From an uncultured Bacteroidota bacterium (lineage in GTDB: Bacteria > Bacteroidota > Bacteroidia > Chitinophagales > Chitinophagaceae): DNA of 64,000 nucleotides. The stretch is taken from NCBI GenBank assembly GCA_903824665.1, contig CAIJXT010000021.1, positions 1 through 64,000 on the forward strand. Reading direction: 5' to 3'. The position numbers were made by a program, and so were the translations under genes. The notes beneath the pieces are model-generated. The model was not told the origin of the DNA and did not search any database. It saw nothing but the letters and a program-made list of their open reading frames with translations. This document shows positions 1 to 64,000 of the stretch, one piece after another. The number at the start of each line of letters is the position of its first letter. Position 1 is the stretch's first letter.

Positions 1-3000
1 GAATAGGATATTGTTGTGTTGCCGCTACCGATGCCGTTAACCGTGCCGTCGGCAGCTACGGTTGCTACCGATGTGTTACTGCTGCTCCAGATGCCACCGG
101 GTACCGAACTGACTACTGTTGTGGCCTGTGTGTTACATACGTTATTGTTTCCGGTAATGGTACCGGCGTTTGCAAATGCGTTGACTGTGAGTGACATGGT
201 GCTAAAGGCATCGGGGCAACCACCACCAGCTACGAGATAGCTGATTGTTGTTATGCCACTGCCGATGCCAGTTACAACACCTGAGGTGCCAATAGTCGCG
301 GCAGCAGTATTGCTGCTACTCCAAATGCCACCTGGAATGCTGCTGATGAAAAGGGCATTGGCACCTGCGCAAAGGGCAGAAGCGCCGGAAATGCCGCCAG
401 CAGAGGGTGCTGAACTTACTGTAACTGTGCGTGTCGTATATTCACTACCACATGTATTCGCAATTGTGTAGGTAATTACAGCGGTTCCCGGCAAGAGGCC
501 ATGTACAAGTCCTGTAGCGTTTACAGTTGCGATCGTTGGTGCTCCGGACGACCATGTACCACCCGATACACTGCTGACGAGCAAGCTGGTGAGCCCATTG
601 CATACGGTGGCAATTCCGGAAATGTTGCCGGGATCGGGCGTAGCGTTAACTGTAATGGTTTTTGTTGCTGCTGAGGCTGCACAACTATTGACCAAAGTAT
701 AAGAAACGAGGACCGTACCGGCAGTGATGCCCGTAAAAGTGCCGCTGGTGCCCACTGTTGCAACGGCGGTATTGCTGCTGGTCCATGTTCCGCCTGGAAC
801 TGTTGCGGTAAGGATTAAATCTAAGCCATTGCAAACAGTAGATGATCCGGAAATAGTGCCGGGATCAAGTGCGGCATTAACGGTGACTACTTTATAGGAA
901 GTGCCGAGGCCACAACCGTTGTTGTATGTATACCCGATTGTTGCTGTTCCGAGTGCCAAGCCGCCGACGAGTCCTGAGCCTGAGCCAACTGTGGCTATTG
1001 CAAGGTTGCTGCTGGACCATGTGCCCGCACCACTGCCGATAGGTACGGAAAGTAGACTAGCCGCCCCAACGCAAATATCTGAACTGCCGGTTATTGTGCC
1101 CGATCCTGCCGAATTTACGTTTATCAATATAGTAGCGGTTTCTGTACCACATGCATTTGTAGTCTGGTAGGAAACTGTAGCCGTACCCTGGGCAATTCCG
1201 GTGACAATTCCGGTTGATCCAACAGAGGCAACAGCAATGTTGCTACTTATCCAAACACCACCTGTAATAGACTTCTCCAATACAATCGCACTACCTGAAC
1301 ATAAATTGACAGTGCCAGACAAAACCGCGTTTTGCCTACGGACTTTACGAATTCTGTGGTTACTATAGTCCGCAATGAGTAGATTTTGATCATTGTCAAC
1401 TGTTACGTCTATTGGGAAATTTATTTTGGCGTTTGTTGCAGGACCTCCATCGCCAGAGAAGCCAGCAACTCCGGAGCCAGCTACAGTACTAACTATGCCT
1501 GAGTTGTTTATTTTTCTTATCCGGTTGTTTGTAGGGCACGCAACATATATATTGTTATCATCATCAACGGTGATACCATAGGGTCCCGGAATACCAGCAG
1601 CAGTGGCTGGGCCGCCATCTCCGGACAACCCTGATGAACCGTTTCCTGCGATGGTAGTTATGATGCCGGTAGTCAAGTCTATCTTGCGAATCCGATTGCT
1701 TCCATTGTCCGTTAAGTAAAGGTTTGTGCCTTTCAGATGCAAATAATTGGGGTAGCTTAAATTTGCAGAGGTAGCGGGCGTTCCATGACCAGCGTAAGCA
1801 GTACTGCCAGTACCAGCAATTGTTGTGATTATCCCGGAGGTGTTGATTTTCCTTATTCTATGGTTTAAGAGGTCAGTGATGTAGATATTGTTGTCTGCAT
1901 CGATAGCAATACCATTTGGCTGACTCAATGTGGCATCTACTGCAAGACTGTTATCGCCACTAAAACCACCCACACCTGTGCCCGCAACGGTAGTGATAAT
2001 ACCGGTAGTGCTAATTTTTCTTACCCGATTGTTCATGCGGTCAGCGAAAAAAATGTTGCCATAGCTATCTTCTGCAACTTGAAATGGACAGTTAATTTTG
2101 GCAGCAGTTGCTTGTATGTTATCGCCGCTAAACCCGGCGGTGCCGGTTCCGGCAATTGTAGAAATCGTCCCGGAAGCACTTATTCGCCGTATTCTATGAT
2201 TAGCATAATCTGATACTAATATGTTACCGTCATTGGACTTGAAAACAGCAGATGGTGAATTAAAAAGAGCGAAGCTTGAATGAGCACCGTCTCCGCTGAA
2301 TCCTCCAGATCCGGTGCCTGCTATTGTTGTGATAGCGGAAGGAAGAAGTTCACCAATAGATGGGGAAATCAGGGCATCCACGGTGATTGGCTTTGTCACA
2401 CTGGCATTTGAACAACTACCAGGCACAGTATAAAATATTTGGTAGGTGCCAGGAGTGCTTGCGGTTGCTATACCAGTAGCACTCCCGACCGTGACGGAGG
2501 TATGGTTGCTATGCCAGTAGCCACCAGGTGATGTATTGGTGTATGTTGTTGGGGTGCCTACGCATATGGTTGAAGCACCGGAAGTAGTTCCTACAACCGG
2601 AGGAATACTAACAGTAACGACAGTGGTAGCAGCCGTATATCCGCAACCATTTGTGACAGAATATTCGATCGTAGTGGTGCCTGGAGTAATACCTCTAACT
2701 ATTCCTGTTGACGCATCAACTGTTGCTACCGCAGGGGTTGAAGAAGACCAGGAACCTCCTGGTGCACCAGTGTATGTCAAAGTTCGATTACTGTTAATAC
2801 ACATATTCGAAGTGGGTAGGATGCTTCCGGGAATACTGGAAGTGACCAGGACATTTGTTGTAGCTGTGACAGAGCAACCCGGACTGGCCGCCGTGATCGA
2901 ATATATCCCGCTCATCGGAAGTGTCGCACCAATTACTGTAGGGTTGGCCAGGGACGAAGAGAAACCAGCCGGACCAGACCAGGTATAGGAGGGAGTGCCA

Positions 3001-3569
3001 GTCGCATTTGTAGACACAACAATAGTTTCCCCCGGGCAATAAGGGCTAGTATTACTTGCTGTGACCGGAAAAACAGTGGGTACTGGTATTATTATACCTG
3101 TACCCCATCCTCCACCTGTAACGAGTCTCAAAGTGCTGACCAGGACCTGGAAAATATTGTCCCCAGATGGCACAGGACCGGCGACAGAGGGTGCTATAAA
3201 CCTATAATACATTTTCCGTATTCCGAAAGTTTCCGGACCAGGAGTAATAGGGTATTCGACGTGCGTACTCCAGGTCACTTTATCTAAAGAAATATTCAGA
3301 TGTGGGGCACCCGTTGCGTCTGCGTAAGTCAAATATGCGCTTCCAACTGGGGTGCTAATTAAGAAACTGTCAATAATCATTTCGCATTGAGTGGGGTGGT
3401 TTGCAGGGAAGTTATAGGACTCAGGTGTGGCCGATATTTGAGCATGGGCTGTGCCTATAATGCAAAATAGGGACGTCAATAGGAGTGTGATTGATCTTAG
3501 AATGAATGCCCTTGTCTTGAAGAAATTAGTGCAAACGCATGCACGATAGATTGAGGAGACCTTATTCAT
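1..3569 (-). CDS. Large secreted Ig-like/NHL-propeller protein, C-terminus beyond window edge
   Basis: At least 1189 residues; the reading frame is open to the left edge, so the C-terminus (probably a T9SS sorting domain, by analogy with the two related proteins in this window) is not seen. The start ATG at 3569 is followed by a long n-region and a hydrophobic stretch ending in a signal-peptide-like AHAQ at about residue 45. A non-repetitive domain follows to about residue 170, then two Big_2-type Ig repeats (pattern GGxWxSxxxxxATV). Six NHL repeats, each with TIAGTGxxGFSGDG and NHRIRKI-like motifs, span about residues 408-745; six blades fit one closed beta-propeller. At least six more Ig repeats follow. 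Likely role is an extracellular or cell-surface structural or binding protein; the ligand is unknown. Certain as a gene, uncertain in function. Confidence 0.9.
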   Translation of the reverse strand, partial: MNKVSSIYRACVCTNFFKTRAFILRSITLLLTSLFCIIGTAHAQISATPESYNFPANHPTQCEMIIDSFLISTPVGSAYLTYADATGAPHLNISLDKVTWSTHVEYPITPGPETFGIRKMYYRFIAPSVAGPVPSGDNIFQVLVSTLRLVTGGGWGTGIIIPVPTVFPVTASNTSPYCPGETIVVSTNATGTPSYTWSGPAGFSSSLANPTVIGATLPMSGIYSITAASPGCSVTATTNVLVTSSIPGSILPTSNMCINSNRTLTYTGAPGGSWSSSTPAVATVDASTGIVRGITPGTTTIEYSVTNGCGYTAATTVVTVSIPPVVGTTSGASTICVGTPTTYTNTSPGGYWHSNHTSVTVGSATGIATASTPGTYQIFYTVPGSCSNASVTKPITVDALISPSIGELLPSAITTIAGTGSGGFSGDGAHSSFALFNSPSAVFKSNDGNILVSDYANHRIRRISASGTISTIAGTGTAGFSGDNIQATAAKINCPFQVAEDSYGNIFFADRMNNRVRKISTTGIITTVAGTGVGGFSGDNSLAVDATLSQPNGIAIDADNNIYITDLLNHRIRKINTSGIITTIAGTGSTAYAGHGTPATSANLSYPNYLHLKGTNLYLTDNGSNRIRKIDLTTGIITTIAGNGSSGLSGDGGPATAAGIPGPYGITVDDDNNIYVACPTNNRIRKINNSGIVSTVAGSGVAGFSGDGGPATNAKINFPIDVTVDNDQNLLIADYSNHRIRKVRRQNAVLSGTVNLCSGSAIVLEKSITGGVWISSNIAVASVGSTGIVTGIAQGTATVSYQTTNACGTETATILINVNSAGSGTITGSSDICVGAASLLSVPIGSGAGTWSSSNLAIATVGSGSGLVGGLALGTATIGYTYNNGCGLGTSYKVVTVNAALDPGTISGSSTVCNGLDLILTATVPGGTWTSSNTAVATVGTSGTFTGITAGTVLVSYTLVNSCAASAATKTITVNATPDPGNISGIATVCNGLTSLLVSSVSGGTWSSGAPTIATVNATGLVHGLLPGTAVITYTIANTCGSEYTTRTVTVSSAPSAGGISGASALCAGANALFISSIPGGIWSSSNTAAATIGTSGVVTGIGSGITTISYLVAGGGCPDAFSTMSLTVNAFANAGTITGNNNVCNTQATTVVSSVPGGIWSSSNTSVATVAADGTVNGIGSGNTTISY

Positions 3570-3611
3570 GAGGTGTATATTTTACAATATATTAGTTTGT
3601 AAAAATAACTA

Positions 3612-3648
3612 AATTGGTATTATTTTGTTCCAATTGTTTACAAATTGG
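3612..3648. promoter_or_regulatory. Alternating AATTGG/CCAATT repeats upstream of the Ig/NHL gene
   Basis: Three copies of the same hexamer in alternating orientation (3612-3617, 3630-3635, 3643-3648) lie 43-79 bp upstream of the start codon at 3569. The last two form an inverted repeat with a 7-nt spacer. The arrangement is compatible with an operator or a hairpin in the AT-rich promoter region. No exact TAnnTTTG element was found in this spacer. Confidence 0.25.
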
Positions 3649-3776
3649 ATGTTATTAACAAGCAGAAAACAGAAGACATATACCTGATGAAATTCATCAC
3701 CAGACAAACGATGTAACAACTTTAATAGAACAGTGGAAGTGTTTAATCAGTTAAATATCAAAGTAGTATGCTATGA

Positions 3777-5516
3777 TTATTCGAGGCGATAAACGGGATA
3801 CCGCAGGTATTCTTTTTCGAAGTAGGGCGAGTGGCGGTAGATAAAGTCGAGCTGGGCGTGTGCGTCTTTGGCGAACTCGGGGTCGGCATTTCTTTTGTCT
3901 TCAAGTTGTTTTTTGAGTGCAGGATCTTTTTTTAGCATTGCTGCCGCCAGATCTTCGAATACGTAGGAGCTGAAATACTCTTTCTGTTGCAGGATACCAT
4001 CGAAATAATTCCAGGCAAAAAAGCCATCGGGGCCGGTGGGTTCAAGGGTTTCGATGAGGTATCGTTTTGCGTTCTGATTTACGACGATCAAGTAGTCGCC
4101 CTGGGTGACTTCAATTTTGGTTTGTACAGGTGTAACTTTCACATTTTTGTGTGGATAGTGTCGTTCGTAGGGTCTTGGTGATGTTTCATAATCGTCGATG
4201 TGGTATGCGGTGAGCGTCATCATGCTGTCGTAATTGATGCGCTGCATGCGAACACCATTTGCGCGAAGGCAGACAATAACTGGTGTCCATGCCTTGGGTA
4301 TTATGTAGGCTTTGGGCGCTTTTACAGATGCTGTGGGCACAAATTGGTCGTAAAATGGTACTTTTTTGGTGAATGGTTTTTTGCGGTCGTAGTAGAGACG
4401 GGGCAGGCCACTCACCTCGCTTTTTTTGTACCCTGACTGGTAACCCATAAATGTAACCGAATCACACTTTATTGTGTCAACCCGCCAATCAAGCGGGAAA
4501 TCTTTCTGGGTAAGCAGTGCCTTTTTATCATTTGCCCGGGCGGTTTTGATTGCCGTGGCATGCTCGCTACCGGTTTTTATAACCCCCAGCATGAGTGCGT
4601 AGGTGGCACGTACCCTGTCGGCAAATGGTTTGAGCATGTGGGTTTCGGGAACATAAGCCATTGTCTGGAAGAGGGCGGCATAGCCACTGGAGAATCGTGG
4701 CGGATCGTAAAATTCGCGCCAGCCATTGTCGGGGGTATGCTCAAAATCGTTGACGTACGGCACCATGTCGTATCCATGTTCCTTCATGTCTTTGTACAGC
4801 AGAGGGGTAAGCGTGTCGTGCATGTAGGCACCGGTTTCGCCACCAAGTTTGTTGTGCTGCGTGGCGAGAAGTGTCATGATATGCTGGTAGTCGGCGCCGT
4901 CGGACACATGATTGTCGAGAAATATATCGGGGTTCATTTTGGTGAACAGATCTGTAAGTCCCAGCGTTTCGGCGGCATCGCACTTAATGAAGTCGCGGTT
5001 AAGATCGAGGTTTCGTGCATTTCCGCGAAAGCCGTAGCTGTCGGGACCATCCTGATTGGCACGGCTAAAGCTGCCCCTATTGAGCGCGCCACCCAGGTTG
5101 TAAACCGGAACCACAACGAGCAGTATGTTGTCGGGAATCTTAATTTTTCCGGTGGCGGCATCGCGCAGCAACATCATGCTCGCGTCAATACCGTCTGGCT
5201 CGCCGGGGTGTATCGCATTATTCACGAGGATGACGAGTTTGCCACTTTTACGTATCTCGTCTTTGTCGAACTTGCCATCGTTGGTGTAGGCAACATAACG
5301 AAGCGGATAGCCATTGTCTGCGGGCCCCATATCACCGATATTTATGGTGGGAAAGGCTGCTTTGAGTTGTTTGAAAAACTCGTTTACTTCGGGGTAGGTG
5401 GCTGATTCCTTACCTTTTGAGCGTTCGAAAGGCGTAAGAAAAGTGGTGTCTGTGCTTCCCGAGGCTGTTGTGATGCCAGTGATGGCAAGAATCAGGTATA
5501 TGGCAATTAATCTCAT
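3777..5516 (-). CDS. Secreted M14-family zinc carboxypeptidase
   Basis: 579 aa. The first zinc-binding motif H-x-x-E is in NNAIHPGEPDG (His103, Glu106), the third ligand is His203 in DNHVSDG, and a candidate catalytic Glu is residue 291 in PETHMLKPF. These match the M14 metallocarboxypeptidase fold, which removes C-terminal residues from peptides or acts on peptidoglycan peptides. The start at 5516 was chosen because it opens with a clear signal peptide (MRLIAIYLILAITGITTASG); an in-frame extension to 5765 adds 83 residues without signal-peptide character and would overlap tex. The product is probably periplasmic or secreted. Divergent from tex with 200 bp between the starts. Substrate not predictable. 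Confidence 0.9.
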   Translation of the reverse strand: MRLIAIYLILAITGITTASGSTDTTFLTPFERSKGKESATYPEVNEFFKQLKAAFPTINIGDMGPADNGYPLRYVAYTNDGKFDKDEIRKSGKLVILVNNAIHPGEPDGIDASMMLLRDAATGKIKIPDNILLVVVPVYNLGGALNRGSFSRANQDGPDSYGFRGNARNLDLNRDFIKCDAAETLGLTDLFTKMNPDIFLDNHVSDGADYQHIMTLLATQHNKLGGETGAYMHDTLTPLLYKDMKEHGYDMVPYVNDFEHTPDNGWREFYDPPRFSSGYAALFQTMAYVPETHMLKPFADRVRATYALMLGVIKTGSEHATAIKTARANDKKALLTQKDFPLDWRVDTIKCDSVTFMGYQSGYKKSEVSGLPRLYYDRKKPFTKKVPFYDQFVPTASVKAPKAYIIPKAWTPVIVCLRANGVRMQRINYDSMMTLTAYHIDDYETSPRPYERHYPHKNVKVTPVQTKIEVTQGDYLIVVNQNAKRYLIETLEPTGPDGFFAWNYFDGILQQKEYFSSYVFEDLAAAMLKKDPALKKQLEDKRNADPEFAKDAHAQLDFIYRHSPYFEKEYLRYPVYRLE

Positions 5517-5716
5517 TGGTGTAAAGATAAGCACTACATCGCAACTCAGGAAGGGAGCGGAGTAGTGCTTTTCTGTATCTGTTTGGGTAGGGTTGGGTAT
5601 ATCTCCGGATTTTGTACCAAAACCGGCAAGTGAAACCACTTTCAAATGACTTGCAGAAATATCTTTTTCGTTTCCCATCATCCACCTACATTCGCAATCC
5701 TGAAAAACAAGAGATA

Positions 5717-7957
5717 ATGACAGATTACGCAAAGAGTGTGGCCGCCAGGCTGGGATTGAGAACAATGGATGTGGCTGCGGTGCTGGAACTGCTGGCAGGT
5801 GGCGCTACAATACCGTTCATAGCACGATACCGTAAGGATAAGACAGGCGCACTGGATGAGGTGCAGATACAACAGATACAGGATGAAGCTGGCAGGCAGC
5901 AGGAGTTTGCTGAGCGCAAGGCATTTATAGAAAAGACGATAACCGAGCAAGGTAAGATGACAGATGAGCTTCAGGCACGTATAAACAAAGCGGAGGCTAT
6001 TACCGAACTTGAAGACATATACCTGCCTTATAAACCTAAGCGCAAGACAAAAGCGCTGATAGCCAGAGAGAACGGGCTGGAACCGCTGGCATTGCTGCTG
6101 CTGGAGCAGGGAGCAATAGACCCTGCAAGCGAGGCGGCTGCATACCTGAATGATAATGTGCAATCGGCAGACGAAGCACTGCAAGGAGCCCGTGATATAA
6201 TAGCAGAAATGGTGAATGAAGATGTGCAGGTGCGGACAACTATGCGCAGGCTATTTGAAACCAAGGCGGCAGTGCAGGCCAAGGTACTGGCTGATAAAGA
6301 GGCTGAAGGGATAAAGTATAGAGACTATTTCGCGTTTTCGGAGCCTGTTTCGAAGATACCCTCACATAGGCTGCTGGCGGTGATGCGTGGCTTTATGGAA
6401 GGTGTGCTGCGACTGACGATAGCACCGGACGAAGAAGAGGCACTCGCTCTGATAGAGGAATTATTTGTGAAGCGGGGTAATCTGGCGGGAGAGCAGGTGA
6501 AGAAGGCTGTGAAAGACGCGTACCGCAGAATGCTACAGGTGAGCCTGGAAAGTGAGTTTCGTACGGCACTAAAGGTAAAGGCGGATGAGGAAGCGATCAA
6601 TGTATTTGCGGAAAACTTGCGGCAGTTACTATTGAGCGCCCCACTGGGGAGCAAGCGGATTCTGGCTATAGACCCGGGATACCGTACGGGTTGCAAGGTG
6701 GTGGTGCTGGACGACAAAGGTGCGCTATTGGAGACCGGTCTGATATACATACACGAGCCCGGCAGGCTGATTGACGCAGAGCACAAAATACGCACACTTG
6801 TTCAAAAACATGCCATACAGGCATTTGCAATAGGTGACGGAACGGCAGGCAGAGAGACGGAACAACTGGTAAAGAAACTGAACCTGGGATTGCCGGTATT
6901 TCTGGTGAATGAAGATGGCGCATCGGTTTATTCTGCGTCTGAGATAGCCCGTGAGGAGTTTCCGGATCAGGACATCACGATACGTGGTGCGGCGAGCATA
7001 GGCAGGCGCCTGATGGACCCGCTGGCGGAACTGGTTAAGATAGACCCGAAAAGTATTGGGGTGGGGCAGTACCAGCATGATGTAAACCAGGTGCGGCTGC
7101 GTGAGCGGCTGGACCAGACGGTGGTGAGTTGTGTGAATGCTGTGGGAGTGAATCTTAATACAGCTAGTAAGCACCTGTTGTCTTATGTGAGCGGGATTGG
7201 CCCGTCGATAGCGGCCAATATTGTCGCTTACAGAAATGAAGCGGGTCGCTTTGAGACCCGAGGCGAGTTGCTGAAAGTACCCCGACTGGGAGCAAAGGCT
7301 TATGAGCAATGTGCTGGCTTTCTGAGAATAAAAGATGGATCGGATCCGCTGGATGCGAGTGCGGTGCACCCTGAGGTTTATGGGATTGTGGGTAAAATGG
7401 CTGCGGACCTGGGGGTAGGGGTGAAGGAACTTATAGGCAACGAAAAAATGCTGAAGGAGATTGACACCCGAAAATACATCACAGCGGAAACAGGCACACA
7501 TACCCTTCAGGACATACTTGCAGAATTAAAGAAGCCCGGACTGGATCCCCGTAGTGAGGCGCGGCAATTTGAATTTGCGGCGATTTATAGTATCAGCGAT
7601 GTACATACTGGTATGATCGTACCCGGAATTGTGACGAATCTGACCCGGTTTGGTGCTTTTGTAGATATAGGTGTGAAGCAGGATGGGCTGGTGCATGTAT
7701 CTGAAATTGCGCACAAGTATATCTCTGACCCGAATGAAGCACTGAAGCTGAATCAGGAGGTAACTGTAAAGGTTACAGAAGTGGATGTGGCACGTAAACG
7801 AATAGCATTGTCGATAAAACAGGCACAGGAGGCGCTCACACTGAAGGGCAGACCTGCACCGGCAAAGCCAAGTGGGCGGGAAAAGCCGGCAGAACCAGAT
7901 AAGCCAATAAGTATGAATGACGCTCTGAGCCTGCTAAAGAACAAATTTGGCAAATAG
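5717..7957 (+). CDS. tex: Tex-family RNA-binding transcription accessory protein
   Basis: 746 aa, a normal Tex length. Domains in order: N-terminal helical Tex region (about 1-310), a YqgF/RNase H-like domain starting at RILAIDPGYRTG (about 314), a helix-hairpin-helix region with SGIGPSIAANIVAYR (about 488-540), and a C-terminal S1 RNA-binding domain (about 631-705; TRFGAFVDIGVKQDGLVHVS). A Lys/Pro-rich tail follows. Tex is a cytoplasmic nucleic-acid-binding protein tied to transcription and RNA metabolism. The ATG at 5717 (MTDYAKSVAARLGL) was preferred to an in-frame start 35 codons upstream because family members begin at this point. The gene is convergent with the histidine kinase, with only 8 bp between the stop codons. 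Confidence 0.95.
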   Translation: MTDYAKSVAARLGLRTMDVAAVLELLAGGATIPFIARYRKDKTGALDEVQIQQIQDEAGRQQEFAERKAFIEKTITEQGKMTDELQARINKAEAITELEDIYLPYKPKRKTKALIARENGLEPLALLLLEQGAIDPASEAAAYLNDNVQSADEALQGARDIIAEMVNEDVQVRTTMRRLFETKAAVQAKVLADKEAEGIKYRDYFAFSEPVSKIPSHRLLAVMRGFMEGVLRLTIAPDEEEALALIEELFVKRGNLAGEQVKKAVKDAYRRMLQVSLESEFRTALKVKADEEAINVFAENLRQLLLSAPLGSKRILAIDPGYRTGCKVVVLDDKGALLETGLIYIHEPGRLIDAEHKIRTLVQKHAIQAFAIGDGTAGRETEQLVKKLNLGLPVFLVNEDGASVYSASEIAREEFPDQDITIRGAASIGRRLMDPLAELVKIDPKSIGVGQYQHDVNQVRLRERLDQTVVSCVNAVGVNLNTASKHLLSYVSGIGPSIAANIVAYRNEAGRFETRGELLKVPRLGAKAYEQCAGFLRIKDGSDPLDASAVHPEVYGIVGKMAADLGVGVKELIGNEKMLKEIDTRKYITAETGTHTLQDILAELKKPGLDPRSEARQFEFAAIYSISDVHTGMIVPGIVTNLTRFGAFVDIGVKQDGLVHVSEIAHKYISDPNEALKLNQEVTVKVTEVDVARKRIALSIKQAQEALTLKGRPAPAKPSGREKPAEPDKPISMNDALSLLKNKFGK

Positions 7958-7965
7958 GTGATTAC

Positions 7966-9360
7966 TTACTCTATTGGAAAGTATAGTCTGAAAATAGCGC
8001 CAGCTCCCGGCACGCCTTCTGCATCAATGTAGCCGTCGTGGTTTGCAATGATGCGCTGGCAGATTGCCAGACCTATGCCTTTGCCTTCGTACTGAGATTG
8101 TTCGGCATGCAGCCGTCTGAATATTTTGAAGATGTTGGATATATACTTATTGTCGAAACCAATGCCATTGTCTGCCACGGTAATGCAGTGAAAACGTTTT
8201 TTTCTTAGCGTAGGGCCGGCCCCCGGAATTTCGTTGCCAACAACATTTTCGTATTTAATAGCAATGATCGGGCTGTTTGCGTCGCGGGTAAATTTTAGTG
8301 CGTTGTCGAACAGTGCTCTGAACAAGATGGCGAGCTGTGGCTCGTAGCCCAGGACGAGCGGTAGTGGTTCTACTTTTACGATCGCGTCTTTTTCTGCAAT
8401 AACCTGTTGTATGTCGGAGACTATTTCGTCTATTACTTTGTTGAGGTCGGTAGGCTTCTTTTGTTCATCCGTTTTAATGAGATTGGTAAGGCTTACAAGA
8501 TCTGCGATAAGTAGTTGCATGCGACTGGCGAAGCTATTGATCCGTTGCAGCGTTGTTTTGGTTTCTTCTGCATTGTTTGTTTTTTTTCTTACAATCAGCA
8601 TGTTGCTGAACACCTGTATTTTGCGTAAAGGCTCCTGGAGATCGTGCGAAATGGCATAGGCTATATCCTGCAGTTCAAGGTGTGACTTTTTCAGGTCCGC
8701 AATTTTTGAGTTCAGCTCTTCCTGGTATATCATTCCGGATCTGATGAGCTTCATGAGCAGCACAAACAGGAACAAAGTAACCGTGCAGAAAATGAGGAGC
8801 AATGATTTGATTGTCTGCGTGGTTAGTTTTTCATAGAACTGCTGTTTTTTATATCGCTGAGACAAGAGAATATTTTCTGTGTTGTGCATGTCTCTCATTA
8901 TTTTGTTGGCTGCGATCATGTACTTGCGACCTTCGAAGTAATACGGAGATGCGACTTTGGATCGTGTAGAGTCGATATAATCAATGTTATCAAGAGAATA
9001 ATTGATACGGAGAGCGATTGAATTTTTGAGCGCTATGATGTTTTTGCGTTGTTCTGCATTGTCGGCAAGCAGTTTTTCGAGTACATACAGCGATGGGTAG
9101 ATGCTGTCAATTACGCTGTTCATAACCTTCAGGTAGGATGTGTCGCTTGTAAGAATATAACCCCGTTCCCACCTATCCATGTCTTTAAGAAAAACCTCCG
9201 TTTTGTATAGCGTCCGAATTACCCTGTTGCTATGCAGCAACTCGTCTGAATAGCCAGTGAACATGCTGAATCGGCTAATAGAGAACAACGACACAGCAAT
9301 CATTATTATGAACGATGCACCGAATGCAATGAAAATCAAGATCAGCTTCCTTTTTCGCAT
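7966..9360 (-). CDS. Membrane sensor histidine kinase with CHASE3-like domain
   Basis: 464 aa. TM1 is about residues 6-28 and TM2 about 186-206. The roughly 155-residue loop between them is helical, with the DMDRWERGYILTSD pattern typical of CHASE3 sensor domains. A short coiled coil leads to the H-box ISHDLQEPLRK (His239, the autophosphorylation site), then the ATPase domain with N-box DNALKF, G1 DNGIGF and G2 GKGIGLAIC. It should autophosphorylate and pass phosphate to a response regulator. No receiver or regulator gene is adjacent, so it is an orphan kinase here. The signal sensed is unknown. Confidence 0.92.
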   Translation of the reverse strand: MRKRKLILIFIAFGASFIIMIAVSLFSISRFSMFTGYSDELLHSNRVIRTLYKTEVFLKDMDRWERGYILTSDTSYLKVMNSVIDSIYPSLYVLEKLLADNAEQRKNIIALKNSIALRINYSLDNIDYIDSTRSKVASPYYFEGRKYMIAANKIMRDMHNTENILLSQRYKKQQFYEKLTTQTIKSLLLIFCTVTLFLFVLLMKLIRSGMIYQEELNSKIADLKKSHLELQDIAYAISHDLQEPLRKIQVFSNMLIVRKKTNNAEETKTTLQRINSFASRMQLLIADLVSLTNLIKTDEQKKPTDLNKVIDEIVSDIQQVIAEKDAIVKVEPLPLVLGYEPQLAILFRALFDNALKFTRDANSPIIAIKYENVVGNEIPGAGPTLRKKRFHCITVADNGIGFDNKYISNIFKIFRRLHAEQSQYEGKGIGLAICQRIIANHDGYIDAEGVPGAGAIFRLYFPIE

Positions 9361-9500
9361 AGTATTTCCTGAATCAAATCTACATTTTGTAAAATTAAAT
9401 ACCGCTGTTTTTTATGTTATTGTTATGATGAATCTATGCGGGGACGTGGTTTGGTTCGAACGGGACACCTTTTAATTCGTTATTTTGCACTAAAATTTAA

Positions 9501-11027
9501 ATGATGTTCCGGTGGATTGGTATTGCTGTTTCGATGGTTTTTATGACACTACGTTTGTGGGCAATAGATGCATCGGTGGCACACAGTGTGTTTTTCAGGG
9601 CAAAACAAAACAATCAGGAGCAATCTAAGCCGGTATTGTCGCTGTATTGGCAAATCAATCCGAAATCACTTCATTTTGTGACACGGCAGCCAGATAAGGT
9701 AATTGTAGCCAGAATAAAAGCAGATATCCGGGTGCTGAAAGGAGAACAAATGGTTGCTGAAGATCATTTCATTCTGCAGACCAATCCCCGCCGTACACTG
9801 GATGAACTGGCCTCGCTAAGTGTACTGGAAATAAGAAATTATGACATTGAAGGCGGAGTGCTGAAATTGAATGTGCAGCTAACGGATATGAATGATACCA
9901 CCAGCAAATTTGCCTACAACAGCACTATTAATGTACCAGGCGACACGCCAGGCCTTTTTTACAGTGATATTCAGCTGCTGGACACATTTTTCAGGTCTGA
10001 TCTGAAAACTCCGTTTGCCAGGGATGGTCAACAGATGATACCATTGTGTGCCGATTTTCTGGATGATAACAAGCGCAATTTTCATTACTACTGCGAGTTG
10101 TATAATCTTGATAAAGTGCTTCCGGCACAGTACCCGCTGGTGCAAAGGGCGAGGATAGGGAAAAAGGAAAATGAGGCATTTTTTCCGCAATATTCGTTTA
10201 ACGACACCATGTTGAATGCGGTGGTGCCGGATTTTCCAAAGAGTTTTCCGATCAGAACATTGGTTTCAGGGAATTATTATTTTACACTTTCACTCGAAGA
10301 TAAATTTGGCACGGTACTGGCGACACGCAGCAGATTTTTTCAACGTCTGAATCTTAATCCGGAAAAGGAAGCAGTTGTAAAAAAGGAAATCAAAGAGATA
10401 TTTAAGGATACGGGAATGGAGAACGTAACGGTGTTGAATCTGGAGAAAACATTCCTCGCCAAGTATACACTTCCGCAGATCAGGGCGATGCTGAAAATGC
10501 TGTTGCCAATGAGCGACGCTATGCAGACCAATACCATCAATAATTTTCTGAAAAAGCCTGATGAAATGTACATGAGGTATTATATATACAATTATTTTCT
10601 GGATATCGATAAGGAAAACCCGGAGCGAGCGTGGAAACAATATTCAGAACAGGTGCGTGAGGTAAACAAAAAATATACGGAACAAGGTCGTGCAGGATAT
10701 GAGACAGACCGGGGCTTCATTTATCTGCGTTATGGCAAGCCATCGGAAGTAGTTACTGTATCTGGTGAGACAGGTTCGTTGCCCTATGAGATATGGCAAT
10801 ACAATACGATAACCCAGTTTAGTAATAAGAAGGAACTTGCGAATGCACTGTTTCTGTTTTACAAGCCGGCACAAATGATGAGTGAGTACCGGCTGCTACA
10901 CTCGACGGTATCCGGCGAAGCCGTGAACCTGTCGTGGAGGATGTATCTTTATACCACGAACAATGCGGCCTCCAATGCCGGCATAAACACCAATTCGCGT
11001 GCAGAGCAATACATAGGGACAAGGTGA
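9501..11027 (+). CDS. GWxTD domain-containing secreted protein
   Basis: 508 aa. It begins with a signal peptide (MMFRWIGIAVSMVFMTLRLWA). The C-terminal third carries GRAGYETDRGFIYLRYGKPSEV-like sequence near residue 395, the hallmark of the GWxTD family; the conserved Trp is Tyr here. The family is widespread in Bacteroidota and relatives, and its molecular function is unknown. The central part contains beta-strand-rich sequence and a helical stretch around 300-350. It lies 89 bp upstream of the prolyl oligopeptidase on the same strand, so co-transcription is possible. No Shine-Dalgarno sequence is seen before the tandem ATGATG start. Confidence 0.85.
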   Translation: MMFRWIGIAVSMVFMTLRLWAIDASVAHSVFFRAKQNNQEQSKPVLSLYWQINPKSLHFVTRQPDKVIVARIKADIRVLKGEQMVAEDHFILQTNPRRTLDELASLSVLEIRNYDIEGGVLKLNVQLTDMNDTTSKFAYNSTINVPGDTPGLFYSDIQLLDTFFRSDLKTPFARDGQQMIPLCADFLDDNKRNFHYYCELYNLDKVLPAQYPLVQRARIGKKENEAFFPQYSFNDTMLNAVVPDFPKSFPIRTLVSGNYYFTLSLEDKFGTVLATRSRFFQRLNLNPEKEAVVKKEIKEIFKDTGMENVTVLNLEKTFLAKYTLPQIRAMLKMLLPMSDAMQTNTINNFLKKPDEMYMRYYIYNYFLDIDKENPERAWKQYSEQVREVNKKYTEQGRAGYETDRGFIYLRYGKPSEVVTVSGETGSLPYEIWQYNTITQFSNKKELANALFLFYKPAQMMSEYRLLHSTVSGEAVNLSWRMYLYTTNNAASNAGINTNSRAEQYIGTR

Positions 11028-11116
11028 GTTGTGGTGTGATTTCGATTGGGCGATTGGGTAAATACAATGAAAAGGTTTATTTTGACCCCCAATATTTATC
11101 AATAGAATTTTTGATT

Positions 11117-13231
11117 ATGAAGAAAAATGCAATACTGATCACTTTTATTTTTTCGGGCATGATGGCGCATGGGCAACGTGGTTTTTTTAAGGGACAATAT
11201 CCGTTGACAAATAAAGGAACACAAACAGACGAATATTTTGGAACCAAGGTTCAGGATCCGTTCAGATGGCTGGAGGATGACCGCTCAACAGAGACAAAAA
11301 GCTGGGTTGCTGAACAAAACAAAGTAACCGCTGCCTATCTGGGGAAGATTCCATACCGGGAAGACATCAAAAAACGGCTGACGGAATTGTGGAACTATGA
11401 AAAATACAGTGCTCCATTCAAAGAAGGTGGGTATACGTACTATTACAAAAACAATGGCCTCCAGAATCAGAGCATATTGTATCGTCAGCAGGGCAAGGGG
11501 AAGGCGGAAATTTTTCTGGATCCCAATAAGTTTTCGGCAGATGGCACCAGCTCACTACAAGGAATCAGTTTTACCAAGGATGGCTCTCTGGCGGCGTACC
11601 AGGTAAGTGAAGGTGGATCTGACTGGCGCAAGGTAATTGTGATAGATACAAAAACAGGAAAAAAGACAGATGATACACTTTTTGATGTGAAGTTTAGCGG
11701 CACATCATGGTATAAGAATGAAGGTTTTTATTACAGTAGTTACGACAAGCCGAAGGGAAGCCAATTGTCTGAAAAAACTCAGATACACAAATTGTACTAC
11801 CACAAGCTGGGTACAACCCAAAGTGAAGATAAGCTGGTGTTTGGGGGAGAAAGTACGCCACGGCGGTATGTAGGTGGTGGCGTAACTGAAGATGAAAATT
11901 ACCTGATCATCACAGCTGCAAATGCAACTTATGGAAATGAGCTTTACATCAAAGACCTGTCTGTTGCTGATGCTCCCATTGTTCCATTGGTAACAGGTTT
12001 TGATTTTGAGCAGGATGTGGTGTACAGTGAAAAGGGTAAATTGTTTGTGCTGACTAATCAGGGTGCACCCAACCGCAAATTGGTGATAGTGGATCTGAGC
12101 CGCCCCGGCAAAGAATTCTGGAAAACTGTGATCAATGAAACTGAGTTTCCATTGAGTGTTTCGTCTTGCGGAAAGAAGCTGTTTGCGCAGTACCTTCAGG
12201 ACGCTGTGTCTAAGGTATATCAGTATTCGCTGGATGGTGTAAGGGAGCGTGAGATTGTACTTCCGGGGCTTGGCTCTGCCGGCGGCTTTGGTGGCAAAGT
12301 GTCGGATACTGATAATTATTATTCCTACACTTCTTATCTGTATCCACCGACTATTTTCAGGTACGATATAAAAACTGGTAAATCGGAAATTTATAAGACG
12401 TCTAATGTAAAGTTTGATGCGTCTAAATTTGAGAGTAAGCAGGTATTCTATACCTCTGCCGACGGAACAAAGGTGCCGATGATCATCACCAGTAAAAAGG
12501 GATTGGCACTCAATGGCAGGAATCCGGTTTTATTGTATGGATATGGCGGGTTCAACGTCAGCCTTTCTCCGTCATTTAGCGTAAGCAATGTTGCCTTTAT
12601 GGAGAACGGAGGTGTGTATGCTGTGGCAAATCTGCGAGGAGGTGGTGAGTACGGTGATAAATGGCATAATGCAGGAACAAAAATGCAGAAGCAGAATGTA
12701 TTTAATGATTTTATTGCGGCTGCCGAATACATGATCAAGGAGCAGTATACATCCAGCAAGTATCTGGCAATTTCAGGTGGATCGAATGGGGGGCTGCTTG
12801 TGGGCGCATGTATGACACAGCGTCCTGATCTGTTCAGTGTATGTTTTCCGGCAGTTGGTGTATTGGATATGTTGCGATATAACAAGTTTACAGCTGGTGC
12901 CGGCTGGGCGTATGACTATGGTACAGCTGAAGACAGCAAGGAAATGTTTGACTATCTGTACAAATACTCACCGGTGCACAATGTAAAAAAGCAGTGCTAC
13001 CCGGCGACAATGGTGACCACCGGCGATCATGATGACAGAGTAGTGCCTGCACACTCATTTAAGTTTGCAGCAGCACTGCAGGAAGGTCAGTCGTGCCAGA
13101 ATCCGATGCTGATTCGTATAGAAACTAAGGCAGGTCATGGTGCAGGCAAACCTACCGATATGATCATAGCAGAGCAAGCAGATAAATGGTCTTTCCTTTT
13201 CTGGAATATGGGACTTGGTTATACCCGTTAG
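11117..13231 (+). CDS. Secreted prolyl oligopeptidase (S9A family)
   Basis: 704 aa, typical for S9A. A signal peptide (MKKNAILITFIFSGMMAHGQ) follows the chosen ATG at 11117; an in-frame ATG 61 codons upstream lies inside the previous gene and lacks a signal, so it was rejected. The N-terminal half resembles the seven-bladed propeller of this family. The catalytic domain shows the nucleophile in SGGSNGGLL (about Ser556), Asp in GDHDDRVVP (about 640) and His in KAGHGAGKP (about 674). It should cleave short peptides after proline in the periplasm or outside the cell. A bidirectional terminator follows 20 bp after the stop. Confidence 0.95.
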   Translation: MKKNAILITFIFSGMMAHGQRGFFKGQYPLTNKGTQTDEYFGTKVQDPFRWLEDDRSTETKSWVAEQNKVTAAYLGKIPYREDIKKRLTELWNYEKYSAPFKEGGYTYYYKNNGLQNQSILYRQQGKGKAEIFLDPNKFSADGTSSLQGISFTKDGSLAAYQVSEGGSDWRKVIVIDTKTGKKTDDTLFDVKFSGTSWYKNEGFYYSSYDKPKGSQLSEKTQIHKLYYHKLGTTQSEDKLVFGGESTPRRYVGGGVTEDENYLIITAANATYGNELYIKDLSVADAPIVPLVTGFDFEQDVVYSEKGKLFVLTNQGAPNRKLVIVDLSRPGKEFWKTVINETEFPLSVSSCGKKLFAQYLQDAVSKVYQYSLDGVREREIVLPGLGSAGGFGGKVSDTDNYYSYTSYLYPPTIFRYDIKTGKSEIYKTSNVKFDASKFESKQVFYTSADGTKVPMIITSKKGLALNGRNPVLLYGYGGFNVSLSPSFSVSNVAFMENGGVYAVANLRGGGEYGDKWHNAGTKMQKQNVFNDFIAAAEYMIKEQYTSSKYLAISGGSNGGLLVGACMTQRPDLFSVCFPAVGVLDMLRYNKFTAGAGWAYDYGTAEDSKEMFDYLYKYSPVHNVKKQCYPATMVTTGDHDDRVVPAHSFKFAAALQEGQSCQNPMLIRIETKAGHGAGKPTDMIIAEQADKWSFLFWNMGLGYTR

Positions 13232-13251
13232 GCGGTATTGTACTTTCAAAC

Positions 13252-13294
13252 AAAAAGAAACTGCCACATTCGAAGAATGTGGCAGTTTCTTTTT
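13252..13294. terminator. Perfect 20-bp bidirectional terminator hairpin
   Basis: Arms 13252-13271 and 13275-13294 are exact reverse complements with a 3-nt GAA loop. The stem starts with A5 and ends with T5, so it gives a GC-rich core plus U-tract on both strands. It lies between the convergent prolyl oligopeptidase and transaldolase genes and should stop both transcripts. Confidence 0.92.
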
Positions 13295-13335
13295 GAGTAT
13301 TATTTAGCGACGTGAGCCGCTATAGTGCTGTGTTT

Positions 13336-13989
13336 TTATTGCATAGCTTTTGCGTCAGTAAGAAACTGCTGCAGTCCGATGTCGGTAAGCGGGTGCTTGA
13401 GCAGACCAAGAATGGAGCTCAATGGGCAGGTACATACGTCGGCACCGGCTTCAGCGCAACGCACGATGTGCAGCGGATTACGAATCGATGCTGCGAGCAC
13501 CTCTGTCATGTAGCCCTGTGTATTGTAAATGTTAACTATTTGCTCTATGAGTTGAACGCCGTCCCAGCTACCGTCGTCTATACGGCCAATGAATGGCGAT
13601 ACGAAAGTAGCACCAGCTTTGGCAGCAAGGATAGCCTGACCTGCCGAGAACACAAGCGTACAGTTTGTTTTGATACCGTGATCGGTAAACCACTTAATGG
13701 CTTTGATTCCGTCCTTTATCATTGGCACTTTCACAACGATATTGGGATGAATAGCAGCCAGATTTTTGCCCTCCTCAACAATTCCTTCGAAAGTAGTACC
13801 AAGCACTTCGGCGCTAACCGGGCCATCAACCATTTCGCAGATTGTTTTGTAATGGGCTGCGATAGCCTCTGTGCCTTTGATGCCTTCTTTGGCCATTAGC
13901 GTAGGGTTGGTGGTTACACCATCGAGTATGCCAAGGTCATTGGCTTCCTGTATCTGGGCAAGATTTGCCGTGTCTATAAAAAATTTCAT
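13336..13989 (-). CDS. Transaldolase / fructose-6-phosphate aldolase-like protein
   Basis: 217 aa, the short-form (FSA/TalC-like) transaldolase length. It begins MKFFIDTANLAQIQEAN and has the GVTTNPTLMAKEG motif and the Schiff-base lysine Lys87 in NIVVKVPM. This group makes a cytosolic alpha/beta barrel. Members perform either transaldolase chemistry in the pentose phosphate pathway or fructose-6-phosphate aldol cleavage; sequence inspection alone cannot decide which. The transketolase N-terminal subunit at 40077-40919 belongs to the same pathway but is not linked. A 7-bp inverted repeat sits 129 bp upstream (14118-14133). Confidence 0.93.
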   Translation of the reverse strand: MKFFIDTANLAQIQEANDLGILDGVTTNPTLMAKEGIKGTEAIAAHYKTICEMVDGPVSAEVLGTTFEGIVEEGKNLAAIHPNIVVKVPMIKDGIKAIKWFTDHGIKTNCTLVFSAGQAILAAKAGATFVSPFIGRIDDGSWDGVQLIEQIVNIYNTQGYMTEVLAASIRNPLHIVRCAEAGADVCTCPLSSILGLLKHPLTDIGLQQFLTDAKAMQ

Positions 13990-14117
13990 ATAACGTGGTT
14001 GAGTGGTGCAAAATTAGTCAAAATTTGCAGGAATGGCGCAACGAATTTGTAATACCACAGCCACCGATGTACGCAAAGTCAGGTGGAATTTCAGTAATAC
14101 GGGATGGTTGAATGAGA

Positions 14118-14133
14118 TGGCAAATGTTTGCCA
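14118..14133. promoter_or_regulatory. Inverted repeat TGGCAAA-TG-TTTGCCA upstream of transaldolase
   Basis: Two perfect 7-bp arms with a 2-bp spacer, located 129 bp upstream of the transaldolase start and 67 bp downstream of the GyrI-like gene's stop. The size and symmetry resemble a repressor operator (LacI/GntR-like half sites). It could also be a small hairpin in the 3' end of the upstream transcript. Confidence 0.35.
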
Positions 14134-14199
14134 GTTGTAGCAGGTTGGAGGCGACAAATGCGCCTGAAGGGCTGCATTTCCTTGCATACAAGGTAAAGA

Positions 14200-14856
14200 T
14201 TATTTTTCGACCGGTTGTCGCAATATCGTTTTGAGTTTTTCAGGCGCAGTTTTTCTCATATCGCTCAGGTATATTTCCCTGTGTTTTCCTGTTAATTTGT
14301 AGCCGTTGGCTGCAATCGTGTTATGCAGCATTTTTATGGTTTCAGGCTCGGTATTGAATGGACCCAGATGCATCGTCTGAGCACATGTGCCTTCAATCAT
14401 TTTTTCGAAACGAATTGCGGATAGCATTTTCGGATTTTTCTTTTTTTGCAATTGATCGCTGGCTGTTGCTATATCTGCAGCCGACACAAAATCAGGTTGA
14501 AGCAGCATCAATGTCCAGCGCCATGCTGATCTGTCATCCATGGAAAAATTGGCTATGTCGTCAGACCACCACAGACCCTCCAGAGGCATTACAGCATAGT
14601 CTATCGAAGGTGTTCTTTTTTTGAACATAAATTTGATTGTGTAAGAAAGACTAAACAATGCCTCGACAGCATCTGCAAACAATTGCGAATTGTTGGGGTC
14701 GCCATAACCATCGCACATCAGGTATTGAAGCTCGGGCACCTCGATAAATTTTACTTTGTCTTTTTTTGCCGAATAGAGCTCTGCCAGTTCTTTTTTTAGG
14801 TCTATTTTGTTTGACTTCAATTCCATAGTTTTCATTGTTTCAGCAGTTGTTTTCAT
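14200..14856 (-). CDS. GyrI-like small-molecule-binding domain protein
   Basis: 218 aa, no signal peptide, probably cytosolic. The sequence KVKFIEVPELQYLMCDGYGDPN near the N-terminus, the LEGLWWSDD segment and the later GPFNTEPETIKMLHNTIAANGY stretch fit the GyrI-like (SOUL/AraC effector-binding) domain found as a stand-alone protein in Bacteroidota. These bind small hydrophobic or cationic ligands in related transcription factors; the ligand and role here are unknown. Three Met codons lie within the first 11 codons (14856, 14835, 14826), so the exact start is not certain. It is on the same strand as transaldolase but 210 bp away. Confidence 0.8.
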   Translation of the reverse strand: MKTTAETMKTMELKSNKIDLKKELAELYSAKKDKVKFIEVPELQYLMCDGYGDPNNSQLFADAVEALFSLSYTIKFMFKKRTPSIDYAVMPLEGLWWSDDIANFSMDDRSAWRWTLMLLQPDFVSAADIATASDQLQKKKNPKMLSAIRFEKMIEGTCAQTMHLGPFNTEPETIKMLHNTIAANGYKLTGKHREIYLSDMRKTAPEKLKTILRQPVEK

Positions 14857-14941
14857 ACGTTAGTTATTGGTGAGCTAATACTGAATGTAACAAAATGTGG
14901 GTAGGCTTTTTGTTACCGGAATTTGCTTTTTGGATTCAAAA

Positions 14942-14975
14942 ATTAAGGGGCTTCCTTTTCAGGCAGCCCCTTAAT
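14942..14975 (-). terminator. Intrinsic terminator of the nine-repeat Ig protein gene
   Basis: An 11-bp perfect stem (14942-14952 with 14965-14975) and a 12-nt loop lie 36 bp beyond the stop at 15011. On the minus strand the stem is followed by a T5 run. Confidence 0.85.
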
Positions 14976-15010
14976 AAATATCTGGAATTGTAATCTGGTA
15001 TGCTGCAATA

Positions 15011-17872
15011 TTATCTTTCCAGAACCAGCTTAACGGTTTTCGTACTGCCATCTTTGCCGGTAAATGAGCAAACATAGATACCTGGGGTGACGTGCTGAAG
15101 CAGATCTATAGTCTGTACTGCACCACTTACAGGGTATTGTACGATTAATTTGCCATCAATAGAATTAACAGAAAATACTCCAGCGCTACCTGATTCTATC
15201 GTCACCGTACCGTTAGTAGGATTGGGATATACACGGAAGATAGGTGAAGAAGCATTGTTGCCGGCACCAGATAATGCTGGACGACCAGCAGGATCTGCAA
15301 TCACGGTAACTGCCACAGAAGCCGAGCACCCAGCAGGTGAAGTGTAAGAGATGTTGGTATTTCCGATTGCTATCCCTGAAACCACGCCGGTAGTTAAACC
15401 AACTGTAGCGATAGAAGAGCCAGCGCTGTTCCAGCTACCACCACCGGGAGCTGCGGTGAGGAAAATCGTACCACCTTCAACAACCATAGATGGACCGCTG
15501 ATAACCGGAGTCTCGTTGACTGTTACAACAACTGTGCTATAACAACCACCAACCGGCAAAGTGTAGGAAACATTAGTAGTGCCGGGGGTATTGCCGGTAA
15601 CCAGGCCAGAGGTATTAACGGTAGCAAAGGTATTATTCGTTGTCCAGAAGCCGCCTGCTGGTGCTGCGGTCATTGCAATACTGTTGCCGGTGCAAACACT
15701 TGAAGCACCGGTGACTGGAGATGGTGTGCTGTTCACGGTAACCTGACGGGTAACAAAGCAACCTGTACCATTTGCAGCATATGAGATTGCAACTGATCCC
15801 GGGGCTACACCATAAACTACACCTGAAACAGCATTTACTGTTGCTGTTGCAGTATTATCTGAAGTCCATATACCGCCAGGCGTAGTAGAATTGAGCGGAA
15901 CATAAGACCCAACACAAACGGTGTCTTTGCCAGTGATTGCAACTGGATTTGCACCCACTGTAGCGGTCATTTTCTTGTAACAGCCATTGGTAAGCGTGTA
16001 GGTAAGGTTAGCTGTTCCGGGAGAAATGCCGGTAGCGATACCCGTACCAGAATTAATTATTGCTTTTACTGTATTGCTGCTACTCCAGACACCTCCCGCA
16101 GGAGTGGAGTTGAAAGTTACGGTAGTGCCCACACATACGATCGGGCCACCTGTTATTGCTGTTGGAGCATCAATTACCGTGATGTCTCTGACAGCGATAC
16201 AACCAGTGCCTAATGTATAAGTTATTGTTGGCGTACCCAATGTCAAGCCTGTTACAGAACCAGTAGCGCTCACCGTTGCCATTGCCGTATTACTGCTGCT
16301 CCACGAACCACCACCAGGTCCGCTGGTCATCACAACAGCAGCACCAGCACATACTGAAGCTGGTCCGCCAATTGGTGCAGGAGAAGGATTAACAGTTTGT
16401 TTTACTGTAGAATAGCAGGTTGGGCTTATGATATAAGAAATTGTGGCAACGCCGCCGCTGATGCCCGTTACTGTTCCCGATGTGGAATTGATAGTTGCGA
16501 TTGCCGGACTGCTGCTGGCCCAGGCGCCACCAGACGAACTTGTACTGATTGTGTTGGAAGTGCCGGGGCATATATTAGTTACACCGGTAAAGGTTGCAGC
16601 AGGTCCGTTTACTGTAACCTGGCGTGTAACAAAACATCCTGAGCTTAGCTTGTAAGTAATAGTAGCGACACCAGAGTTAATACCGCCAACCAGACCATTG
16701 CCAGAATTAACAGACGCAACAGTTATGTTGCTACTGCTCCATGTGCCTCCCGTTGGTGTGCTAGACAAAGATGTAGTTGAGCCCTGGCAAAGGAGATCAA
16801 TGCCACCAATAGGCGTGATAAGTGTTGACATCGTAATATTGGTGGTTTTATAACAACCTGGATTCACATTGTAAGTGACCATAGCGGTTCCTGATGTGAG
16901 GCCGGAAACGACACCGGTAGCTGAATTTACAGTAGCTAAAGCAGTATTCGCGCTCGTCCAAGTTCCACCGGGTGTTGCATTAAACAGGTTGGTTGTGGTA
17001 CCGGGGCAAATTTGTGTAACACCTGTGATCGCGCTTACAGCGGGAGTTACAGTAACGACTGTTGTTGTAAAGCATCCGCTACCAGTGCTGTAGGTCATAG
17101 TGACTGTGCCGGTAGCAAGCCCCTTTATCAGGCCGGTAGTAGGACTAATTATAGCTTTCGCAATGTTGCTGCTTGTCCAGGTTCCACCTACGAGCGCATT
17201 GCTGAGCAGTGGTAATGAAACTGGTTGCCCAACGCAAACGGTAGTAGTGCCGGTATTTGCAGGTGGTGCGGCGCAGTTATATGTAAGCGATATATTGTCT
17301 AATGCAGGGTGTCCGCTGAGTGGCGGTCCTACAGCGTCGCTGGTATTGTATGTGAAAACCAACCGAACAGTTGTTCCTGCCAGCGAGGTAAGATCGATAG
17401 GCCCTATTGGCGTAAACGTGGGCAGATCGATGTTAGTATTATTAAAGATCTGTGTAAACCCTGTGCCCGGAATAACATGGGGCTTTACGGTATCGTTCAC
17501 AGTTGCAGTGTAGATAGAGAAATGGTCAAAACCTTCGTCGAGCGTTGTTTGTTTTAACCGGAAAGACAGCAAAACGTTTGTAGAACCGGCAGGAATGGAA
17601 ATATCCCGGTAAAAATGACAAACATTGTGTGCATGTGCACCGGTCCAAAGAGTAGGTGTACCAATATAAACGCCACGGGAGCCAGCAAAAAAAGTTCCGA
17701 TACCTGCAACCCATTGATTGCCCGGACCATCATTTACAACAGTCCAGCCATTGGCGGCAAGTGTGTTACCGCTTTCCATTCCGCCCTCTCCGGTCGGGCT
17801 GATCAGCACACTTTGGGCGCTACTGATCAAGCTAATGCAACAAAGCAAAAACAAAGTACAGATCCGTTTCAT
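15011..17872 (-). CDS. T9SS-sorted protein with nine Ig-like (Big_2) repeats
   Basis: 953 aa. The chosen start at 17872 gives a signal peptide (MKRICTLFLLCCISLISSAQ); an upstream in-frame ATG adds 14 uninformative residues. Residues 20-205 form a beta-sandwich-like domain ending in ALDNISLTYNCA, resembling carbohydrate-binding or MAM-like modules of secreted Bacteroidota proteins. Nine repeats of about 80 residues follow (pattern GGxWSSSNTAxATV...GC). The C-terminus (about 875-953) is a T9SS type A sorting domain (YPNPTNGTVTIES...GIYVC). The product should cross the outer membrane through the Por system and be attached to the surface or released. The repeat tail matches the giant protein at 18468-27185 repeat by repeat. 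Confidence 0.93.
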   Translation of the reverse strand: MKRICTLFLLCCISLISSAQSVLISPTGEGGMESGNTLAANGWTVVNDGPGNQWVAGIGTFFAGSRGVYIGTPTLWTGAHAHNVCHFYRDISIPAGSTNVLLSFRLKQTTLDEGFDHFSIYTATVNDTVKPHVIPGTGFTQIFNNTNIDLPTFTPIGPIDLTSLAGTTVRLVFTYNTSDAVGPPLSGHPALDNISLTYNCAAPPANTGTTTVCVGQPVSLPLLSNALVGGTWTSSNIAKAIISPTTGLIKGLATGTVTMTYSTGSGCFTTTVVTVTPAVSAITGVTQICPGTTTNLFNATPGGTWTSANTALATVNSATGVVSGLTSGTAMVTYNVNPGCYKTTNITMSTLITPIGGIDLLCQGSTTSLSSTPTGGTWSSSNITVASVNSGNGLVGGINSGVATITYKLSSGCFVTRQVTVNGPAATFTGVTNICPGTSNTISTSSSGGAWASSSPAIATINSTSGTVTGISGGVATISYIISPTCYSTVKQTVNPSPAPIGGPASVCAGAAVVMTSGPGGGSWSSSNTAMATVSATGSVTGLTLGTPTITYTLGTGCIAVRDITVIDAPTAITGGPIVCVGTTVTFNSTPAGGVWSSSNTVKAIINSGTGIATGISPGTANLTYTLTNGCYKKMTATVGANPVAITGKDTVCVGSYVPLNSTTPGGIWTSDNTATATVNAVSGVVYGVAPGSVAISYAANGTGCFVTRQVTVNSTPSPVTGASSVCTGNSIAMTAAPAGGFWTTNNTFATVNTSGLVTGNTPGTTNVSYTLPVGGCYSTVVVTVNETPVISGPSMVVEGGTIFLTAAPGGGSWNSAGSSIATVGLTTGVVSGIAIGNTNISYTSPAGCSASVAVTVIADPAGRPALSGAGNNASSPIFRVYPNPTNGTVTIESGSAGVFSVNSIDGKLIVQYPVSGAVQTIDLLQHVTPGIYVCSFTGKDGSTKTVKLVLER

Positions 17873-17969
17873 TTTTTCGTTTTTAGAGATAACAATTGGG
17901 GCCACACGATGCAAAAAGACAATAGACCTTCTCGTATTGTATAATATATTGCACCGGCGCTAATAGGAA

Positions 17970-17977
17970 CAAATTTA
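17970..17977 (-). promoter_or_regulatory. Candidate -7 promoter element TAAATTTG
   Basis: On the minus strand this is an exact match to the Bacteroidota -7 consensus TAnnTTTG, 97 bp upstream of the start at 17872. A T-rich run about 18 bp further upstream could be a weak -33 element (TTTT instead of TTTG). Confidence 0.4.
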
Positions 17978-18187
17978 CAAATCAAATTGACATAAAAAAG
18001 TAACACGATAATTATAGACGAATAGTTGATTGTAATATTAATATCAGAATATGTTTAACTGATTTTGTTATATTTTTAACGCTAATTTTTGCAGGAATGT
18101 GGCCTGAAAAATGCTCAATCAGGTCATAGACCAGAATGATAAAATGCTGTATGCAATCAGTTGACCAGCAGGTTCTTAACAACAAAA

Positions 18188-18215
18188 CAGGCTTCAGTAG
18201 TCTATCGGAAGCCTG
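18188..18215 (-). terminator. Probable terminator of the giant Ig/propeller gene
   Basis: An 8-bp perfect stem (CAGGCTTC with GAAGCCTG) and a 12-nt loop. On the minus strand it is followed by TTTTGTTGTT. It lies about 250 bp beyond the stop at 18468, implying a long 3' untranslated region unless an unseen terminator comes earlier. Confidence 0.65.
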
Positions 18216-18467
18216 CTTTGAGTATCGTGGTATATTTAATATATTAACTTCCGAGGCGCTTGCGAATCAACGAAACAGTAAAAGTTGCATATTTCAAGGT
18301 GATTTGCTGAAATGTGCCATGTAGGAACCTGCAGATAGGTTGTTATCCAATCAAATCGTTGTTTTGCCGGTTTTTGCCGGCTCAATTATTTTTCCTGCGT
18401 ACTTCGGTTTTAACGCTAGTGAAAGACAATATTAAATAATTGGCATAAGACAAAATCTACAACAAAT

Positions 18468-21400
18468 TTACCTAAAGACAACGAGTGGTATCTGTTCAGA
18501 ACGTCCACCTACATCCAGGAAGCTGGCAATATAGGTGCCGGGTACAATGTCGCCGGGCAACATTACCGAATTCAGCCCTTCGAGTATCGGTACATGCAGC
18601 AGTTGCTTGCTATCCAATGCGTATATTTTTAGTGAGCCCGGATTATTAGCAGTGATGGTTAGAATGCCATTCGTAGGGTTTGGGAACATAGTAAACAGTT
18701 CTTTTGGCCTGGGGTATAGCGCTGAATTTGCAATGACTGCCGACTTCCCTGATGTGGCAACATTCACTACCATTTCTTTTGTAACATAACATCCTGTCGA
18801 CAAATGGTAACTCAGGGTAGTAATACCGACGTTTATTCCGGTTCCGATTCCGCTTGCCGTGTGGATGTGTACTATGTCGGTATCTGCGCTGCTCCAGGCT
18901 CCGCCGCTGGTTGCAGAGGAAAAGGTTGCGGAGGCACCAATGTTCAGGTCGCCGGGGCCTGTAATAGGTGCCGGTGAGGGTACCACATGTGCAGTTATCT
19001 TTTTGTAACAGCCGGTAGGTAGTGTATACGTTATAAATGCTGTTCCGATTGCCATGCCGGTAACCGCCCCGGTAGCAGACACTGTAGCTATTGTTGCATT
19101 ACTGCTGCTCCAACTTCCATCGGCAGGGGTAGCGGTGAGAGGAGTGGGGTGTGTGAGGCAAACATATACAGGACCGGATAAACCCGAGGGTATTGGGTTT
19201 ACCGTTATTTGCCGGGTTGTAGTGCAGCCGTTACCTAATTGATATGATACTGTTACAGTGCCATCGCCAACACCAGTAAGTACCCCTGAAACTGATGTGA
19301 TAGTGGCCACACCGGTATTGCTGCTGCTCCAGGTACCACCACCGGTAGTGTTGGAAAGTGCTATGAATGATTCGGTACAAACTACACCCGGACCAGCAAT
19401 TGTAGCAGGCAGGGGATTTACAGATACCGTTACTTTCCGGTAACAACCGGTGGGTAAAGTATAGGTGATGTTGGTAGTACCCGCAGTCAGGCCGATTAAC
19501 AGACCAGCTGTTGCATCGATAGAGGCCTTGACCGTGTTACTGCTGCTCCATAGCCCACCCTCGGGAGTGCAGGTCATCAAAGTTGTTTGCGAGATGCAAG
19601 CATTTGGTGATCCTAAGATGCCGGATGGAGTACTGTTAACTGTGACAACACGCGTAGTAAAGCAACTGTTGCTGAGCGTGTATGAAATTGTAGAAGTACC
19701 TTCAGTCAGGCCCCAAACAGAACCGGAGACAGCGTTTATTGTGGCATTTGATGTATTGCTACTACTCCAGGAGCCTCCGGCCGGGCTACTTGCCAGCGAA
19801 GATCCACTGCCAACACAAGCTGCCGTGCCGGTAATAGTGGTTGGAACAGGCAATACGGTCAGTGTAGTAGTTCTGTAACATGCCGGACTGACCACATATG
19901 AAATGGTGGTTGTTCCGCTACTCAGTCCGGTTGCAATTCCTGCAGCGTTGTCAATAGTTGCCTTGGCTATGTTGCTGCTCAGCCATGTTCCTCCCGGTGT
20001 AGTGCAAGCCAGGCTCGCCGATGTGCCGGGACAGATGTTTGTGGTGCCAGTAATAGTTGCTACCGTGCTATTGACTGTGATCGTTCGGGTAAGGAAACAT
20101 CCATTGCTCAACTTATAGGTAATGATGGAAGTTCCGGCTGCAATACCAGATGCCAGACCAGAAGTAGTATTTATTGTAGCCTTTGTGGTATTGCTGCTGG
20201 ACCATGTGCCGCCCGCCGGACCGCTTACATAGTTTACCGTTGGTCCGGGACATATTACATCAGGACCGGTAATAGGTGTGATCGTTGGTAGTACGGTCAG
20301 ATTTTTTGTTTTATAACAACCTGCACTTACGAAATAAGAAATAACAACACTGCCACCTGTCAGACCAGTAATTACTCCTCCTGTGCCTGCAGCAGCGATA
20401 TCTGTATTGCTGCTTTGCCATTCACCGCCAGTTGTAGTGTTGGAAAAAAGTGTAGTGCTGCCCGGGCACACTTGTACAGCACCCGTGATGTTGTTTACCG
20501 CCGCAAGGACTGTAACTATAGTAGTGGCAAAACATCCGGAGCCGGTCATATAGGTTATCACTGCCGATCCGGCGCTCATACCCTTTGCTGCACCGGATGA
20601 CGGGCTGATTATTATTTTTGCAGTATTGCTACTGCTCCATGTGCCGCCGGGAGCATCGTTGAACAGTATTGGAACAGCGGTAGGCTGACCAAGGCATACT
20701 TGCGGAATTCCGGTATTGGGCGACAATGCGCCCACTGTTACTACTTTGCCGATAGTGCAATTGCTGCCTGTTGTATAGCTGATTATGGCGGTGCCAAGAC
20801 TGGGACCAGGTGCAGTGACCAAACCAGAAGAAGGATTTACTGTTGCGATAACGGTGTCGCTGCTGGTCCAAATTCCACCTGATATACTTGCAGAAAGCAG
20901 GGTAGTACTACCCGGGCACATGGTCAGTGAACCGGTCACTGCTGGCTCACTTATGCTATTGCAACCAGCCACTATTCCGGTTACATAGTTTGATGTTGAA
21001 CCCGACATAGTCATATTGAGCGCTATGCCACAGTTGTTGTTGCCACTGTAATCATAGACAGAAAGTAAGTGTGTGTTTATGCCGGTCGGAATGCCCTGGT
21101 TAAGCCGGTAATATGCTTTGAGGTTGGCGTGTTGGGCCACATCACAACTCATATTGGCTAGTATATCGGTGCTGCTCCTGACACTGTTCCAAATTCTGAC
21201 CTCATCGATAGTGCCCTGAAGAAATCCGGATGATCCGTCGAGTGAACCAACAAAAGCTGCCGAGCCGCTGAACGGTGGAGCAGCAGTATTTGTTGCCACA
21301 AGATTGCCATTCCTGTACAATTTCATGGTGTTGGTTCCGGCTTCATATGTCAGTGCAACATGAGTCCACATATTCAGGGGAAAAGGAGTAATATCAGCAA

Positions 21401-24400
21401 CAACGGCTGATGAGCCGCCCTGACCGGCTGTAAGCATACCGCCCGAAATATATAACCGTGCATCAGCAGATGAGATCAGGTCGCGGGTTCCGGAAAGTGC
21501 CGTGACAAATACCCAGCATTCCTTTGTGTAGGAAGATCCCGAAGGCAAAGGGCTGCCAATAACAATATGATCATTGTTTCCGTCGAGATTGAGCCCGGTC
21601 TGGGAGACACCGGAAGTGACAATACCAGAAGCAGTAGCACTGCAACCGTTGCTTGTTGTTACGGTAAGTGAAGGACTATATACTGCCGATGTAGTGTACG
21701 TATGGGAGACGTTATTTAATGTCGAAAAACTGCCATCGCCGAAGCTCCAATTATATATTGTCGCCAAGGGATCGGTGTTTGAAAACACAGCAGGAACGCC
21801 TGGTGTGACGGGGTTGGGCGACACAGTGAAGGATGCATCCGGAATCGCGTTTATTGTTGCTATAACGGATGTTTGTCCGCCGGCAACTGTATAACGTATC
21901 TGCACAGTACCGGCACCAATACCGGTAACGATTCCAGTAACCGTGCCGACCGTTGCTATTGCCGTATTTGCACTGCTCCACAAGCCGTTTGGCGTTCCGT
22001 TGGTGAGGGTGCCTGTCTGGCCCTGGCAAACAGAAATGGTTCCGGCAATTGGCAACAATGGGTTGTTTTTCAGTACAGCGATTTTATTATTACCAGTGTT
22101 TGTGGTCGCCAACTCTGGCAGGTTATCGTTATCAAGGTCGCCTATAGCAACACCATTTGTTGATAATTCTGTCACAAAGTCAACCTTTGGAGCCAGTGAT
22201 CCTGCATTGATTACACCTGCTGTGCCTGTATTGCGCAATACGGTTACTGTATTGCCATCGAAGTTTGCAATAGCAAGATCTGGTTTTCCATCTCCATCGA
22301 GGTCTCCGGTTCCAATGTTTCCCTGAGGTTTGGAGCCGGTAGCAAAGTCGACTTTTGCAGCAAACGAACTACTGTTAATAATGCCTGATGCCGCTGTATT
22401 GCGTATAACAGAAATAGTGTTGGCGTTTCTGTTCGCTGCTACCAGATCAGGTTTGCCGTCGTTGTCAATATCGATGGCAACTATGGAGCTGGGTTCGATA
22501 CCGGTAGGGAAGTCGGTTCTGGGCGTAAATGCGGATGTGGTGATGTTTCCGGCAATACTTGTGTTTCTGAAAACTGATAAACTGTTGTCTGCACTATTTG
22601 CAACAGCTATATCAGCTTTGCCATCTGCGTCGAAATCGGCAAAAGTTATGCTGACGGGATTTGATCCGGCTGTGAAATCAGTTTTGGCGGCCAGAGAAGC
22701 GGTGCTGATGGTTCCCGGGGCAGCTGTGTTGCGAAAAACAGAAATAGTATTGGCGTTATTGTTGGCAACAGCGATATCCGGTTTGCCATCGCCATCAACA
22801 TCACCCACTGCCAGTCCGGCAGGGCTGTCTCCGGTGGTAAAGTCGACTTTTAATGCAAGTGAGCCCGAATTTACTGAGCCCGATGTTGCTGTATTGCGCA
22901 AGATGGACAGTGAATTTGCGCCCTGATTGGTGACCAGGATATCGGGTTTACCATCCAGATCTATGTCTGCAATCGCTATACTGGTTGGTTGACTTCCTGT
23001 GGCAAAATCAACCTTGGCAGCAAACGACCCGGTTGCAATAAGACCGGTTGTACTCGTGTTTCTGAAAACAGAAATAGAATTTGCATTTCGATTTGCCACG
23101 ATCATATCTGGTTTTCCATCAAGGTCTATGTCGGCTATGACAGGGCTGGTTGGCGCATCTGCGGATGTGTAACTAACCTTTGGTGCAAAGTTTGTCACTC
23201 CCTGCACGTAGCTGCCATTATTGAATGTGGGCAGGAATGGAACCGGTGATGAAGCCATCCGGGCAAAGGCAGTATTGAGCAGTGTTGCCGATGTATGTGT
23301 AGCTCCGGTGGGGATGGTTGCTGTTATTGTACCATTGGTTGCGGCGGATACAACAGCTTGTGTGGCGCCAAAGAACAAAATGTTATTGGAAGGGGTTGTG
23401 TTGAAGTTGGCACCTGTTACGGTAACTGTATTTCCCGGAATACCCGGGTTGGGGGAAATAGAATAGATCACAGGCCGCTCCAGCAATGGATTGTTTCGCA
23501 GGATATTCATATTGTCGCTTCCGAAGTTAACGATCGCAAGATCTGGGCGCATATCTCCATCCAGATCACCAGCGGCCATATGTGTGGGCTGATTGCCGGT
23601 GCCAAAAACATCAGCAGGTGCAAACGTGGCACTATTGATAGCACCGGTAGTGGCTGTGTTCCGCAATAGCGATACCGTATTGGAGTTGTTGTTAATGATA
23701 GCCAGATCTGGTTTGCCGTCGCCGTTAAAATCAGCTACCTCAATCTTTAGGGGGCCATCGCCAGTAGCAAAATCGGTTTTCGTATCGAATGAGCTACTGT
23801 CGATAAAACCGGTGGTAGCGTTGTTCCGGAAAACAGAGATACTGTCGGCAGCGTTATTGCCGGTCACCAATTCGGGTTTTCCGTCGCCGTCTATGTCAGC
23901 TGCGGCAATGTATTTGGGCGCAGTGCCGGTGCGAAAGTCTTTTTTTGCAGCAAAGCTGCCAGTGCTGATGACTCCTTTAATGGTTGTGTTCCGGAATACG
24001 GACACAGCATTTACACCCTGATTGGCTACAGCTATGTCTGGTTTTTTGTCACCATCAATATCGGTAACAACCACCCCGAAAGGAGAGGTACCGGTGCTGA
24101 AGTCGACTTTTGGTGCGAACGAACCGGTCTCAATGTATCCGGTGACAGACCGGTTCTTAAAAACAGAAATGTTGTGGCTGCCCTGTACCACGATAACAAT
24201 ATCAGTTTTGCCATCGGCATCCAGATCGTTGAAAGCGATATCCCTGACACCACCACCTACAGCAAAATTGACTCTTGCGCTAAAACTAGTGCTGTTAATA
24301 GTGCCCGTAGTGGACGTGTTCTTAAAAACAGAAAAACTAGACGGACCGCTATTGGCACAAACGAGATCGGGTTTGGTGTCGCCGTCTATGTCTGCAATCG

Positions 24401-27185
24401 CTACCATAACAGGTGCAGTTTCCGTTGCGAAATCAACCGGCGCCGCAAATGAGGTGCTGTTAATGGTGCCCGAACTACTTGTATTCCGGTAGACTGATAC
24501 TGTATTTGAGGTGTTGTTTACAACGGCAATATCAGTTTTGCCATCACCGTCGAGGTCTCCGAGTGCTATGTGTCTCGGGTCTGTTCCTGTAACGAAGTCG
24601 ACTGATCCGTTGAAGTTAATACTGTCCTTCATGTAGATGAAGTTGTCGTAGGTATGGAGGAAGGGCTGGGGTGAAAAAGCGACCAGCGAGCTCGCAGTAT
24701 TGTTGAGCGAAACCGGCATGAATGTTGTTCCGATCGGCACAGTTACGGTAAGCGAGGTTGTGGTGCCGGTATTGACCACAGCCCGTGTAGCACCGAAGTA
24801 CACAATATTGTTTGACGGTACGGAATTGAAATTTGTACCAGTTATCGTTACCTCTGTTTCGGGATTGGCAATGCCCGGGGTAACTGCTGTGATTGTGGGT
24901 GGAAGCCCATAGAATTTGGCGAGGAACATATCACCGGTTCCTCCCAATACTGTTTGGAAAGCACCTGAAGTAGCTATGCCAGTGGCACTTGTTGCCAGCC
25001 CTGTGAGGTACATACTCCCGAGGCTGTCGACTCCTACCGATCTGCCAATTTCATTGTTGGTGCCGCCGAAATATGTGGCCCATACACGTGTTCCGTTTTT
25101 TGTGAAAGTAGCCAGAAATGCATCGTTAGCACCACCAGCTGTTGTTTGCCTGCCATCGGCAGTGGCAATGCCGGACGTACTCATTGTAGAGCCGGTTAGG
25201 TAAATGGTTTCTGAATCGTCGAGTACCAATGCATTGCCTTCTTCTGAGCCGGTACCACCATAATAGGTTGACCATTGTAAAACACCTTCTGTCGTCATTT
25301 TGAGCAGCAACACATCAGAACTGCCTGCAAACGATGTCTGATGTGCGCCAGTTGTAGCAAGTCCGGTGCTGGTCGTGTAGCCGGTGAGGTAGATATTGCC
25401 CGTGTTACTGATCGTAAGATAGTTCCCCTCCTCATTACCTGTTGAACCAAAGTAGGTTCCCCATTGCCGCTCGCCCCCAGTATTGAACTTAACGACGTAG
25501 GCATCATATATGCCGCCCCCATGTACTGACTGGTGTGCACCGGTTGTTGCAATTCCGGTGGTGCTTCCGGTGAATCCTGTTATGTATACATTGCCGGCAG
25601 CGTCTGTGGCTGCACCACTGCCGAATTCGTTGCCCCCGGCTCCATAATAGGTGCCCCAAAGCCTAACGCCCGCACTGTTGAATTTTGCCAGAAAAGCATC
25701 TGAGCCACCGGCTCCAAATGTTGTCTGGTAAGCACCACTGGTTGAGATAGCACTGCTGCTTTGTGTTTGCCCGCAGATGAAAGCGTTGCCTGATCCGTCG
25801 ACAACTACTGAATTCACATTGTCCAGTTCGGCGCCACCGTAATAGGTAGACCAAAGCAGGTTTCCGGAGTTGTTGAACTTTGCCAGAAAACCGTCGAAGT
25901 TGCCACCATAAGACGTTTGGTGGCCGGCCGAACTCGCAATGTTTCCGGTACTGCCGGTGAGCCCTCCTATAAAAAGATTACCCGAACCGTCCATTGCAAT
26001 AGCGTTCGCATTATCGTTTTCTTCTCCACCATAGTAGGTGGCCCAAAGTCTGGTACCCGAACTATTAAATTTGACGAGCATTGCATCGTTACCTGATCCT
26101 GTTTTTACAGTTTGGTAGGCTCCAACAGTAGCAATGCCGGCCGAGCTTTGTGCAAGCCCGGTTATATATACGTTTGCCTCGTCGTCCATGACCATCGCAT
26201 ACCCGCGCTCATCTTCGCTGCCACCATAGTATGTAGCCCAGCTCAATCCGGGGTCTATGGTTAGGTTGCCGGAGAAGGCATCTGTTTCGTACTGTACAAT
26301 GTTGCCGTTGATTTTGAATTTGCTTTTGACTGTTCGTCCGTCCTGCTGGAAACAGTAGGGCGCATCTTCTGTTATTGTGCCTTGTGTTGTACCAGCCATA
26401 AGTTTGCCGTCGTCAGCGATTCTGAGCGATGTTGCTCCGCCATAAGCCAGTTTTATATTATTTGGGTTGCCGCCCTCGTGGACTTCAAATTCATGTTTGA
26501 GCTGTCCATTCTCTACATACAATACCCAGTCGATATTGGGGTAAATATCCTTGTAAGTGACCCGGTTGTAACTATAGCAGGTGGTACCAGTTGTTTTGTT
26601 TGCTGAGGTGTAATAGTTTTCGTGGTAGGTCTCTTTTGTCCCGGTTTCAATAGTTGCATTGTCATTGGTGCCTAACAGGGTCATTTCCAGCCTGTGCATA
26701 ATGTATTTCTGGTCGGCGGCAAACCCGGGATAGCTATTCGTGACCACTTCATTTTCACTCTGGTTTTTGGTATCGGTGCTCTTTTTGCCGTTTTTCATTT
26801 CGGAGCTGAATTGGTATATCAGCTTGCCGTTGCCTACAAAAATATTCAGCCCTTTGCCACCCGATAATTTAAAATTCAAATCGGTTCGTGGTCGGTTAAA
26901 TTGATCTTTGACCTGCCCCTTGTTTTCAATAAATGAAAGCTGTTTTCCGCTTTCTATTGATTTTGAAGGCGTTTTTATTGTTTGCCTGGATGCCACCGCG
27001 TTATTCGGTGTTTTTCTATTCTTTACCGCGTTGGTGTTGAACGTATTGCTTGCATGCCATTTTGCATAGGTATGCACACAGGATAACAGGATTATCGCTA
27101 AGCAGATAAAGCCTAATAGATTTCTGGTGATATATGATCCGGCAAATTCGAATATGGCTCTGCCGGCTCTAGTTGATTGTTTCAT
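18468..27185 (-). CDS. Giant multi-propeller, Ig-repeat T9SS surface protein
   Basis: 2905 aa. Order: signal peptide with long n-region (hydrophobic core LLGFICLAIILLSC, residues 23-37); an SBBP-associated N-terminal domain with the FIENKGQ motif (about 80-300); seven SBBP repeats (about 313-757, each with W-x-TYYGG); IPT/TIG domain 1 (about 761-855); seven FG-GAP/VCBS calcium-loop repeats (DxDGDGKPDxAVAN, about 855-1238); TIG 2 (about 1239-1330); seven more FG-GAP/VCBS repeats (to about 1708); one Ig repeat; a PKD domain (about 1775-1855, NWSFGDG); a LamG-like jellyroll (about 1858-2050); ten Ig repeats (about 2070-2800); a T9SS sorting domain (about 2820-2905, FPNPTNGIL). It is surely a secreted surface protein, probably for adhesion, matrix or gliding-related binding. 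The ligand is unknown. Confidence 0.95.
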   Translation of the reverse strand: MKQSTRAGRAIFEFAGSYITRNLLGFICLAIILLSCVHTYAKWHASNTFNTNAVKNRKTPNNAVASRQTIKTPSKSIESGKQLSFIENKGQVKDQFNRPRTDLNFKLSGGKGLNIFVGNGKLIYQFSSEMKNGKKSTDTKNQSENEVVTNSYPGFAADQKYIMHRLEMTLLGTNDNATIETGTKETYHENYYTSANKTTGTTCYSYNRVTYKDIYPNIDWVLYVENGQLKHEFEVHEGGNPNNIKLAYGGATSLRIADDGKLMAGTTQGTITEDAPYCFQQDGRTVKSKFKINGNIVQYETDAFSGNLTIDPGLSWATYYGGSEDERGYAMVMDDEANVYITGLAQSSAGIATVGAYQTVKTGSGNDAMLVKFNSSGTRLWATYYGGEENDNANAIAMDGSGNLFIGGLTGSTGNIASSAGHQTSYGGNFDGFLAKFNNSGNLLWSTYYGGAELDNVNSVVVDGSGNAFICGQTQSSSAISTSGAYQTTFGAGGSDAFLAKFNSAGVRLWGTYYGAGGNEFGSGAATDAAGNVYITGFTGSTTGIATTGAHQSVHGGGIYDAYVVKFNTGGERQWGTYFGSTGNEEGNYLTISNTGNIYLTGYTTSTGLATTGAHQTSFAGSSDVLLLKMTTEGVLQWSTYYGGTGSEEGNALVLDDSETIYLTGSTMSTSGIATADGRQTTAGGANDAFLATFTKNGTRVWATYFGGTNNEIGRSVGVDSLGSMYLTGLATSATGIATSGAFQTVLGGTGDMFLAKFYGLPPTITAVTPGIANPETEVTITGTNFNSVPSNNIVYFGATRAVVNTGTTTSLTVTVPIGTTFMPVSLNNTASSLVAFSPQPFLHTYDNFIYMKDSINFNGSVDFVTGTDPRHIALGDLDGDGKTDIAVVNNTSNTVSVYRNTSSSGTINSTSFAAPVDFATETAPVMVAIADIDGDTKPDLVCANSGPSSFSVFKNTSTTGTINSTSFSARVNFAVGGGVRDIAFNDLDADGKTDIVIVVQGSHNISVFKNRSVTGYIETGSFAPKVDFSTGTSPFGVVVTDIDGDKKPDIAVANQGVNAVSVFRNTTIKGVISTGSFAAKKDFRTGTAPKYIAAADIDGDGKPELVTGNNAADSISVFRNNATTGFIDSSSFDTKTDFATGDGPLKIEVADFNGDGKPDLAIINNNSNTVSLLRNTATTGAINSATFAPADVFGTGNQPTHMAAGDLDGDMRPDLAIVNFGSDNMNILRNNPLLERPVIYSISPNPGIPGNTVTVTGANFNTTPSNNILFFGATQAVVSAATNGTITATIPTGATHTSATLLNTAFARMASSPVPFLPTFNNGSYVQGVTNFAPKVSYTSADAPTSPVIADIDLDGKPDMIVANRNANSISVFRNTSTTGLIATGSFAAKVDFATGSQPTSIAIADIDLDGKPDILVTNQGANSLSILRNTATSGSVNSGSLALKVDFTTGDSPAGLAVGDVDGDGKPDIAVANNNANTISVFRNTAAPGTISTASLAAKTDFTAGSNPVSITFADFDADGKADIAVANSADNSLSVFRNTSIAGNITTSAFTPRTDFPTGIEPSSIVAIDIDNDGKPDLVAANRNANTISVIRNTAASGIINSSSFAAKVDFATGSKPQGNIGTGDLDGDGKPDLAIANFDGNTVTVLRNTGTAGVINAGSLAPKVDFVTELSTNGVAIGDLDNDNLPELATTNTGNNKIAVLKNNPLLPIAGTISVCQGQTGTLTNGTPNGLWSSANTAIATVGTVTGIVTGIGAGTVQIRYTVAGGQTSVIATINAIPDASFTVSPNPVTPGVPAVFSNTDPLATIYNWSFGDGSFSTLNNVSHTYTTSAVYSPSLTVTTSNGCSATASGIVTSGVSQTGLNLDGNNDHIVIGSPLPSGSSYTKECWVFVTALSGTRDLISSADARLYISGGMLTAGQGGSSAVVADITPFPLNMWTHVALTYEAGTNTMKLYRNGNLVATNTAAPPFSGSAAFVGSLDGSSGFLQGTIDEVRIWNSVRSSTDILANMSCDVAQHANLKAYYRLNQGIPTGINTHLLSVYDYSGNNNCGIALNMTMSGSTSNYVTGIVAGCNSISEPAVTGSLTMCPGSTTLLSASISGGIWTSSDTVIATVNPSSGLVTAPGPSLGTAIISYTTGSNCTIGKVVTVGALSPNTGIPQVCLGQPTAVPILFNDAPGGTWSSSNTAKIIISPSSGAAKGMSAGSAVITYMTGSGCFATTIVTVLAAVNNITGAVQVCPGSTTLFSNTTTGGEWQSSNTDIAAAGTGGVITGLTGGSVVISYFVSAGCYKTKNLTVLPTITPITGPDVICPGPTVNYVSGPAGGTWSSSNTTKATINTTSGLASGIAAGTSIITYKLSNGCFLTRTITVNSTVATITGTTNICPGTSASLACTTPGGTWLSSNIAKATIDNAAGIATGLSSGTTTISYVVSPACYRTTTLTVLPVPTTITGTAACVGSGSSLASSPAGGSWSSSNTSNATINAVSGSVWGLTEGTSTISYTLSNSCFTTRVVTVNSTPSGILGSPNACISQTTLMTCTPEGGLWSSSNTVKASIDATAGLLIGLTAGTTNITYTLPTGCYRKVTVSVNPLPATIAGPGVVCTESFIALSNTTGGGTWSSSNTGVATITSVSGVLTGVGDGTVTVSYQLGNGCTTTRQITVNPIPSGLSGPVYVCLTHPTPLTATPADGSWSSSNATIATVSATGAVTGMAIGTAFITYTLPTGCYKKITAHVVPSPAPITGPGDLNIGASATFSSATSGGAWSSADTDIVHIHTASGIGTGINVGITTLSYHLSTGCYVTKEMVVNVATSGKSAVIANSALYPRPKELFTMFPNPTNGILTITANNPGSLKIYALDSKQLLHVPILEGLNSVMLPGDIVPGTYIASFLDVGGRSEQIPLVVFR
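22070..24905 (-). repeat. Internal tandem duplication: TIG plus seven-bladed VCBS module, two copies
   Basis: Within the giant gene two units of about 1.4 kb (about 23481-24905 and 22070-23480) each encode a TIG domain, seven FG-GAP/VCBS repeats and a closing NNPLL motif. Shared landmarks include NFN-x2-PSNNI and FGAT-x-AVV in both TIG domains. This is seen directly in the protein sequence and implies duplication of a whole TIG-propeller cassette. Confidence 0.85.
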
Positions 27186-27552
27186 AAAATAGAAATGTTA
27201 ACCCCTCTGGTACATGCTTTCAAACATACAATATTATTTTTGATATTACTTCTTTAAAATAGGGCACGTTGTTAATGATCGGATAATGGACTTGTTGCAA
27301 TGTGTGGTTGTGTAATATGTGATTGCAGCCAATGTTTGTCTCTGTATGAGCAAGGCGATAGGGTTGGGTGGCATTTTTACGATCTTGATTTGGTGAAAAA
27401 TGGCGACACGGATAAAATGTCTGAAACTTACTGTTTGGTCAGTCCGTGTCAAAGACCCGCAAAGCATTCACAGCCATTCATTGTGCAGAAAATCGTCCTT
27501 TTGCTGATGTGTTCACAGGAGCGTAAATTTTCCTTATCTTTACCCGCTGAGT
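27186..27552. other. 367-bp divergent intergenic region
   Basis: It separates the giant minus-strand gene from a plus-strand lipoprotein gene. It holds the candidate promoter of the giant gene at 27221-27228 and a near-match TATCTTTA (27535-27542) 11 bp before the lipoprotein start. Nothing else recognisable is seen. Confidence 0.6.
27221..27228 (-). promoter_or_regulatory. Candidate -7 promoter element TATGTTTG of the giant gene
   Basis: An exact TAnnTTTG match on the minus strand, 36 bp upstream of the start codon at 27185. No clear TTTG at -33. Confidence 0.45.
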
Positions 27553-28218
27553 ATGTTTTCTAAGATAAGTCCCATATCCTATTGTTGCTTTTTTCTGGGT
27601 TGTGCGCTCATTGCTGCAGCCTGCGGTGAGAAAGTGCCGCTGAAGAATCCCCAATCTGCTTACGATATAACGTATAGTGGTAATTTGTACATTGGACAGA
27701 GACTGAAATTTCAGAGTAATGCACCTGCTGGGAGCACCTACCTCTGGAAGTTTGGCGACGGTCATGTTTCTACACAGGTAAGTCCGGAGTATACGTACTA
27801 TTCAATTGCTCACAATGGCACAACTATAATCGATGATACGGTAACACTGATTATTAATAATGACATTTACCGGCCCAACTACAAGTTTTTCAAGCTCAAG
27901 CCTAATGTTAATGACGTAGCAGGTAACCATGTGTGGAAAGGAGGATATTTTTCTGTTCATGGCAATTGCTGTCCAGGGCTGACCGATCATAGTCTGGCTG
28001 ACACTTCCTTTGTGGTGTCGCCAATAGATGAATATGCTGTAGGTGCGTGGAGCGGCAAATTAGTCTACCTGGCCGATAGTAATTATTACAGCAACGAGCG
28101 CTCATCTACCCGGTATAATGCCACCTGGCTGCGCTATACCAAGGATACATTGTTTTTCATGCAGCGCAGCGGTACCGTGGATGGGTATGCTCAAACCACT
28201 TATTTTCATAAGTACTGA
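27553..28218 (+). CDS. Lipoprotein with PKD-like domain
   Basis: 221 aa. The lipobox ALIAAAC places the lipidated cysteine at residue 24, so the mature protein is membrane-anchored. Residues 45-105 resemble a PKD domain (FQSNAPAGSTYLWKFGDGHVST, then a YTYY strand). The remainder (about 110-221) is beta-rich with no family I recognise; the segment HGNCCPGLTDHS has an adjacent cysteine pair. Divergent from the giant surface protein, but no functional link can be shown. The role is unknown. Confidence 0.8.
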   Translation: MFSKISPISYCCFFLGCALIAAACGEKVPLKNPQSAYDITYSGNLYIGQRLKFQSNAPAGSTYLWKFGDGHVSTQVSPEYTYYSIAHNGTTIIDDTVTLIINNDIYRPNYKFFKLKPNVNDVAGNHVWKGGYFSVHGNCCPGLTDHSLADTSFVVSPIDEYAVGAWSGKLVYLADSNYYSNERSSTRYNATWLRYTKDTLFFMQRSGTVDGYAQTTYFHKY

Positions 28219-28330
28219 TTCTGAATTCCTGATAACTAAACAGATAGGTCGTATTGTTGTGGTTGCCGCATACAAACGGTCAGCAGTATTGCTTTACCGA
28301 ACTGATAGTTGCTTGCATAGCGAAAAAAAA

Positions 28331-28354
28331 TATACCGGCGTTAAAGCCGGTATA
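28331..28354 (-). terminator. Strong intrinsic terminator of the 28379-28888 lipoprotein gene
   Basis: A 9-bp perfect stem (TATACCGGC with GCCGGTATA) and a 6-nt loop, followed on the minus strand by T8. It lies 25 bp past the stop codon. On the plus strand it may also help end the 27553-28218 transcript. Confidence 0.9.
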
Positions 28355-28378
28355 TACTTTCGATGCTAACGGAACTAA

Positions 28379-28888
28379 TTACTGTTCCAAAACAGTGCCA
28401 GTAAGTTTAAGGCTGTCTGTGCCACCTCCTGTAACTTTAACCCATACCTCTGGTATTACTACCTTTATTTTGCCGCCCGTTACGGTCACAGTAGCGTTTA
28501 TGCCATCAAATCCGGTTGTGGAATAAGTGGTCGATGTTGCATACAGCCCAGCAGTTACGCCGATCTGTGTTGCAGTTAGCGAAGTCGTGGAGGGGTATTT
28601 TACGATACTATAGGTGCCGTTTGCAGTGGGCAATGCGGAAAAGTAAACATTTAAAGAGTTGACTGCAGGACTGCTGCCAGAGGGAATACCATCCATGGCG
28701 CTCAGGATGTTTGCTCCCGATTTGGCTACTATGGCTGATGTGTAGGATACAGTTCCCAGTTTCCAGCCATTTGCGGGGATTCCGGATGTTGTGGGTGTGG
28801 ATGGTGTTGCAGGTGCCGGATCTTCCTTTTTAGAGCAAGATGCGGTAAGCAATGCAGATGAAGCGATAAAAAGCAGTAGTTTTTTCAT
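28379..28888 (-). CDS. Small lipoprotein of unknown function
   Basis: 169 aa. Start chosen at 28888 because it opens a lipoprotein signal (MKKLLLFIASSALLTASC) with the lipidated Cys18; 17 extra upstream codons lack signal character. A Pro/Thr-rich linker (about 22-38) is followed by a beta-rich domain with no recognised family. It resembles the many short lipoproteins of Bacteroidota that carry a compact beta-sandwich. A good promoter (28901-28932) and a strong terminator make it a single-gene transcript. Function unknown. Confidence 0.82.
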   Translation of the reverse strand: MKKLLLFIASSALLTASCSKKEDPAPATPSTPTTSGIPANGWKLGTVSYTSAIVAKSGANILSAMDGIPSGSSPAVNSLNVYFSALPTANGTYSIVKYPSTTSLTATQIGVTAGLYATSTTYSTTGFDGINATVTVTGGKIKVVIPEVWVKVTGGGTDSLKLTGTVLEQ

Positions 28889-28900
28889 GTTTTTTTTCTG

Positions 28901-28932
28901 CAAACCTACCCAGTGCTGCCCCCTTGGGCAAT
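28901..28932 (-). promoter_or_regulatory. Bacteroidota-type promoter (ATTG - 20 bp - TAGGTTTG)
   Basis: On the minus strand, TAGGTTTG (28901-28908) matches TAnnTTTG exactly. ATTG (28929-28932) lies 20 bp upstream, close to the -33 TTTG consensus and with the right spacing. The start codon at 28888 is 12 bp downstream, giving a very short leader. Confidence 0.55.
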
Positions 28933-29047
28933 AACGCATTTGTGTTATTTTGTTTCCAAAGGTGAGGGCCTAGGTGTACGGTCTGATTTTTAGGGAGCAG
29001 TTTTTCAAAATTTATTACATTTATACCCTTAACATCAATTCGTTTTT

Positions 29048-29581
29048 ATGAGACTCATTTTTGTATTGTTATTGCTTGTTTCGGTTCATGCTGCCAACGG
29101 GCAGGATTTTTGTAAACTGATCAAGAAAGAGGTATCTGAAAACAAGGTGCAGACCGACTACTCATCTCCTTTCAAGTTTGACGAAATGCCTGCCATCAGG
29201 GTGAAACGTAGTATCAGTACGGACGAAGACTATCCATATGACAATTTCATTATGATGTTTCATGTGACCTGCCCTTTGGATGATATTTACAATAAAACAG
29301 CAGATGGCGGTCAGGACGAGAAAAAGGAAAAATCACTTACTATTTTCTTTGACGACAACTCGAAAATAGTAGATGATACTGTTGAGATCAGCCATGACTT
29401 TACTGACGACCGAACTGAGGCTACTAGATATGTATATTATTCACTTACACCTGAATCGGTAGCTGAGTTATCCAACAAAAAAGTCACAAAGTTTGTGATT
29501 GCCGGGCAGGAACGGGCTTTTCCTGCTGATAGCGCCAATGCGGTAATGCAATATGTGAAATGCCTTAAAGCAGCCAAATAA
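29048..29581 (+). CDS. Secreted protein of unknown function
   Basis: 177 aa. A signal peptide (MRLIFVLLLLVSVHAANGQ) is followed by a charged domain of about 155 residues rich in Asp, Glu and Lys with alternating beta-type hydrophobic strands. No domain is recognised. A single Cys near the mature N-terminus (DFCKLIKKE) and another near the C-terminus (YVKCLKAAK) could form a disulfide. It is upstream of def on the same strand, but a 163-bp gap with its own promoter candidate separates them. Function unknown. Confidence 0.78.
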   Translation: MRLIFVLLLLVSVHAANGQDFCKLIKKEVSENKVQTDYSSPFKFDEMPAIRVKRSISTDEDYPYDNFIMMFHVTCPLDDIYNKTADGGQDEKKEKSLTIFFDDNSKIVDDTVEISHDFTDDRTEATRYVYYSLTPESVAELSNKKVTKFVIAGQERAFPADSANAVMQYVKCLKAAK

Positions 29582-29647
29582 GCTGTCTCTTGCAGCATTT
29601 TATGAAAGACAGAAGCGTTTTTTCATTCACCCGAATGAAAATCACTG

Positions 29648-29655
29648 TAACTTTG
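29648..29655 (+). promoter_or_regulatory. Candidate -7 promoter element TAACTTTG for def
   Basis: An exact TAnnTTTG match 89 bp upstream of the def start. A TTTTTT run (29618-29623) about 24 bp upstream is a poor -33 candidate. Confidence 0.45.
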
Positions 29656-29744
29656 CATTTCAAAAAATTTTGACATCCGGTTGATTGTCTTCTTAATGGG
29701 CGCAACAAACCGGTTTTTCTATTCATCATTTTACAGGCATTTAG

Positions 29745-30323
29745 ATGATTTTACCGATAGTAGCGTATGGTAGCCCGGTATTGCGCAAAGTATGTGAAGA
29801 CTTGACACCTGAGTATGCTGAGCTTTCCAAGCTGTTGTCTGATATGTGGGAGACATTGTACAACAGCAGTGGGGTAGGGTTGGCTGCGCCTCAGATCAAC
29901 AAACCGATCAGGTTGTTTATTGTTGACACCATACAGATCGTTGAGGATTTTAATGATGAAGATAAACGGAAATACCCTGGTGAAGAACCTATAAAGCAAG
30001 TATTCATCAATGCCCGGAAAATAGAAGAAACCGGCAAAACGTGGCCTTACAATGAGGGCTGCCTGAGCATACCCAAGGTGCGCGAGGATATACTGCGCAA
30101 CAGCCATGTCAGGCTAGCTTACCTCGATGAAAACTTCAAAAAACATGAAGCTGTTTTTCATGGCATTACTGCCCGTGTTATCCAGCACGAATATGATCAC
30201 ATAGAAGGGAAGTTGTTTATTGACTACATTTCGCCACTGAAAAAGCGGCTGCTGAAGAAAAAGCTCGACGACATATCAAAAGGCAAGGTGCAGACTGACT
30301 ACCGGATGATCTTTAACAAATAA
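29745..30323 (+). CDS. def: Peptide deformylase
   Basis: 192 aa. All three family motifs are present: GVGLAAPQ (43-50), EGCLSIP (104-110, metal ligand Cys106) and QHEYDH (147-152, ligands His148 and His152 with catalytic Glu149). The enzyme removes the formyl group from the initiator methionine of nascent proteins in the cytosol and is essential in most bacteria. Length is normal, with a C-terminal helix of Lys-rich sequence. The neighbouring hydrolase starts directly after its stop, so they may be co-transcribed. Confidence 0.98.
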   Translation: MILPIVAYGSPVLRKVCEDLTPEYAELSKLLSDMWETLYNSSGVGLAAPQINKPIRLFIVDTIQIVEDFNDEDKRKYPGEEPIKQVFINARKIEETGKTWPYNEGCLSIPKVREDILRNSHVRLAYLDENFKKHEAVFHGITARVIQHEYDHIEGKLFIDYISPLKKRLLKKKLDDISKGKVQTDYRMIFNK

Positions 30324-30423
30324 TGTGAATGTACCGGGGTTGCCTGCTACCAGCATGCAGGACCATTTCTATTGCGAGTCTTGTGAGCCTGGATCTTATT
30401 GCGTGCACAACCAGATAAATGCT

Positions 30424-31221
30424 ATGCCGTATATCTCTACTGGAAAAGAGCAATTGCACTATGTGCAGTCCGGAACTGGTAAACGAGTCCTGTTGGCGTT
30501 CCATGGTTTTGGTGAATCGTCATCACGATTTCTGGTTTTTAACCCCGAACTAGCGGCTGGTTACACAATACTCGCTTTCGATCTGCCACATCACGGCGAT
30601 TCGATCTGGCAGTATGGCGTGCGATTGGATGCTGATGGACTCAGGCAACTTATTGAGAATGTAAAACAAAAATTTGCTGTATCCGTTGTTTCTCTGATGG
30701 GATACAGTATCGGCGGCCGGGTTTGCCTCAGTATCATAGCGACTGTGCCAGATAGCATTGAGCAGGTGCTATTATTGGCTACCGATGGGCTTTCGCTCAA
30801 TTATAATTATCTCTTTCTGACGCGAACGTTTGCTGGCAGGTCGTTTTTCAAGTTCATGTTGGGTGCTCCGAAAACGGCGCATAGTATTGCGCGGGCGCTT
30901 CATGGGCTCAGGGTCATTTCTCCAACCCGGTACCGACTTGTTGTAGGCGCAACAGATACCAGCGCAAAACGCGTTCAGTTGTATAACGGCTGGTACAGTC
31001 TCAGTCATTTGGTTGTGGCGCCCGAGAAATTGCGATCAGTCATAAATGCACATGCCATACGGGTTGTAGTGATAATGGGCAAATATGACAAAGTGCTGCC
31101 ACCTCAACTGGCACATAGTTTTGCTAAGGGCGCAACGAGTATGCGGGTTATTGTTCTTCCTAAAGGGCACAAGTTGTTTGACGAAACAAATGTTGGTGAA
31201 ATAGCCGGGTACTTATTGTAA
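30424..31221 (+). CDS. Alpha/beta-hydrolase
   Basis: 265 aa from the ATG at 30424. The frame is open further up to a GTG at 30325, just after the def stop, with another ATG at 30355. The shorter start is preferred because MPYISTGKEQLHYVQSGTG is where this family usually begins, and the upstream segment is Cys-rich and unlike the fold. Features seen: oxyanion motif HGFG, nucleophile elbow GYSIGGR, candidate acid Asp in MGKYDKVLP and catalytic His in PKGHKLF, so the triad is complete. It probably hydrolyses an ester or similar small substrate in the cytosol; the substrate is unknown. Confidence 0.85.
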   Translation: MPYISTGKEQLHYVQSGTGKRVLLAFHGFGESSSRFLVFNPELAAGYTILAFDLPHHGDSIWQYGVRLDADGLRQLIENVKQKFAVSVVSLMGYSIGGRVCLSIIATVPDSIEQVLLLATDGLSLNYNYLFLTRTFAGRSFFKFMLGAPKTAHSIARALHGLRVISPTRYRLVVGATDTSAKRVQLYNGWYSLSHLVVAPEKLRSVINAHAIRVVVIMGKYDKVLPPQLAHSFAKGATSMRVIVLPKGHKLFDETNVGEIAGYLL

Positions 31222-31225
31222 TGGT

Positions 31226-31250
31226 TACCCGGGGGGTACTAACGGATTTT
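31226..31250 (+). terminator. Possible weak terminator after the hydrolase gene
   Basis: A 5-bp GC-rich stem (TACCC/GGGTA) is followed 8 bp later by a T6 run beginning at 31247. It is short and imperfect. It lies between convergent genes where a terminator is expected. Confidence 0.3.
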
Positions 31251-31291
31251 TTGGTCGCGAACTGCTGCCAGTAGATTGGCGAGCCAGGGTG

Positions 31292-32716
31292 TTAGCTGTT
31301 TTCTTCTGTTTCGTCGCTTATCGGGTTGATGGTGAGCTTCACCCTTGTAATACGCATTTTTTCTACTGCAATCACTGTGAAGTCGTATTGCTGGTAGCTG
31401 ATAACTTCATTAACCGCTGAGAATTTTCCTGATATTTCCAGTACAAGTCCCGCCAGCGAATCGCTTTCACCACGAACTTTCTCAAATTCGTCGGAGGGTA
31501 GTCCGATTATACGACACACATCATTGATTAGTGTTTTGCCTTCGAACATGAAATTGTGGTCATCTATTTTTTTGTAATGGAGGTCGTCTTCATCAAACTC
31601 GTCTTTAATGTCGCCTATTATTTCTTCCATTATGTCTTCAAGTGTGATGATGCCGGAAGATCCGCCAAACTCATCCACTACGATCGCAAAATGCTGGCGT
31701 TTCTGCTGGAATTCTTTTAGCAGGTCTTCTATCAGTTTTCCTTCGTGCACATAGAAGGCAGGCCGCATAAGAGTATGCCAATCGAAACTGTCATTGTCAA
31801 TGTGTGGCAAAAAGTCTTTTGTATGAATCATACCGGCTATGGTATCCAGATTTTCCTGGTATACAGGGAGGCGAGAGTAGCCGACTTCTATGCAATACTT
31901 CCTTACCTCCGGGAACGACATATCAAAATCGATACCACTTACATCGAGCCGGGTACGCATTACCTGCCGTGCTGTAATGTTGCCGAATTTCAAGATGCCT
32001 TTGAAGATATTTACTTCTTCCCGAGTGGCAGTGTGGCCAACAGTAAGTTCTATAGCGTGTTCAAAATCTTCGCTCGATATATTGGAAGATTTTGTGCCCA
32101 TACGCCCTTCAATAAACCGGGTGGATGAAACGAGTATACCACTAACGGGAGTGAATAGCCAGGTAAGTGCCTGCAGAAATGGCGCAGAGAATAGAGCCAT
32201 CCGAAGATTGTTTTGTGTTGCGTATACCTTTGGCAGTACCTCTCCGAACAATACCAGCAAAAAAGTCACGCAGATCACCTGAATCAGAAAAGACCCGATT
32301 GCATTGATGCCGGGTGGCAGCAAAGAATGCACGAGCATATCGGTAGTAATAACGATGGCAATGTTGATAAAGTTATTGGCCACCAGAATCGTAGCCAGCA
32401 ATCGCTTGGGTTGCTCTAGCAACAGCGACGCGGTACGTGCTCCGGCACGCTCATTTGTCTTTAGAAAGTTGATGTCTTTGGCAGATAAAGAAAAGTAGGC
32501 GGTCTCTGCACCGGCTGTTATAGCGGTCATCAGCAATAACACAAGAATTGCTACAATCAGTATAGTAGCACTCGACGTAGAGAAAGCTTCGTTTGTAAGA
32601 TCAAGGAGCAGCGGTATCAGTTTCGTGTCGCCTTCAGTGCTTTCCAATGTGTAATTTGATTTGATGACAGTTCCAAAGTTAAAAAAAGGAATGAAACCAT
32701 AAAAGTTTCCGACCAT
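31292..32716 (-). CDS. gldE: GldE-like CNNM/CBS/CorC membrane protein
   Basis: 474 aa. A 48-residue N-terminal extension precedes a CNNM (DUF21) domain with four membrane segments between about 50 and 210. A CBS pair follows (RQVMRTRLDVSGID and VDEFGGSSGIITLEDIMEEIIGDI), then a C-terminal CorC/HlyC transporter-associated domain (about 395-465). This architecture plus its position directly after ssb in a mutY-ssb-gldE order fits GldE, a gliding and T9SS-associated inner-membrane protein of Bacteroidota. General CorC-type divalent-ion transport relatives are the alternative. The usual partner gldD is not next to it; a convergent hydrolase follows instead. It starts 25 bp after the ssb stop. Confidence 0.82.
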   Translation of the reverse strand: MVGNFYGFIPFFNFGTVIKSNYTLESTEGDTKLIPLLLDLTNEAFSTSSATILIVAILVLLLMTAITAGAETAYFSLSAKDINFLKTNERAGARTASLLLEQPKRLLATILVANNFINIAIVITTDMLVHSLLPPGINAIGSFLIQVICVTFLLVLFGEVLPKVYATQNNLRMALFSAPFLQALTWLFTPVSGILVSSTRFIEGRMGTKSSNISSEDFEHAIELTVGHTATREEVNIFKGILKFGNITARQVMRTRLDVSGIDFDMSFPEVRKYCIEVGYSRLPVYQENLDTIAGMIHTKDFLPHIDNDSFDWHTLMRPAFYVHEGKLIEDLLKEFQQKRQHFAIVVDEFGGSSGIITLEDIMEEIIGDIKDEFDEDDLHYKKIDDHNFMFEGKTLINDVCRIIGLPSDEFEKVRGESDSLAGLVLEISGKFSAVNEVISYQQYDFTVIAVEKMRITRVKLTINPISDETEENS

Positions 32717-32741
32717 TTTTTAATATTAGTATGTGTTTTGA

Positions 32742-33194
32742 CTAAAAGGGCAAGTCGTCTTTTGTAAGCGGACTGCCGGGCGGTGTGTTGTCGAAAGTTA
32801 TATCAGGAAATCCGTTGGCTTCTGGCGCAGCGTTATCTCCGTTGCCTGCTTCAGTGTGTTCCTTCCGCTTGTCGAGCATTACGAGATTATCTCCAATAAT
32901 CTCTGTGCTAAAACGGCGGTTTTTATCTTTATCTTCCCAGGTTCTGGTTCTTATCCTTCCCTCCAGATATATCAGGCTGCCTTTGTGCAGGTAACGCTGA
33001 GCCAGGTCGGCTAGTCCGCGCCACAACACAACAGTGTGCCATTCTGTTTGTGAAACTAATGTACCACTTTTGTCTTTATATGTCTCGGTAGTAGCAAGGG
33101 GGAATTTGGCCACAGCGATATTTCCTTCCAGATGTTGCAGGTCGGGTTCTTTGCCCAGATTACCTATCAAAACAACCCTATTTACGCCTCTCAT
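32742..33194 (-). CDS. ssb: Single-stranded DNA-binding protein
   Basis: 150 aa. The OB fold starts RGVNRVVLIGNLGKEPDL, with the conserved TEWHTVVLWRGLADLAQRYL and GSLIYLEGRIRTRTWEDKD segments. A short disordered linker leads to the acidic tip TKDDLPF, which recruits replication and repair proteins. The start at 33194 gives the standard N-terminus; an in-frame ATG 11 codons up adds non-family sequence. It sits between mutY and gldE on one strand with gaps of 47 and 25 bp, consistent with an operon. Confidence 0.97.
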   Translation of the reverse strand: MRGVNRVVLIGNLGKEPDLQHLEGNIAVAKFPLATTETYKDKSGTLVSQTEWHTVVLWRGLADLAQRYLHKGSLIYLEGRIRTRTWEDKDKNRRFSTEIIGDNLVMLDKRKEHTEAGNGDNAAPEANGFPDITFDNTPPGSPLTKDDLPF

Positions 33195-33241
33195 AAAAGT
33201 ACTATTTAGTCGTATGGATAAAAACAAATCACATTATCAAT

Positions 33242-34318
33242 CTAAAAGTATAAATTATTTTTAAAAAAAGAAACAAGTGTTTTAGGAAAGGCTAACTTTT
33301 TTAATTCGTTTATACTCACCCAAATGCCATTTGTCCGGCTTGGTGAAGGTTTTTTGTTCAGATTCGCAACAAAAAAGCTGGTATTTATAATTTGGTGTGT
33401 TAGTTTTTGTTGGGTATTTTCTTTGAAAACAATGAGATTGGGTGGTATGCCAGTTTGGCTGGCAAGCATGGATATGATGTCCGCAGTAGCGGCAGGATGT
33501 TCGCTGTTTTCTATAAGAAACGGTTGATGAAGGTTTTCCCATATATCTCCACTGCCCCTTTTTTCAATCCAAATGGTGTCTTTGAACTGCATCAACAGAT
33601 AGGCGAAAAACCGTGTCTTAACGACAATTTTCTTGCTCTTTACCGGTAAAATGCTTGCCAAGCCGGTTCCGGCTGACAGGCATTGCCGGCTTAACGGGCA
33701 ATCGCTGCAAATTGGTTTCTTGGGCGTACATACTGTTGCCCCCAGGTCCATAATGGCCTGATTGTAGTGAGCACTGTTGGCTTTGTCCAATAGCTCGTTT
33801 GCAAGGGCGGTGAACAGTAATTTGCCCTCTTTGGAGTCCGTAGGTGTATCAATGCCAAAGTACCTGGACAGTACTCTGTATACATTGCCATCGACCACTG
33901 CGTGAGGCAGCCTGAATGCGAATGAGGCGATAGCCGCCGCGGTGTAGGGGCCGATACCTTTCAATGTCAACAAACCTTCGTAGCTATCGGGAAAAATCCC
34001 CGAATACTCAGAGGTCACCAACCGCGCCGTGGCCAGCATGTTTTTGCACCGGTTGTAGTATCCAAGACCCTGCCATATTCTAAATACATCGTTATCATCA
34101 GCCGCTGCCAGAGCCTTAACTGTAGGGTAGGCAACAGTAAATTTTAAGTAGTACGGCAGCCCCTGCTGTGCACGGGTTTGCTGCAATATGATCTCGGAGA
34201 GCCATATTTTATATGGGTCCTGTTCCTCCTTCCAGGGCAAATCGCGTTTATTGACACTCGCATGCCATAGCAGGAGATTTTTAGTGAATGCTTTTTTTAT
34301 CGCAGCCTCTTGGTTCAT
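33242..34318 (-). CDS. mutY: A/G-specific adenine glycosylase MutY
   Basis: 358 aa. The helix-hairpin-helix/GPD motif LKGIGPYTAAAIASFA is followed by the catalytic Asp in AVVDGNVYRV. The iron-sulfur loop C-x6-C-x2-C-x5-C is intact (CTPKKPICSDCPLSRQC). A Nudix-like C-terminal domain recognises 8-oxoguanine. The enzyme removes adenine mispaired with 8-oxoG in base-excision repair. It is first gene of the mutY-ssb-gldE cluster. No HU/IHF gene lies between mutY and ssb. Confidence 0.97.
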   Translation of the reverse strand: MNQEAAIKKAFTKNLLLWHASVNKRDLPWKEEQDPYKIWLSEIILQQTRAQQGLPYYLKFTVAYPTVKALAAADDNDVFRIWQGLGYYNRCKNMLATARLVTSEYSGIFPDSYEGLLTLKGIGPYTAAAIASFAFRLPHAVVDGNVYRVLSRYFGIDTPTDSKEGKLLFTALANELLDKANSAHYNQAIMDLGATVCTPKKPICSDCPLSRQCLSAGTGLASILPVKSKKIVVKTRFFAYLLMQFKDTIWIEKRGSGDIWENLHQPFLIENSEHPAATADIISMLASQTGIPPNLIVFKENTQQKLTHQIINTSFFVANLNKKPSPSRTNGIWVSINELKKLAFPKTLVSFFKNNLYF

Positions 34319-34561
34319 CTGCCTGCAAATTACGTAAGGAAAACAGCCGGCTCCAAATAAACAACAGCTCTGTTTCCGTTTTTAGATGGAGGTGCTGTTT
34401 TTTTTACCTAAGAGGTGGGTTTTTTAGGTGTGTTTTAGGGCTGGCTTTTGCTCTTAATAGCAGTTTTGCAGATGGTTTTCAATCGTTTGTTACTTTTTGG
34501 TATAAAAATTGCAATACTATAAACGAACCTGATCCCTCGGGATTTACCTAAACCCTATCCT

Positions 34562-35929
34562 ATGTTATCCCGTGCTGCCATCTGGCTTTACGTAGTGCTT
34601 GCTACGTACATAGTATTCAATACAGAGCGTTATAAAAACAACATTTTTCAGTGGGATTGTTCAGGCTACTACGTCTACCTGCCAGCAGCGTTTATATATC
34701 ACGACCTGCACCGGATGGATTTCTACTATCGGATTAATTCGAGGTACAATTTGTCCGGACCGTATGAAACCTACGGGCTGATAGAGCAGAAAACAGGCTG
34801 CCGGACCAACAAGTATGCTGTTGGATCGGCCGTACTGATGTTGCCGCTGTTTTTGGTTGCACATTGCTTTACGCTGTCTACGCATTTGTTCGATGCCGAT
34901 GGTTATAGTATGCCATACCAGTTTGCGGGTATTTTTTCAGCTATTGTGTATGCAGCATTGGGGTTATATTTTATACGAAAGTTCCTTTCTGACTACTTTC
35001 CTGACCTGATAGTAGCTTTAACACTTATTTGCCTTGCCCTGGGTTCCAATCTCTATTGTTATACTGCTTTTTTTCCGGGCATGAGTCACCCCTTTAGTTT
35101 CTTTTTGTTTAGTGCTGTTTTGTTTTGCACGCACAAAGTTTATTCAGGCAAATATCATTTGCTACCTGTACTGGGTCTGCTGCTCGGCCTGGTCGCGATC
35201 ACGAGACCTGCAAATATTGTGATAGCGATATTGCCGTTGTTTTGGCAGGTTAATAGTTTTGCTGATCTTTCCGGCAGGTATCGTTTGTTGTATACACAAC
35301 GCAAGTATGTGCTGATTTCGCTATTGTTTTTTGTGCTGGCGCTTACGATTCAGATGGGCTACTGGAAGGTAACCCACGGTAGTTTTGTATACTATTCTTA
35401 CGTTGGTGAGCGCTTCAATTTTGCCCACCCTCATTTGTTGGAGGGTATATTTGGTTTCCGCAAGGGGTGGTTTGTATACACACCGGTAGCACTTCTGGCT
35501 ACCGGTGGCCTCATTGTTATATGGCGTGGCTTTCGCGACTTGTTTCCAGCCTTTTTGGTTTTTCTGGTACTCAATTTGTATGTCGTCTTCAGTTGGAATT
35601 GTTGGTGGTACGGCGGCGGATTTGGTGCGCGGCCGCTTATTGAATCTATGGCTGTAATGGCTTTCCCACTGGCCTGCGTTACTAACTATGTGTTTACAGA
35701 CCGGTGCCGGCATATGGTCAGGTGCTTTGCGATAACCATACTGGTCCTTGTGATTGCACTCAATATGTTTCAAACTTATCAGTACTACTTGGGTACCCTA
35801 GACTGTGATCGGATGAACCGCGCCTTTTACCTCAGGATTTTCGGAAAAGTGAGGGCCAGTGAGCAGGACTGGAAATACAGAATGACAGATGAGGAATACC
35901 GCAGGCAAGATGCTGAAAGCAAAAGGTAA
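34562..35929 (+). CDS. Polytopic membrane protein, possible GT-C type glycosyltransferase
   Basis: 455 aa with about 10 predicted membrane segments (for example 6-20, 93-112, 122-140, 147-165, 170-190, 197-215, 248-264, 300-318, 328-345, 377-396). A large non-membrane loop follows TM1 and contains the WDCSGYYVYLPA motif with an Asp, as in GT-C glycosyltransferases that use polyprenyl-linked sugars. The C-terminus (about 410-455) is charged and cytosolic or periplasmic. A second membrane protein of similar size follows 85 bp downstream, suggesting a pair acting in cell-envelope glycan or lipid modification. The function is inferred from topology only. Confidence 0.78.
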   Translation: MLSRAAIWLYVVLATYIVFNTERYKNNIFQWDCSGYYVYLPAAFIYHDLHRMDFYYRINSRYNLSGPYETYGLIEQKTGCRTNKYAVGSAVLMLPLFLVAHCFTLSTHLFDADGYSMPYQFAGIFSAIVYAALGLYFIRKFLSDYFPDLIVALTLICLALGSNLYCYTAFFPGMSHPFSFFLFSAVLFCTHKVYSGKYHLLPVLGLLLGLVAITRPANIVIAILPLFWQVNSFADLSGRYRLLYTQRKYVLISLLFFVLALTIQMGYWKVTHGSFVYYSYVGERFNFAHPHLLEGIFGFRKGWFVYTPVALLATGGLIVIWRGFRDLFPAFLVFLVLNLYVVFSWNCWWYGGGFGARPLIESMAVMAFPLACVTNYVFTDRCRHMVRCFAITILVLVIALNMFQTYQYYLGTLDCDRMNRAFYLRIFGKVRASEQDWKYRMTDEEYRRQDAESKR

Positions 35930-36014
35930 AGGTGCATTTTCGTTGTAAGAAGACAGGGAAGCATTATTATCTTACTTTATTACCTTTGACCAGTATAAGA
36001 ACAATTGCTATTTC

Positions 36015-37307
36015 ATGCGGATCAAATTCCCTCTTACTATAACCATATTGTTTCTTTTGATCGTACTTGAAAATCTGTGTCTGTACTATTTTTTCAGGCA
36101 GGGTGTCTGGACAACAGGAAAAAATGCGCTGTGTCTGTTTTTCGCTTCATTATCATTCGGTCTGGTATTTATTTACCGGTTTTACAATGAGACAATAGAC
36201 CCGGCACCTCTTGGGAAAAAGCGAAATTGGCTCAATTACACCAATATTCTTTTATTGCTCGGTGGTCTTTATCTCATAGGTATACCATACAATGAGTTTT
36301 TTCTTGAGCGGGATATTTATCCGGGCAACTCCGATATCATACCTATAATTCAGGTGGCCTGTAAGCGGTTTGTTGCAGGCAACTATCCCTATGGTGCAGT
36401 TACAACTTTTGGCTGGGCGTCAGAGGTGCTCTACCTGCCTATGCACTGGATGCCATTTAGCATTGCAGAGCTTTTTGAAATAGACTATAGATGGATCCCA
36501 TATGGTGTTTGGGGAATTGCAGGGCTCATACTGTGCGTCAGGGCTGCAAAGATTGCGAATCCGGTAATACGGGCTTTGGTGCCCCTGATACTTCTGGCAT
36601 CAAACTATGTGATGTTCTATTCCAACAATGCAATTGTTGAGGCAACTGTAGAACTGATGGTGGCTGGCTACTATATGATGCTCATTTCGGGTATGAACAC
36701 AGGAAATGGTGTTTTGCAAGGGCTGATAATCGGTACTTGTATGTTATCCCGCTATAGCCTTGTACTTTGGCTGCCACTTTATGCCTTTGTACTATTTGTA
36801 ACCGGTAGCCGGCGGCAACTCTATATCGCTACCGGTACCGCGGTTGCCATGGTGATGGGACTTTATGTGCTGCCCTTTCTGACGCGGGATCCGAAATTGT
36901 TTTCAAAGCTTTTTGGTGGATACGAGGGTGCCGCGGTATACGAGTGGACCCACCTCAATAAAGCCGAGCAGCCCATTCACCTCTTTTCCGGGACCGGCTT
37001 CGCTTACTATTTTTATACGAGGTTTACCGGGCACAGTATTCCGGAACGGATAAAGTTGCTGCAACGCACGCACCTTTTTGTGTGTCTGGGCGTTACTGCG
37101 CTGATGTGTGTGTGGTTTTGGTACAAGCAAAACCGGATAGACAAGCGGATATTCCTTATGGGGTCGTTCAAGATATATCTTACATTTTTTCTGTTTCTCA
37201 TTCAGGTTCCCTACGAATACCTGATGTGCGTGGGCAATTTTGTATCCATAGCATTGTTTTGCGAGCAGGCACGTTACAGGTTTGCCAAAGGCACAGCAAC
37301 GGTTTGA
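36015..37307 (+). CDS. Polytopic membrane protein of unknown function
   Basis: 430 aa with about 10 hydrophobic segments (for example 8-28, 38-55, 76-94, 165-180, 187-205, 213-230, 235-262, 268-288, 352-370, 388-405). The first periplasmic loop contains YNEFFLERDIYPGNSDI, with acidic residues placed as in GT-C type sugar transferases. It lies in tandem with the preceding membrane protein, and the two may be co-transcribed. No signature identifies the substrate, so no specific function is given. Confidence 0.75.
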   Translation: MRIKFPLTITILFLLIVLENLCLYYFFRQGVWTTGKNALCLFFASLSFGLVFIYRFYNETIDPAPLGKKRNWLNYTNILLLLGGLYLIGIPYNEFFLERDIYPGNSDIIPIIQVACKRFVAGNYPYGAVTTFGWASEVLYLPMHWMPFSIAELFEIDYRWIPYGVWGIAGLILCVRAAKIANPVIRALVPLILLASNYVMFYSNNAIVEATVELMVAGYYMMLISGMNTGNGVLQGLIIGTCMLSRYSLVLWLPLYAFVLFVTGSRRQLYIATGTAVAMVMGLYVLPFLTRDPKLFSKLFGGYEGAAVYEWTHLNKAEQPIHLFSGTGFAYYFYTRFTGHSIPERIKLLQRTHLFVCLGVTALMCVWFWYKQNRIDKRIFLMGSFKIYLTFFLFLIQVPYEYLMCVGNFVSIALFCEQARYRFAKGTATV

Positions 37308-37460
37308 TTTTTACCAATGCTAGTCGTACTTCTCCAATAACGTGTAGCCTTGAAGTGCGTTACATGCCCTTTTTCGATCGAGAAGGATTAGAAAGGTTCA
37401 ATGCAAAATTTAATGTATATTTTGCCTTAATAATCGCAGGTGTATTTTCTGAATTCAAGG

Positions 37461-37475
37461 ATAGATAATATTTAT
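37461..37475 (+). promoter_or_regulatory. OxyR-like half operator upstream of katG
   Basis: ATAGATAATATTTAT matches the OxyR half-site pattern ATAGnTnnnAnCTAT at all fixed positions except one (T for C). It lies 70 bp upstream of the katG start. The second half site expected 7 bp away is not evident. Confidence 0.4.
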
Positions 37476-37526
37476 ACCCTTTGGCTGCCAACTGACTTGA
37501 AACTACGATACTTTTACCCGTAATAA

Positions 37527-39779
<2,253 letters not shown>

Positions 39780-39804
39780 TTAAAAATTTTGAACAGTCAG
39801 CATT

Positions 39805-39837
39805 GCAAATGGTGGTCGTGTTATGGCCACCATTTGC
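39805..39837 (+). terminator. Terminator hairpin of katG
   Basis: An 11-bp perfect stem (39805-39815 with 39827-39837) with an 11-nt loop, 25 bp after the katG stop, followed by a short TTTTG run. Confidence 0.8.
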
Positions 39838-39977
39838 TTTTGTATCCCGGTCACATTTTCATCGCCTGAATAGTTGAGATATTGGGCAAGCCAAAGAATG
39901 TTGATCGGGATTGAAAGTCGGCGAACAGGTGTTCGAAAATGGTATGCTAACAGCGTTACAGGAATCGGAGGGTTGGT

Positions 39978-39986
39978 TTATCCACA
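39978..39986 (+). other. Single perfect DnaA-box nonamer TTATCCACA
   Basis: An exact match to the general bacterial DnaA box in the spacer between katG and the transketolase gene. A single nonamer can occur by chance. It is listed because a cluster of related nonamers lies at 50115-50221. Confidence 0.35.
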
Positions 39987-40048
39987 TTGTGCTCAAAAAT
40001 TATTCAAATCAGTTTTAGTTTTTAAGAAAAATTATTGCCCATAACCGC

Positions 40049-40056
40049 TACTTTTG
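40049..40056 (+). promoter_or_regulatory. Candidate -7 promoter element TACTTTTG
   Basis: An exact TAnnTTTG match 20 bp upstream of the transketolase start codon at 40077. It would give a leader of only a few bases. No TTTG -33 box at ideal spacing; a T-rich run lies at 40018-40023. Confidence 0.45.
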
Positions 40057-40076
40057 CAGCCAATTCGGTAAAGAAC

Positions 40077-40919
40077 ATGACAACAGTACAACTTCAGGAA
40101 ATGGCCACACAGGTGCGCCGCGATATAGTTCGCATGGTACATAGGGTTCAGAGCGGCCATCCGGGCGGGTCTTTGGGTTGTACAGAGTATCTTACCGCGC
40201 TATACTTTAGCGTGATGCAACGGAACGAGGGTTTCAGTATGGATGGTATTGGTGAAGATCTGTTTTTTCTCTCGAATGGCCATATTTCGCCGGTCTTTTA
40301 TAGTGTTTTGGCACGTTCGGGGTATTTTCCCGTGAGCGAGTTAGGCACGTTCCGCCATATCAATTCCCGGTTGCAGGGGCACCCGGCCACACACGAGCAC
40401 CTTCCCGGTGTGCGTATCGCCAGCGGGTCGCTGGGCCAGGGTATGAGTGTTGCCGCCGGAGCTGCGCTTGCCAAGAAAATGAATAATGATGCGCACCTTG
40501 TGTACTCGTTGCATGGCGACGGGGAACTGCAGGAAGGACAGAACTGGGAGGCCATCATGTTTGCCGCACATCACAAAATTGACAATTTGATAGCCGCAGT
40601 TGATTTTAACGGCCAACAGATAGACGGGCCTACATCTTCGGTGATGAATCTGGGGTCGCTGCGCATGAAATTTGAAGCTTTCGGTTGGCTGGTTATGGAG
40701 ATGGACGGTAATAATATGCAGGAGGTATTGGATGTACTTGCTGCGGCGAAAGCTGCAACGGGTCAGGGCAAGCCAATTTGCATACTGATGACAACTGTCA
40801 TGGGCAAAGGGATCAGTTTTATGGAGGGTACACATGAATGGCACGGCATCGCACCGAGCGATAAGCAGCTTGAAGATGCACTTACGCAATTGCCGGTAAC
40901 CTCATTTGGCGACTACTAA
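40077..40919 (+). CDS. Transketolase, N-terminal (thiamine-PP binding) subunit
   Basis: 280 aa, about the length of the N-terminal half only. It shows HPGGSLGCTEYLTALYF, the GSLGQGMSVAAG segment and the thiamine-pyrophosphate motif GDGELQEGQNWEA...NFNGQQIDGP-like sequence (about 145-190). Together with a separate C-terminal pyrimidine-binding subunit it would transfer two-carbon units in the pentose phosphate pathway. The C-terminal partner is usually directly downstream, but here the next gene is a lipoprotein and no partner is in the window. Start at 40077 chosen for the family-like MTTVQLQEMATQVRRDI; a TTG 14 codons upstream is less likely. Confidence 0.93.
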   Translation: MTTVQLQEMATQVRRDIVRMVHRVQSGHPGGSLGCTEYLTALYFSVMQRNEGFSMDGIGEDLFFLSNGHISPVFYSVLARSGYFPVSELGTFRHINSRLQGHPATHEHLPGVRIASGSLGQGMSVAAGAALAKKMNNDAHLVYSLHGDGELQEGQNWEAIMFAAHHKIDNLIAAVDFNGQQIDGPTSSVMNLGSLRMKFEAFGWLVMEMDGNNMQEVLDVLAAAKAATGQGKPICILMTTVMGKGISFMEGTHEWHGIAPSDKQLEDALTQLPVTSFGDY

Positions 40920-41121
40920 TACAGGTATTGGTATACCGGGTCCTTTTTGCTTCCACTGCCTAATGAAGGTGGGTGGATTTACGAATCGTTTTTGAACAGC
41001 AGCTATTTTTCAGGATTTCGTCCGCCAATGAAATTTGCGGGCTAGCTGACTGTATCCTAAAATTCGGTAAATTTGTTTTTCTATAAACAAGCCTATTTGA
41101 TATACCGGTGAGCAAATCTGT

Positions 41122-41550
41122 ATGATCATGATCAGAAAAACATTTTTTCCTTTAATTGTATGCTGCATTGTCCTTTCGGCAGCATGGTTGTCCTGTAGTA
41201 AAGACAAAGGACCTACAACTGCATCTGGTAAGCTTATTGGCAAATGGAATAAAGTACAGTATGCTACTGACGACAATGCCAATAGTATAATAGATCAATG
41301 GGAGCTACACGATCTGGAACCAGGCCGTATCAGCACACTTGAATTTCGCAAGGATAGCACCGGATTGGAAACAGGTAGTTCTTCGCCTGAATTGCCTTTC
41401 AGATGGTTTCTTACCGGTGAGTTAACACTGCTCACAATTTACAATACAGGCGATACCGTTCTGTATAAGATCGGAGCTATTTCCAATTCTCAGCTGCAGC
41501 TTACCACAAAGGGCAAATTCGGGCTGGCCGGGTATTATTACGAAAAGTAG
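41122..41550 (+). CDS. Small lipoprotein, lipocalin-like
   Basis: 142 aa. Lipoprotein signal with the lipidated Cys25 (SAAWLSCSKDK). The mature part begins GKLIGKWNKVQY and has regularly spaced beta strands with TLEFRKDSTG and LTLLTIYNTGD, the pattern of lipocalin-like domains common in Bacteroidota. These small beta barrels may bind hydrophobic ligands; the role is unknown. ATG at 41122 and 41128 are both possible starts. No operon partner. Confidence 0.78.
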   Translation: MIMIRKTFFPLIVCCIVLSAAWLSCSKDKGPTTASGKLIGKWNKVQYATDDNANSIIDQWELHDLEPGRISTLEFRKDSTGLETGSSSPELPFRWFLTGELTLLTIYNTGDTVLYKIGAISNSQLQLTTKGKFGLAGYYYEK

Positions 41551-41791
41551 TGATCATTTCCTGCATTTAATGTTACAACGCAGTCATTGCATGTTGTTTT
41601 GCTTCGTTAGCCGATAAACGGGTCATTCTGGTATGCAAAATCTTCCTGTTCGTTAATAAAAACTCATTACATTTGGGCGTTTCTAAAATTTCCTTTCGCT
41701 ATTTTTATGTTCAGGATATAGTTAGGGGTTTTATTGCAGACACTTAAAATTTCAACCAATCAAATACCAAATCAAAAAACTTTTTAAACGC

Positions 41792-43018
41792 ATGGCAAAG
41801 ATTAAAGTAGCTAATCCTGTCGTAGAACTCGACGGCGACGAAATGACACGTATAATATGGAAGTATATTAAGGAAAAGCTGATTCTCCCATATCTCGACA
41901 TAGACATCAAATATTATGACCTTGGTCTTGAATACCGTGACGAAACATACGATCAGGTTACACTTGATGCAGCACATGCAATAAGGCAATATGGCGTTGG
42001 AATCAAGTGTGCCACCATTACGCCTGACGAAGCGCGTGTGAAAGAATTTAACCTCAAGCAGATGTGGAAGAGCCCTAATGGGTCTATCCGTAATATTCTG
42101 GATGGTACCGTTTTTCGTGAGCCTATCGTAATGTCGAACATTCCACGTCTTGTTCCCAACTGGACCGCGCCAATATGTATTGGCCGTCATGCCTTTGGTG
42201 ATCAGTACCGTGCTACCGATTTCGTGGTAAAAGGTAAAGGAAAGCTGACCATCAAATTTGAAGGAGAGGACGGAAAGGTCATAGAGCATGAAGTGTACAA
42301 ATTTACTGGCGACGGTGTGGCGCTGGCTATGTACAACACAGACGAGTCGATAATGGGTTTTGCGCGTGCATGTTTTAATCTGGCGCTGCAGAAGGGATGG
42401 CCTTTGTACCTGTCTACCAAGAATACCATTCTTAAGAAATATGATGGCCGATTCAAGGATATCTTTGAGGAAATATATCAGAACGAGTTCAAAACAGCTT
42501 TCGATACAGCGGGTCTGGTGTATGAGCACCGTCTTATAGACGACATGGTGGCTAGTGCACTGAAATGGCATGGCAATTTTGTATGGGCATGCAAAAACTA
42601 TGATGGCGATGTTCAGAGTGATACAGTAGCGCAAGGATTCGGGTCGCTCGGCCTGATGACATCGGTATTGATCACGCCTGACGGAAAAACCATGGAGGCC
42701 GAAGCGGCGCATGGAACTGTAACCCGCCACTACCGCGAGTATCAGGCAGGCAGGCCAACGTCCACCAACCCAATCGCATCGATTTTTGCGTGGACACGTG
42801 GTCTTGCTTTCCGTGGCAAACTGGACGACAATCAGGAACTTATCAATTTTGCTGACGCGCTGGAGCAGGTATGCATTGAAACCGTAGAAAGTGGCAAGAT
42901 GACCAAAGATCTTGCGGTGTGCATATACGGCAACAAAGTGAACCACGGTGAACATTATCTTTACACCGAGGAGTTCCTCGACGCACTGAATGAGAACCTG
43001 AGTAAGAAACTTGCATAG
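41792..43018 (+). CDS. icd: NADP-dependent isocitrate dehydrogenase, eukaryote-like type
   Basis: 408 aa. It starts [23 protein letters not shown], which with [19 protein letters not shown] (substrate Ser and Arg residues) and the C-terminal [17 protein letters not shown] marks the homodimeric NADP-IDH subfamily shared with eukaryotes, rather than the E. coli type. It converts isocitrate to 2-oxoglutarate and CO2 in the TCA cycle. sucD, another TCA gene, lies 0.8 kb downstream with two small genes between, so a metabolic cluster is possible. Confidence 0.96.
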
Positions 43019-43041
43019 TCACCCTGATAATTTGACAAAGG

Positions 43042-43377
43042 TTGATAATAGGTATTGCAGGCCCGTATTCTGACCCGGATAACGAAAAGAAAGCCAGAAA
43101 CTTTGCGGCAATAAATGAGGTTGCCGCAAAGGTTTTTGAGCTTGGTCATATCCCATTTATTGGTCTGAATATGGCGTTGCCTGTAGTTGCAAATCTGAAC
43201 AGGGAAGAAGTTTGCCATGAAATAATGGACATTTCGATGGCCGTTATTGATCAATGCGATGCCCTGCTTGTTATCGGGGAGAGTCCGGGAGCAAATAGAG
43301 AGCGCGACCTGATTTTATCGAAAGGATTGCCGGTTTATTACACAATTAGCGAAATTCCGGAAGTTAAAAAACAGTAA
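43042..43377 (+). CDS. DUF4406 family protein, nucleoside deoxyribosyltransferase-like
   Basis: 111 aa. The start is TTG at 43042: the conserved IIGIAGPYSDPDNE segment begins right after it, and no ATG lies upstream in frame before a stop. The motif IAGPYSDPDNxxKARNFAAINE and CDALLVIGESPGANRERDLILSKGLP match DUF4406, which is related to nucleoside 2-deoxyribosyltransferases. The catalytic Glu of that fold could be in GESPGANRE. It follows icd by 23 bp and precedes the VOC gene by 3 bp. Substrate unknown. Confidence 0.82.
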   Translation: MIIGIAGPYSDPDNEKKARNFAAINEVAAKVFELGHIPFIGLNMALPVVANLNREEVCHEIMDISMAVIDQCDALLVIGESPGANRERDLILSKGLPVYYTISEIPEVKKQ

Positions 43378-43380
43378 TAA

Positions 43381-43773
43381 ATGGACAGATCATACATCCC
43401 TGAAGGGGATAATTATGTAATGCCTTACCTGATCGTCAATAATGCAGCGGCATTCATCGGTTTTTTGCAAACTGTTTTTGATGCCACCGAGCGTTCACGG
43501 CACCTGCTGGACTCGTCTGGGATCATGCATGCCGAAGTGCTGATCGGGGATAGTGTTATCATGCTGGCGGATGCTACTGAAAAGTATCCGCCAAGTCCGG
43601 CAGGGATGTTTGTATACGTGCCGGATGCTGATATTACTTATAATAAAGCACTCGAAAACGGAGCGTCGTCGGTGTTGGATATGAATGACCAGCCGTATGG
43701 TCGCACAGGTGGTGTAAAAGACCCATTTGGAAACACATGGTGGATCACGACTGATAAATCTGCCGGTAGCTGA
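43381..43773 (+). CDS. VOC superfamily (glyoxalase/PhnB-like) protein
   Basis: 130 aa. A VOC fold with the pattern VMPYLIVNNAAAFIGFLQTVF, HAEVLIGDSVIMLAD and a C-terminal RTGGVKDPFGNTWWITT, typical of the PhnB/YdeM-like branch. Such proteins bind a metal and small ligands; some are antibiotic-binding or glyoxalase-like enzymes. The role here is not predictable. Its ATG is 3 bp after the DUF4406 stop, so the two are probably translated from one mRNA. Confidence 0.85.
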   Translation: MDRSYIPEGDNYVMPYLIVNNAAAFIGFLQTVFDATERSRHLLDSSGIMHAEVLIGDSVIMLADATEKYPPSPAGMFVYVPDADITYNKALENGASSVLDMNDQPYGRTGGVKDPFGNTWWITTDKSAGS

Positions 43774-43804
43774 TAAATAATCACCAGTTTTACATTATTT
43801 CACT

Positions 43805-43812
43805 TAATTTTG
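43805..43812 (+). promoter_or_regulatory. Candidate -7 promoter element TAATTTTG for sucD
   Basis: An exact TAnnTTTG match 22 bp before the sucD start codon. No good -33 TTTG seen. Confidence 0.45.
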
Positions 43813-43834
43813 CACCTTCTTAAAATACAGGTAC

Positions 43835-44713
43835 ATGGCTGTTTTAGTAAATAAAAATTCAAAAGTTATCGTTCAGGGCTTTACGGGTACAGAAGGCACA
43901 TTCCACGCCGGCCAGATGATCGAATATGGAACAAACGTAGTAGGTGGTGTTACCCCTGGAAAGGGTGGGACAACGCACCTCGACAGACCAGTATTCAACA
44001 CTGTGAAAGACGCTGTTGATGGTGCTGGTGCTGATACTTCAATCATCTTTGTGCCACCGGCTTTTGCGGCTGACGCGGTGATGGAAGCAGCTGATGCTGG
44101 TATCAAAGTGATTATCTGCATCACAGAAGGTATTCCGGTTCAGGACATGGTGAAAGCCCGCGAGTACATCAAAGGTCGTGATTGCCGCCTGATAGGTCCT
44201 AACTGTCCGGGCGTTATTACTGCCGGTGAGGCAAAAGTTGGCATCATGCCAGGTTTTGTATTCAAGCCAGGACGTATAGGGATTGTGTCGAAATCAGGTA
44301 CGCTTACTTACGAAGCTGCTGATCAGGCAGTAAAAGCAGGTATGGGTATTTCTACTGCCATTGGTATCGGCGGAGATCCGATTATCGGTACAACAACCCG
44401 TGAGGCTGTAGAATTGCTGATGAACGATCCTGAAACTGATGGTATCATCATGATAGGAGAGATTGGCGGAAATATGGAAGCTGAGGCTGCAGCATGGCTT
44501 AAAGACAATATGCGCAAGCCTGTTGTTGGTTTTATAGCCGGCCAGACGGCCCCTGCAGGCAGGCGTATGGGTCATGCCGGAGCCATCATTGGTGGTGCTG
44601 ATGACACAGCTGCTGCAAAAATGAAGATCATGCGCGACTGCGGTATCAATGTGGTTGATAGCCCCGCTGATATTGGCAAAACAATGGCATCTGTAATAGC
44701 GGTGACTGCCTGA
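43835..44713 (+). CDS. sucD: Succinyl-CoA ligase (synthetase) alpha subunit
   Basis: 292 aa. CoA-binding N-terminal domain ([23 protein letters not shown]), [20 protein letters not shown], and the active-site phosphohistidine His247 in [10 protein letters not shown]. With SucC it interconverts succinyl-CoA and succinate with substrate-level ATP or GTP formation in the TCA cycle. sucC is not adjacent, so the subunits are encoded apart; unlinked sucC and sucD are known in Bacteroidota. Followed by a clean terminator. Confidence 0.98.
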
Positions 44714-44744
44714 TTTGTTTTGAACGTTCATTAATATTAATATT

Positions 44745-44773
44745 ATTCCCCGGCAACACTTTTGCCGGGGAAT
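44745..44773 (+). terminator. Terminator hairpin of sucD
   Basis: A 12-bp perfect stem (44745-44756 with 44762-44773) around a 5-nt loop, 31 bp past the sucD stop, followed by a T-rich stretch. Confidence 0.88.
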
Positions 44774-44975
44774 TCTTTGTTTACATTCATGATGTTGAAA
44801 ATGTCCTAACTTGCGGATACAATAACCTGAAATATCGTACACTCCTAACCACCTTTCCCTGTCTGTTTTTTATGCAATTGTCAGATTAACATTGTTTTGA
44901 CAGTTTTTGGAGTGTAGATTGAATAGAGTAGTATAGGGTTGAATAAATGACCTTTTTTTAAAAAAAACAGATAAT

Positions 44976-46526
44976 ATGAAGAATCTCATTCAACGGGCAC
45001 TCAGCATCACAATGCTTGCATTTCTGCTGATTACCGGTACAAGCCAACCATCAAAAGCACAGGACATTTCTGTGTCTTACCAGACTTTTTATGACAATCT
45101 CGCTCCGTATGGTCAATGGATCTACGATCCGGAGTACGGCAACGTATGGGTTCCCAATGAGGGTGGTGACTTCCGTCCGTATGGTAGCCGTGGTCGCTGG
45201 GTAATGACTGAATATGGTAACACATGGGTGTCTGATGATCCTTGGGGTTGGGCGGTGTATCACTATGGCCGCTGGACCTATAATCCTTATTATGGCTGGA
45301 TATGGGTGCCAGGATACGAGTGGGCACCTGCATGGGTCAGCTGGCGTTTTGGTGGCGGTTACGCTGGTTGGGCACCACTTAGCCCTGGTATAAGTGTAGG
45401 TGTAAGCTATTTTGCTCCAGATAGCTGGTGGGTTTTTGTAGGTCCTCAATATATGTACCAGCCCAACTGTATCAGTTACTGGAGAGGCCCGTCGTACAAT
45501 ACAACCTACATCAGGCAAACCACTATTATCAACAATTATTATGTAGATAATGGTACAAGGGTTAGATATAACTACGGTCCGCGTGCAGAGGTGGTTCAGC
45601 AGTATACCCGTCAGCCCGTTCAGGTGTATCGTGTATCCCAACTCAACAGGCCCGGCGCGCCGAGTGTTGGCAGGAACACAGTAAGTCTGTACCGCCCGTC
45701 TGTAAACCGTGCGTCAGTTAACGATGCCCGCCCTTCACGTGTATATCAGGCTCCAAGGCCGGTAGGCCGTGCACAGGCAGCAGGTAGTGTAGATAGCCGT
45801 CAGCAGCCAGCATTCAGGCAGGATGTGCAGCGTATGCAGCCCGATGAGCGGGGTGGACGCCAACAGAATAACAATGCATCCGGCAACAGGGCAGACCGTT
45901 TCGACAGCCGCCAGGATACAAGGCAACAGCCCGACCGCCAGGATACAAGGCAGCAACCTGACCGTCAGGACACAAGACAACAGCCGGATCCAAGATCACA
46001 GTACAACAGGCAGGACACCCGTCAGCAACCTGCAGATCGTACAGACCCGCGCTCCGCAATGGATCGTAATGCACCAGGTAGGCGTGATGATGGTTTTCAG
46101 CCCACAGAAAAGCAATACGACAGGCAGTCGATGGATCGCCAGTTCAATTCGACCCGTAACGATCAGCAGCCAGACCGCAGGACTCAGGCACAGCCACAGT
46201 ACCTGCAAAATCAGCCTTCGATGCAGAATGACAGGTCGCAATATTCAAGACCCGAAAGCAGGCAGCAGCCACAATATCAGCAGCCACAGCCCCAGAGTCA
46301 GCAACAACCAGCTAGGCAGGATAGCAGGTCTCAGTTTGGACGTTCTGAAAACAGGCCACAAACACAACCAGACCGCCAGCAGGCGCAACCATCAAGGCCA
46401 CAGATGCAGCCTGAGCGTCAGGCGCCGCAGCCAAAGCCACAAATGCAGTCGGGTAGTAGGCCACAGCCAGGGGCTGGTCAGCAGCAGAATGATACCCGTC
46501 AGGCAAGTCCGGGTGGTAGAAGATAA
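44976..46526 (+). CDS. DUF6600-type secreted protein with Gln/Arg-rich repetitive tail
   Basis: 516 aa. A signal peptide (about 1-28, ending PSKAQ) precedes an aromatic domain rich in Trp, Tyr and Gly (about 35-170) with YGQWIYDPEYG, VWVPNEGGDFRPY and WGWAVYHYGRW. This matches the DUF6600 / YXWV repeat group of Bacteroidota envelope proteins. From about residue 225 onward the sequence is low-complexity, dominated by Gln, Arg, Pro, Asp and Ser, including a 9-residue unit RQDTRQQPD three times in tandem (45908-45988). The tail is strongly basic and should be disordered. Function unknown; surface or periplasmic location expected. A bidirectional terminator follows. Confidence 0.85.
   Translation: MKNLIQRALSITMLAFLLITGTSQPSKAQDISVSYQTFYDNLAPYGQWIYDPEYGNVWVPNEGGDFRPYGSRGRWVMTEYGNTWVSDDPWGWAVYHYGRWTYNPYYGWIWVPGYEWAPAWVSWRFGGGYAGWAPLSPGISVGVSYFAPDSWWVFVGPQYMYQPNCISYWRGPSYNTTYIRQTTIINNYYVDNGTRVRYNYGPRAEVVQQYTRQPVQVYRVSQLNRPGAPSVGRNTVSLYRPSVNRASVNDARPSRVYQAPRPVGRAQAAGSVDSRQQPAFRQDVQRMQPDERGGRQQNNNASGNRADRFDSRQDTRQQPDRQDTRQQPDRQDTRQQPDPRSQYNRQDTRQQPADRTDPRSAMDRNAPGRRDDGFQPTEKQYDRQSMDRQFNSTRNDQQPDRRTQAQPQYLQNQPSMQNDRSQYSRPESRQQPQYQQPQPQSQQQPARQDSRSQFGRSENRPQTQPDRQQAQPSRPQMQPERQAPQPKPQMQSGSRPQPGAGQQQNDTRQASPGGRR
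45908..45988 (+). repeat. 27-bp tandem repeat, three copies, in the DUF6600 gene
   Basis: Three tandem 27-bp units (45908-45934, 45935-45961, 45962-45988) encode RQDTRQQPD. A fourth, degenerate unit begins at 46007. Such repeats can change copy number by slippage. Confidence 0.85.
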
Positions 46527-46546
46527 GTGTTTTTGTCAGATACTCT

Positions 46547-46591
46547 TTAAAAGAACTAATGCTCCGTTTTCCGGAGCATTAGTTCTTTTAA
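46547..46591. terminator. Perfect 20-bp bidirectional terminator hairpin
   Basis: Arms 46547-46566 and 46572-46591 are exact reverse complements around a 5-nt loop, with A-rich and T-rich outer ends. It sits between the convergent DUF6600 gene and the 46639-47154 lipoprotein gene and serves both. Confidence 0.92.
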
Positions 46592-46638
46592 CAATAAGGC
46601 AGATGTTGGTGTCGATTACCCGATTGTTTTACCAGCAA

Positions 46639-47154
46639 TCATTTCACCTTATAAAGGTGAGCTGTATCACAATAAAACAGTTTGTTTTTCAGATTCTTAG
46701 CTATGAATGCCTTAACTGCTTCTTTACTCCCCAGTGTCCGCATATTCGTGTCACACACGGTAGTTGTTGTAACGTTGTCAAATGCTTCATTTTCCTCCAG
46801 GATCCTCAGGAATATGTATCCACCTCCATCTTTCATTTCATCGTCATGAAACGGGATATTGAGAAACCGGGTTACGCCTACCTTTGAGAAGTAGCAATTT
46901 CCTTCGTAAGAAGGGTTTGTGCCACCCCTGTCCCATACCTTGAAGTGGTACTGGTTTCTGAAGTTGGGATGGGCAGCAGTGATTTCGTAATAGTCATTTT
47001 TGGCAGAGTCTTCTTTTACTTTCCATTTCCCAATTATTCTGTCGTCATTATTCTCGGGATAGGCATCGCTGATAGGGTATTTCGACACCCCTTCGCAACT
47101 CGAAAGTGACATAGCTGTTACCAGCAAGGCAATCGCCAGAATGGTTTTTTTCAT
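46639..47154 (-). CDS. Lipoprotein of unknown function
   Basis: 171 aa. A lipoprotein signal starts at 47154 (MKKTILAIALLVTAMSLSSC) with the lipidated Cys20; 33 codons of open frame above it overlap the upstream gene and lack any signal. The mature part has DDRIIGKWKVKEDSAKNDYYEI, a lipocalin-like opening, and later strand-rich sequence with FLNIPFHDDEMKDGGGYIFLRI. It starts 46 bp after the 47201-47905 gene stop, so the two are probably one transcript. Function unknown. Confidence 0.82.
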   Translation of the reverse strand: MKKTILAIALLVTAMSLSSCEGVSKYPISDAYPENNDDRIIGKWKVKEDSAKNDYYEITAAHPNFRNQYHFKVWDRGGTNPSYEGNCYFSKVGVTRFLNIPFHDDEMKDGGGYIFLRILEENEAFDNVTTTTVCDTNMRTLGSKEAVKAFIAKNLKNKLFYCDTAHLYKVK

Positions 47155-47200
47155 ATCACGAAAGTAAACAATCTGCCTGATATCCTGTTTTGTCTTCGGA

Positions 47201-47905
47201 TCACAGTTGTTTGCCAATGCCAGCCATAATCTGGGTGCAGTTTTCCCATGCATTGTCTGACTGGTTATTACGGCCGTCTATTTTCCAATAGCTCAGGTTT
47301 GCAGACCAGGTGTTCTTGTTTTTGGGGTTGAAGAAGTATTTGAGGTTCACATTCATCATTCTTCGCTGTTTGTCCATCGACTTGGCATCGCCATTACCAC
47401 CGGTATTAAACTCAGCAAAAATGCGATCTACACGAACGAACCCTCCAATCATCCCGCCACTATAGGGAATTTTGTCGAGGGCAATTCTGCCGGTTACGTT
47501 CATACCGAAATCAATTTTCGAGGAGATGTCATACTTGAATTTCAATCCACCCGCGAACGCGATATTCGCATAGAATCCGGAGTTCTTCTTTTTGTCCGCT
47601 CCCACTCCTGCACCCACGCCACACTGGAGGTCAACTATATCTCTTACCTGAAATTTGTGCTTCGGCAATCTGCCAACGATGTAATTTACAAAACTGGTGC
47701 GGGCTTGCCCCCAGAAAGCGCCATATGTGCCTTCTCTAACCGGTCCGGAGGCATTGGCGTATCCAATCGCCATATTGTAGTACCCAAAGTCATAAGGTTT
47801 ATTCCAGTTGGATTTTTCTTTTGCTGGTTCCTTTTTTTCTGTTTGTGCGAAGGCACATGTGCAGCATAAAATGGCTGCAGCGATTAGAAGCGTCGTTTTG
47901 TTCAT
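47201..47905 (-). CDS. Outer-membrane beta-barrel-like protein
   Basis: 234 aa. Signal peptide from 47905 (MNKTTLLIAAAILCCTCAFA) then alternating amphipathic strands with aromatic residues (YNMAIGYANASG, NIAFAGGLKFKYDISSKIDFGMNV), typical of small outer-membrane barrels. Strand count by eye is about eight. No family is recognised. The first 17 codons of a longer frame were excluded as not signal-like. It is the first gene of a two-gene run with the downstream lipoprotein. It resembles the 57165-57998 product in general plan but not clearly in sequence. Confidence 0.78.
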   Translation of the reverse strand: MNKTTLLIAAAILCCTCAFAQTEKKEPAKEKSNWNKPYDFGYYNMAIGYANASGPVREGTYGAFWGQARTSFVNYIVGRLPKHKFQVRDIVDLQCGVGAGVGADKKKNSGFYANIAFAGGLKFKYDISSKIDFGMNVTGRIALDKIPYSGGMIGGFVRVDRIFAEFNTGGNGDAKSMDKQRRMMNVNLKYFFNPKNKNTWSANLSYWKIDGRNNQSDNAWENCTQIMAGIGKQL

Positions 47906-48100
47906 TGCTGGTTGTTTTACAGATGCAAAAATCTTTTCTGCAGCCTGTTTGGGCAATAACTCAATTGCGCTATTTTACCAATCAACGATCTAGCGAAGGT
48001 CTATGCAATGCTCTGTACAAAATGCAGGGATCGATACTTGTCTGTCCAGCAATTGGTAATTAGCGTGTAGTTTTTGTGAGGGTCTGGATAGCATAAAAAA

Positions 48101-48122
48101 GGTCGACTCTAAAGAGCCGACC
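48101..48122 (-). terminator. Terminator of dnaB
   Basis: GGTCG/CGACC and CTC/GAG arms with one internal mismatch and a small loop. On the minus strand it is followed by T6. It lies about 70 bp past the dnaB stop. Confidence 0.8.
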
Positions 48123-48194
48123 AAATATTGATGCCACTTTACATCCTTTTGATTGCGAAAAGTGGGGAAAAACAATCTCTTCACATAACGCTGG

Positions 48195-49898
48195 TTAGAA
48201 CGGAGCGTCTTCGTCAGCTGGTGGTTTTCTCTTACCACTCTGACCCGATAAGTCATCATCTTCCCAGTTCATGTTATTTGCCTTTGATTGCTTGGTTTGA
48301 AATCCTCCGGAGGGTAGTATTATTTTCGAACCACCAAACTCGCTGGTGTCCCGACGCATGATGCCGGCAGCAGGATTGTCCTTTGGTCCGGGAGTAAAAC
48401 CGCCACCACCACTGCCACCCTGTGGCCCCGGGCTTCCACCACTTGTGTTGCCGCCTTTGTAGGTGTCAAAGTGGTCATCTTCCATATCTACAAACTTCTG
48501 ATATTCTTTGATGAACCGCATTTTTACTGATCCGGTACTACCATTACGGTGCTTCGCAATATGGATATGTGTTTCGCCTTCTATGGTTTCACCCATTTCA
48601 TTGTTGGTGATGCCATGGTATTCGGGCCTGTACAGGAACATTACCAGATCGGCATCCTGCTCAATTGCACCAGACTCACGAAGGTCACTCAGTTGGGGCA
48701 CTTTCGATTCTTTTCTTGTTTCTACCGAACGGTTAAGCTGCGAAAGCGCAATGATTGGCACCTCGAGTTCCTTTGCAAGGGCTTTCAGATCTCTCGATAT
48801 TTTACTGATCTCCTGTTCACGGTTACCGCCTTTGTCTACACTTGCCTGCATCAGCTGCAGGTAGTCGATCAGTATCAGCTGGATATCATGTTTTTGTTTC
48901 AGTCGCCGGGCTTTTGCACGAAGTTCAAAGATGTTAAGCGCAGCCTGATCGTCAATAAAGATCTTGGCCTGCGATAGTTTTGACATCCTTTGCGACATCT
49001 GGATGAACTCATGTTCTGCCATCTTGCCCCTTGTTATGGCCTCCATACTCACTTCAGAAACGCAGCTGAGCATCCTTTTGACAATTTGCCCTGCACCCAT
49101 TTCCAGCGAGAATAGTGCCACAGGAAACTGTTTCCCGGCATTCATTGCGGCGTTCATAGCAAGATTAAGAGTAAACGCTGTTTTACCTACGGAAGGTCGT
49201 GCCGCTAGAATGATCAGGTCCGTTTTTTGCCAGCCACCGGTCATACGATCCAGTCCGGCAAAACAAGAGGGAACACCGGTGATGTCATCTGTTTTTTTGC
49301 GGCTTTCTTCAATTTCGCTTATGGTTCTTACCAATACTTCCTGCAGGCTTTTGAAGTTTTTGCGCAGGTGTTTGTCCGTTATTTCATACAGTCCTGATTC
49401 GGCTTTGTCGAGCAAATCAAATACATCTGTGCTGTCTTCATATGCCTCGCTGATTACCGAGCCGCTTATTCTTATCAGTTCGCGCTGTATGAACTTTTCC
49501 ATCACCAGCCGGGCATGCGCCTCCACGTGTGCACTTGATAGTACACTCATGGTGAGCCGTGTGAGGTAGTATGCACCACCCACAATTTCGAGCTCATTTG
49601 TTTTTCTCAGCTCTTCGGTAATGGTCAGCAGATCTACAGGAGTTCCTTTGTCAAAAAGTCTACGCATTGCTGAGTAGATTTTCTGATGGGCATCTACATA
49701 AAAACAGTCCTGACTCTGAATGATTTCAAGCACTTGTGCAAAAGTGTCTTTTTCGAGCATAGCAGCACCCAGTACTGCTTCCTCCAGTTCTGGCGCCTGT
49801 GGCGGCACTTTGCCGTAAACCATCGTAGTCAGGTCGGGCTTTCTGCCAGCTAGTGAGCGTGATCCGGTACCAAAATCCTTTTTTATATTAACTGCCAT
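48195..49898 (-). CDS. dnaB: Replicative DNA helicase DnaB
   Basis: 567 aa. N-terminal DnaB domain (about 25-135, APELEEAVLGAAMLE), linker, then the RecA-like helicase domain with Walker A ARPSVGKTA (about 231-240), Walker B LILIDYLQLM and the later LSQLNRSVETR motif. This hexameric ATPase unwinds DNA at the fork. A Gly/Pro-rich C-terminal extension of about 95 residues ends in ADEDAPF, an acidic tip much like that of SSB (DDLPF here). The start at 49898 (MAVNIKKDFGTGSRS) was chosen over a 26-codon upstream extension that carries no family sequence. Divergent from pheT across a DnaA-box-like cluster. Confidence 0.97.
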   Translation of the reverse strand: MAVNIKKDFGTGSRSLAGRKPDLTTMVYGKVPPQAPELEEAVLGAAMLEKDTFAQVLEIIQSQDCFYVDAHQKIYSAMRRLFDKGTPVDLLTITEELRKTNELEIVGGAYYLTRLTMSVLSSAHVEAHARLVMEKFIQRELIRISGSVISEAYEDSTDVFDLLDKAESGLYEITDKHLRKNFKSLQEVLVRTISEIEESRKKTDDITGVPSCFAGLDRMTGGWQKTDLIILAARPSVGKTAFTLNLAMNAAMNAGKQFPVALFSLEMGAGQIVKRMLSCVSEVSMEAITRGKMAEHEFIQMSQRMSKLSQAKIFIDDQAALNIFELRAKARRLKQKHDIQLILIDYLQLMQASVDKGGNREQEISKISRDLKALAKELEVPIIALSQLNRSVETRKESKVPQLSDLRESGAIEQDADLVMFLYRPEYHGITNNEMGETIEGETHIHIAKHRNGSTGSVKMRFIKEYQKFVDMEDDHFDTYKGGNTSGGSPGPQGGSGGGGFTPGPKDNPAAGIMRRDTSEFGGSKIILPSGGFQTKQSKANNMNWEDDDLSGQSGKRKPPADEDAPF

Positions 49899-50114
49899 TA
49901 TATTTAAAGTCGTTGTGAAGCGTGTTGTTCTCCGCTGCGTTTTGTGATAATACTCCCTGCGAATAACAAAAATCAACCGTTAAGTTTGTGTTGATTTGCT
50001 GTTAAGCGATCATTAAGAAAACCTAAAAACCCTGAGCGGAGAACGAATGTAAAGGCGAAAAACCTAACCTCAAAAAAAAACTGGTTGTAAAATTATAAGC
50101 AGCTCATACACACC

Positions 50115-50221
50115 TTATCCACTGGTTTTAAACATTATTCACTGAGATTACTCAAGTTACCCACATTGTAGCAAAGTTACCCACTATTACCCACAGTCAA
50201 TACACATTATTTTGTGGGTAA
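50115..50221. other. Phased array of DnaA-box-like nonamers, candidate replication origin element
   Basis: Direct nonamers: TTATCCACT (50115-50123), TTATTCACT (50135-50143), TTACCCACA (50157-50165), TTACCCACT (50177-50185), TTACCCACA (50187-50195), and an inverted TTACCCACA (50213-50221). Start-to-start distances are 20, 22, 20 and 10 bp, so the boxes lie on about one face of the helix. Each differs from the general DnaA box TTATCCACA by one or two bases. The surrounding sequence is AT-rich. It could be oriC, a DnaA regulatory site for dnaB and pheT, or the operator of another regulator. Confidence 0.5.
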
Positions 50222-50274
50222 ATGATTTTGTTAAGCGTTTTTTTTAGAAGATGCTTTTTCCTATTGTCATGGGT

Positions 50275-50282
50275 TATCTTTG
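50275..50282 (+). promoter_or_regulatory. Candidate -7 promoter element TATCTTTG for pheT
   Basis: An exact TAnnTTTG match 19 bp before the pheT start codon. The 61-bp region upstream overlaps the edge of the nonamer array, so binding there could affect this promoter. Confidence 0.5.
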
Positions 50283-50301
50283 CTGAAACTAATCTGAATA
50301 A

Positions 50302-52707
50302 ATGACAATTTCTTACCAATGGTTGCTTCAGTACTTGCCGGAACCCATACCGGTAAATGAATTGAGCAATATACTTACCTCTATCGGGCTTGAAGTGGAG
50401 GCGGTTGAAACGGTTGACAGCATCAAAGGTGGCCTGGAGGGTTTGGTGACAGGAGTGGTTTTGACCTGCGAGCGCCATCCTAACGCTGACAAACTTAGTG
50501 TGACAACGGTTTCAATAGGCGGTACGGATACATTGCAGATTGTATGCGGCGCACCCAATGTTGCTGCCGGGCAGAAGGTGATAGTAGCCCCGGTAGGTAC
50601 TACTGTTCACCCTACCGATGGGGAATCATTTTTGATTCGGAAAGCTAAGATACGCGGAGAGGAAAGCTCAGGAATGATCTGCGCTGAAGATGAAATAGGA
50701 TTGGGTTCGAGCCATGCCGGGATAATGGTATTGCCCGAAGACGCACCGATAGGTGTATCAGCAAGAGAATATTTTAATATACCTCAGGCAGATAGTGCAA
50801 TACATATAGGCCTTACCCCCAACCGTTCAGACGCTAACAGCCACATTGGTGTGGCGCGCGATGTTTGTGCCTATCTTTCGCACCACAGGCAGAAGCCTTT
50901 TGCAGTAGTAATGCCACAGCATTCTAATCCCGAAACTAATGCACAGGCAAGCGTACAAGTAACAATAGAAGCTGATCATGCCTGCCGCAGATATACCGGA
51001 CTGAGCATAGAAGGCGTACTCGTGGGGCCATCACCAGAATGGTTGCAGCAGCGGCTGCACACAATAGGCGTACGCAGTATCAATAATATTGTGGATGTGA
51101 CCAACTTCGTGCTGCATGAGTATGGTCAGCCATTGCACGCATTTGACGAAAACAAAATATCCGGTAAGCACATCATAGTGCGCAATATGCCTGAAGGCAC
51201 GCTGTTTAAGGGTCTTGACGATAAAGACAGGATTCTCAGGGCTGATGATCTGGTAATATGTGATGAAGAAGGGCCAATGGCCATGGGTGGTGTATTTGGC
51301 GGGAAAAACAGTGGTATTGCCGATTTGACAACAAATGTGTTCCTGGAAAGTGCGTATTTCATGCCAATGTCGGTAAGGCGTACATCGCTGCACCACGGGC
51401 TGCGTACCGATGCAGCAACGCATTTTGAAAAAGGAGTAGATATCAACAATGTTTTGCCGGCATTGCAGCGGGCAGCATCGATGATTGTCGGCATAGCAGG
51501 TGGAAGAATCGTTTCACCCATCACCGATGTGTATCCGGTACCGCTGGAGGTTACATCTGTTTCTGTGAAATTTGACTATATCCGTAGTCTCAGTGGCAAG
51601 GATTATGGAAGGGAGAATATATGCAATATACTCACAGCACTGGGTTTTGCAATAACCGGCCAGACCGCTGAAACACTTACTTTGTCCGTTCCCTCGGATA
51701 AGGTTGACGTGACGCAGCCTGCTGATATTGTAGAAGAAATATTGCGGATCGATGGGTTGGACAATATTGTTATTCCAGACCGGTTGAATATTTCGCTGAT
51801 AAAATCACTGCCTGGCGACCGTGAAGAACGCGAGCGTGTAGCAGAGCTGCTATGCGGTATGGGAGCGCAGGAGATCGTTACCAACTCTATTGTAAATAGC
51901 CGCTACTATCCAGGTCAGGACAATTTGGTGCAAATGATCAATAGCCTTACCAGCGAGCTGGACACAATGCGCCCATCTATGCTGGAAAGTGGACTGGAAG
52001 TAATTCAATACAATTGCAACAGGCGCAGTACCGATCTGACACTGTTTGAATTCGGCAATGTGTATGCCCGGAGTAATGGACAGTATTTGCAGGAAGCACG
52101 CCTTGCTATTTGGATTACAGGAAGTGCACGGGCCGGACAGTGGCAAAACAAAGCACTTGCTGCAGATGTGTACTATCTAAAGGGGCTGGTAGACAACTTG
52201 CTGCGCTACAGTGGCATTACGAACGTGGCTGTTTCCTACCCGGATACAGCTCAGGAGGTATTGTGGAAATGGAAAAATCAGGTAATAGCCCAAGTAAGCA
52301 GGGTAGGGAAGGACCGGTTGGGGATTTTTGACATCAAGCAGGATGTGTATTTTGGTGATATTCACTGGGATACATGGGCGAAGGCGATGAAAGCTGCCAG
52401 GATCAGATACACAGAGGTGCCAAAGTTTCCGGCGGTTCAACGAGATCTGGCTATTGTGCTGGACAAAGTAACGACCTACCAGCAGGTAGAAGAAACCACC
52501 CGGCAGCTGAAGATAAGTGAACTGCAGGCTTATGGACTGTTTGATGTTTTTGAAAGCGAAAAATTGGGTGCAGGCAAAAAATCATATGCCCTCAATTTTA
52601 CTTTTCAGCTGCAAGACCGTACCTTGACAGACGTAGAAACCGAGTCGTTGATGAAGCGGCTGGCAGACGCATATAAAACAAAACTAAACGCGACAATCCG
52701 CGAATAA
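50302..52707 (+). CDS. pheT: Phenylalanyl-tRNA synthetase beta subunit
   Basis: 801 aa, full length for bacterial PheT. N-terminal EMAP-like tRNA-binding domain (about 40-155; LTCERHPNADKLSVTTVSIG and IVCGAPNVAAGQKV), B3/B4 editing region (about 200-400; INNIVDVTNFVLHEYGQPLHAFD), B5 domain (about 410-480), a catalytic-like core, and a C-terminal FDX-ACB anticodon domain (about 705-801; FPAVQRDLAIVLD). With PheS it charges tRNA-Phe. pheS is not in the window. The stop codon overlaps the next start by one base (TAATG), so translation is coupled. Confidence 0.98.
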   Translation: MTISYQWLLQYLPEPIPVNELSNILTSIGLEVEAVETVDSIKGGLEGLVTGVVLTCERHPNADKLSVTTVSIGGTDTLQIVCGAPNVAAGQKVIVAPVGTTVHPTDGESFLIRKAKIRGEESSGMICAEDEIGLGSSHAGIMVLPEDAPIGVSAREYFNIPQADSAIHIGLTPNRSDANSHIGVARDVCAYLSHHRQKPFAVVMPQHSNPETNAQASVQVTIEADHACRRYTGLSIEGVLVGPSPEWLQQRLHTIGVRSINNIVDVTNFVLHEYGQPLHAFDENKISGKHIIVRNMPEGTLFKGLDDKDRILRADDLVICDEEGPMAMGGVFGGKNSGIADLTTNVFLESAYFMPMSVRRTSLHHGLRTDAATHFEKGVDINNVLPALQRAASMIVGIAGGRIVSPITDVYPVPLEVTSVSVKFDYIRSLSGKDYGRENICNILTALGFAITGQTAETLTLSVPSDKVDVTQPADIVEEILRIDGLDNIVIPDRLNISLIKSLPGDREERERVAELLCGMGAQEIVTNSIVNSRYYPGQDNLVQMINSLTSELDTMRPSMLESGLEVIQYNCNRRSTDLTLFEFGNVYARSNGQYLQEARLAIWITGSARAGQWQNKALAADVYYLKGLVDNLLRYSGITNVAVSYPDTAQEVLWKWKNQVIAQVSRVGKDRLGIFDIKQDVYFGDIHWDTWAKAMKAARIRYTEVPKFPAVQRDLAIVLDKVTTYQQVEETTRQLKISELQAYGLFDVFESEKLGAGKKSYALNFTFQLQDRTLTDVETESLMKRLADAYKTKLNATIRE

Positions 52708-52982
52708 TGGAGGCCCTCGATAATCTTAATAGTAAACTGAACACACTGCTCAAAAAGCATGCTGCAACCGAGGCGGAGAATATCCGGCTCAAAGCGGCTA
52801 TTGCAAGGCATGAAAAGACAGAGGCGCACCTGGCCGGAAAGATTGCTACACTTGAAAAAGGAATGGCCGGCGTTCGCCTGGATGGGGTAGTAGCAGATGC
52901 CGATGAAAGAGAAAATATGCGCCTGCAACTGGATACCCTGATAACCGAAATAGATAGTATATTGAATACGTTGAATGATTAG
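52707..52982 (+). CDS. Small coiled-coil protein coupled to pheT
   Basis: 91 aa, almost entirely helical with heptad-like hydrophobics (LNSKLNTLLKKHAATEAENIRLKAAI, seen in parts). No signal or membrane segment. In several Bacteroidota a short coiled-coil gene of this type follows pheT and precedes zapA; there it has been viewed as a ZapB-like partner, but this is inference. zapA is absent here, and a DUF6452 gene overlaps the 3' end by 8 bp. Confidence 0.8.
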   Translation: MEALDNLNSKLNTLLKKHAATEAENIRLKAAIARHEKTEAHLAGKIATLEKGMAGVRLDGVVADADERENMRLQLDTLITEIDSILNTLND

Positions 52983-53481
52983 ATATCCAAAATATGTATT
53001 TGCCCTGTTGTTGCTATCGCCTCTTCTTTTTTGGGTTTCATGCACCCAGGACCGGCAACCCTGCCTCACGCCCAAAACAGCAATATTAAAGATGAAAACT
53101 GTTCGGCTTAATGCTGCAGGTACGGCGATTGATTCGCCGATCGCTGCCGCATTGCTGATAGCTGTAACAGATTCAGGCAAAGTAGGTATGATCTCTGCCA
53201 AAAGTTCAACTTTTGTGCTGTCGTTATCCCCTTTGGCTGATTCTGCAATCTGGTATTTTGCAGCCGATACAAGTGCCGGCAGTCCGCTGGATACACTGAC
53301 TTTCAGGTATGAACGCCAGCGTCAGTTTATATCCAACGCCTGTGGCTATGCTTACTATTTCAGTCTGAAGAATGTATTGACTACACACAACATAATTGAC
53401 TCTATTACAATCACTAACGCCAGTGTAACAAACAATGTCAACACAAGCCATTTGCAGGTTTTTATACATCCTCAGCCTTAG
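52975..53481 (+). CDS. DUF6452 family lipoprotein
   Basis: 168 aa. A signal with lipobox LLFWVSC (Cys23) then CTQDRQPC, LKMKTVRLN and later FRYERQRQFISNACGYAYYFSL. This pattern is that of DUF6452 proteins, a Bacteroidota family of unknown function with conserved cysteines in the mature part. The start overlaps the coiled-coil gene by 8 bp, and its own end overlaps the DUF6048 gene by 47 bp. The tight overlap suggests the pair acts together at the envelope. Confidence 0.78.
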   Translation: MIRYPKYVFALLLLSPLLFWVSCTQDRQPCLTPKTAILKMKTVRLNAAGTAIDSPIAAALLIAVTDSGKVGMISAKSSTFVLSLSPLADSAIWYFAADTSAGSPLDTLTFRYERQRQFISNACGYAYYFSLKNVLTTHNIIDSITITNASVTNNVNTSHLQVFIHPQP

Positions 53482-54190
53482 TGTTTTAGGCATGCCGGGG
53501 CTGATGCCTGTATTGGCACAGACCGACACTGCAGCAGCAACAGGAGAGCAGGAGGCCGAACCCGAAAGGAAGAAGCACATAGCCGGCCATCAGCTGATGC
53601 TTGGTGTGGATATACTGCAACCTGTTGTCAATAATATGGTGAAGAACAGGCGAACATTTGAGGGAGAGGTGAGTTATTATTACAAGAACGAATACTACCT
53701 CGTGGCAGAAGCGGGGTGGGGAGGCTCAGATGTAGCATATACGGACCTGCAGTATACTACAACAAACTCCTTTGCAAGGCTGGGCTTCAACAAGAGTATT
53801 CTGTACCGCGAAAGCCCGCGCGACTGGGATATGATGTTCATAGGCTTGCGGGCCGCTGCGGCCAACATTGGCAGGAGCGCTGCGGCCTACACTGTAACAG
53901 ATAGTGTATGGGGCAATATCACAGGTTTCAGCCCAGAGAAAAGCTTTACAGCTGTGTGGGCGGAGATTACTACAGGAATACGGGTAGAGCTGGTAAAGGG
54001 GCTGATGGCGGGATGGAATATCAGAGGCAAATTTCTGATGAATGGAAAGTCGTTCAAAGATCTGGCGCCATTGCATATTGCCGGCTTTGGCAAGGGCGAC
54101 AAGAACGCCAACTTTGACTTTAATCTGTACCTCTCTTATGCAATAAGGTGGAACCGAAAAACAGAACCGGCAGAAACTACAAAAAAGTAA
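53435..54190 (+). CDS. DUF6048 family outer-membrane-like protein
   Basis: 251 aa. A signal-like N-terminus (about 1-28, ending PVLAQ), a charged linker (EAEPERKKHI), then a beta-barrel-like domain with alternating strands: LMLGVDILQPVVNNM, YYKNEYYLVAEAGWGG, and a final FDFNLYLSYAIRW strand ending in an aromatic as outer-membrane barrels do. It matches DUF6048, commonly found beside DUF6452. Function unknown. The start codon lies 47 bp inside the preceding gene; the first downstream Met at residue 20 would remove the signal peptide. Confidence 0.78.
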   Translation: MSTQAICRFLYILSLSVLGMPGLMPVLAQTDTAAATGEQEAEPERKKHIAGHQLMLGVDILQPVVNNMVKNRRTFEGEVSYYYKNEYYLVAEAGWGGSDVAYTDLQYTTTNSFARLGFNKSILYRESPRDWDMMFIGLRAAAANIGRSAAAYTVTDSVWGNITGFSPEKSFTAVWAEITTGIRVELVKGLMAGWNIRGKFLMNGKSFKDLAPLHIAGFGKGDKNANFDFNLYLSYAIRWNRKTEPAETTKK

Positions 54191-54232
54191 ATGCTAGCTA
54201 CCCAGGTGCGTATTTGCGCACATGTTGGCGGT

Positions 54233-55477
54233 TTACAAAGTGACAATAAATTCAGATCCTTCGTTTTCGCGGCTCTTCACCGTGATATTTCCCCCGAAAG
54301 ATTCTACCTGCGCTTTGGTGATGTATAGCCCTACACCCTTGCTGCCCGGGTGTTTGTGAAACACCTGATTGAGTTTGAACAACTTACTTCCATATTTTAC
54401 AAGGTCTATTCCAAGTCCGTTGTCTTTGACCGATATCATCACTCTGCCATCCTGTTCGTAGGTTTTAATCAGAATGTCGGGGATGCGTTCAGGACTGATG
54501 TATTTCAGGGCGTTGCTCAGCAGATTATAGATGATGCTTTCGAAGAACACCTTTGGGTAACGCACTTTCGCAACACCCATATCGAACTGAACAAAGGCTC
54601 CTGTTTCGAAAATGGTGCTGTTGAGCTGATCCAGAATTTCGTGAACAATAGCATACACATCACAATCATCGAAGGGTATTTCTTTTGTCATGCTGATCTG
54701 AACAACATCCATAAGTGTGTTCAGGCTATTGACCAGAGAGTTGCTGCCTTCCTCCAGGTAGTTGATGATATCCGGCATCTCCAGGCGCATACCGGCTTCA
54801 TCTTTTTCTTCAAATTTTTCCCGCAGCATTCCCACCAGCAACACCACATTATTGGCTGGTCCGCGGAGGTTATGTGCAACAATATTATTGAGTTCTTCCA
54901 GTTGATTGATACGGTTGATGAGGCCTGTACGTATGGCTTCCAGTTCGCTGTTTTTCCGGTTGAGCTCGTCAGTGAGCGTTTTGCGGTGTGTTATATCTAC
55001 AACCTGCAGCACATAACACTCCAGTGTGCCGTTGTCATTGCATACTTTAGATACCGTGTGCATGCCCCAGAGAATGGTGTTTTTCTTTGAAATGTACCGT
55101 TTTTCGAGGCTGTAATAATTGAGTACGTTGGTGAGCATGCGGTTGAGCAACGCATAGTCGTTGTTGTTGTCGTCTGGGTGTCCGAGATCGAGAAAGTTGA
55201 ATTCGAGTAGTTCCGCTTTTGTATATCCTGTAAAGTTGCAGAATGCGTTATTAACGTCGAGTATGTTGCCCTCCGGGCTGACTAACGCCATTGAAATTCC
55301 CGAAAAATCGAAAGCGCTCTTGAATGACCGCTTGTAATCATAGTCTTGCCGGTATACTTTTTCGCTGTATCGTACAATTTCCTTAAACTTCTTCTTGGTG
55401 ACACGACCATATAACACCGTGTCTTTTTTGGAGGTGGCTTTCTGATCGTCTGGTACTGACTGCTCGTCTTGACTCAT
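54233..55477 (-). CDS. Soluble PAS-domain sensor histidine kinase
   Basis: 414 aa, no membrane segment. A PAS domain (about 50-165; FDFSGISMALVSPEGNILDVNNAFCNFTGYTKAEL in parts) is followed by a PAC-type DITHRKTL motif. A coiled coil leads to the H-box IVAHNLRGPANN (His about 202), then the ATPase domain with N-box NLLSNALKY, G1 DNGLGID and G2 GSKGVGLYI. It should autophosphorylate in response to a cytosolic signal such as redox or ligand binding by PAS. No response regulator is adjacent. Confidence 0.92.
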   Translation of the reverse strand: MSQDEQSVPDDQKATSKKDTVLYGRVTKKKFKEIVRYSEKVYRQDYDYKRSFKSAFDFSGISMALVSPEGNILDVNNAFCNFTGYTKAELLEFNFLDLGHPDDNNNDYALLNRMLTNVLNYYSLEKRYISKKNTILWGMHTVSKVCNDNGTLECYVLQVVDITHRKTLTDELNRKNSELEAIRTGLINRINQLEELNNIVAHNLRGPANNVVLLVGMLREKFEEKDEAGMRLEMPDIINYLEEGSNSLVNSLNTLMDVVQISMTKEIPFDDCDVYAIVHEILDQLNSTIFETGAFVQFDMGVAKVRYPKVFFESIIYNLLSNALKYISPERIPDILIKTYEQDGRVMISVKDNGLGIDLVKYGSKLFKLNQVFHKHPGSKGVGLYITKAQVESFGGNITVKSRENEGSEFIVTL

Positions 55478-55626
55478 GTAACCTGGTTTGCGTGTAGGGT
55501 ATAGCAGGTTTTGCTCTTTTGTAGGTAATTACAGGGTTACGATGCAGCTACATGTACTGCAAGGCAACGATTGTATGGAACATCTACATTGTAAAAGTAG
55601 TACATTTCCTGATTTTTGGGCTCGTT

Positions 55627-56130
55627 TTACGGTCTGGTGAGTTCGTTAATGATACGTTTATGGTCTGGGTAGCGTTTGCCCAGGTCCACACGGTCAGCTA
55701 GCTCAAAGTCATTGAAATCGAATCCCGGGGCAACAGTACAGCCGCAAAGCGTGAAACCTCCCTGAATTTCAACCCTGGAACCGAACCAGCTGCCTGCAGA
55801 TATTACTGCAAACGGAGCCGCTCCCTGTGCTGTGCCAAGCAAATGTCGATGCAGGTGCCCGTCGGTGTCGATTTCGTAGATGCACAAAGTATCGCCGTCG
55901 TAGTAGTGCCACAACTCGTCGGACGCTATGCGATGAAATGCCGAAAAAGTTCCATATTCTAAAAGGAAGTAAATACTGGTCATGGCATTCCGGTCACCAG
56001 TATGACCAGCTGTAAGGGCAGCAGCAGGCAATACCAACCCGGAACGGTAAATTTCGCTGTAAGCACCCCCTTCAACATGGGGGGTTAACCCTAGTTTTTG
56101 CTTCCAGTATGCCGCTTTATCTATTGACAA
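55627..56130 (-). CDS. Cupin protein of the DUF985 family
   Basis: 167 aa. The sequence GLTPHVEGGAYSEIYRS, TSIYFLLEYGTFSAFHRIASDELWHYYDGD and CTVAPGFDFNDFELA match DUF985 cupins. The two His residues in FHRIASDELWHYY sit where cupins bind a metal. Biochemical role unknown; some relatives are sugar-epimerase-like or stress-related. It is 77 bp beyond lipA on the same strand direction and may follow its own promoter. Confidence 0.9.
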   Translation of the reverse strand: MSIDKAAYWKQKLGLTPHVEGGAYSEIYRSGLVLPAAALTAGHTGDRNAMTSIYFLLEYGTFSAFHRIASDELWHYYDGDTLCIYEIDTDGHLHRHLLGTAQGAAPFAVISAGSWFGSRVEIQGGFTLCGCTVAPGFDFNDFELADRVDLGKRYPDHKRIINELTRP

Positions 56131-56206
56131 TGAGTATGTTATTGTGGGCTAGTAATGTACAGACAGGTAAAATCAAATAATCTTAAACGGCAGTTTACCG
56201 GGCGGA

Positions 56207-57142
56207 TCAAGAGTTTACGTCTTGTGCCTGCATCCAGGCTTTTCGCCCTTCGCCAGCAAAAACATGTCGCTCGCTATGATATGATGAGCGTACCAACGGT
56301 CCACTTTCTACATAGTCGAGACCCATGCGGTATCCCTCTTCGCGATAAAAAGCAAACTCATCGGGGTGGACAAAGCGCACTACCGGCAAGTGCTTTTGGG
56401 TGGGCTGCAGGTATTGACCCATGGTCACCACATCGCAGCCATTGTCGGCCAGATTTTGCAGTGTCTGCAGCACTTCTTCTTTTTCTTCGCCGAGCCCCAG
56501 CATGATGCCGCTCTTGGTGCGCATGCCGCCATCCTTCAGCCGCCTTATTACTTCAAGGCTACGATGGTACTTCGCCTGGATTCTTACTTTCCGGGTGAGG
56601 CGCTCTACGGTTTCCATATTATGAGACACGACCTCTGGTGCCACGTCTATAATTCGCTGTAGGTTTTCCCACTCTCCCTTGAAGTCAGGAATGAGAGTTT
56701 CGAGTGTAGTTTCAGGATTGAGTGCACGAACTGCCTTTATGGTGTTTGCCCATATTATGGAGCCACCATCTTTGAGCTCATCTCTGTCAACTGAAGTAAT
56801 TACAGCATGTTTCACTTTCATCAGGTAAATCGCCTCAGCTACACGCTGCGGTTCGTCCCAGTCTACCGGTTCAGGGCGTCCGGTGGCCACGGCACAGAAG
56901 CCGCAAGACCGTGTGCATATATTGCCCAGAATCATAAAAGTGGCAGTGCCCTCGCCCCAGCATTCACCCATATTAGGGCAGTTGCCGCTTTCGCATATGG
57001 TATGCAGTTTGTGTGTGTCTACCAGTTTGCGTACATGCCGGTAGCTTTCACCTATTGGTAGTTTTACCCGTAGCCAGTTTGGCTTTTTAGGTCGGGCATC
57101 GGAGGTTGTTTCTATATTGCTGATAACGGGAAGTTCCTGCAT
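56207..57142 (-). CDS. lipA: Lipoyl synthase LipA
   Basis: 311 aa. Both iron-sulfur motifs are intact: auxiliary cluster [12 protein letters not shown] (C-x4-C-x5-C) and radical-SAM cluster CTRSCGFC (C-x3-C-x2-C). The C-terminal Ser in RSSYHSER, which binds the auxiliary cluster, is present. The enzyme inserts two sulfurs into protein-bound octanoate to form lipoate for 2-oxo-acid dehydrogenases. The start at 57142 ([14 protein letters not shown]) is preferred to a frame extending 51 codons further, which overlaps the upstream gene. It lies 22 bp after the 57165-57998 stop. Confidence 0.97.
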
Positions 57143-57164
57143 AATGAGGTGCAAATTACGACCA

Positions 57165-57998
57165 TCACCAACGTTTGCCAAATTGAAACGCCAGAAAGAG
57201 GTCAACAAAGTAAGGCTTGGCTTCCTGATTGACCATAATGGGTACAGCCGAAGCATAATATTCAACGTTGACACCGGTTTCGATTCCCACAACACTTTTG
57301 CGGTTTGCAGAAAAATCGAAGTGCAGCATGGATTTAAAATGCCCGCCTGGTATCATTTTTATTTCACCCAATCCTTTTCCGAAACCAGCACCGCCGATAA
57401 TCAATTGCTGACTCAGGAATTGCGCCTGTGTTGCGTCGGAATATTTTATTGCGTTGGGGTCGCTTCTGGTGTTGAGATAGTAGGGTTTCTGCATGCCCAA
57501 TGAGCCACCGAGCACATTTGACCAATGAATGGAAACAGAACCCGGATCAGGTTTGCCGGCGATCATTTTACGAAAGCCATAGCCCAACTTCAATCCATAA
57601 AAATTATTGATCTTACCATAAACATAGCTTCCCGAGTTGCCGGAGGCATTTTCATCGGCAACGGTTTTTTCCTGCCGTGGTGCTTTCTTTTCTGTAAATT
57701 CTACCTGCCAGAACCTGACATTGTAAAACATATCTGCCTGTCTGGCATTGCGTGCTTTCACACTGCCCAGATCCATATATGCCGCCCACCCGTTGGTAAG
57801 TAACCGGTAACCGAAACTGATTTCGTTTTTGATCGGTTTAGGACCTTTCGGTGCTATTCTCACAGGCGCATTAACCACCAGTTTTTTTGCCTTTTTTGCG
57901 GTGTCAGTTGCACCATATATTGCGTCTTGCGCATAGGCATGCTGTGCCATGACACAGCACGAAAACAGTGCGACAAAAGATCTGACAAGGTTCGACAT
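57165..57998 (-). CDS. Outer-membrane beta-barrel-like protein upstream of lipA
   Basis: 277 aa. Signal peptide ([23 protein letters not shown]) then a basic stretch and beta-rich sequence: [39 protein letters not shown], and a last strand [16 protein letters not shown] ending in Trp, the outer-membrane insertion-like signature. No family recognised beyond a general barrel. It precedes lipA by 22 bp on the same strand and may be co-transcribed, though no functional link is evident. Confidence 0.78.
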
Positions 57999-58092
57999 AG
58001 AATATGATACTAAATTACTGTTTGTTTATCATTCAAAAAAATAATCTTTTTGCCGCAACTACATCATTTGTAAATTTAACAAAAAATACACC

Positions 58093-58503
58093 ATGACAGC
58101 ACACGTAACCTATACAGGCGATCTAAGAACAAAATCCATACACATCAAATCCGGATCTGTTATCGAGACGGATGCCCCGGTTGATAATCAGGGCAAGGGC
58201 GAGCGATTTTCTCCAACAGATCTGGTGGTCGTGGCGCTGGCAACCTGTATGGTAACAACGCTGGGCATAGCGGCGCCCGTGCACGATCTGGATGTAGACG
58301 GCGCTGAATGTGAAGTAACTAAGATCATGACCTCTAACCCGCGTAAGATCGGAGAGATTGTTGTTGCTGTACGTTTCCCACACAGCAAACCATTTTCAGA
58401 AAAACAGCGAAGCAAAATTGTACACATCTGCAACACCTGTCCGGTGTTTGAGAGCCTGCATCCTGACTGTAAAAAGACGCTCAGCTTTGAATGGCCGAAA
58501 TAA
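58093..58503 (+). CDS. OsmC-family peroxiredoxin-like protein
   Basis: 136 aa. OsmC fold with the two reactive cysteines, Cys52 in VALATCMVT and Cys117 in CNTCPVF; a further Cys114 precedes the second. Family members reduce organic hydroperoxides using these thiols in the cytosol. Divergent from the 57165-57998 gene with 94 bp between starts. A near-match TAAATTTA lies about 20 bp before the start codon. The gene is not obviously part of the downstream uptake locus. Confidence 0.92.
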   Translation: MTAHVTYTGDLRTKSIHIKSGSVIETDAPVDNQGKGERFSPTDLVVVALATCMVTTLGIAAPVHDLDVDGAECEVTKIMTSNPRKIGEIVVAVRFPHSKPFSEKQRSKIVHICNTCPVFESLHPDCKKTLSFEWPK

Positions 58504-58907
58504 GCTTGATTTTTTGTTTTACGTTCTGACTCGAAACATCCGGCTTGTACCCTTTGCGGGAGCTGTTATACTTTAATGTTTTGTGGGTGTATTCCTCAGG
58601 ATACTCATCGCCCATTTATTATACCTGTGCCCAATAGTTTCTATTTTTTGCCAAATGATCGTTAAACTATTTTTGTTTTCAGCTATCGTTATTTTTTGCA
58701 GCAGCCGGGGATTGACTGGCAAACACATTGCTACAACCACGCAATTTATCCAATCATCAAAACTTACTTTTTTGTTTTCCCGATTCCGTCAATTCTTTTC
58801 CCGATTCTTAAAGGAAAGGAAAATGGCGAAGGCTACATTTGCATCATAATTCTTGCTCCCACCAAAGCCGCTAGCGCGGCGTTAGTATTTACCGATTGAA
58901 TAACGTA

Positions 58908-58928
58908 CAATACAGTATGCATCTGTGC
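58908..58928 (+). promoter_or_regulatory. Shared 21-bp element, copy 1 (upstream of HmuY-like gene)
   Basis: CAATACAGTATGCATCTGTGC; 19 of 21 bases match copy 2 at 62187-62207 upstream of the TonB receptor gene. The matching segment contains CAGTATG and GTGC blocks, and a TGAAAGC follows both copies within 15 bp. It lies about 200 bp before the start codon. It may be a common operator or promoter element. Confidence 0.5.
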
Positions 58929-59046
58929 TGACGAGCGCATTTGAAAGCTATTCGTTTCCAATTTTTGGCCGGAAGGCTATAAGGAACTGGTGTGCCACTC
59001 CGTAACTGTATGCTGCAAAGCTACAGCCGGGAGCAAGAAGGTTGTG

Positions 59047-59076
59047 GCCTGCAAACAGCAGGCGGGGTGTGCCGCC
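59047..59076 (+). promoter_or_regulatory. Two mutually exclusive leader hairpins
   Basis: Hairpin A pairs 59047-59052 with 59058-59063 (GCCTGC/GCAGGC, 5-nt loop). Hairpin B pairs 59061-59065 with 59072-59076 (GGCGG/CCGCC, 6-nt loop). They share bases 59061-59063, so only one can form. They end about 55 bp before the start codon at 59131. This is compatible with an RNA switch or attenuator; no known riboswitch class is assigned. Confidence 0.4.
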
Positions 59077-59130
59077 GGTAAATTTAAGAGACAAAAGGTG
59101 CTATTTAAAACCAACACACAAACCAACAAA

Positions 59131-60393
59131 ATGAACAAAGTAAAAGGAACACTAATCATGGGCATTCTTGCCCTTACGGCCGCCAGCGCAGGTGCGCAGG
59201 TTGTGGCCGATACGGTATCAACAGGCCCCTCGTACGCCAATCAGGTATGGTACAGTCTCTCTGCCGACGAGCAGGGAAACGCTGCAAAGAACAACTGGGA
59301 TCTGGCATTTGCAGCAGCAGGAGTCGGATCAGGTATCATGATCAATTCTATCATTGGAACTATGCTTTGGAACTATCCCAATGGCGATGTAACAGCTTGG
59401 GCAACATTGGATACGGCAGGCCTCAGTACCTGGACACCGCGCTGGAACGCTGATACATCGTGGGCGAAGGGTGCTATGGGGCGGTATGCCGACCCTACTA
59501 ATCCAAACGATCTGGATTGGGGTGTTTATAATATGACCACACATATGGTAACCGGAGATTCACTATACATAATAAAACTTTCCGACGGCAGTTATAAAAA
59601 GCTGTGGATCGAAAACCTGAGCAGTGGCACATACAATTTTAAGTATGCCAATCTGGATGGCAGCAGCCTGCAGACAGCAAATCTGGTAAAGGCAACCTAC
59701 GCGGGTAAGAATTTTGGGTATTATTCTCTGCAGCACAATACAGCATTGGATCGTGAACCACCTGCTTCAAACTGGGATCTATTGTTCACGCAGTACACCA
59801 CGTTTATCCCGTCTCCCTACACTGTAACAGGGGTGCTTGCTAATAATGGAACAGAAGTAGCAAGGTGTGGAGGGCTTGCAGATAAGGCGACTTTTGCTGC
59901 CTATTCATCTGCTTCGTTCTCCACTTCCATTAATACCATCGGGTATAACTGGAAGGTATTCAATGGGGCAGGTTACAACATACAGGACTCATTGGTGTAT
60001 TTTGTGAAGCCCGCTAACGGCGACATATGGAAGGTGATATTTACCGGATTTTCAGGTGGGTCAACAGGTGGATTCATGTTCACCAAAGAGAAGCTTTTTA
60101 CCAATACGAGTTGGGTAGCTGGTGCAACGGTAAAAAAGGCGAGTTTGGCACTGTACCCGAATCCGGCATACGGAGGTACTATACATCTTGTTTACAGCAT
60201 ACCGGAAGTGGTGCCTGGCGCGACCATCATAATCAGTGATATGACCGGTAGGGTAGTGCTGCGCGAACGGGCAGAAGAGCGCAAAGGACTGCACCAATTT
60301 CTGGTGCCCGCAACGCAATTGCTGCCGGGTACCTACCTGGTGACGCTGAGTGCTGCCTCTTACAGTATAAGTCAAAAACTTACCATTCAATAA
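59131..60393 (+). CDS. T9SS-sorted HmuY-like protein, candidate hemophore
   Basis: 420 aa. Start chosen at 59131 (MNKVKGTLIMGILALTAASAGA, a signal peptide); an upstream frame of 47 codons is Cys/Lys-rich and not signal-like. Two NWDL-type motifs (NNWDLAFAAAG near residue 55 and SNWDLLFTQY near 213) resemble the conserved WDIAF segment of HmuY-type heme-binding proteins. The C-terminus (about 338-420; YPNPAYGGTIHL...LLPGTYLVTL) is a T9SS type A sorting domain, so it should be carried to the surface. HmuY-like identity is an inference from these motifs and from the downstream chelatase-like and receptor genes. Confidence 0.7.
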   Translation: MNKVKGTLIMGILALTAASAGAQVVADTVSTGPSYANQVWYSLSADEQGNAAKNNWDLAFAAAGVGSGIMINSIIGTMLWNYPNGDVTAWATLDTAGLSTWTPRWNADTSWAKGAMGRYADPTNPNDLDWGVYNMTTHMVTGDSLYIIKLSDGSYKKLWIENLSSGTYNFKYANLDGSSLQTANLVKATYAGKNFGYYSLQHNTALDREPPASNWDLLFTQYTTFIPSPYTVTGVLANNGTEVARCGGLADKATFAAYSSASFSTSINTIGYNWKVFNGAGYNIQDSLVYFVKPANGDIWKVIFTGFSGGSTGGFMFTKEKLFTNTSWVAGATVKKASLALYPNPAYGGTIHLVYSIPEVVPGATIIISDMTGRVVLRERAEERKGLHQFLVPATQLLPGTYLVTLSAASYSISQKLTIQ

Positions 60394-60419
60394 CTATTTA
60401 TCAAAATTCTATAATTATT

Positions 60420-60445
60420 CTGCTGTGCCATTTATGGTGCAGCAG
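60420..60445 (+). other. Hairpin between the HmuY-like and chelatase-like genes
   Basis: CTGCTGTGCC and GGTGCAGCAG form a 10-bp stem with two G-U pairs and a 6-nt loop. No U-tract follows, so it is more likely an mRNA-stabilising or partial-termination structure than a full terminator. It lies 18 bp before the next start codon. Confidence 0.5.
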
Positions 60446-60462
60446 GCTATAAAAGTCAACTA

Positions 60463-61425
60463 ATGAAGAGTATTAAAGCAACTATCACGGCTATATTGCT
60501 GATGATAGCAGGAACAGGTGTCGTAGTGATGACAGCCTGTAATGAAAACGACACACCCGAAAACAAATCGACGGCCGGTGTAGCCAGGAAAACAGGTCTG
60601 TTATTGGTGAATCACGGATCGCGGTCAGAGACCTGGCGCAATGCCCTTCTGGATCTGGAAAAGCGTGTTACCGATACAATATTGGGCGCTGACAAAATCA
60701 GTGGAATTAAGACGGCATTTATGGAGTACACAGAACCATCGGTGGCCACAAGGCTGAAAGAGTTTGATAAAGAGGGCTATACTGATGTTATCATCGTACC
60801 TGTATTTCTTACGGTAAGCACACATTCGTTTGATGATATCCCAACAATAGTGGGTTTGAAAGAGGACCCCAAATCTATGGCGACATTAAAGATCGAAAAG
60901 ATAGAACGCTATGCGCCCACAGCACGAGTACATATTACACCCCTGCTGGATTTTGCAGACGTGCTGCAAAAAAATATATTGAGACGAACAGCGTCTCTCT
61001 CAAAAATGGGCGCTGATGAATCATTGATACTCATTGCTTATGGCGACCATGTTTATCAAAAAGAATGGACTGACCTATTGAATAAAGTTGGAAGCTATGT
61101 GCAGCAAAACACGGGGATACACACCCTCGCATATGGCTGGTGCGGGCACGTAGCGGGCTACAATCCCGACTCAACAACTGTGGCAATAAAGCGTGGACTG
61201 GCAGACTCTAAAAGGGCAATTGTAGTACCTGTGCTGGTAGCACATGACGAAATGTTTCAGGTAAAAATCATTGGGGATGGTATTGCGAAAGTACCCGATT
61301 CAAAAGAACGTGTGACCTATGTTGCTGATGCTATATTGCCCGATGAAAATGTGCAAAACTGGGTGGTGGATGTGGCAGGTAAGTATGCCGATAAAATACA
61401 ACGGGAAGGAGTATTAAACAGGTGA
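60463..61425 (+). CDS. CbiX/sirohydrochlorin-chelatase-like lipoprotein
   Basis: 320 aa. A lipoprotein signal places the lipid at Cys26 (VVVMTACNEND), so the domain sits outside the cytosol. The CbiX motif pair is intact: LLLVNHGSR (His51) and FLTVSTHSFDDIP (His121), the metal and tetrapyrrole ligands in this family. A second half (about 185-300) with AYGDHVYQ, YGWCGHVAG and VLVAHDEMF suggests a two-lobed chelatase fold. Cytosolic CbiX inserts cobalt or nickel into sirohydrochlorin; a periplasmic CbiK chelatase with a heme-transport link is known in Desulfovibrio. Here it lies between a HmuY-like protein and a PepSY protein. It may act on heme or another tetrapyrrole; the direction of reaction is unknown. 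Confidence 0.8.
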   Translation: MKSIKATITAILLMIAGTGVVVMTACNENDTPENKSTAGVARKTGLLLVNHGSRSETWRNALLDLEKRVTDTILGADKISGIKTAFMEYTEPSVATRLKEFDKEGYTDVIIVPVFLTVSTHSFDDIPTIVGLKEDPKSMATLKIEKIERYAPTARVHITPLLDFADVLQKNILRRTASLSKMGADESLILIAYGDHVYQKEWTDLLNKVGSYVQQNTGIHTLAYGWCGHVAGYNPDSTTVAIKRGLADSKRAIVVPVLVAHDEMFQVKIIGDGIAKVPDSKERVTYVADAILPDENVQNWVVDVAGKYADKIQREGVLNR

Positions 61426-61426
61426 A

Positions 61427-61999
61427 ATGGCGATAAAGAAATATACGAAGCTTAGAAAGCTGAACATAGCAACGCATAGAGACCTGGGTTACTTTTTTTC
61501 AACGCTTATTGTGGTGTATTGCCTTTCAGGTTTGGCATTGAATCATATTGATGACTGGAACCCCGATTTTGTGATCGGTAGAAAGGAAGTTTTCATTCGC
61601 CCGAACATGTATGCTGATAGACTTGACAAAGCGATGATTGACAGCCTTGGCAAAATGGTTGGGGAGACACAATACAAGGTGTATGATGTGCCTTCAAAGG
61701 GGCAGGTAAAAATATACTACAATAACGCTTCGTTCCATGTGAATTTCGATACGCACAAAGGATTGTATGAGCATGTATCGCGCAGGCCGGTTTTCTATGC
61801 TTCTAACCTGCTGCACCGCAATAGTGTAGCAGGGTGGAGATGGTTTGCAGATGTTTTTGCGGCGATGCTGATTGTCCTCAATTTAACCGGACTGTTTATA
61901 TTGAAGGGCAGGCAGGGAATTACAGGCAGGGGAAAGTGGCTGATTGCAGCGGGATTGCTACCACCGGTGATATTTTTTATTATTCAAGAATTGGTATAA
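61427..61999 (+). CDS. PepSY-associated membrane protein
   Basis: 190 aa. TM1 about 21-40, a roughly 100-residue extracytoplasmic PepSY-like region, TM2 about 141-158 and TM3 about 168-187. The pattern KLNIATHRDLGYFFSTLIVVYCLSGLALNH and later LLHRNSVAGWRWFADVFAAML match PepSY-associated TM proteins, which often lie near iron and heme uptake receptors in Bacteroidota; some relatives are ferric reductase-like. Starts 1 bp after the chelatase stop, so the two are almost certainly co-translated. Conserved His residues (His17, His35, His129) could bind heme, but this is inferred. Confidence 0.82.
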   Translation: MAIKKYTKLRKLNIATHRDLGYFFSTLIVVYCLSGLALNHIDDWNPDFVIGRKEVFIRPNMYADRLDKAMIDSLGKMVGETQYKVYDVPSKGQVKIYYNNASFHVNFDTHKGLYEHVSRRPVFYASNLLHRNSVAGWRWFADVFAAMLIVLNLTGLFILKGRQGITGRGKWLIAAGLLPPVIFFIIQELV

Positions 62000-62173
62000 A
62001 TCAAAAAACTTATCTGGGTGATTTGCAAGTTTAAGACACTCAAAAGCGGTAGCAGCGGGTATGTAATACAATGTGTTGTAAGCAATCAGATATAGGTGGT
62101 TTTTGCCACGCCGCGTTATCAATCAAATATGTACAGTATTCCGAATTCTAGAATCAGTTAAAGCTGGCCAGCC

Positions 62174-62194
62174 ATCAATACAGCATCAATACAG
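62174..62194 (+). repeat. Direct repeat ATCAATACAG, two copies
   Basis: Two exact 10-bp copies (62174-62183 and 62185-62194) separated by one base, overlapping the start of the shared element. Tandem sites of this size are typical of regulator binding. Confidence 0.5.
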
Positions 62195-62207
62195 TATGTA
62201 TCAGTGC
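62187..62207 (+). promoter_or_regulatory. Shared 21-bp element, copy 2 (upstream of TonB receptor gene)
   Basis: CAATACAGTATGTATCAGTGC; it differs from copy 1 at 58908-58928 in two positions. It lies 138 bp before the receptor start codon. Confidence 0.5.
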
Positions 62208-62345
62208 ACCGGAATGAAAGCCGTACAAAATCAATGCTGGCGCAGCACGTGACACTTGTGGTAACTATTCAGGAGTTATTTCTTTTTCTATGGCTGTTAT
62301 CTGCCGGACACAACAAGCTTACTTACAACAAACTTTTCGTTTTTC

Positions 62346-64000
62346 ATGAAAACTAAACTTGGTATTTGCAGGCTGATAGTTTTGTTTATTCTACTGTGCT
62401 ATGCCAGCACAACAGAGGCGCAGCATATTCGCCTGTTAACGCCCGACAGTCTGCCTGCCGCATCGGTGTGTGTTGTACTGAGCGCCAATCATACGGGCAA
62501 CGCTGATCTTGTTTTGGTGTCTGATGCAGATGGAAAGGTACTGCTGCCGGAAGCGGGGTACCCGTTTCAATTGCGGGTAGGTGGTATGTACTTTGAGGAG
62601 ATGCAGATGGTACTATCCAAGCCGGAATTTTATACCATTTTGCTTGCAGTCAAAGAGCTTATCATGCGTGATGTGGTGGTGTCCGGGCAATACGCTCCCG
62701 TGTCAACCGATAAAGCGGTACATCGTATTGAGGTCATAGACCGTAAAAAGATAGATGCAATGGCGGCACAGACCCTGCGCGATGTAATGACCAATCAGCT
62801 GGAGGTCAGGATTTCGAATGATGCTATTTTCGGCACTTCTATGGGAATGCAGGGCAGTCAGGCCTATGGTGCCGATCCGAAAATATTGATTGATGGTGTA
62901 CCCGTAACAGGCAAGCAAAACGGGGCAGTTGATCTGTCGCAGATCAATCTTGCCAATGTAGAACGCATTGAGATCATTAAGGGACCCATGTCAGTATCCT
63001 ATGGTACAGATGCCATAGCCGGAACAGTGAACCTGATAACGAAAAGAAAGATCAAACGTTCTGCAGAGGTCGGGGCCAGCACATACTTTGAATCAATTGG
63101 AACTTATAATCTCAACTTTACGGCGGGGGTACGAAACAAGCACCATGCGTTTGTGTTTGACGGTTTCCGAAATTTCTTTGCCGGTTGGCAACCAGACCTG
63201 GCTGCTGCTTTTTTGGATTTCAGCAAACGTCCGGCTGACTCGTTCAGAGTAACGCTATGGAAGCCACGAGCGCAATACCAGGGATGTGCTCAGTATTCGC
63301 TAACAACGGGAAAGACAAGCTACAGCTACAAGGGTGCCTATTTTTATGAATTGATTACCAGCCGGGGTAGACCGCTTGAACCATACAACGAAATGGCATT
63401 CGACAATTATTTTCATACATGGCGAAAAGACAATGCCCTGTTCATAAACAGCGACCTTGGCAAAGACAGCCACTTAACTTTTCTGGCAGCATTTAATGCT
63501 TACAAGCGAGTGAAACAGGAATCTGTAAATGACCTGACGACATTGAGCGAGACATTTACCGATGCTGCGCAGGATACTTCAAAGTACAGTGAGGTAAATA
63601 GCCGGGCAGCATACACAACCAACCGGGCCGGTGCAAGTCTGAATTTCGAGGTTGGTTATGATGCTAATATTCAGTACGCAAACAGCACACAAATCAAAGA
63701 CCGTGAGCAGCATATGGGCAACTATGCTGTCCATGGAAGCCTGGAGTTTAAACCTTTAGATCGGCTAACGATACGACCGGGTCTGAGGTATGGGTACAAT
63801 ACTCGGTATGTTGCGCCGTTGGTGCCGTCGGCAAATCTGCTTTTTTGTGCGTGGAAGAACTGGAAGCTCAGAACGTCCTTTGCTAGAGGTTTCAGGCAAC
63901 CGGGCTTGAAGGAACTGTACTTTGACTTTGTTGACGTTAATCACAACATACAGGGAAATTCATCATTGAAATCCGAATTTTCGAATAATTACTCACTGTC
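62346..64000 (+). CDS. TonB-dependent receptor, C-terminus beyond window edge
   Basis: At least 551 residues; no stop before the window edge. Signal peptide (about 1-26, ending EAQ). A short carboxypeptidase-like or beta domain (about 27-105) precedes the plug (about 106-235), with ILIDGVPVTGKQNGAVDLSQI and VERIEIIKGPMSVSYGTDAIAGTVNLITK, the classic plug motifs. The barrel follows. A segment near residue 517 reads FRQPGLKELYFDF, and later HNIQGNSSLKSEFS, resembling the FRAP and NPNL boxes of heme receptors such as HmuR, though with Gln for Ala and Ser for Asn. The substrate is probably heme or a related iron or cobalt tetrapyrrole. Confidence 0.9.
   Translation, partial: MKTKLGICRLIVLFILLCYASTTEAQHIRLLTPDSLPAASVCVVLSANHTGNADLVLVSDADGKVLLPEAGYPFQLRVGGMYFEEMQMVLSKPEFYTILLAVKELIMRDVVVSGQYAPVSTDKAVHRIEVIDRKKIDAMAAQTLRDVMTNQLEVRISNDAIFGTSMGMQGSQAYGADPKILIDGVPVTGKQNGAVDLSQINLANVERIEIIKGPMSVSYGTDAIAGTVNLITKRKIKRSAEVGASTYFESIGTYNLNFTAGVRNKHHAFVFDGFRNFFAGWQPDLAAAFLDFSKRPADSFRVTLWKPRAQYQGCAQYSLTTGKTSYSYKGAYFYELITSRGRPLEPYNEMAFDNYFHTWRKDNALFINSDLGKDSHLTFLAAFNAYKRVKQESVNDLTTLSETFTDAAQDTSKYSEVNSRAAYTTNRAGASLNFEVGYDANIQYANSTQIKDREQHMGNYAVHGSLEFKPLDRLTIRPGLRYGYNTRYVAPLVPSANLLFCAWKNWKLRTSFARGFRQPGLKELYFDFVDVNHNIQGNSSLKSEFSNNYSL

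Follow-up and report, generated by a model that had tools for sequence, protein, structure and literature searches.

The locus and its gene products

At the end of the window, i.e. the whole stretch of 64,000 nucleotides that was analysed, lies a row of genes that continues on the contig:

59131..60393, + strand: HmuY-like protein of 420 aa with a T9SS type A C-terminal sorting domain (PF14064 and Por_Secre_tail)
60463..61425, + strand: two-domain SirB/CbiX-type class II chelatase of 320 aa with an N-terminal signal and a lipobox cysteine (Cys26) predicted from the sequence
61427..61999, + strand: small PepSY_TM_like_2 membrane protein of 190 aa (PF16357), proposed envelope metal reductase
62000..62345, + strand: gap with the apparent broken remnant of a DUF6686 gene (short frames resembling, by eye, the protein of the related locus L004)
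62346..64607, + strand: TonB-dependent receptor of 753 aa with plug and barrel domains (the window ends at 64000; the rest was read from the contig)
64609..65586: second HmuY protein, a lipoprotein of 325 aa, outside the window and directly after the receptor

The four genes that an earlier note on this DNA had named in this order are all present as open reading frames on the + strand, each with a Pfam match over its cut-off. Past the window edge, where the note had expected the rest of the locus, the contig holds the end of the receptor gene (to 64607) and the gene of the HmuY lipoprotein, so that HmuY and receptor genes adjoin as in a classical Hmu operon. The L004 protein to which the gap frames were likened scores 52.6 bits for DUF6686.

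The HmuY model (PF14064, cut-off 27) matches the 59131-60393 product with 36.9 bits and the lipoprotein with 63.9 bits, and these are the only two HmuY matches in the whole genome. The 59131-60393 product also has the HmuY fold and carries a Por_Secre_tail (36 bits, cut-off 27) and the type A sorting domain TIGR04183 (40.5 bits, cut-off 23). The genome encodes a T9SS (SprA at 517 bits), for which this protein has the features of a cargo. A sorting tail is present in all 15 long HmuY relatives scanned, 12 of which match HmuY at E 0.01. HmuY proteins of classical size in L033, L077 and L078 reach 119 to 128 bits. The suggestion that the captor is T9SS-sorted, unlike the lipoprotein HmuY, therefore stands for the tailed protein, but not as the sole form, as an HmuY lipoprotein is encoded just beyond the window edge. 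Two separate Pfam stretches had raised the idea of tandem HmuY domains, which was dropped since the model aligns as a single HmuY domain with insertions (residues 22-327). In the profile alignment a residue other than histidine lies at the presumed His166 of P. gingivalis HmuY (numbering by offset), and the other axial site falls outside the alignment. Other HmuY proteins are described as using Met as heme ligand, or none (PMC12106395).

The chelatase and its constant PepSY partner

The CbiX model matches the 60463-61425 product with 55.7 bits (cut-off 22). Its predicted structure shows the class II chelatase fold, which the earlier note had made a point of checking, with two domains and SirB as the nearest relative; further matches include P. 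gingivalis FetB, the periplasmic CbiK and CpfC (in complex with coproheme). A search of PDB sequences with the chelatase profile gave eight hits at E 1 or less, none of them a FetB or CbiK chain. His51 and His121, rightly regarded as intact CbiX motifs, align to conserved histidines of CfbA and SirB and are retained, together with Glu88 and Glu91, in all 53 rows of the alignment, two of which are the window's own protein. Sequence model, fold and histidine pair thus agree in placing the protein among the CbiX/SirB class II chelatases. Its C-terminal half has a conserved Tyr193, Cys227 and His229.

After an N-terminal hydrophobic stretch, the lipobox column holds a cysteine in 42 of the 53 rows; rows without a clear one mainly bear Nitrospira, Verrucomicrobia or Acidobacteria labels, and L019 and L053 are labelled Bacteroidetes. 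Judged by this N-terminus, which speaks against a cytosolic location, the chelatase is probably exported, and the extracytoplasmic chelatase put forward before is consistent with both fold and signal. Acidic residues at positions +2 to +6 after the cysteine were also considered as a lipoprotein export signal. At least one is found in 22/45 CbiX rows and at least two in 3/45, and the HmuY rows give 14/22 and 8/22, with the wrong cysteine picked in several of them; these counts do not settle the membrane side.

Of 52 related loci, 51 have the PepSY gene directly behind the chelatase gene, more than chance would explain; the two often overlap by 4 bases or lie only a few bases apart. A count based on open reading frames alone gave 45/50, and four of the five misses were traced by tblastn to gene-calling errors. 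In the lone exception, L048, a protein with FMN_bind and Fer4_5 domains (FMN/4Fe-4S) occupies the PepSY slot, as would be expected if the slot serves electron transfer. Loci with this pair carry the labels of several different phyla. As to conservation of the four-gene order in relatives, another check named in the earlier note, the constant unit is this core, which the receptor and HmuY often join; the full order occurs in only 10 to 13 of the 52 loci. Within the stretches examined, several of which are cut by contig ends, a receptor is present in 38/52 loci and HmuY in 27/52. As 25 loci have no HmuY and 14 no receptor, the CbiX-PepSY core may handle another ligand in some lineages.

The PepSY protein matches PepSY_TM_like_2 (PF16357) with 52.9 bits (cut-off 27) and stays under the cut-off for PepSY_TM (PF03929; 19.9 against 28.8 bits). 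Among 48 PepSY rows, His17 is kept in 46, His40 in 47 and His130 in all. PepSY proteins of the FoxB type are described as periplasmic ferrisiderophore reductases bearing heme (PMC13038864), and the constant presence of such a partner points to reduction as one step of the pathway.

These data also bear on what the chelatase does. It could be a mere carrier in the periplasm or at the surface that passes on intact heme. Tyr193, Cys227 and His229 could serve as axial ligands for this purpose, and some HmuY proteins as well as HusA are reported to bind without coordinating the heme iron (PMC12106395). However, a carrier role leaves the PepSY pairing unexplained and is difficult to reconcile with the CbiX-type His pair and Glu88/Glu91 in 53/53 rows, so that we regard it as unlikely. 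Somewhat less likely still is that the exported enzyme loads scavenged porphyrin with Mn, Co or Zn and no iron is harvested. Such a role has a reported precedent in FetB and Mn-PPIX, but the protein reaches only 12.6 bits with the CbiK model (PF06180, cut-off 26.2), and the constant pairing with PepSY, or with the FMN/Fe-S protein of L048, fits reduction followed by metal removal better.

The ligand and the genomic setting

The receptor has a clear plug domain (71.7 bits, cut-off 23.9). Cut at the window edge, it scores 72.3 bits with the heme-receptor model TIGR01785 (cut-off 316.85) and 75.5 bits with the BtuB model TIGR01779 (cut-off 599.7). When its profile was compared with solved sequences, CirA, FepA-type receptors and BtuB (211 bits) came before the heme receptors, so that the comparison is not decisive for the substrate. 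The FRAP-like and NPNL-like boxes noted earlier are present, but they are not specific for tetrapyrroles, since the aligned colicin I receptor CirA has similar ones; they are therefore no proof of a heme receptor. Between the boxes lies His533, a residue that 22 of 36 receptors share. These data assign the receptor neither to heme receptors nor to the non-tetrapyrrole families that the earlier note had named as a refuting case.

With CirA nearest to the receptor, uptake of copper, cobalt, nickel or a siderophore has to be considered, in which the CbiX domain would bind the metal, PepSY would reduce it and heme would play no part. A TonB receptor next to a PepSY protein is the layout of the CrtA/CrpH copper system (PMC12914433, PMC13038864) and also of the xenosiderophore locus BT2063-65 of B. 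thetaiotaomicron (PMC10434189). On the other hand, the papers on the copper system never mention a chelatase (term counts 0 in PMC12914433 and PMC13038864), and HmuY proteins are found in 27/52 loci and twice in this one. We therefore hold non-heme metal uptake to be quite unlikely.

BtuB-type models are likewise among the best for the receptor, CbiX is a family of the cobalamin pathway, and a gene row with cbiX and hmuY in Rhodothermus includes a gene annotated as potential cobalamin-binding protein (PMC6987092). Uptake of a corrinoid (vitamin B12 or a precursor) combined with metal handling is nevertheless highly improbable, because the receptor stays far below the BtuB cut-off, the genome is without CobN, and neither the window nor the stretch of contig has an Rfam match over threshold, hence no cobalamin riboswitch, an element that some but not all B12 uptake loci carry. 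The three weak Rfam matches in L002 are not cobalamin elements either.

The genome has no match to CobN/HmuS (PF02514), and thus lacks the HmuS of an Hmu operon, and none to the heme oxygenase family PF01126. It does have HemH, URO-D and FeoB-type matches, which suggests that iron, rather than porphyrin, would be the main reason to take up heme. Reverse action of HemH is a possible other route and counts against the heme-iron reading; PF01126 was the sole heme-degrading family searched. Of the 36 carrier genomes traced through the loci, one has CobN, compared with 103/395 in the phylum sample. The 36 carriers represent the 52 loci minus those with Nitrospira, Chlorobi-type, Verrucomicrobia and Acidobacteria labels and L020, L045 and L054. 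As only 18 of the 103 CobN-positive genomes belong to families other than f18, CobN is rare there regardless. Furthermore, of the 12 genomes in the phylum that match CbiX, 8 also have CobN-family matches (G005, G087 and six of f18); as a guess, phototroph magnesium chelatases could account for them. The absence of HmuS is therefore not general, and mutual exclusion of the CbiX locus and HmuS is unsupported. URO-D was found in 24/36 carrier genomes, whose completeness is unstated.

Proposed route and comparison with known systems

We propose, with a probability of about 50%, that the locus serves iron acquisition and that, within the cell envelope, the metal is stripped from heme or a similar metalloporphyrin. 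The proposal builds on the gene set and its order, the folds, the conserved histidines, the coupling of CbiX and PepSY, and a genome without a CobN/HmuS or PF01126 match. At the surface, the T9SS-delivered and the lipid-anchored HmuY would capture the presumed substrate, which the TonB receptor would then take over. The next steps would take place in the periplasm, the presumed site of the chelatase: the small PepSY protein would reduce the iron from its ferric form, and the SirB-type enzyme, exported by prediction and working in reverse, would part iron from porphyrin and release Fe2+ for FeoB.

CbiX-PepSY adjacency, the near-invariant PepSY histidines, the frequency of HmuY, the fold matches of the chelatase and the genome content count for heme-iron acquisition; the nearest relatives of the receptor (CirA, FepA-type, BtuB) and the non-histidine at the HmuY His166 position count against it. 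The known reaction of SirB/CbiX enzymes, the insertion of metal into sirohydrochlorin, argues against dechelation. A further point against it is the report that disruption of a cobalt chelatase gene in B. fragilis left utilisation unaffected (PMC6460266). It is possible, if rather doubtful, that the exported SirB-type chelatase and its own PepSY heme reductase are a reductive dechelation pair, forming an independent extracytosolic heme-iron route, which is joined to T9SS-sorted and lipid-anchored HmuY in Bacteroidota and to other receptors in Nitrospira- and Chlorobi-type lineages, and which would stand in for HmuS and heme oxygenase in genomes like this one.

SirB, CbiX and CfbA are cytosolic biosynthetic sirohydrochlorin chelatases, from which the protein described here differs by its predicted export signal and its uptake-type locus. 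The periplasmic CbiK of Desulfovibrio vulgaris belongs to the CbiK family, unlike the CbiX-type protein. Removal of heme metal by a chelatase outside the cytosol, as considered in the earlier note, had already been proposed in Bacteroidota for IhtB/FetB of P. gingivalis, a lipid-anchored chelatase beside a TonB receptor (PMC10913741, PMC6460266). However, IhtB is CbiK-like by description, which the product here, at less than half the CbiK cut-off, is not, and the accessible accounts of the Iht system name a binding protein, a permease and an ATPase, but no PepSY or HmuY partner. With hmuYRSTUV the locus shares an HmuY lipoprotein, a TonB receptor and a chelatase-type subunit for heme iron (PMC12583661), but HmuS is a large CobN relative, whereas here a small class II chelatase has a PepSY neighbour. 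In Rhodothermus marinus, cbiX and hmuY are among the genes downstream of Rmar_1080/1081, a passing mention in the accessible part of a glycosidase paper that names neither PepSY nor a heme role (PMC6987092). In the literature searched, to which most subscription papers do not belong, no description of a SirB-type chelatase with PepSY was found.

Release of heme iron without heme oxygenase has been addressed only lately, for HmuS (PMC12583661), and for P. gingivalis the route is still called unknown (PMC13227078). In this locus, two adjacent genes encode a candidate enzyme that is compact and apparently exported, and its likely electron donor. Like the PepSY_TM reductases FoxB and CrpH, the latter is a PepSY membrane protein with conserved histidines next to a TonB receptor, but with 190 aa, PF16357 over and PF03929 under the cut-off, and a chelatase as neighbour it differs from them. 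If the proposed route is true, PepSY reductases would be tied to tetrapyrroles besides siderophores and copper.

Gene order at the edge of the window and beyond

The genes that the earlier note had described as a four-gene locus, encoding a HmuY-like protein with a T9SS tail, CbiX, PepSY and a TonB receptor, are all present on the + strand, towards the window's right end, and the locus has grown: past the window edge the receptor ends and a second HmuY gene follows.

Genes of the locus
59131-60393, + strand, HmuY-like protein with T9SS sorting tail
60463-61425, + strand, CbiX-type protein with lipobox
61427-61999, + strand, PepSY_TM_like_2 protein, 190 residues
62346-64607, + strand, TonB receptor, ending beyond the window
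64609-65586, outside the window, directly after the receptor, HmuY lipoprotein, 325 residues

The contig extends to 69982, and the two genes beyond the HmuY lipoprotein lie on the opposite strand. The start at 59131 is a chosen ATG; some scans and the fold comparison began at 59125, and residue numbers there are two higher. Between PepSY and receptor, the gap at 62000-62345 holds what looks like a broken remnant resembling DUF6686, and the related loci L003, L004, L007 and L049 have an ORF of 105-108 aa there, the L004 protein (the sole one scanned) being DUF6686. Just upstream of the locus lies an OsmC-like protein (58093-58503, 46.2 bits).

The protein at 59131-60393 has a HmuY-like fold, and its tail folds like those of the T9SS proteins PorU, PorZ and mirolase. 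A T9SS tail is present on every one of the 15 long HmuY proteins that were scanned, which comprise that of the window, 13 more encoded upstream of CbiX and one before the receptor in locus L021; 12 of the 15 match the HmuY model at E 0.01. The genome also has a SprA match.

The CbiX-PepSY pair in related loci

Searching with the CbiX protein retrieved 52 loci, nearly all from metagenome bins; their records are labelled Bacteroidota and its subgroups, Nitrospira, Chlorobi-type, Verrucomicrobia and Acidobacteria. CbiX is directly followed by PepSY in 51 of the 52; a TonB receptor is present in 38, HmuY in 27 and neither of them in 12, with several loci ending at contig ends. The complete order HmuY-CbiX-PepSY-receptor-HmuY occurs in 10 loci under a strict rule and in 13 if slight overlaps of tblastn ranges are permitted (adding L024, L029 and L038). 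The earlier reading as a putative heme or tetrapyrrole uptake locus holds in outline; its centre shifts to the CbiX-PepSY pair, and the HmuY lipoprotein joins the set.

The PepSY histidines are highly conserved (His17 in 46, His40 in 47 and His130 in 48 of 48 rows, the window's protein counted twice). In L048, the sole locus without PepSY after CbiX, the next gene (7898-9262) encodes an FMN_bind and Fer4_5 protein. This is a single case, but it fits the picture expected if one redox partner had replaced another.

Four Nitrospira-labelled loci have, upstream of the receptor, an extra protein of 560-660 aa matching the CbiX model made for this analysis (L018 2860-4737, L026 176-2170, L028 493-2181, L031 40-1980), perhaps a doubled chelatase; the only Pfam matches of the L028 protein, to CbiX and ferrochelatase, are sub-threshold. 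The Chlorobi-type loci L036, L040, L041 and L085 carry CbiX-PepSY-CbiX in series. An AraC-family regulator adjoins the receptor in L009 (9506-10402), and ORFs of similar size lie there in L011 and L046.

A separate sample covered 395 genomes from the phylum. A CbiX match reaches E 1e-10 or better in 12 of them, namely the genome of the window, three others with strong matches, six that belong to one family (f18) and two with weak matches. The list includes 13 other members of the family to which the window's genome belongs, and none of these has a match at this threshold. Regions were drawn from nine of the 12 matching genomes. Two of the loci, L077 and L078, are new and combine CbiX and PepSY with a receptor and classical HmuY; L079 holds these four as well but looks like the already counted L014. 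By ORF caller, PepSY adjoins CbiX in three of four f18 regions and HmuY is found in none of the four; one, L082, looks like L036. The weak matches, L080 and L081, are stand-alone CbiX-like proteins without PepSY, receptor or HmuY partners. These proteins (6938-7885 and 6607-7554, respectively) have a signal-like N-terminus and lie next to a protein of ~1210 aa, presumably oxoglutarate-dehydrogenase-like.

Substrate and metal

The profile of the receptor places CirA nearest, followed by FepA-type, BtuB and heme receptors, and so does not point to one substrate. A histidine between the FRAP-like and NPNL-like boxes, at a position that matters in HmuR, occurs in 22 of the 36 receptors that have at least 600 residues (three shorter pieces excluded). 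Among these 36 it is absent from the Nitrospira- and Chlorobi-labelled receptors, and also from those of L014, L033, L048 and L053, despite HmuY in those four.

The genome has two HmuY matches, both at this locus, one CbiX match, matches to HemH and URO-D, and a FeoB-type match of 196 bits; CobN and PF01126 have no match in it. Heme synthesis by the organism itself is probable, so iron is the likelier gain. The absence of CobN is not general among CbiX-matching genomes, as eight of the 12 have CobN-family matches. These counts, together with a cbiX-hmuY row listed for Rhodothermus marinus in a figure legend (PMC6987092), slightly raise the odds of the alternative that the locus serves uptake and metal handling of vitamin B12 or a precursor, which we still regard as improbable. 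For the same reasons, the proposal that an exported SirB-type chelatase and a PepSY reductase form an independent extracytosolic route for stripping iron from heme is rated slightly lower, as less likely than not. To the proposed function of the locus, heme-type tetrapyrrole import with metal reduction and removal, we give about even odds.

Comparison with known systems

The literature searched, partly as excerpts, yielded no account of an exported chelatase of SirB/CbiX type that has PepSY as its partner. Several papers describe related arrangements: operon drawings place hmuY close to genes of T9SS and PepSY type (PMC12106395), and in P. intermedia an iron-regulated HmuY adjoins a T9SS protein (PMC10434189). 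Conserved histidines of FoxB-type PepSY proteins are described as carrying heme, with periplasmic reduction of ferric siderophores (PMC13038864). HmuS is reported to be a heme dechelatase (PMC12583661). Removal of iron from heme outside the cell has already been proposed for IhtB/FetB (PMC10913741; PMC6460266), but PMC6460266 also states that utilisation was unaffected when a cobalt chelatase gene was disrupted in B. fragilis.
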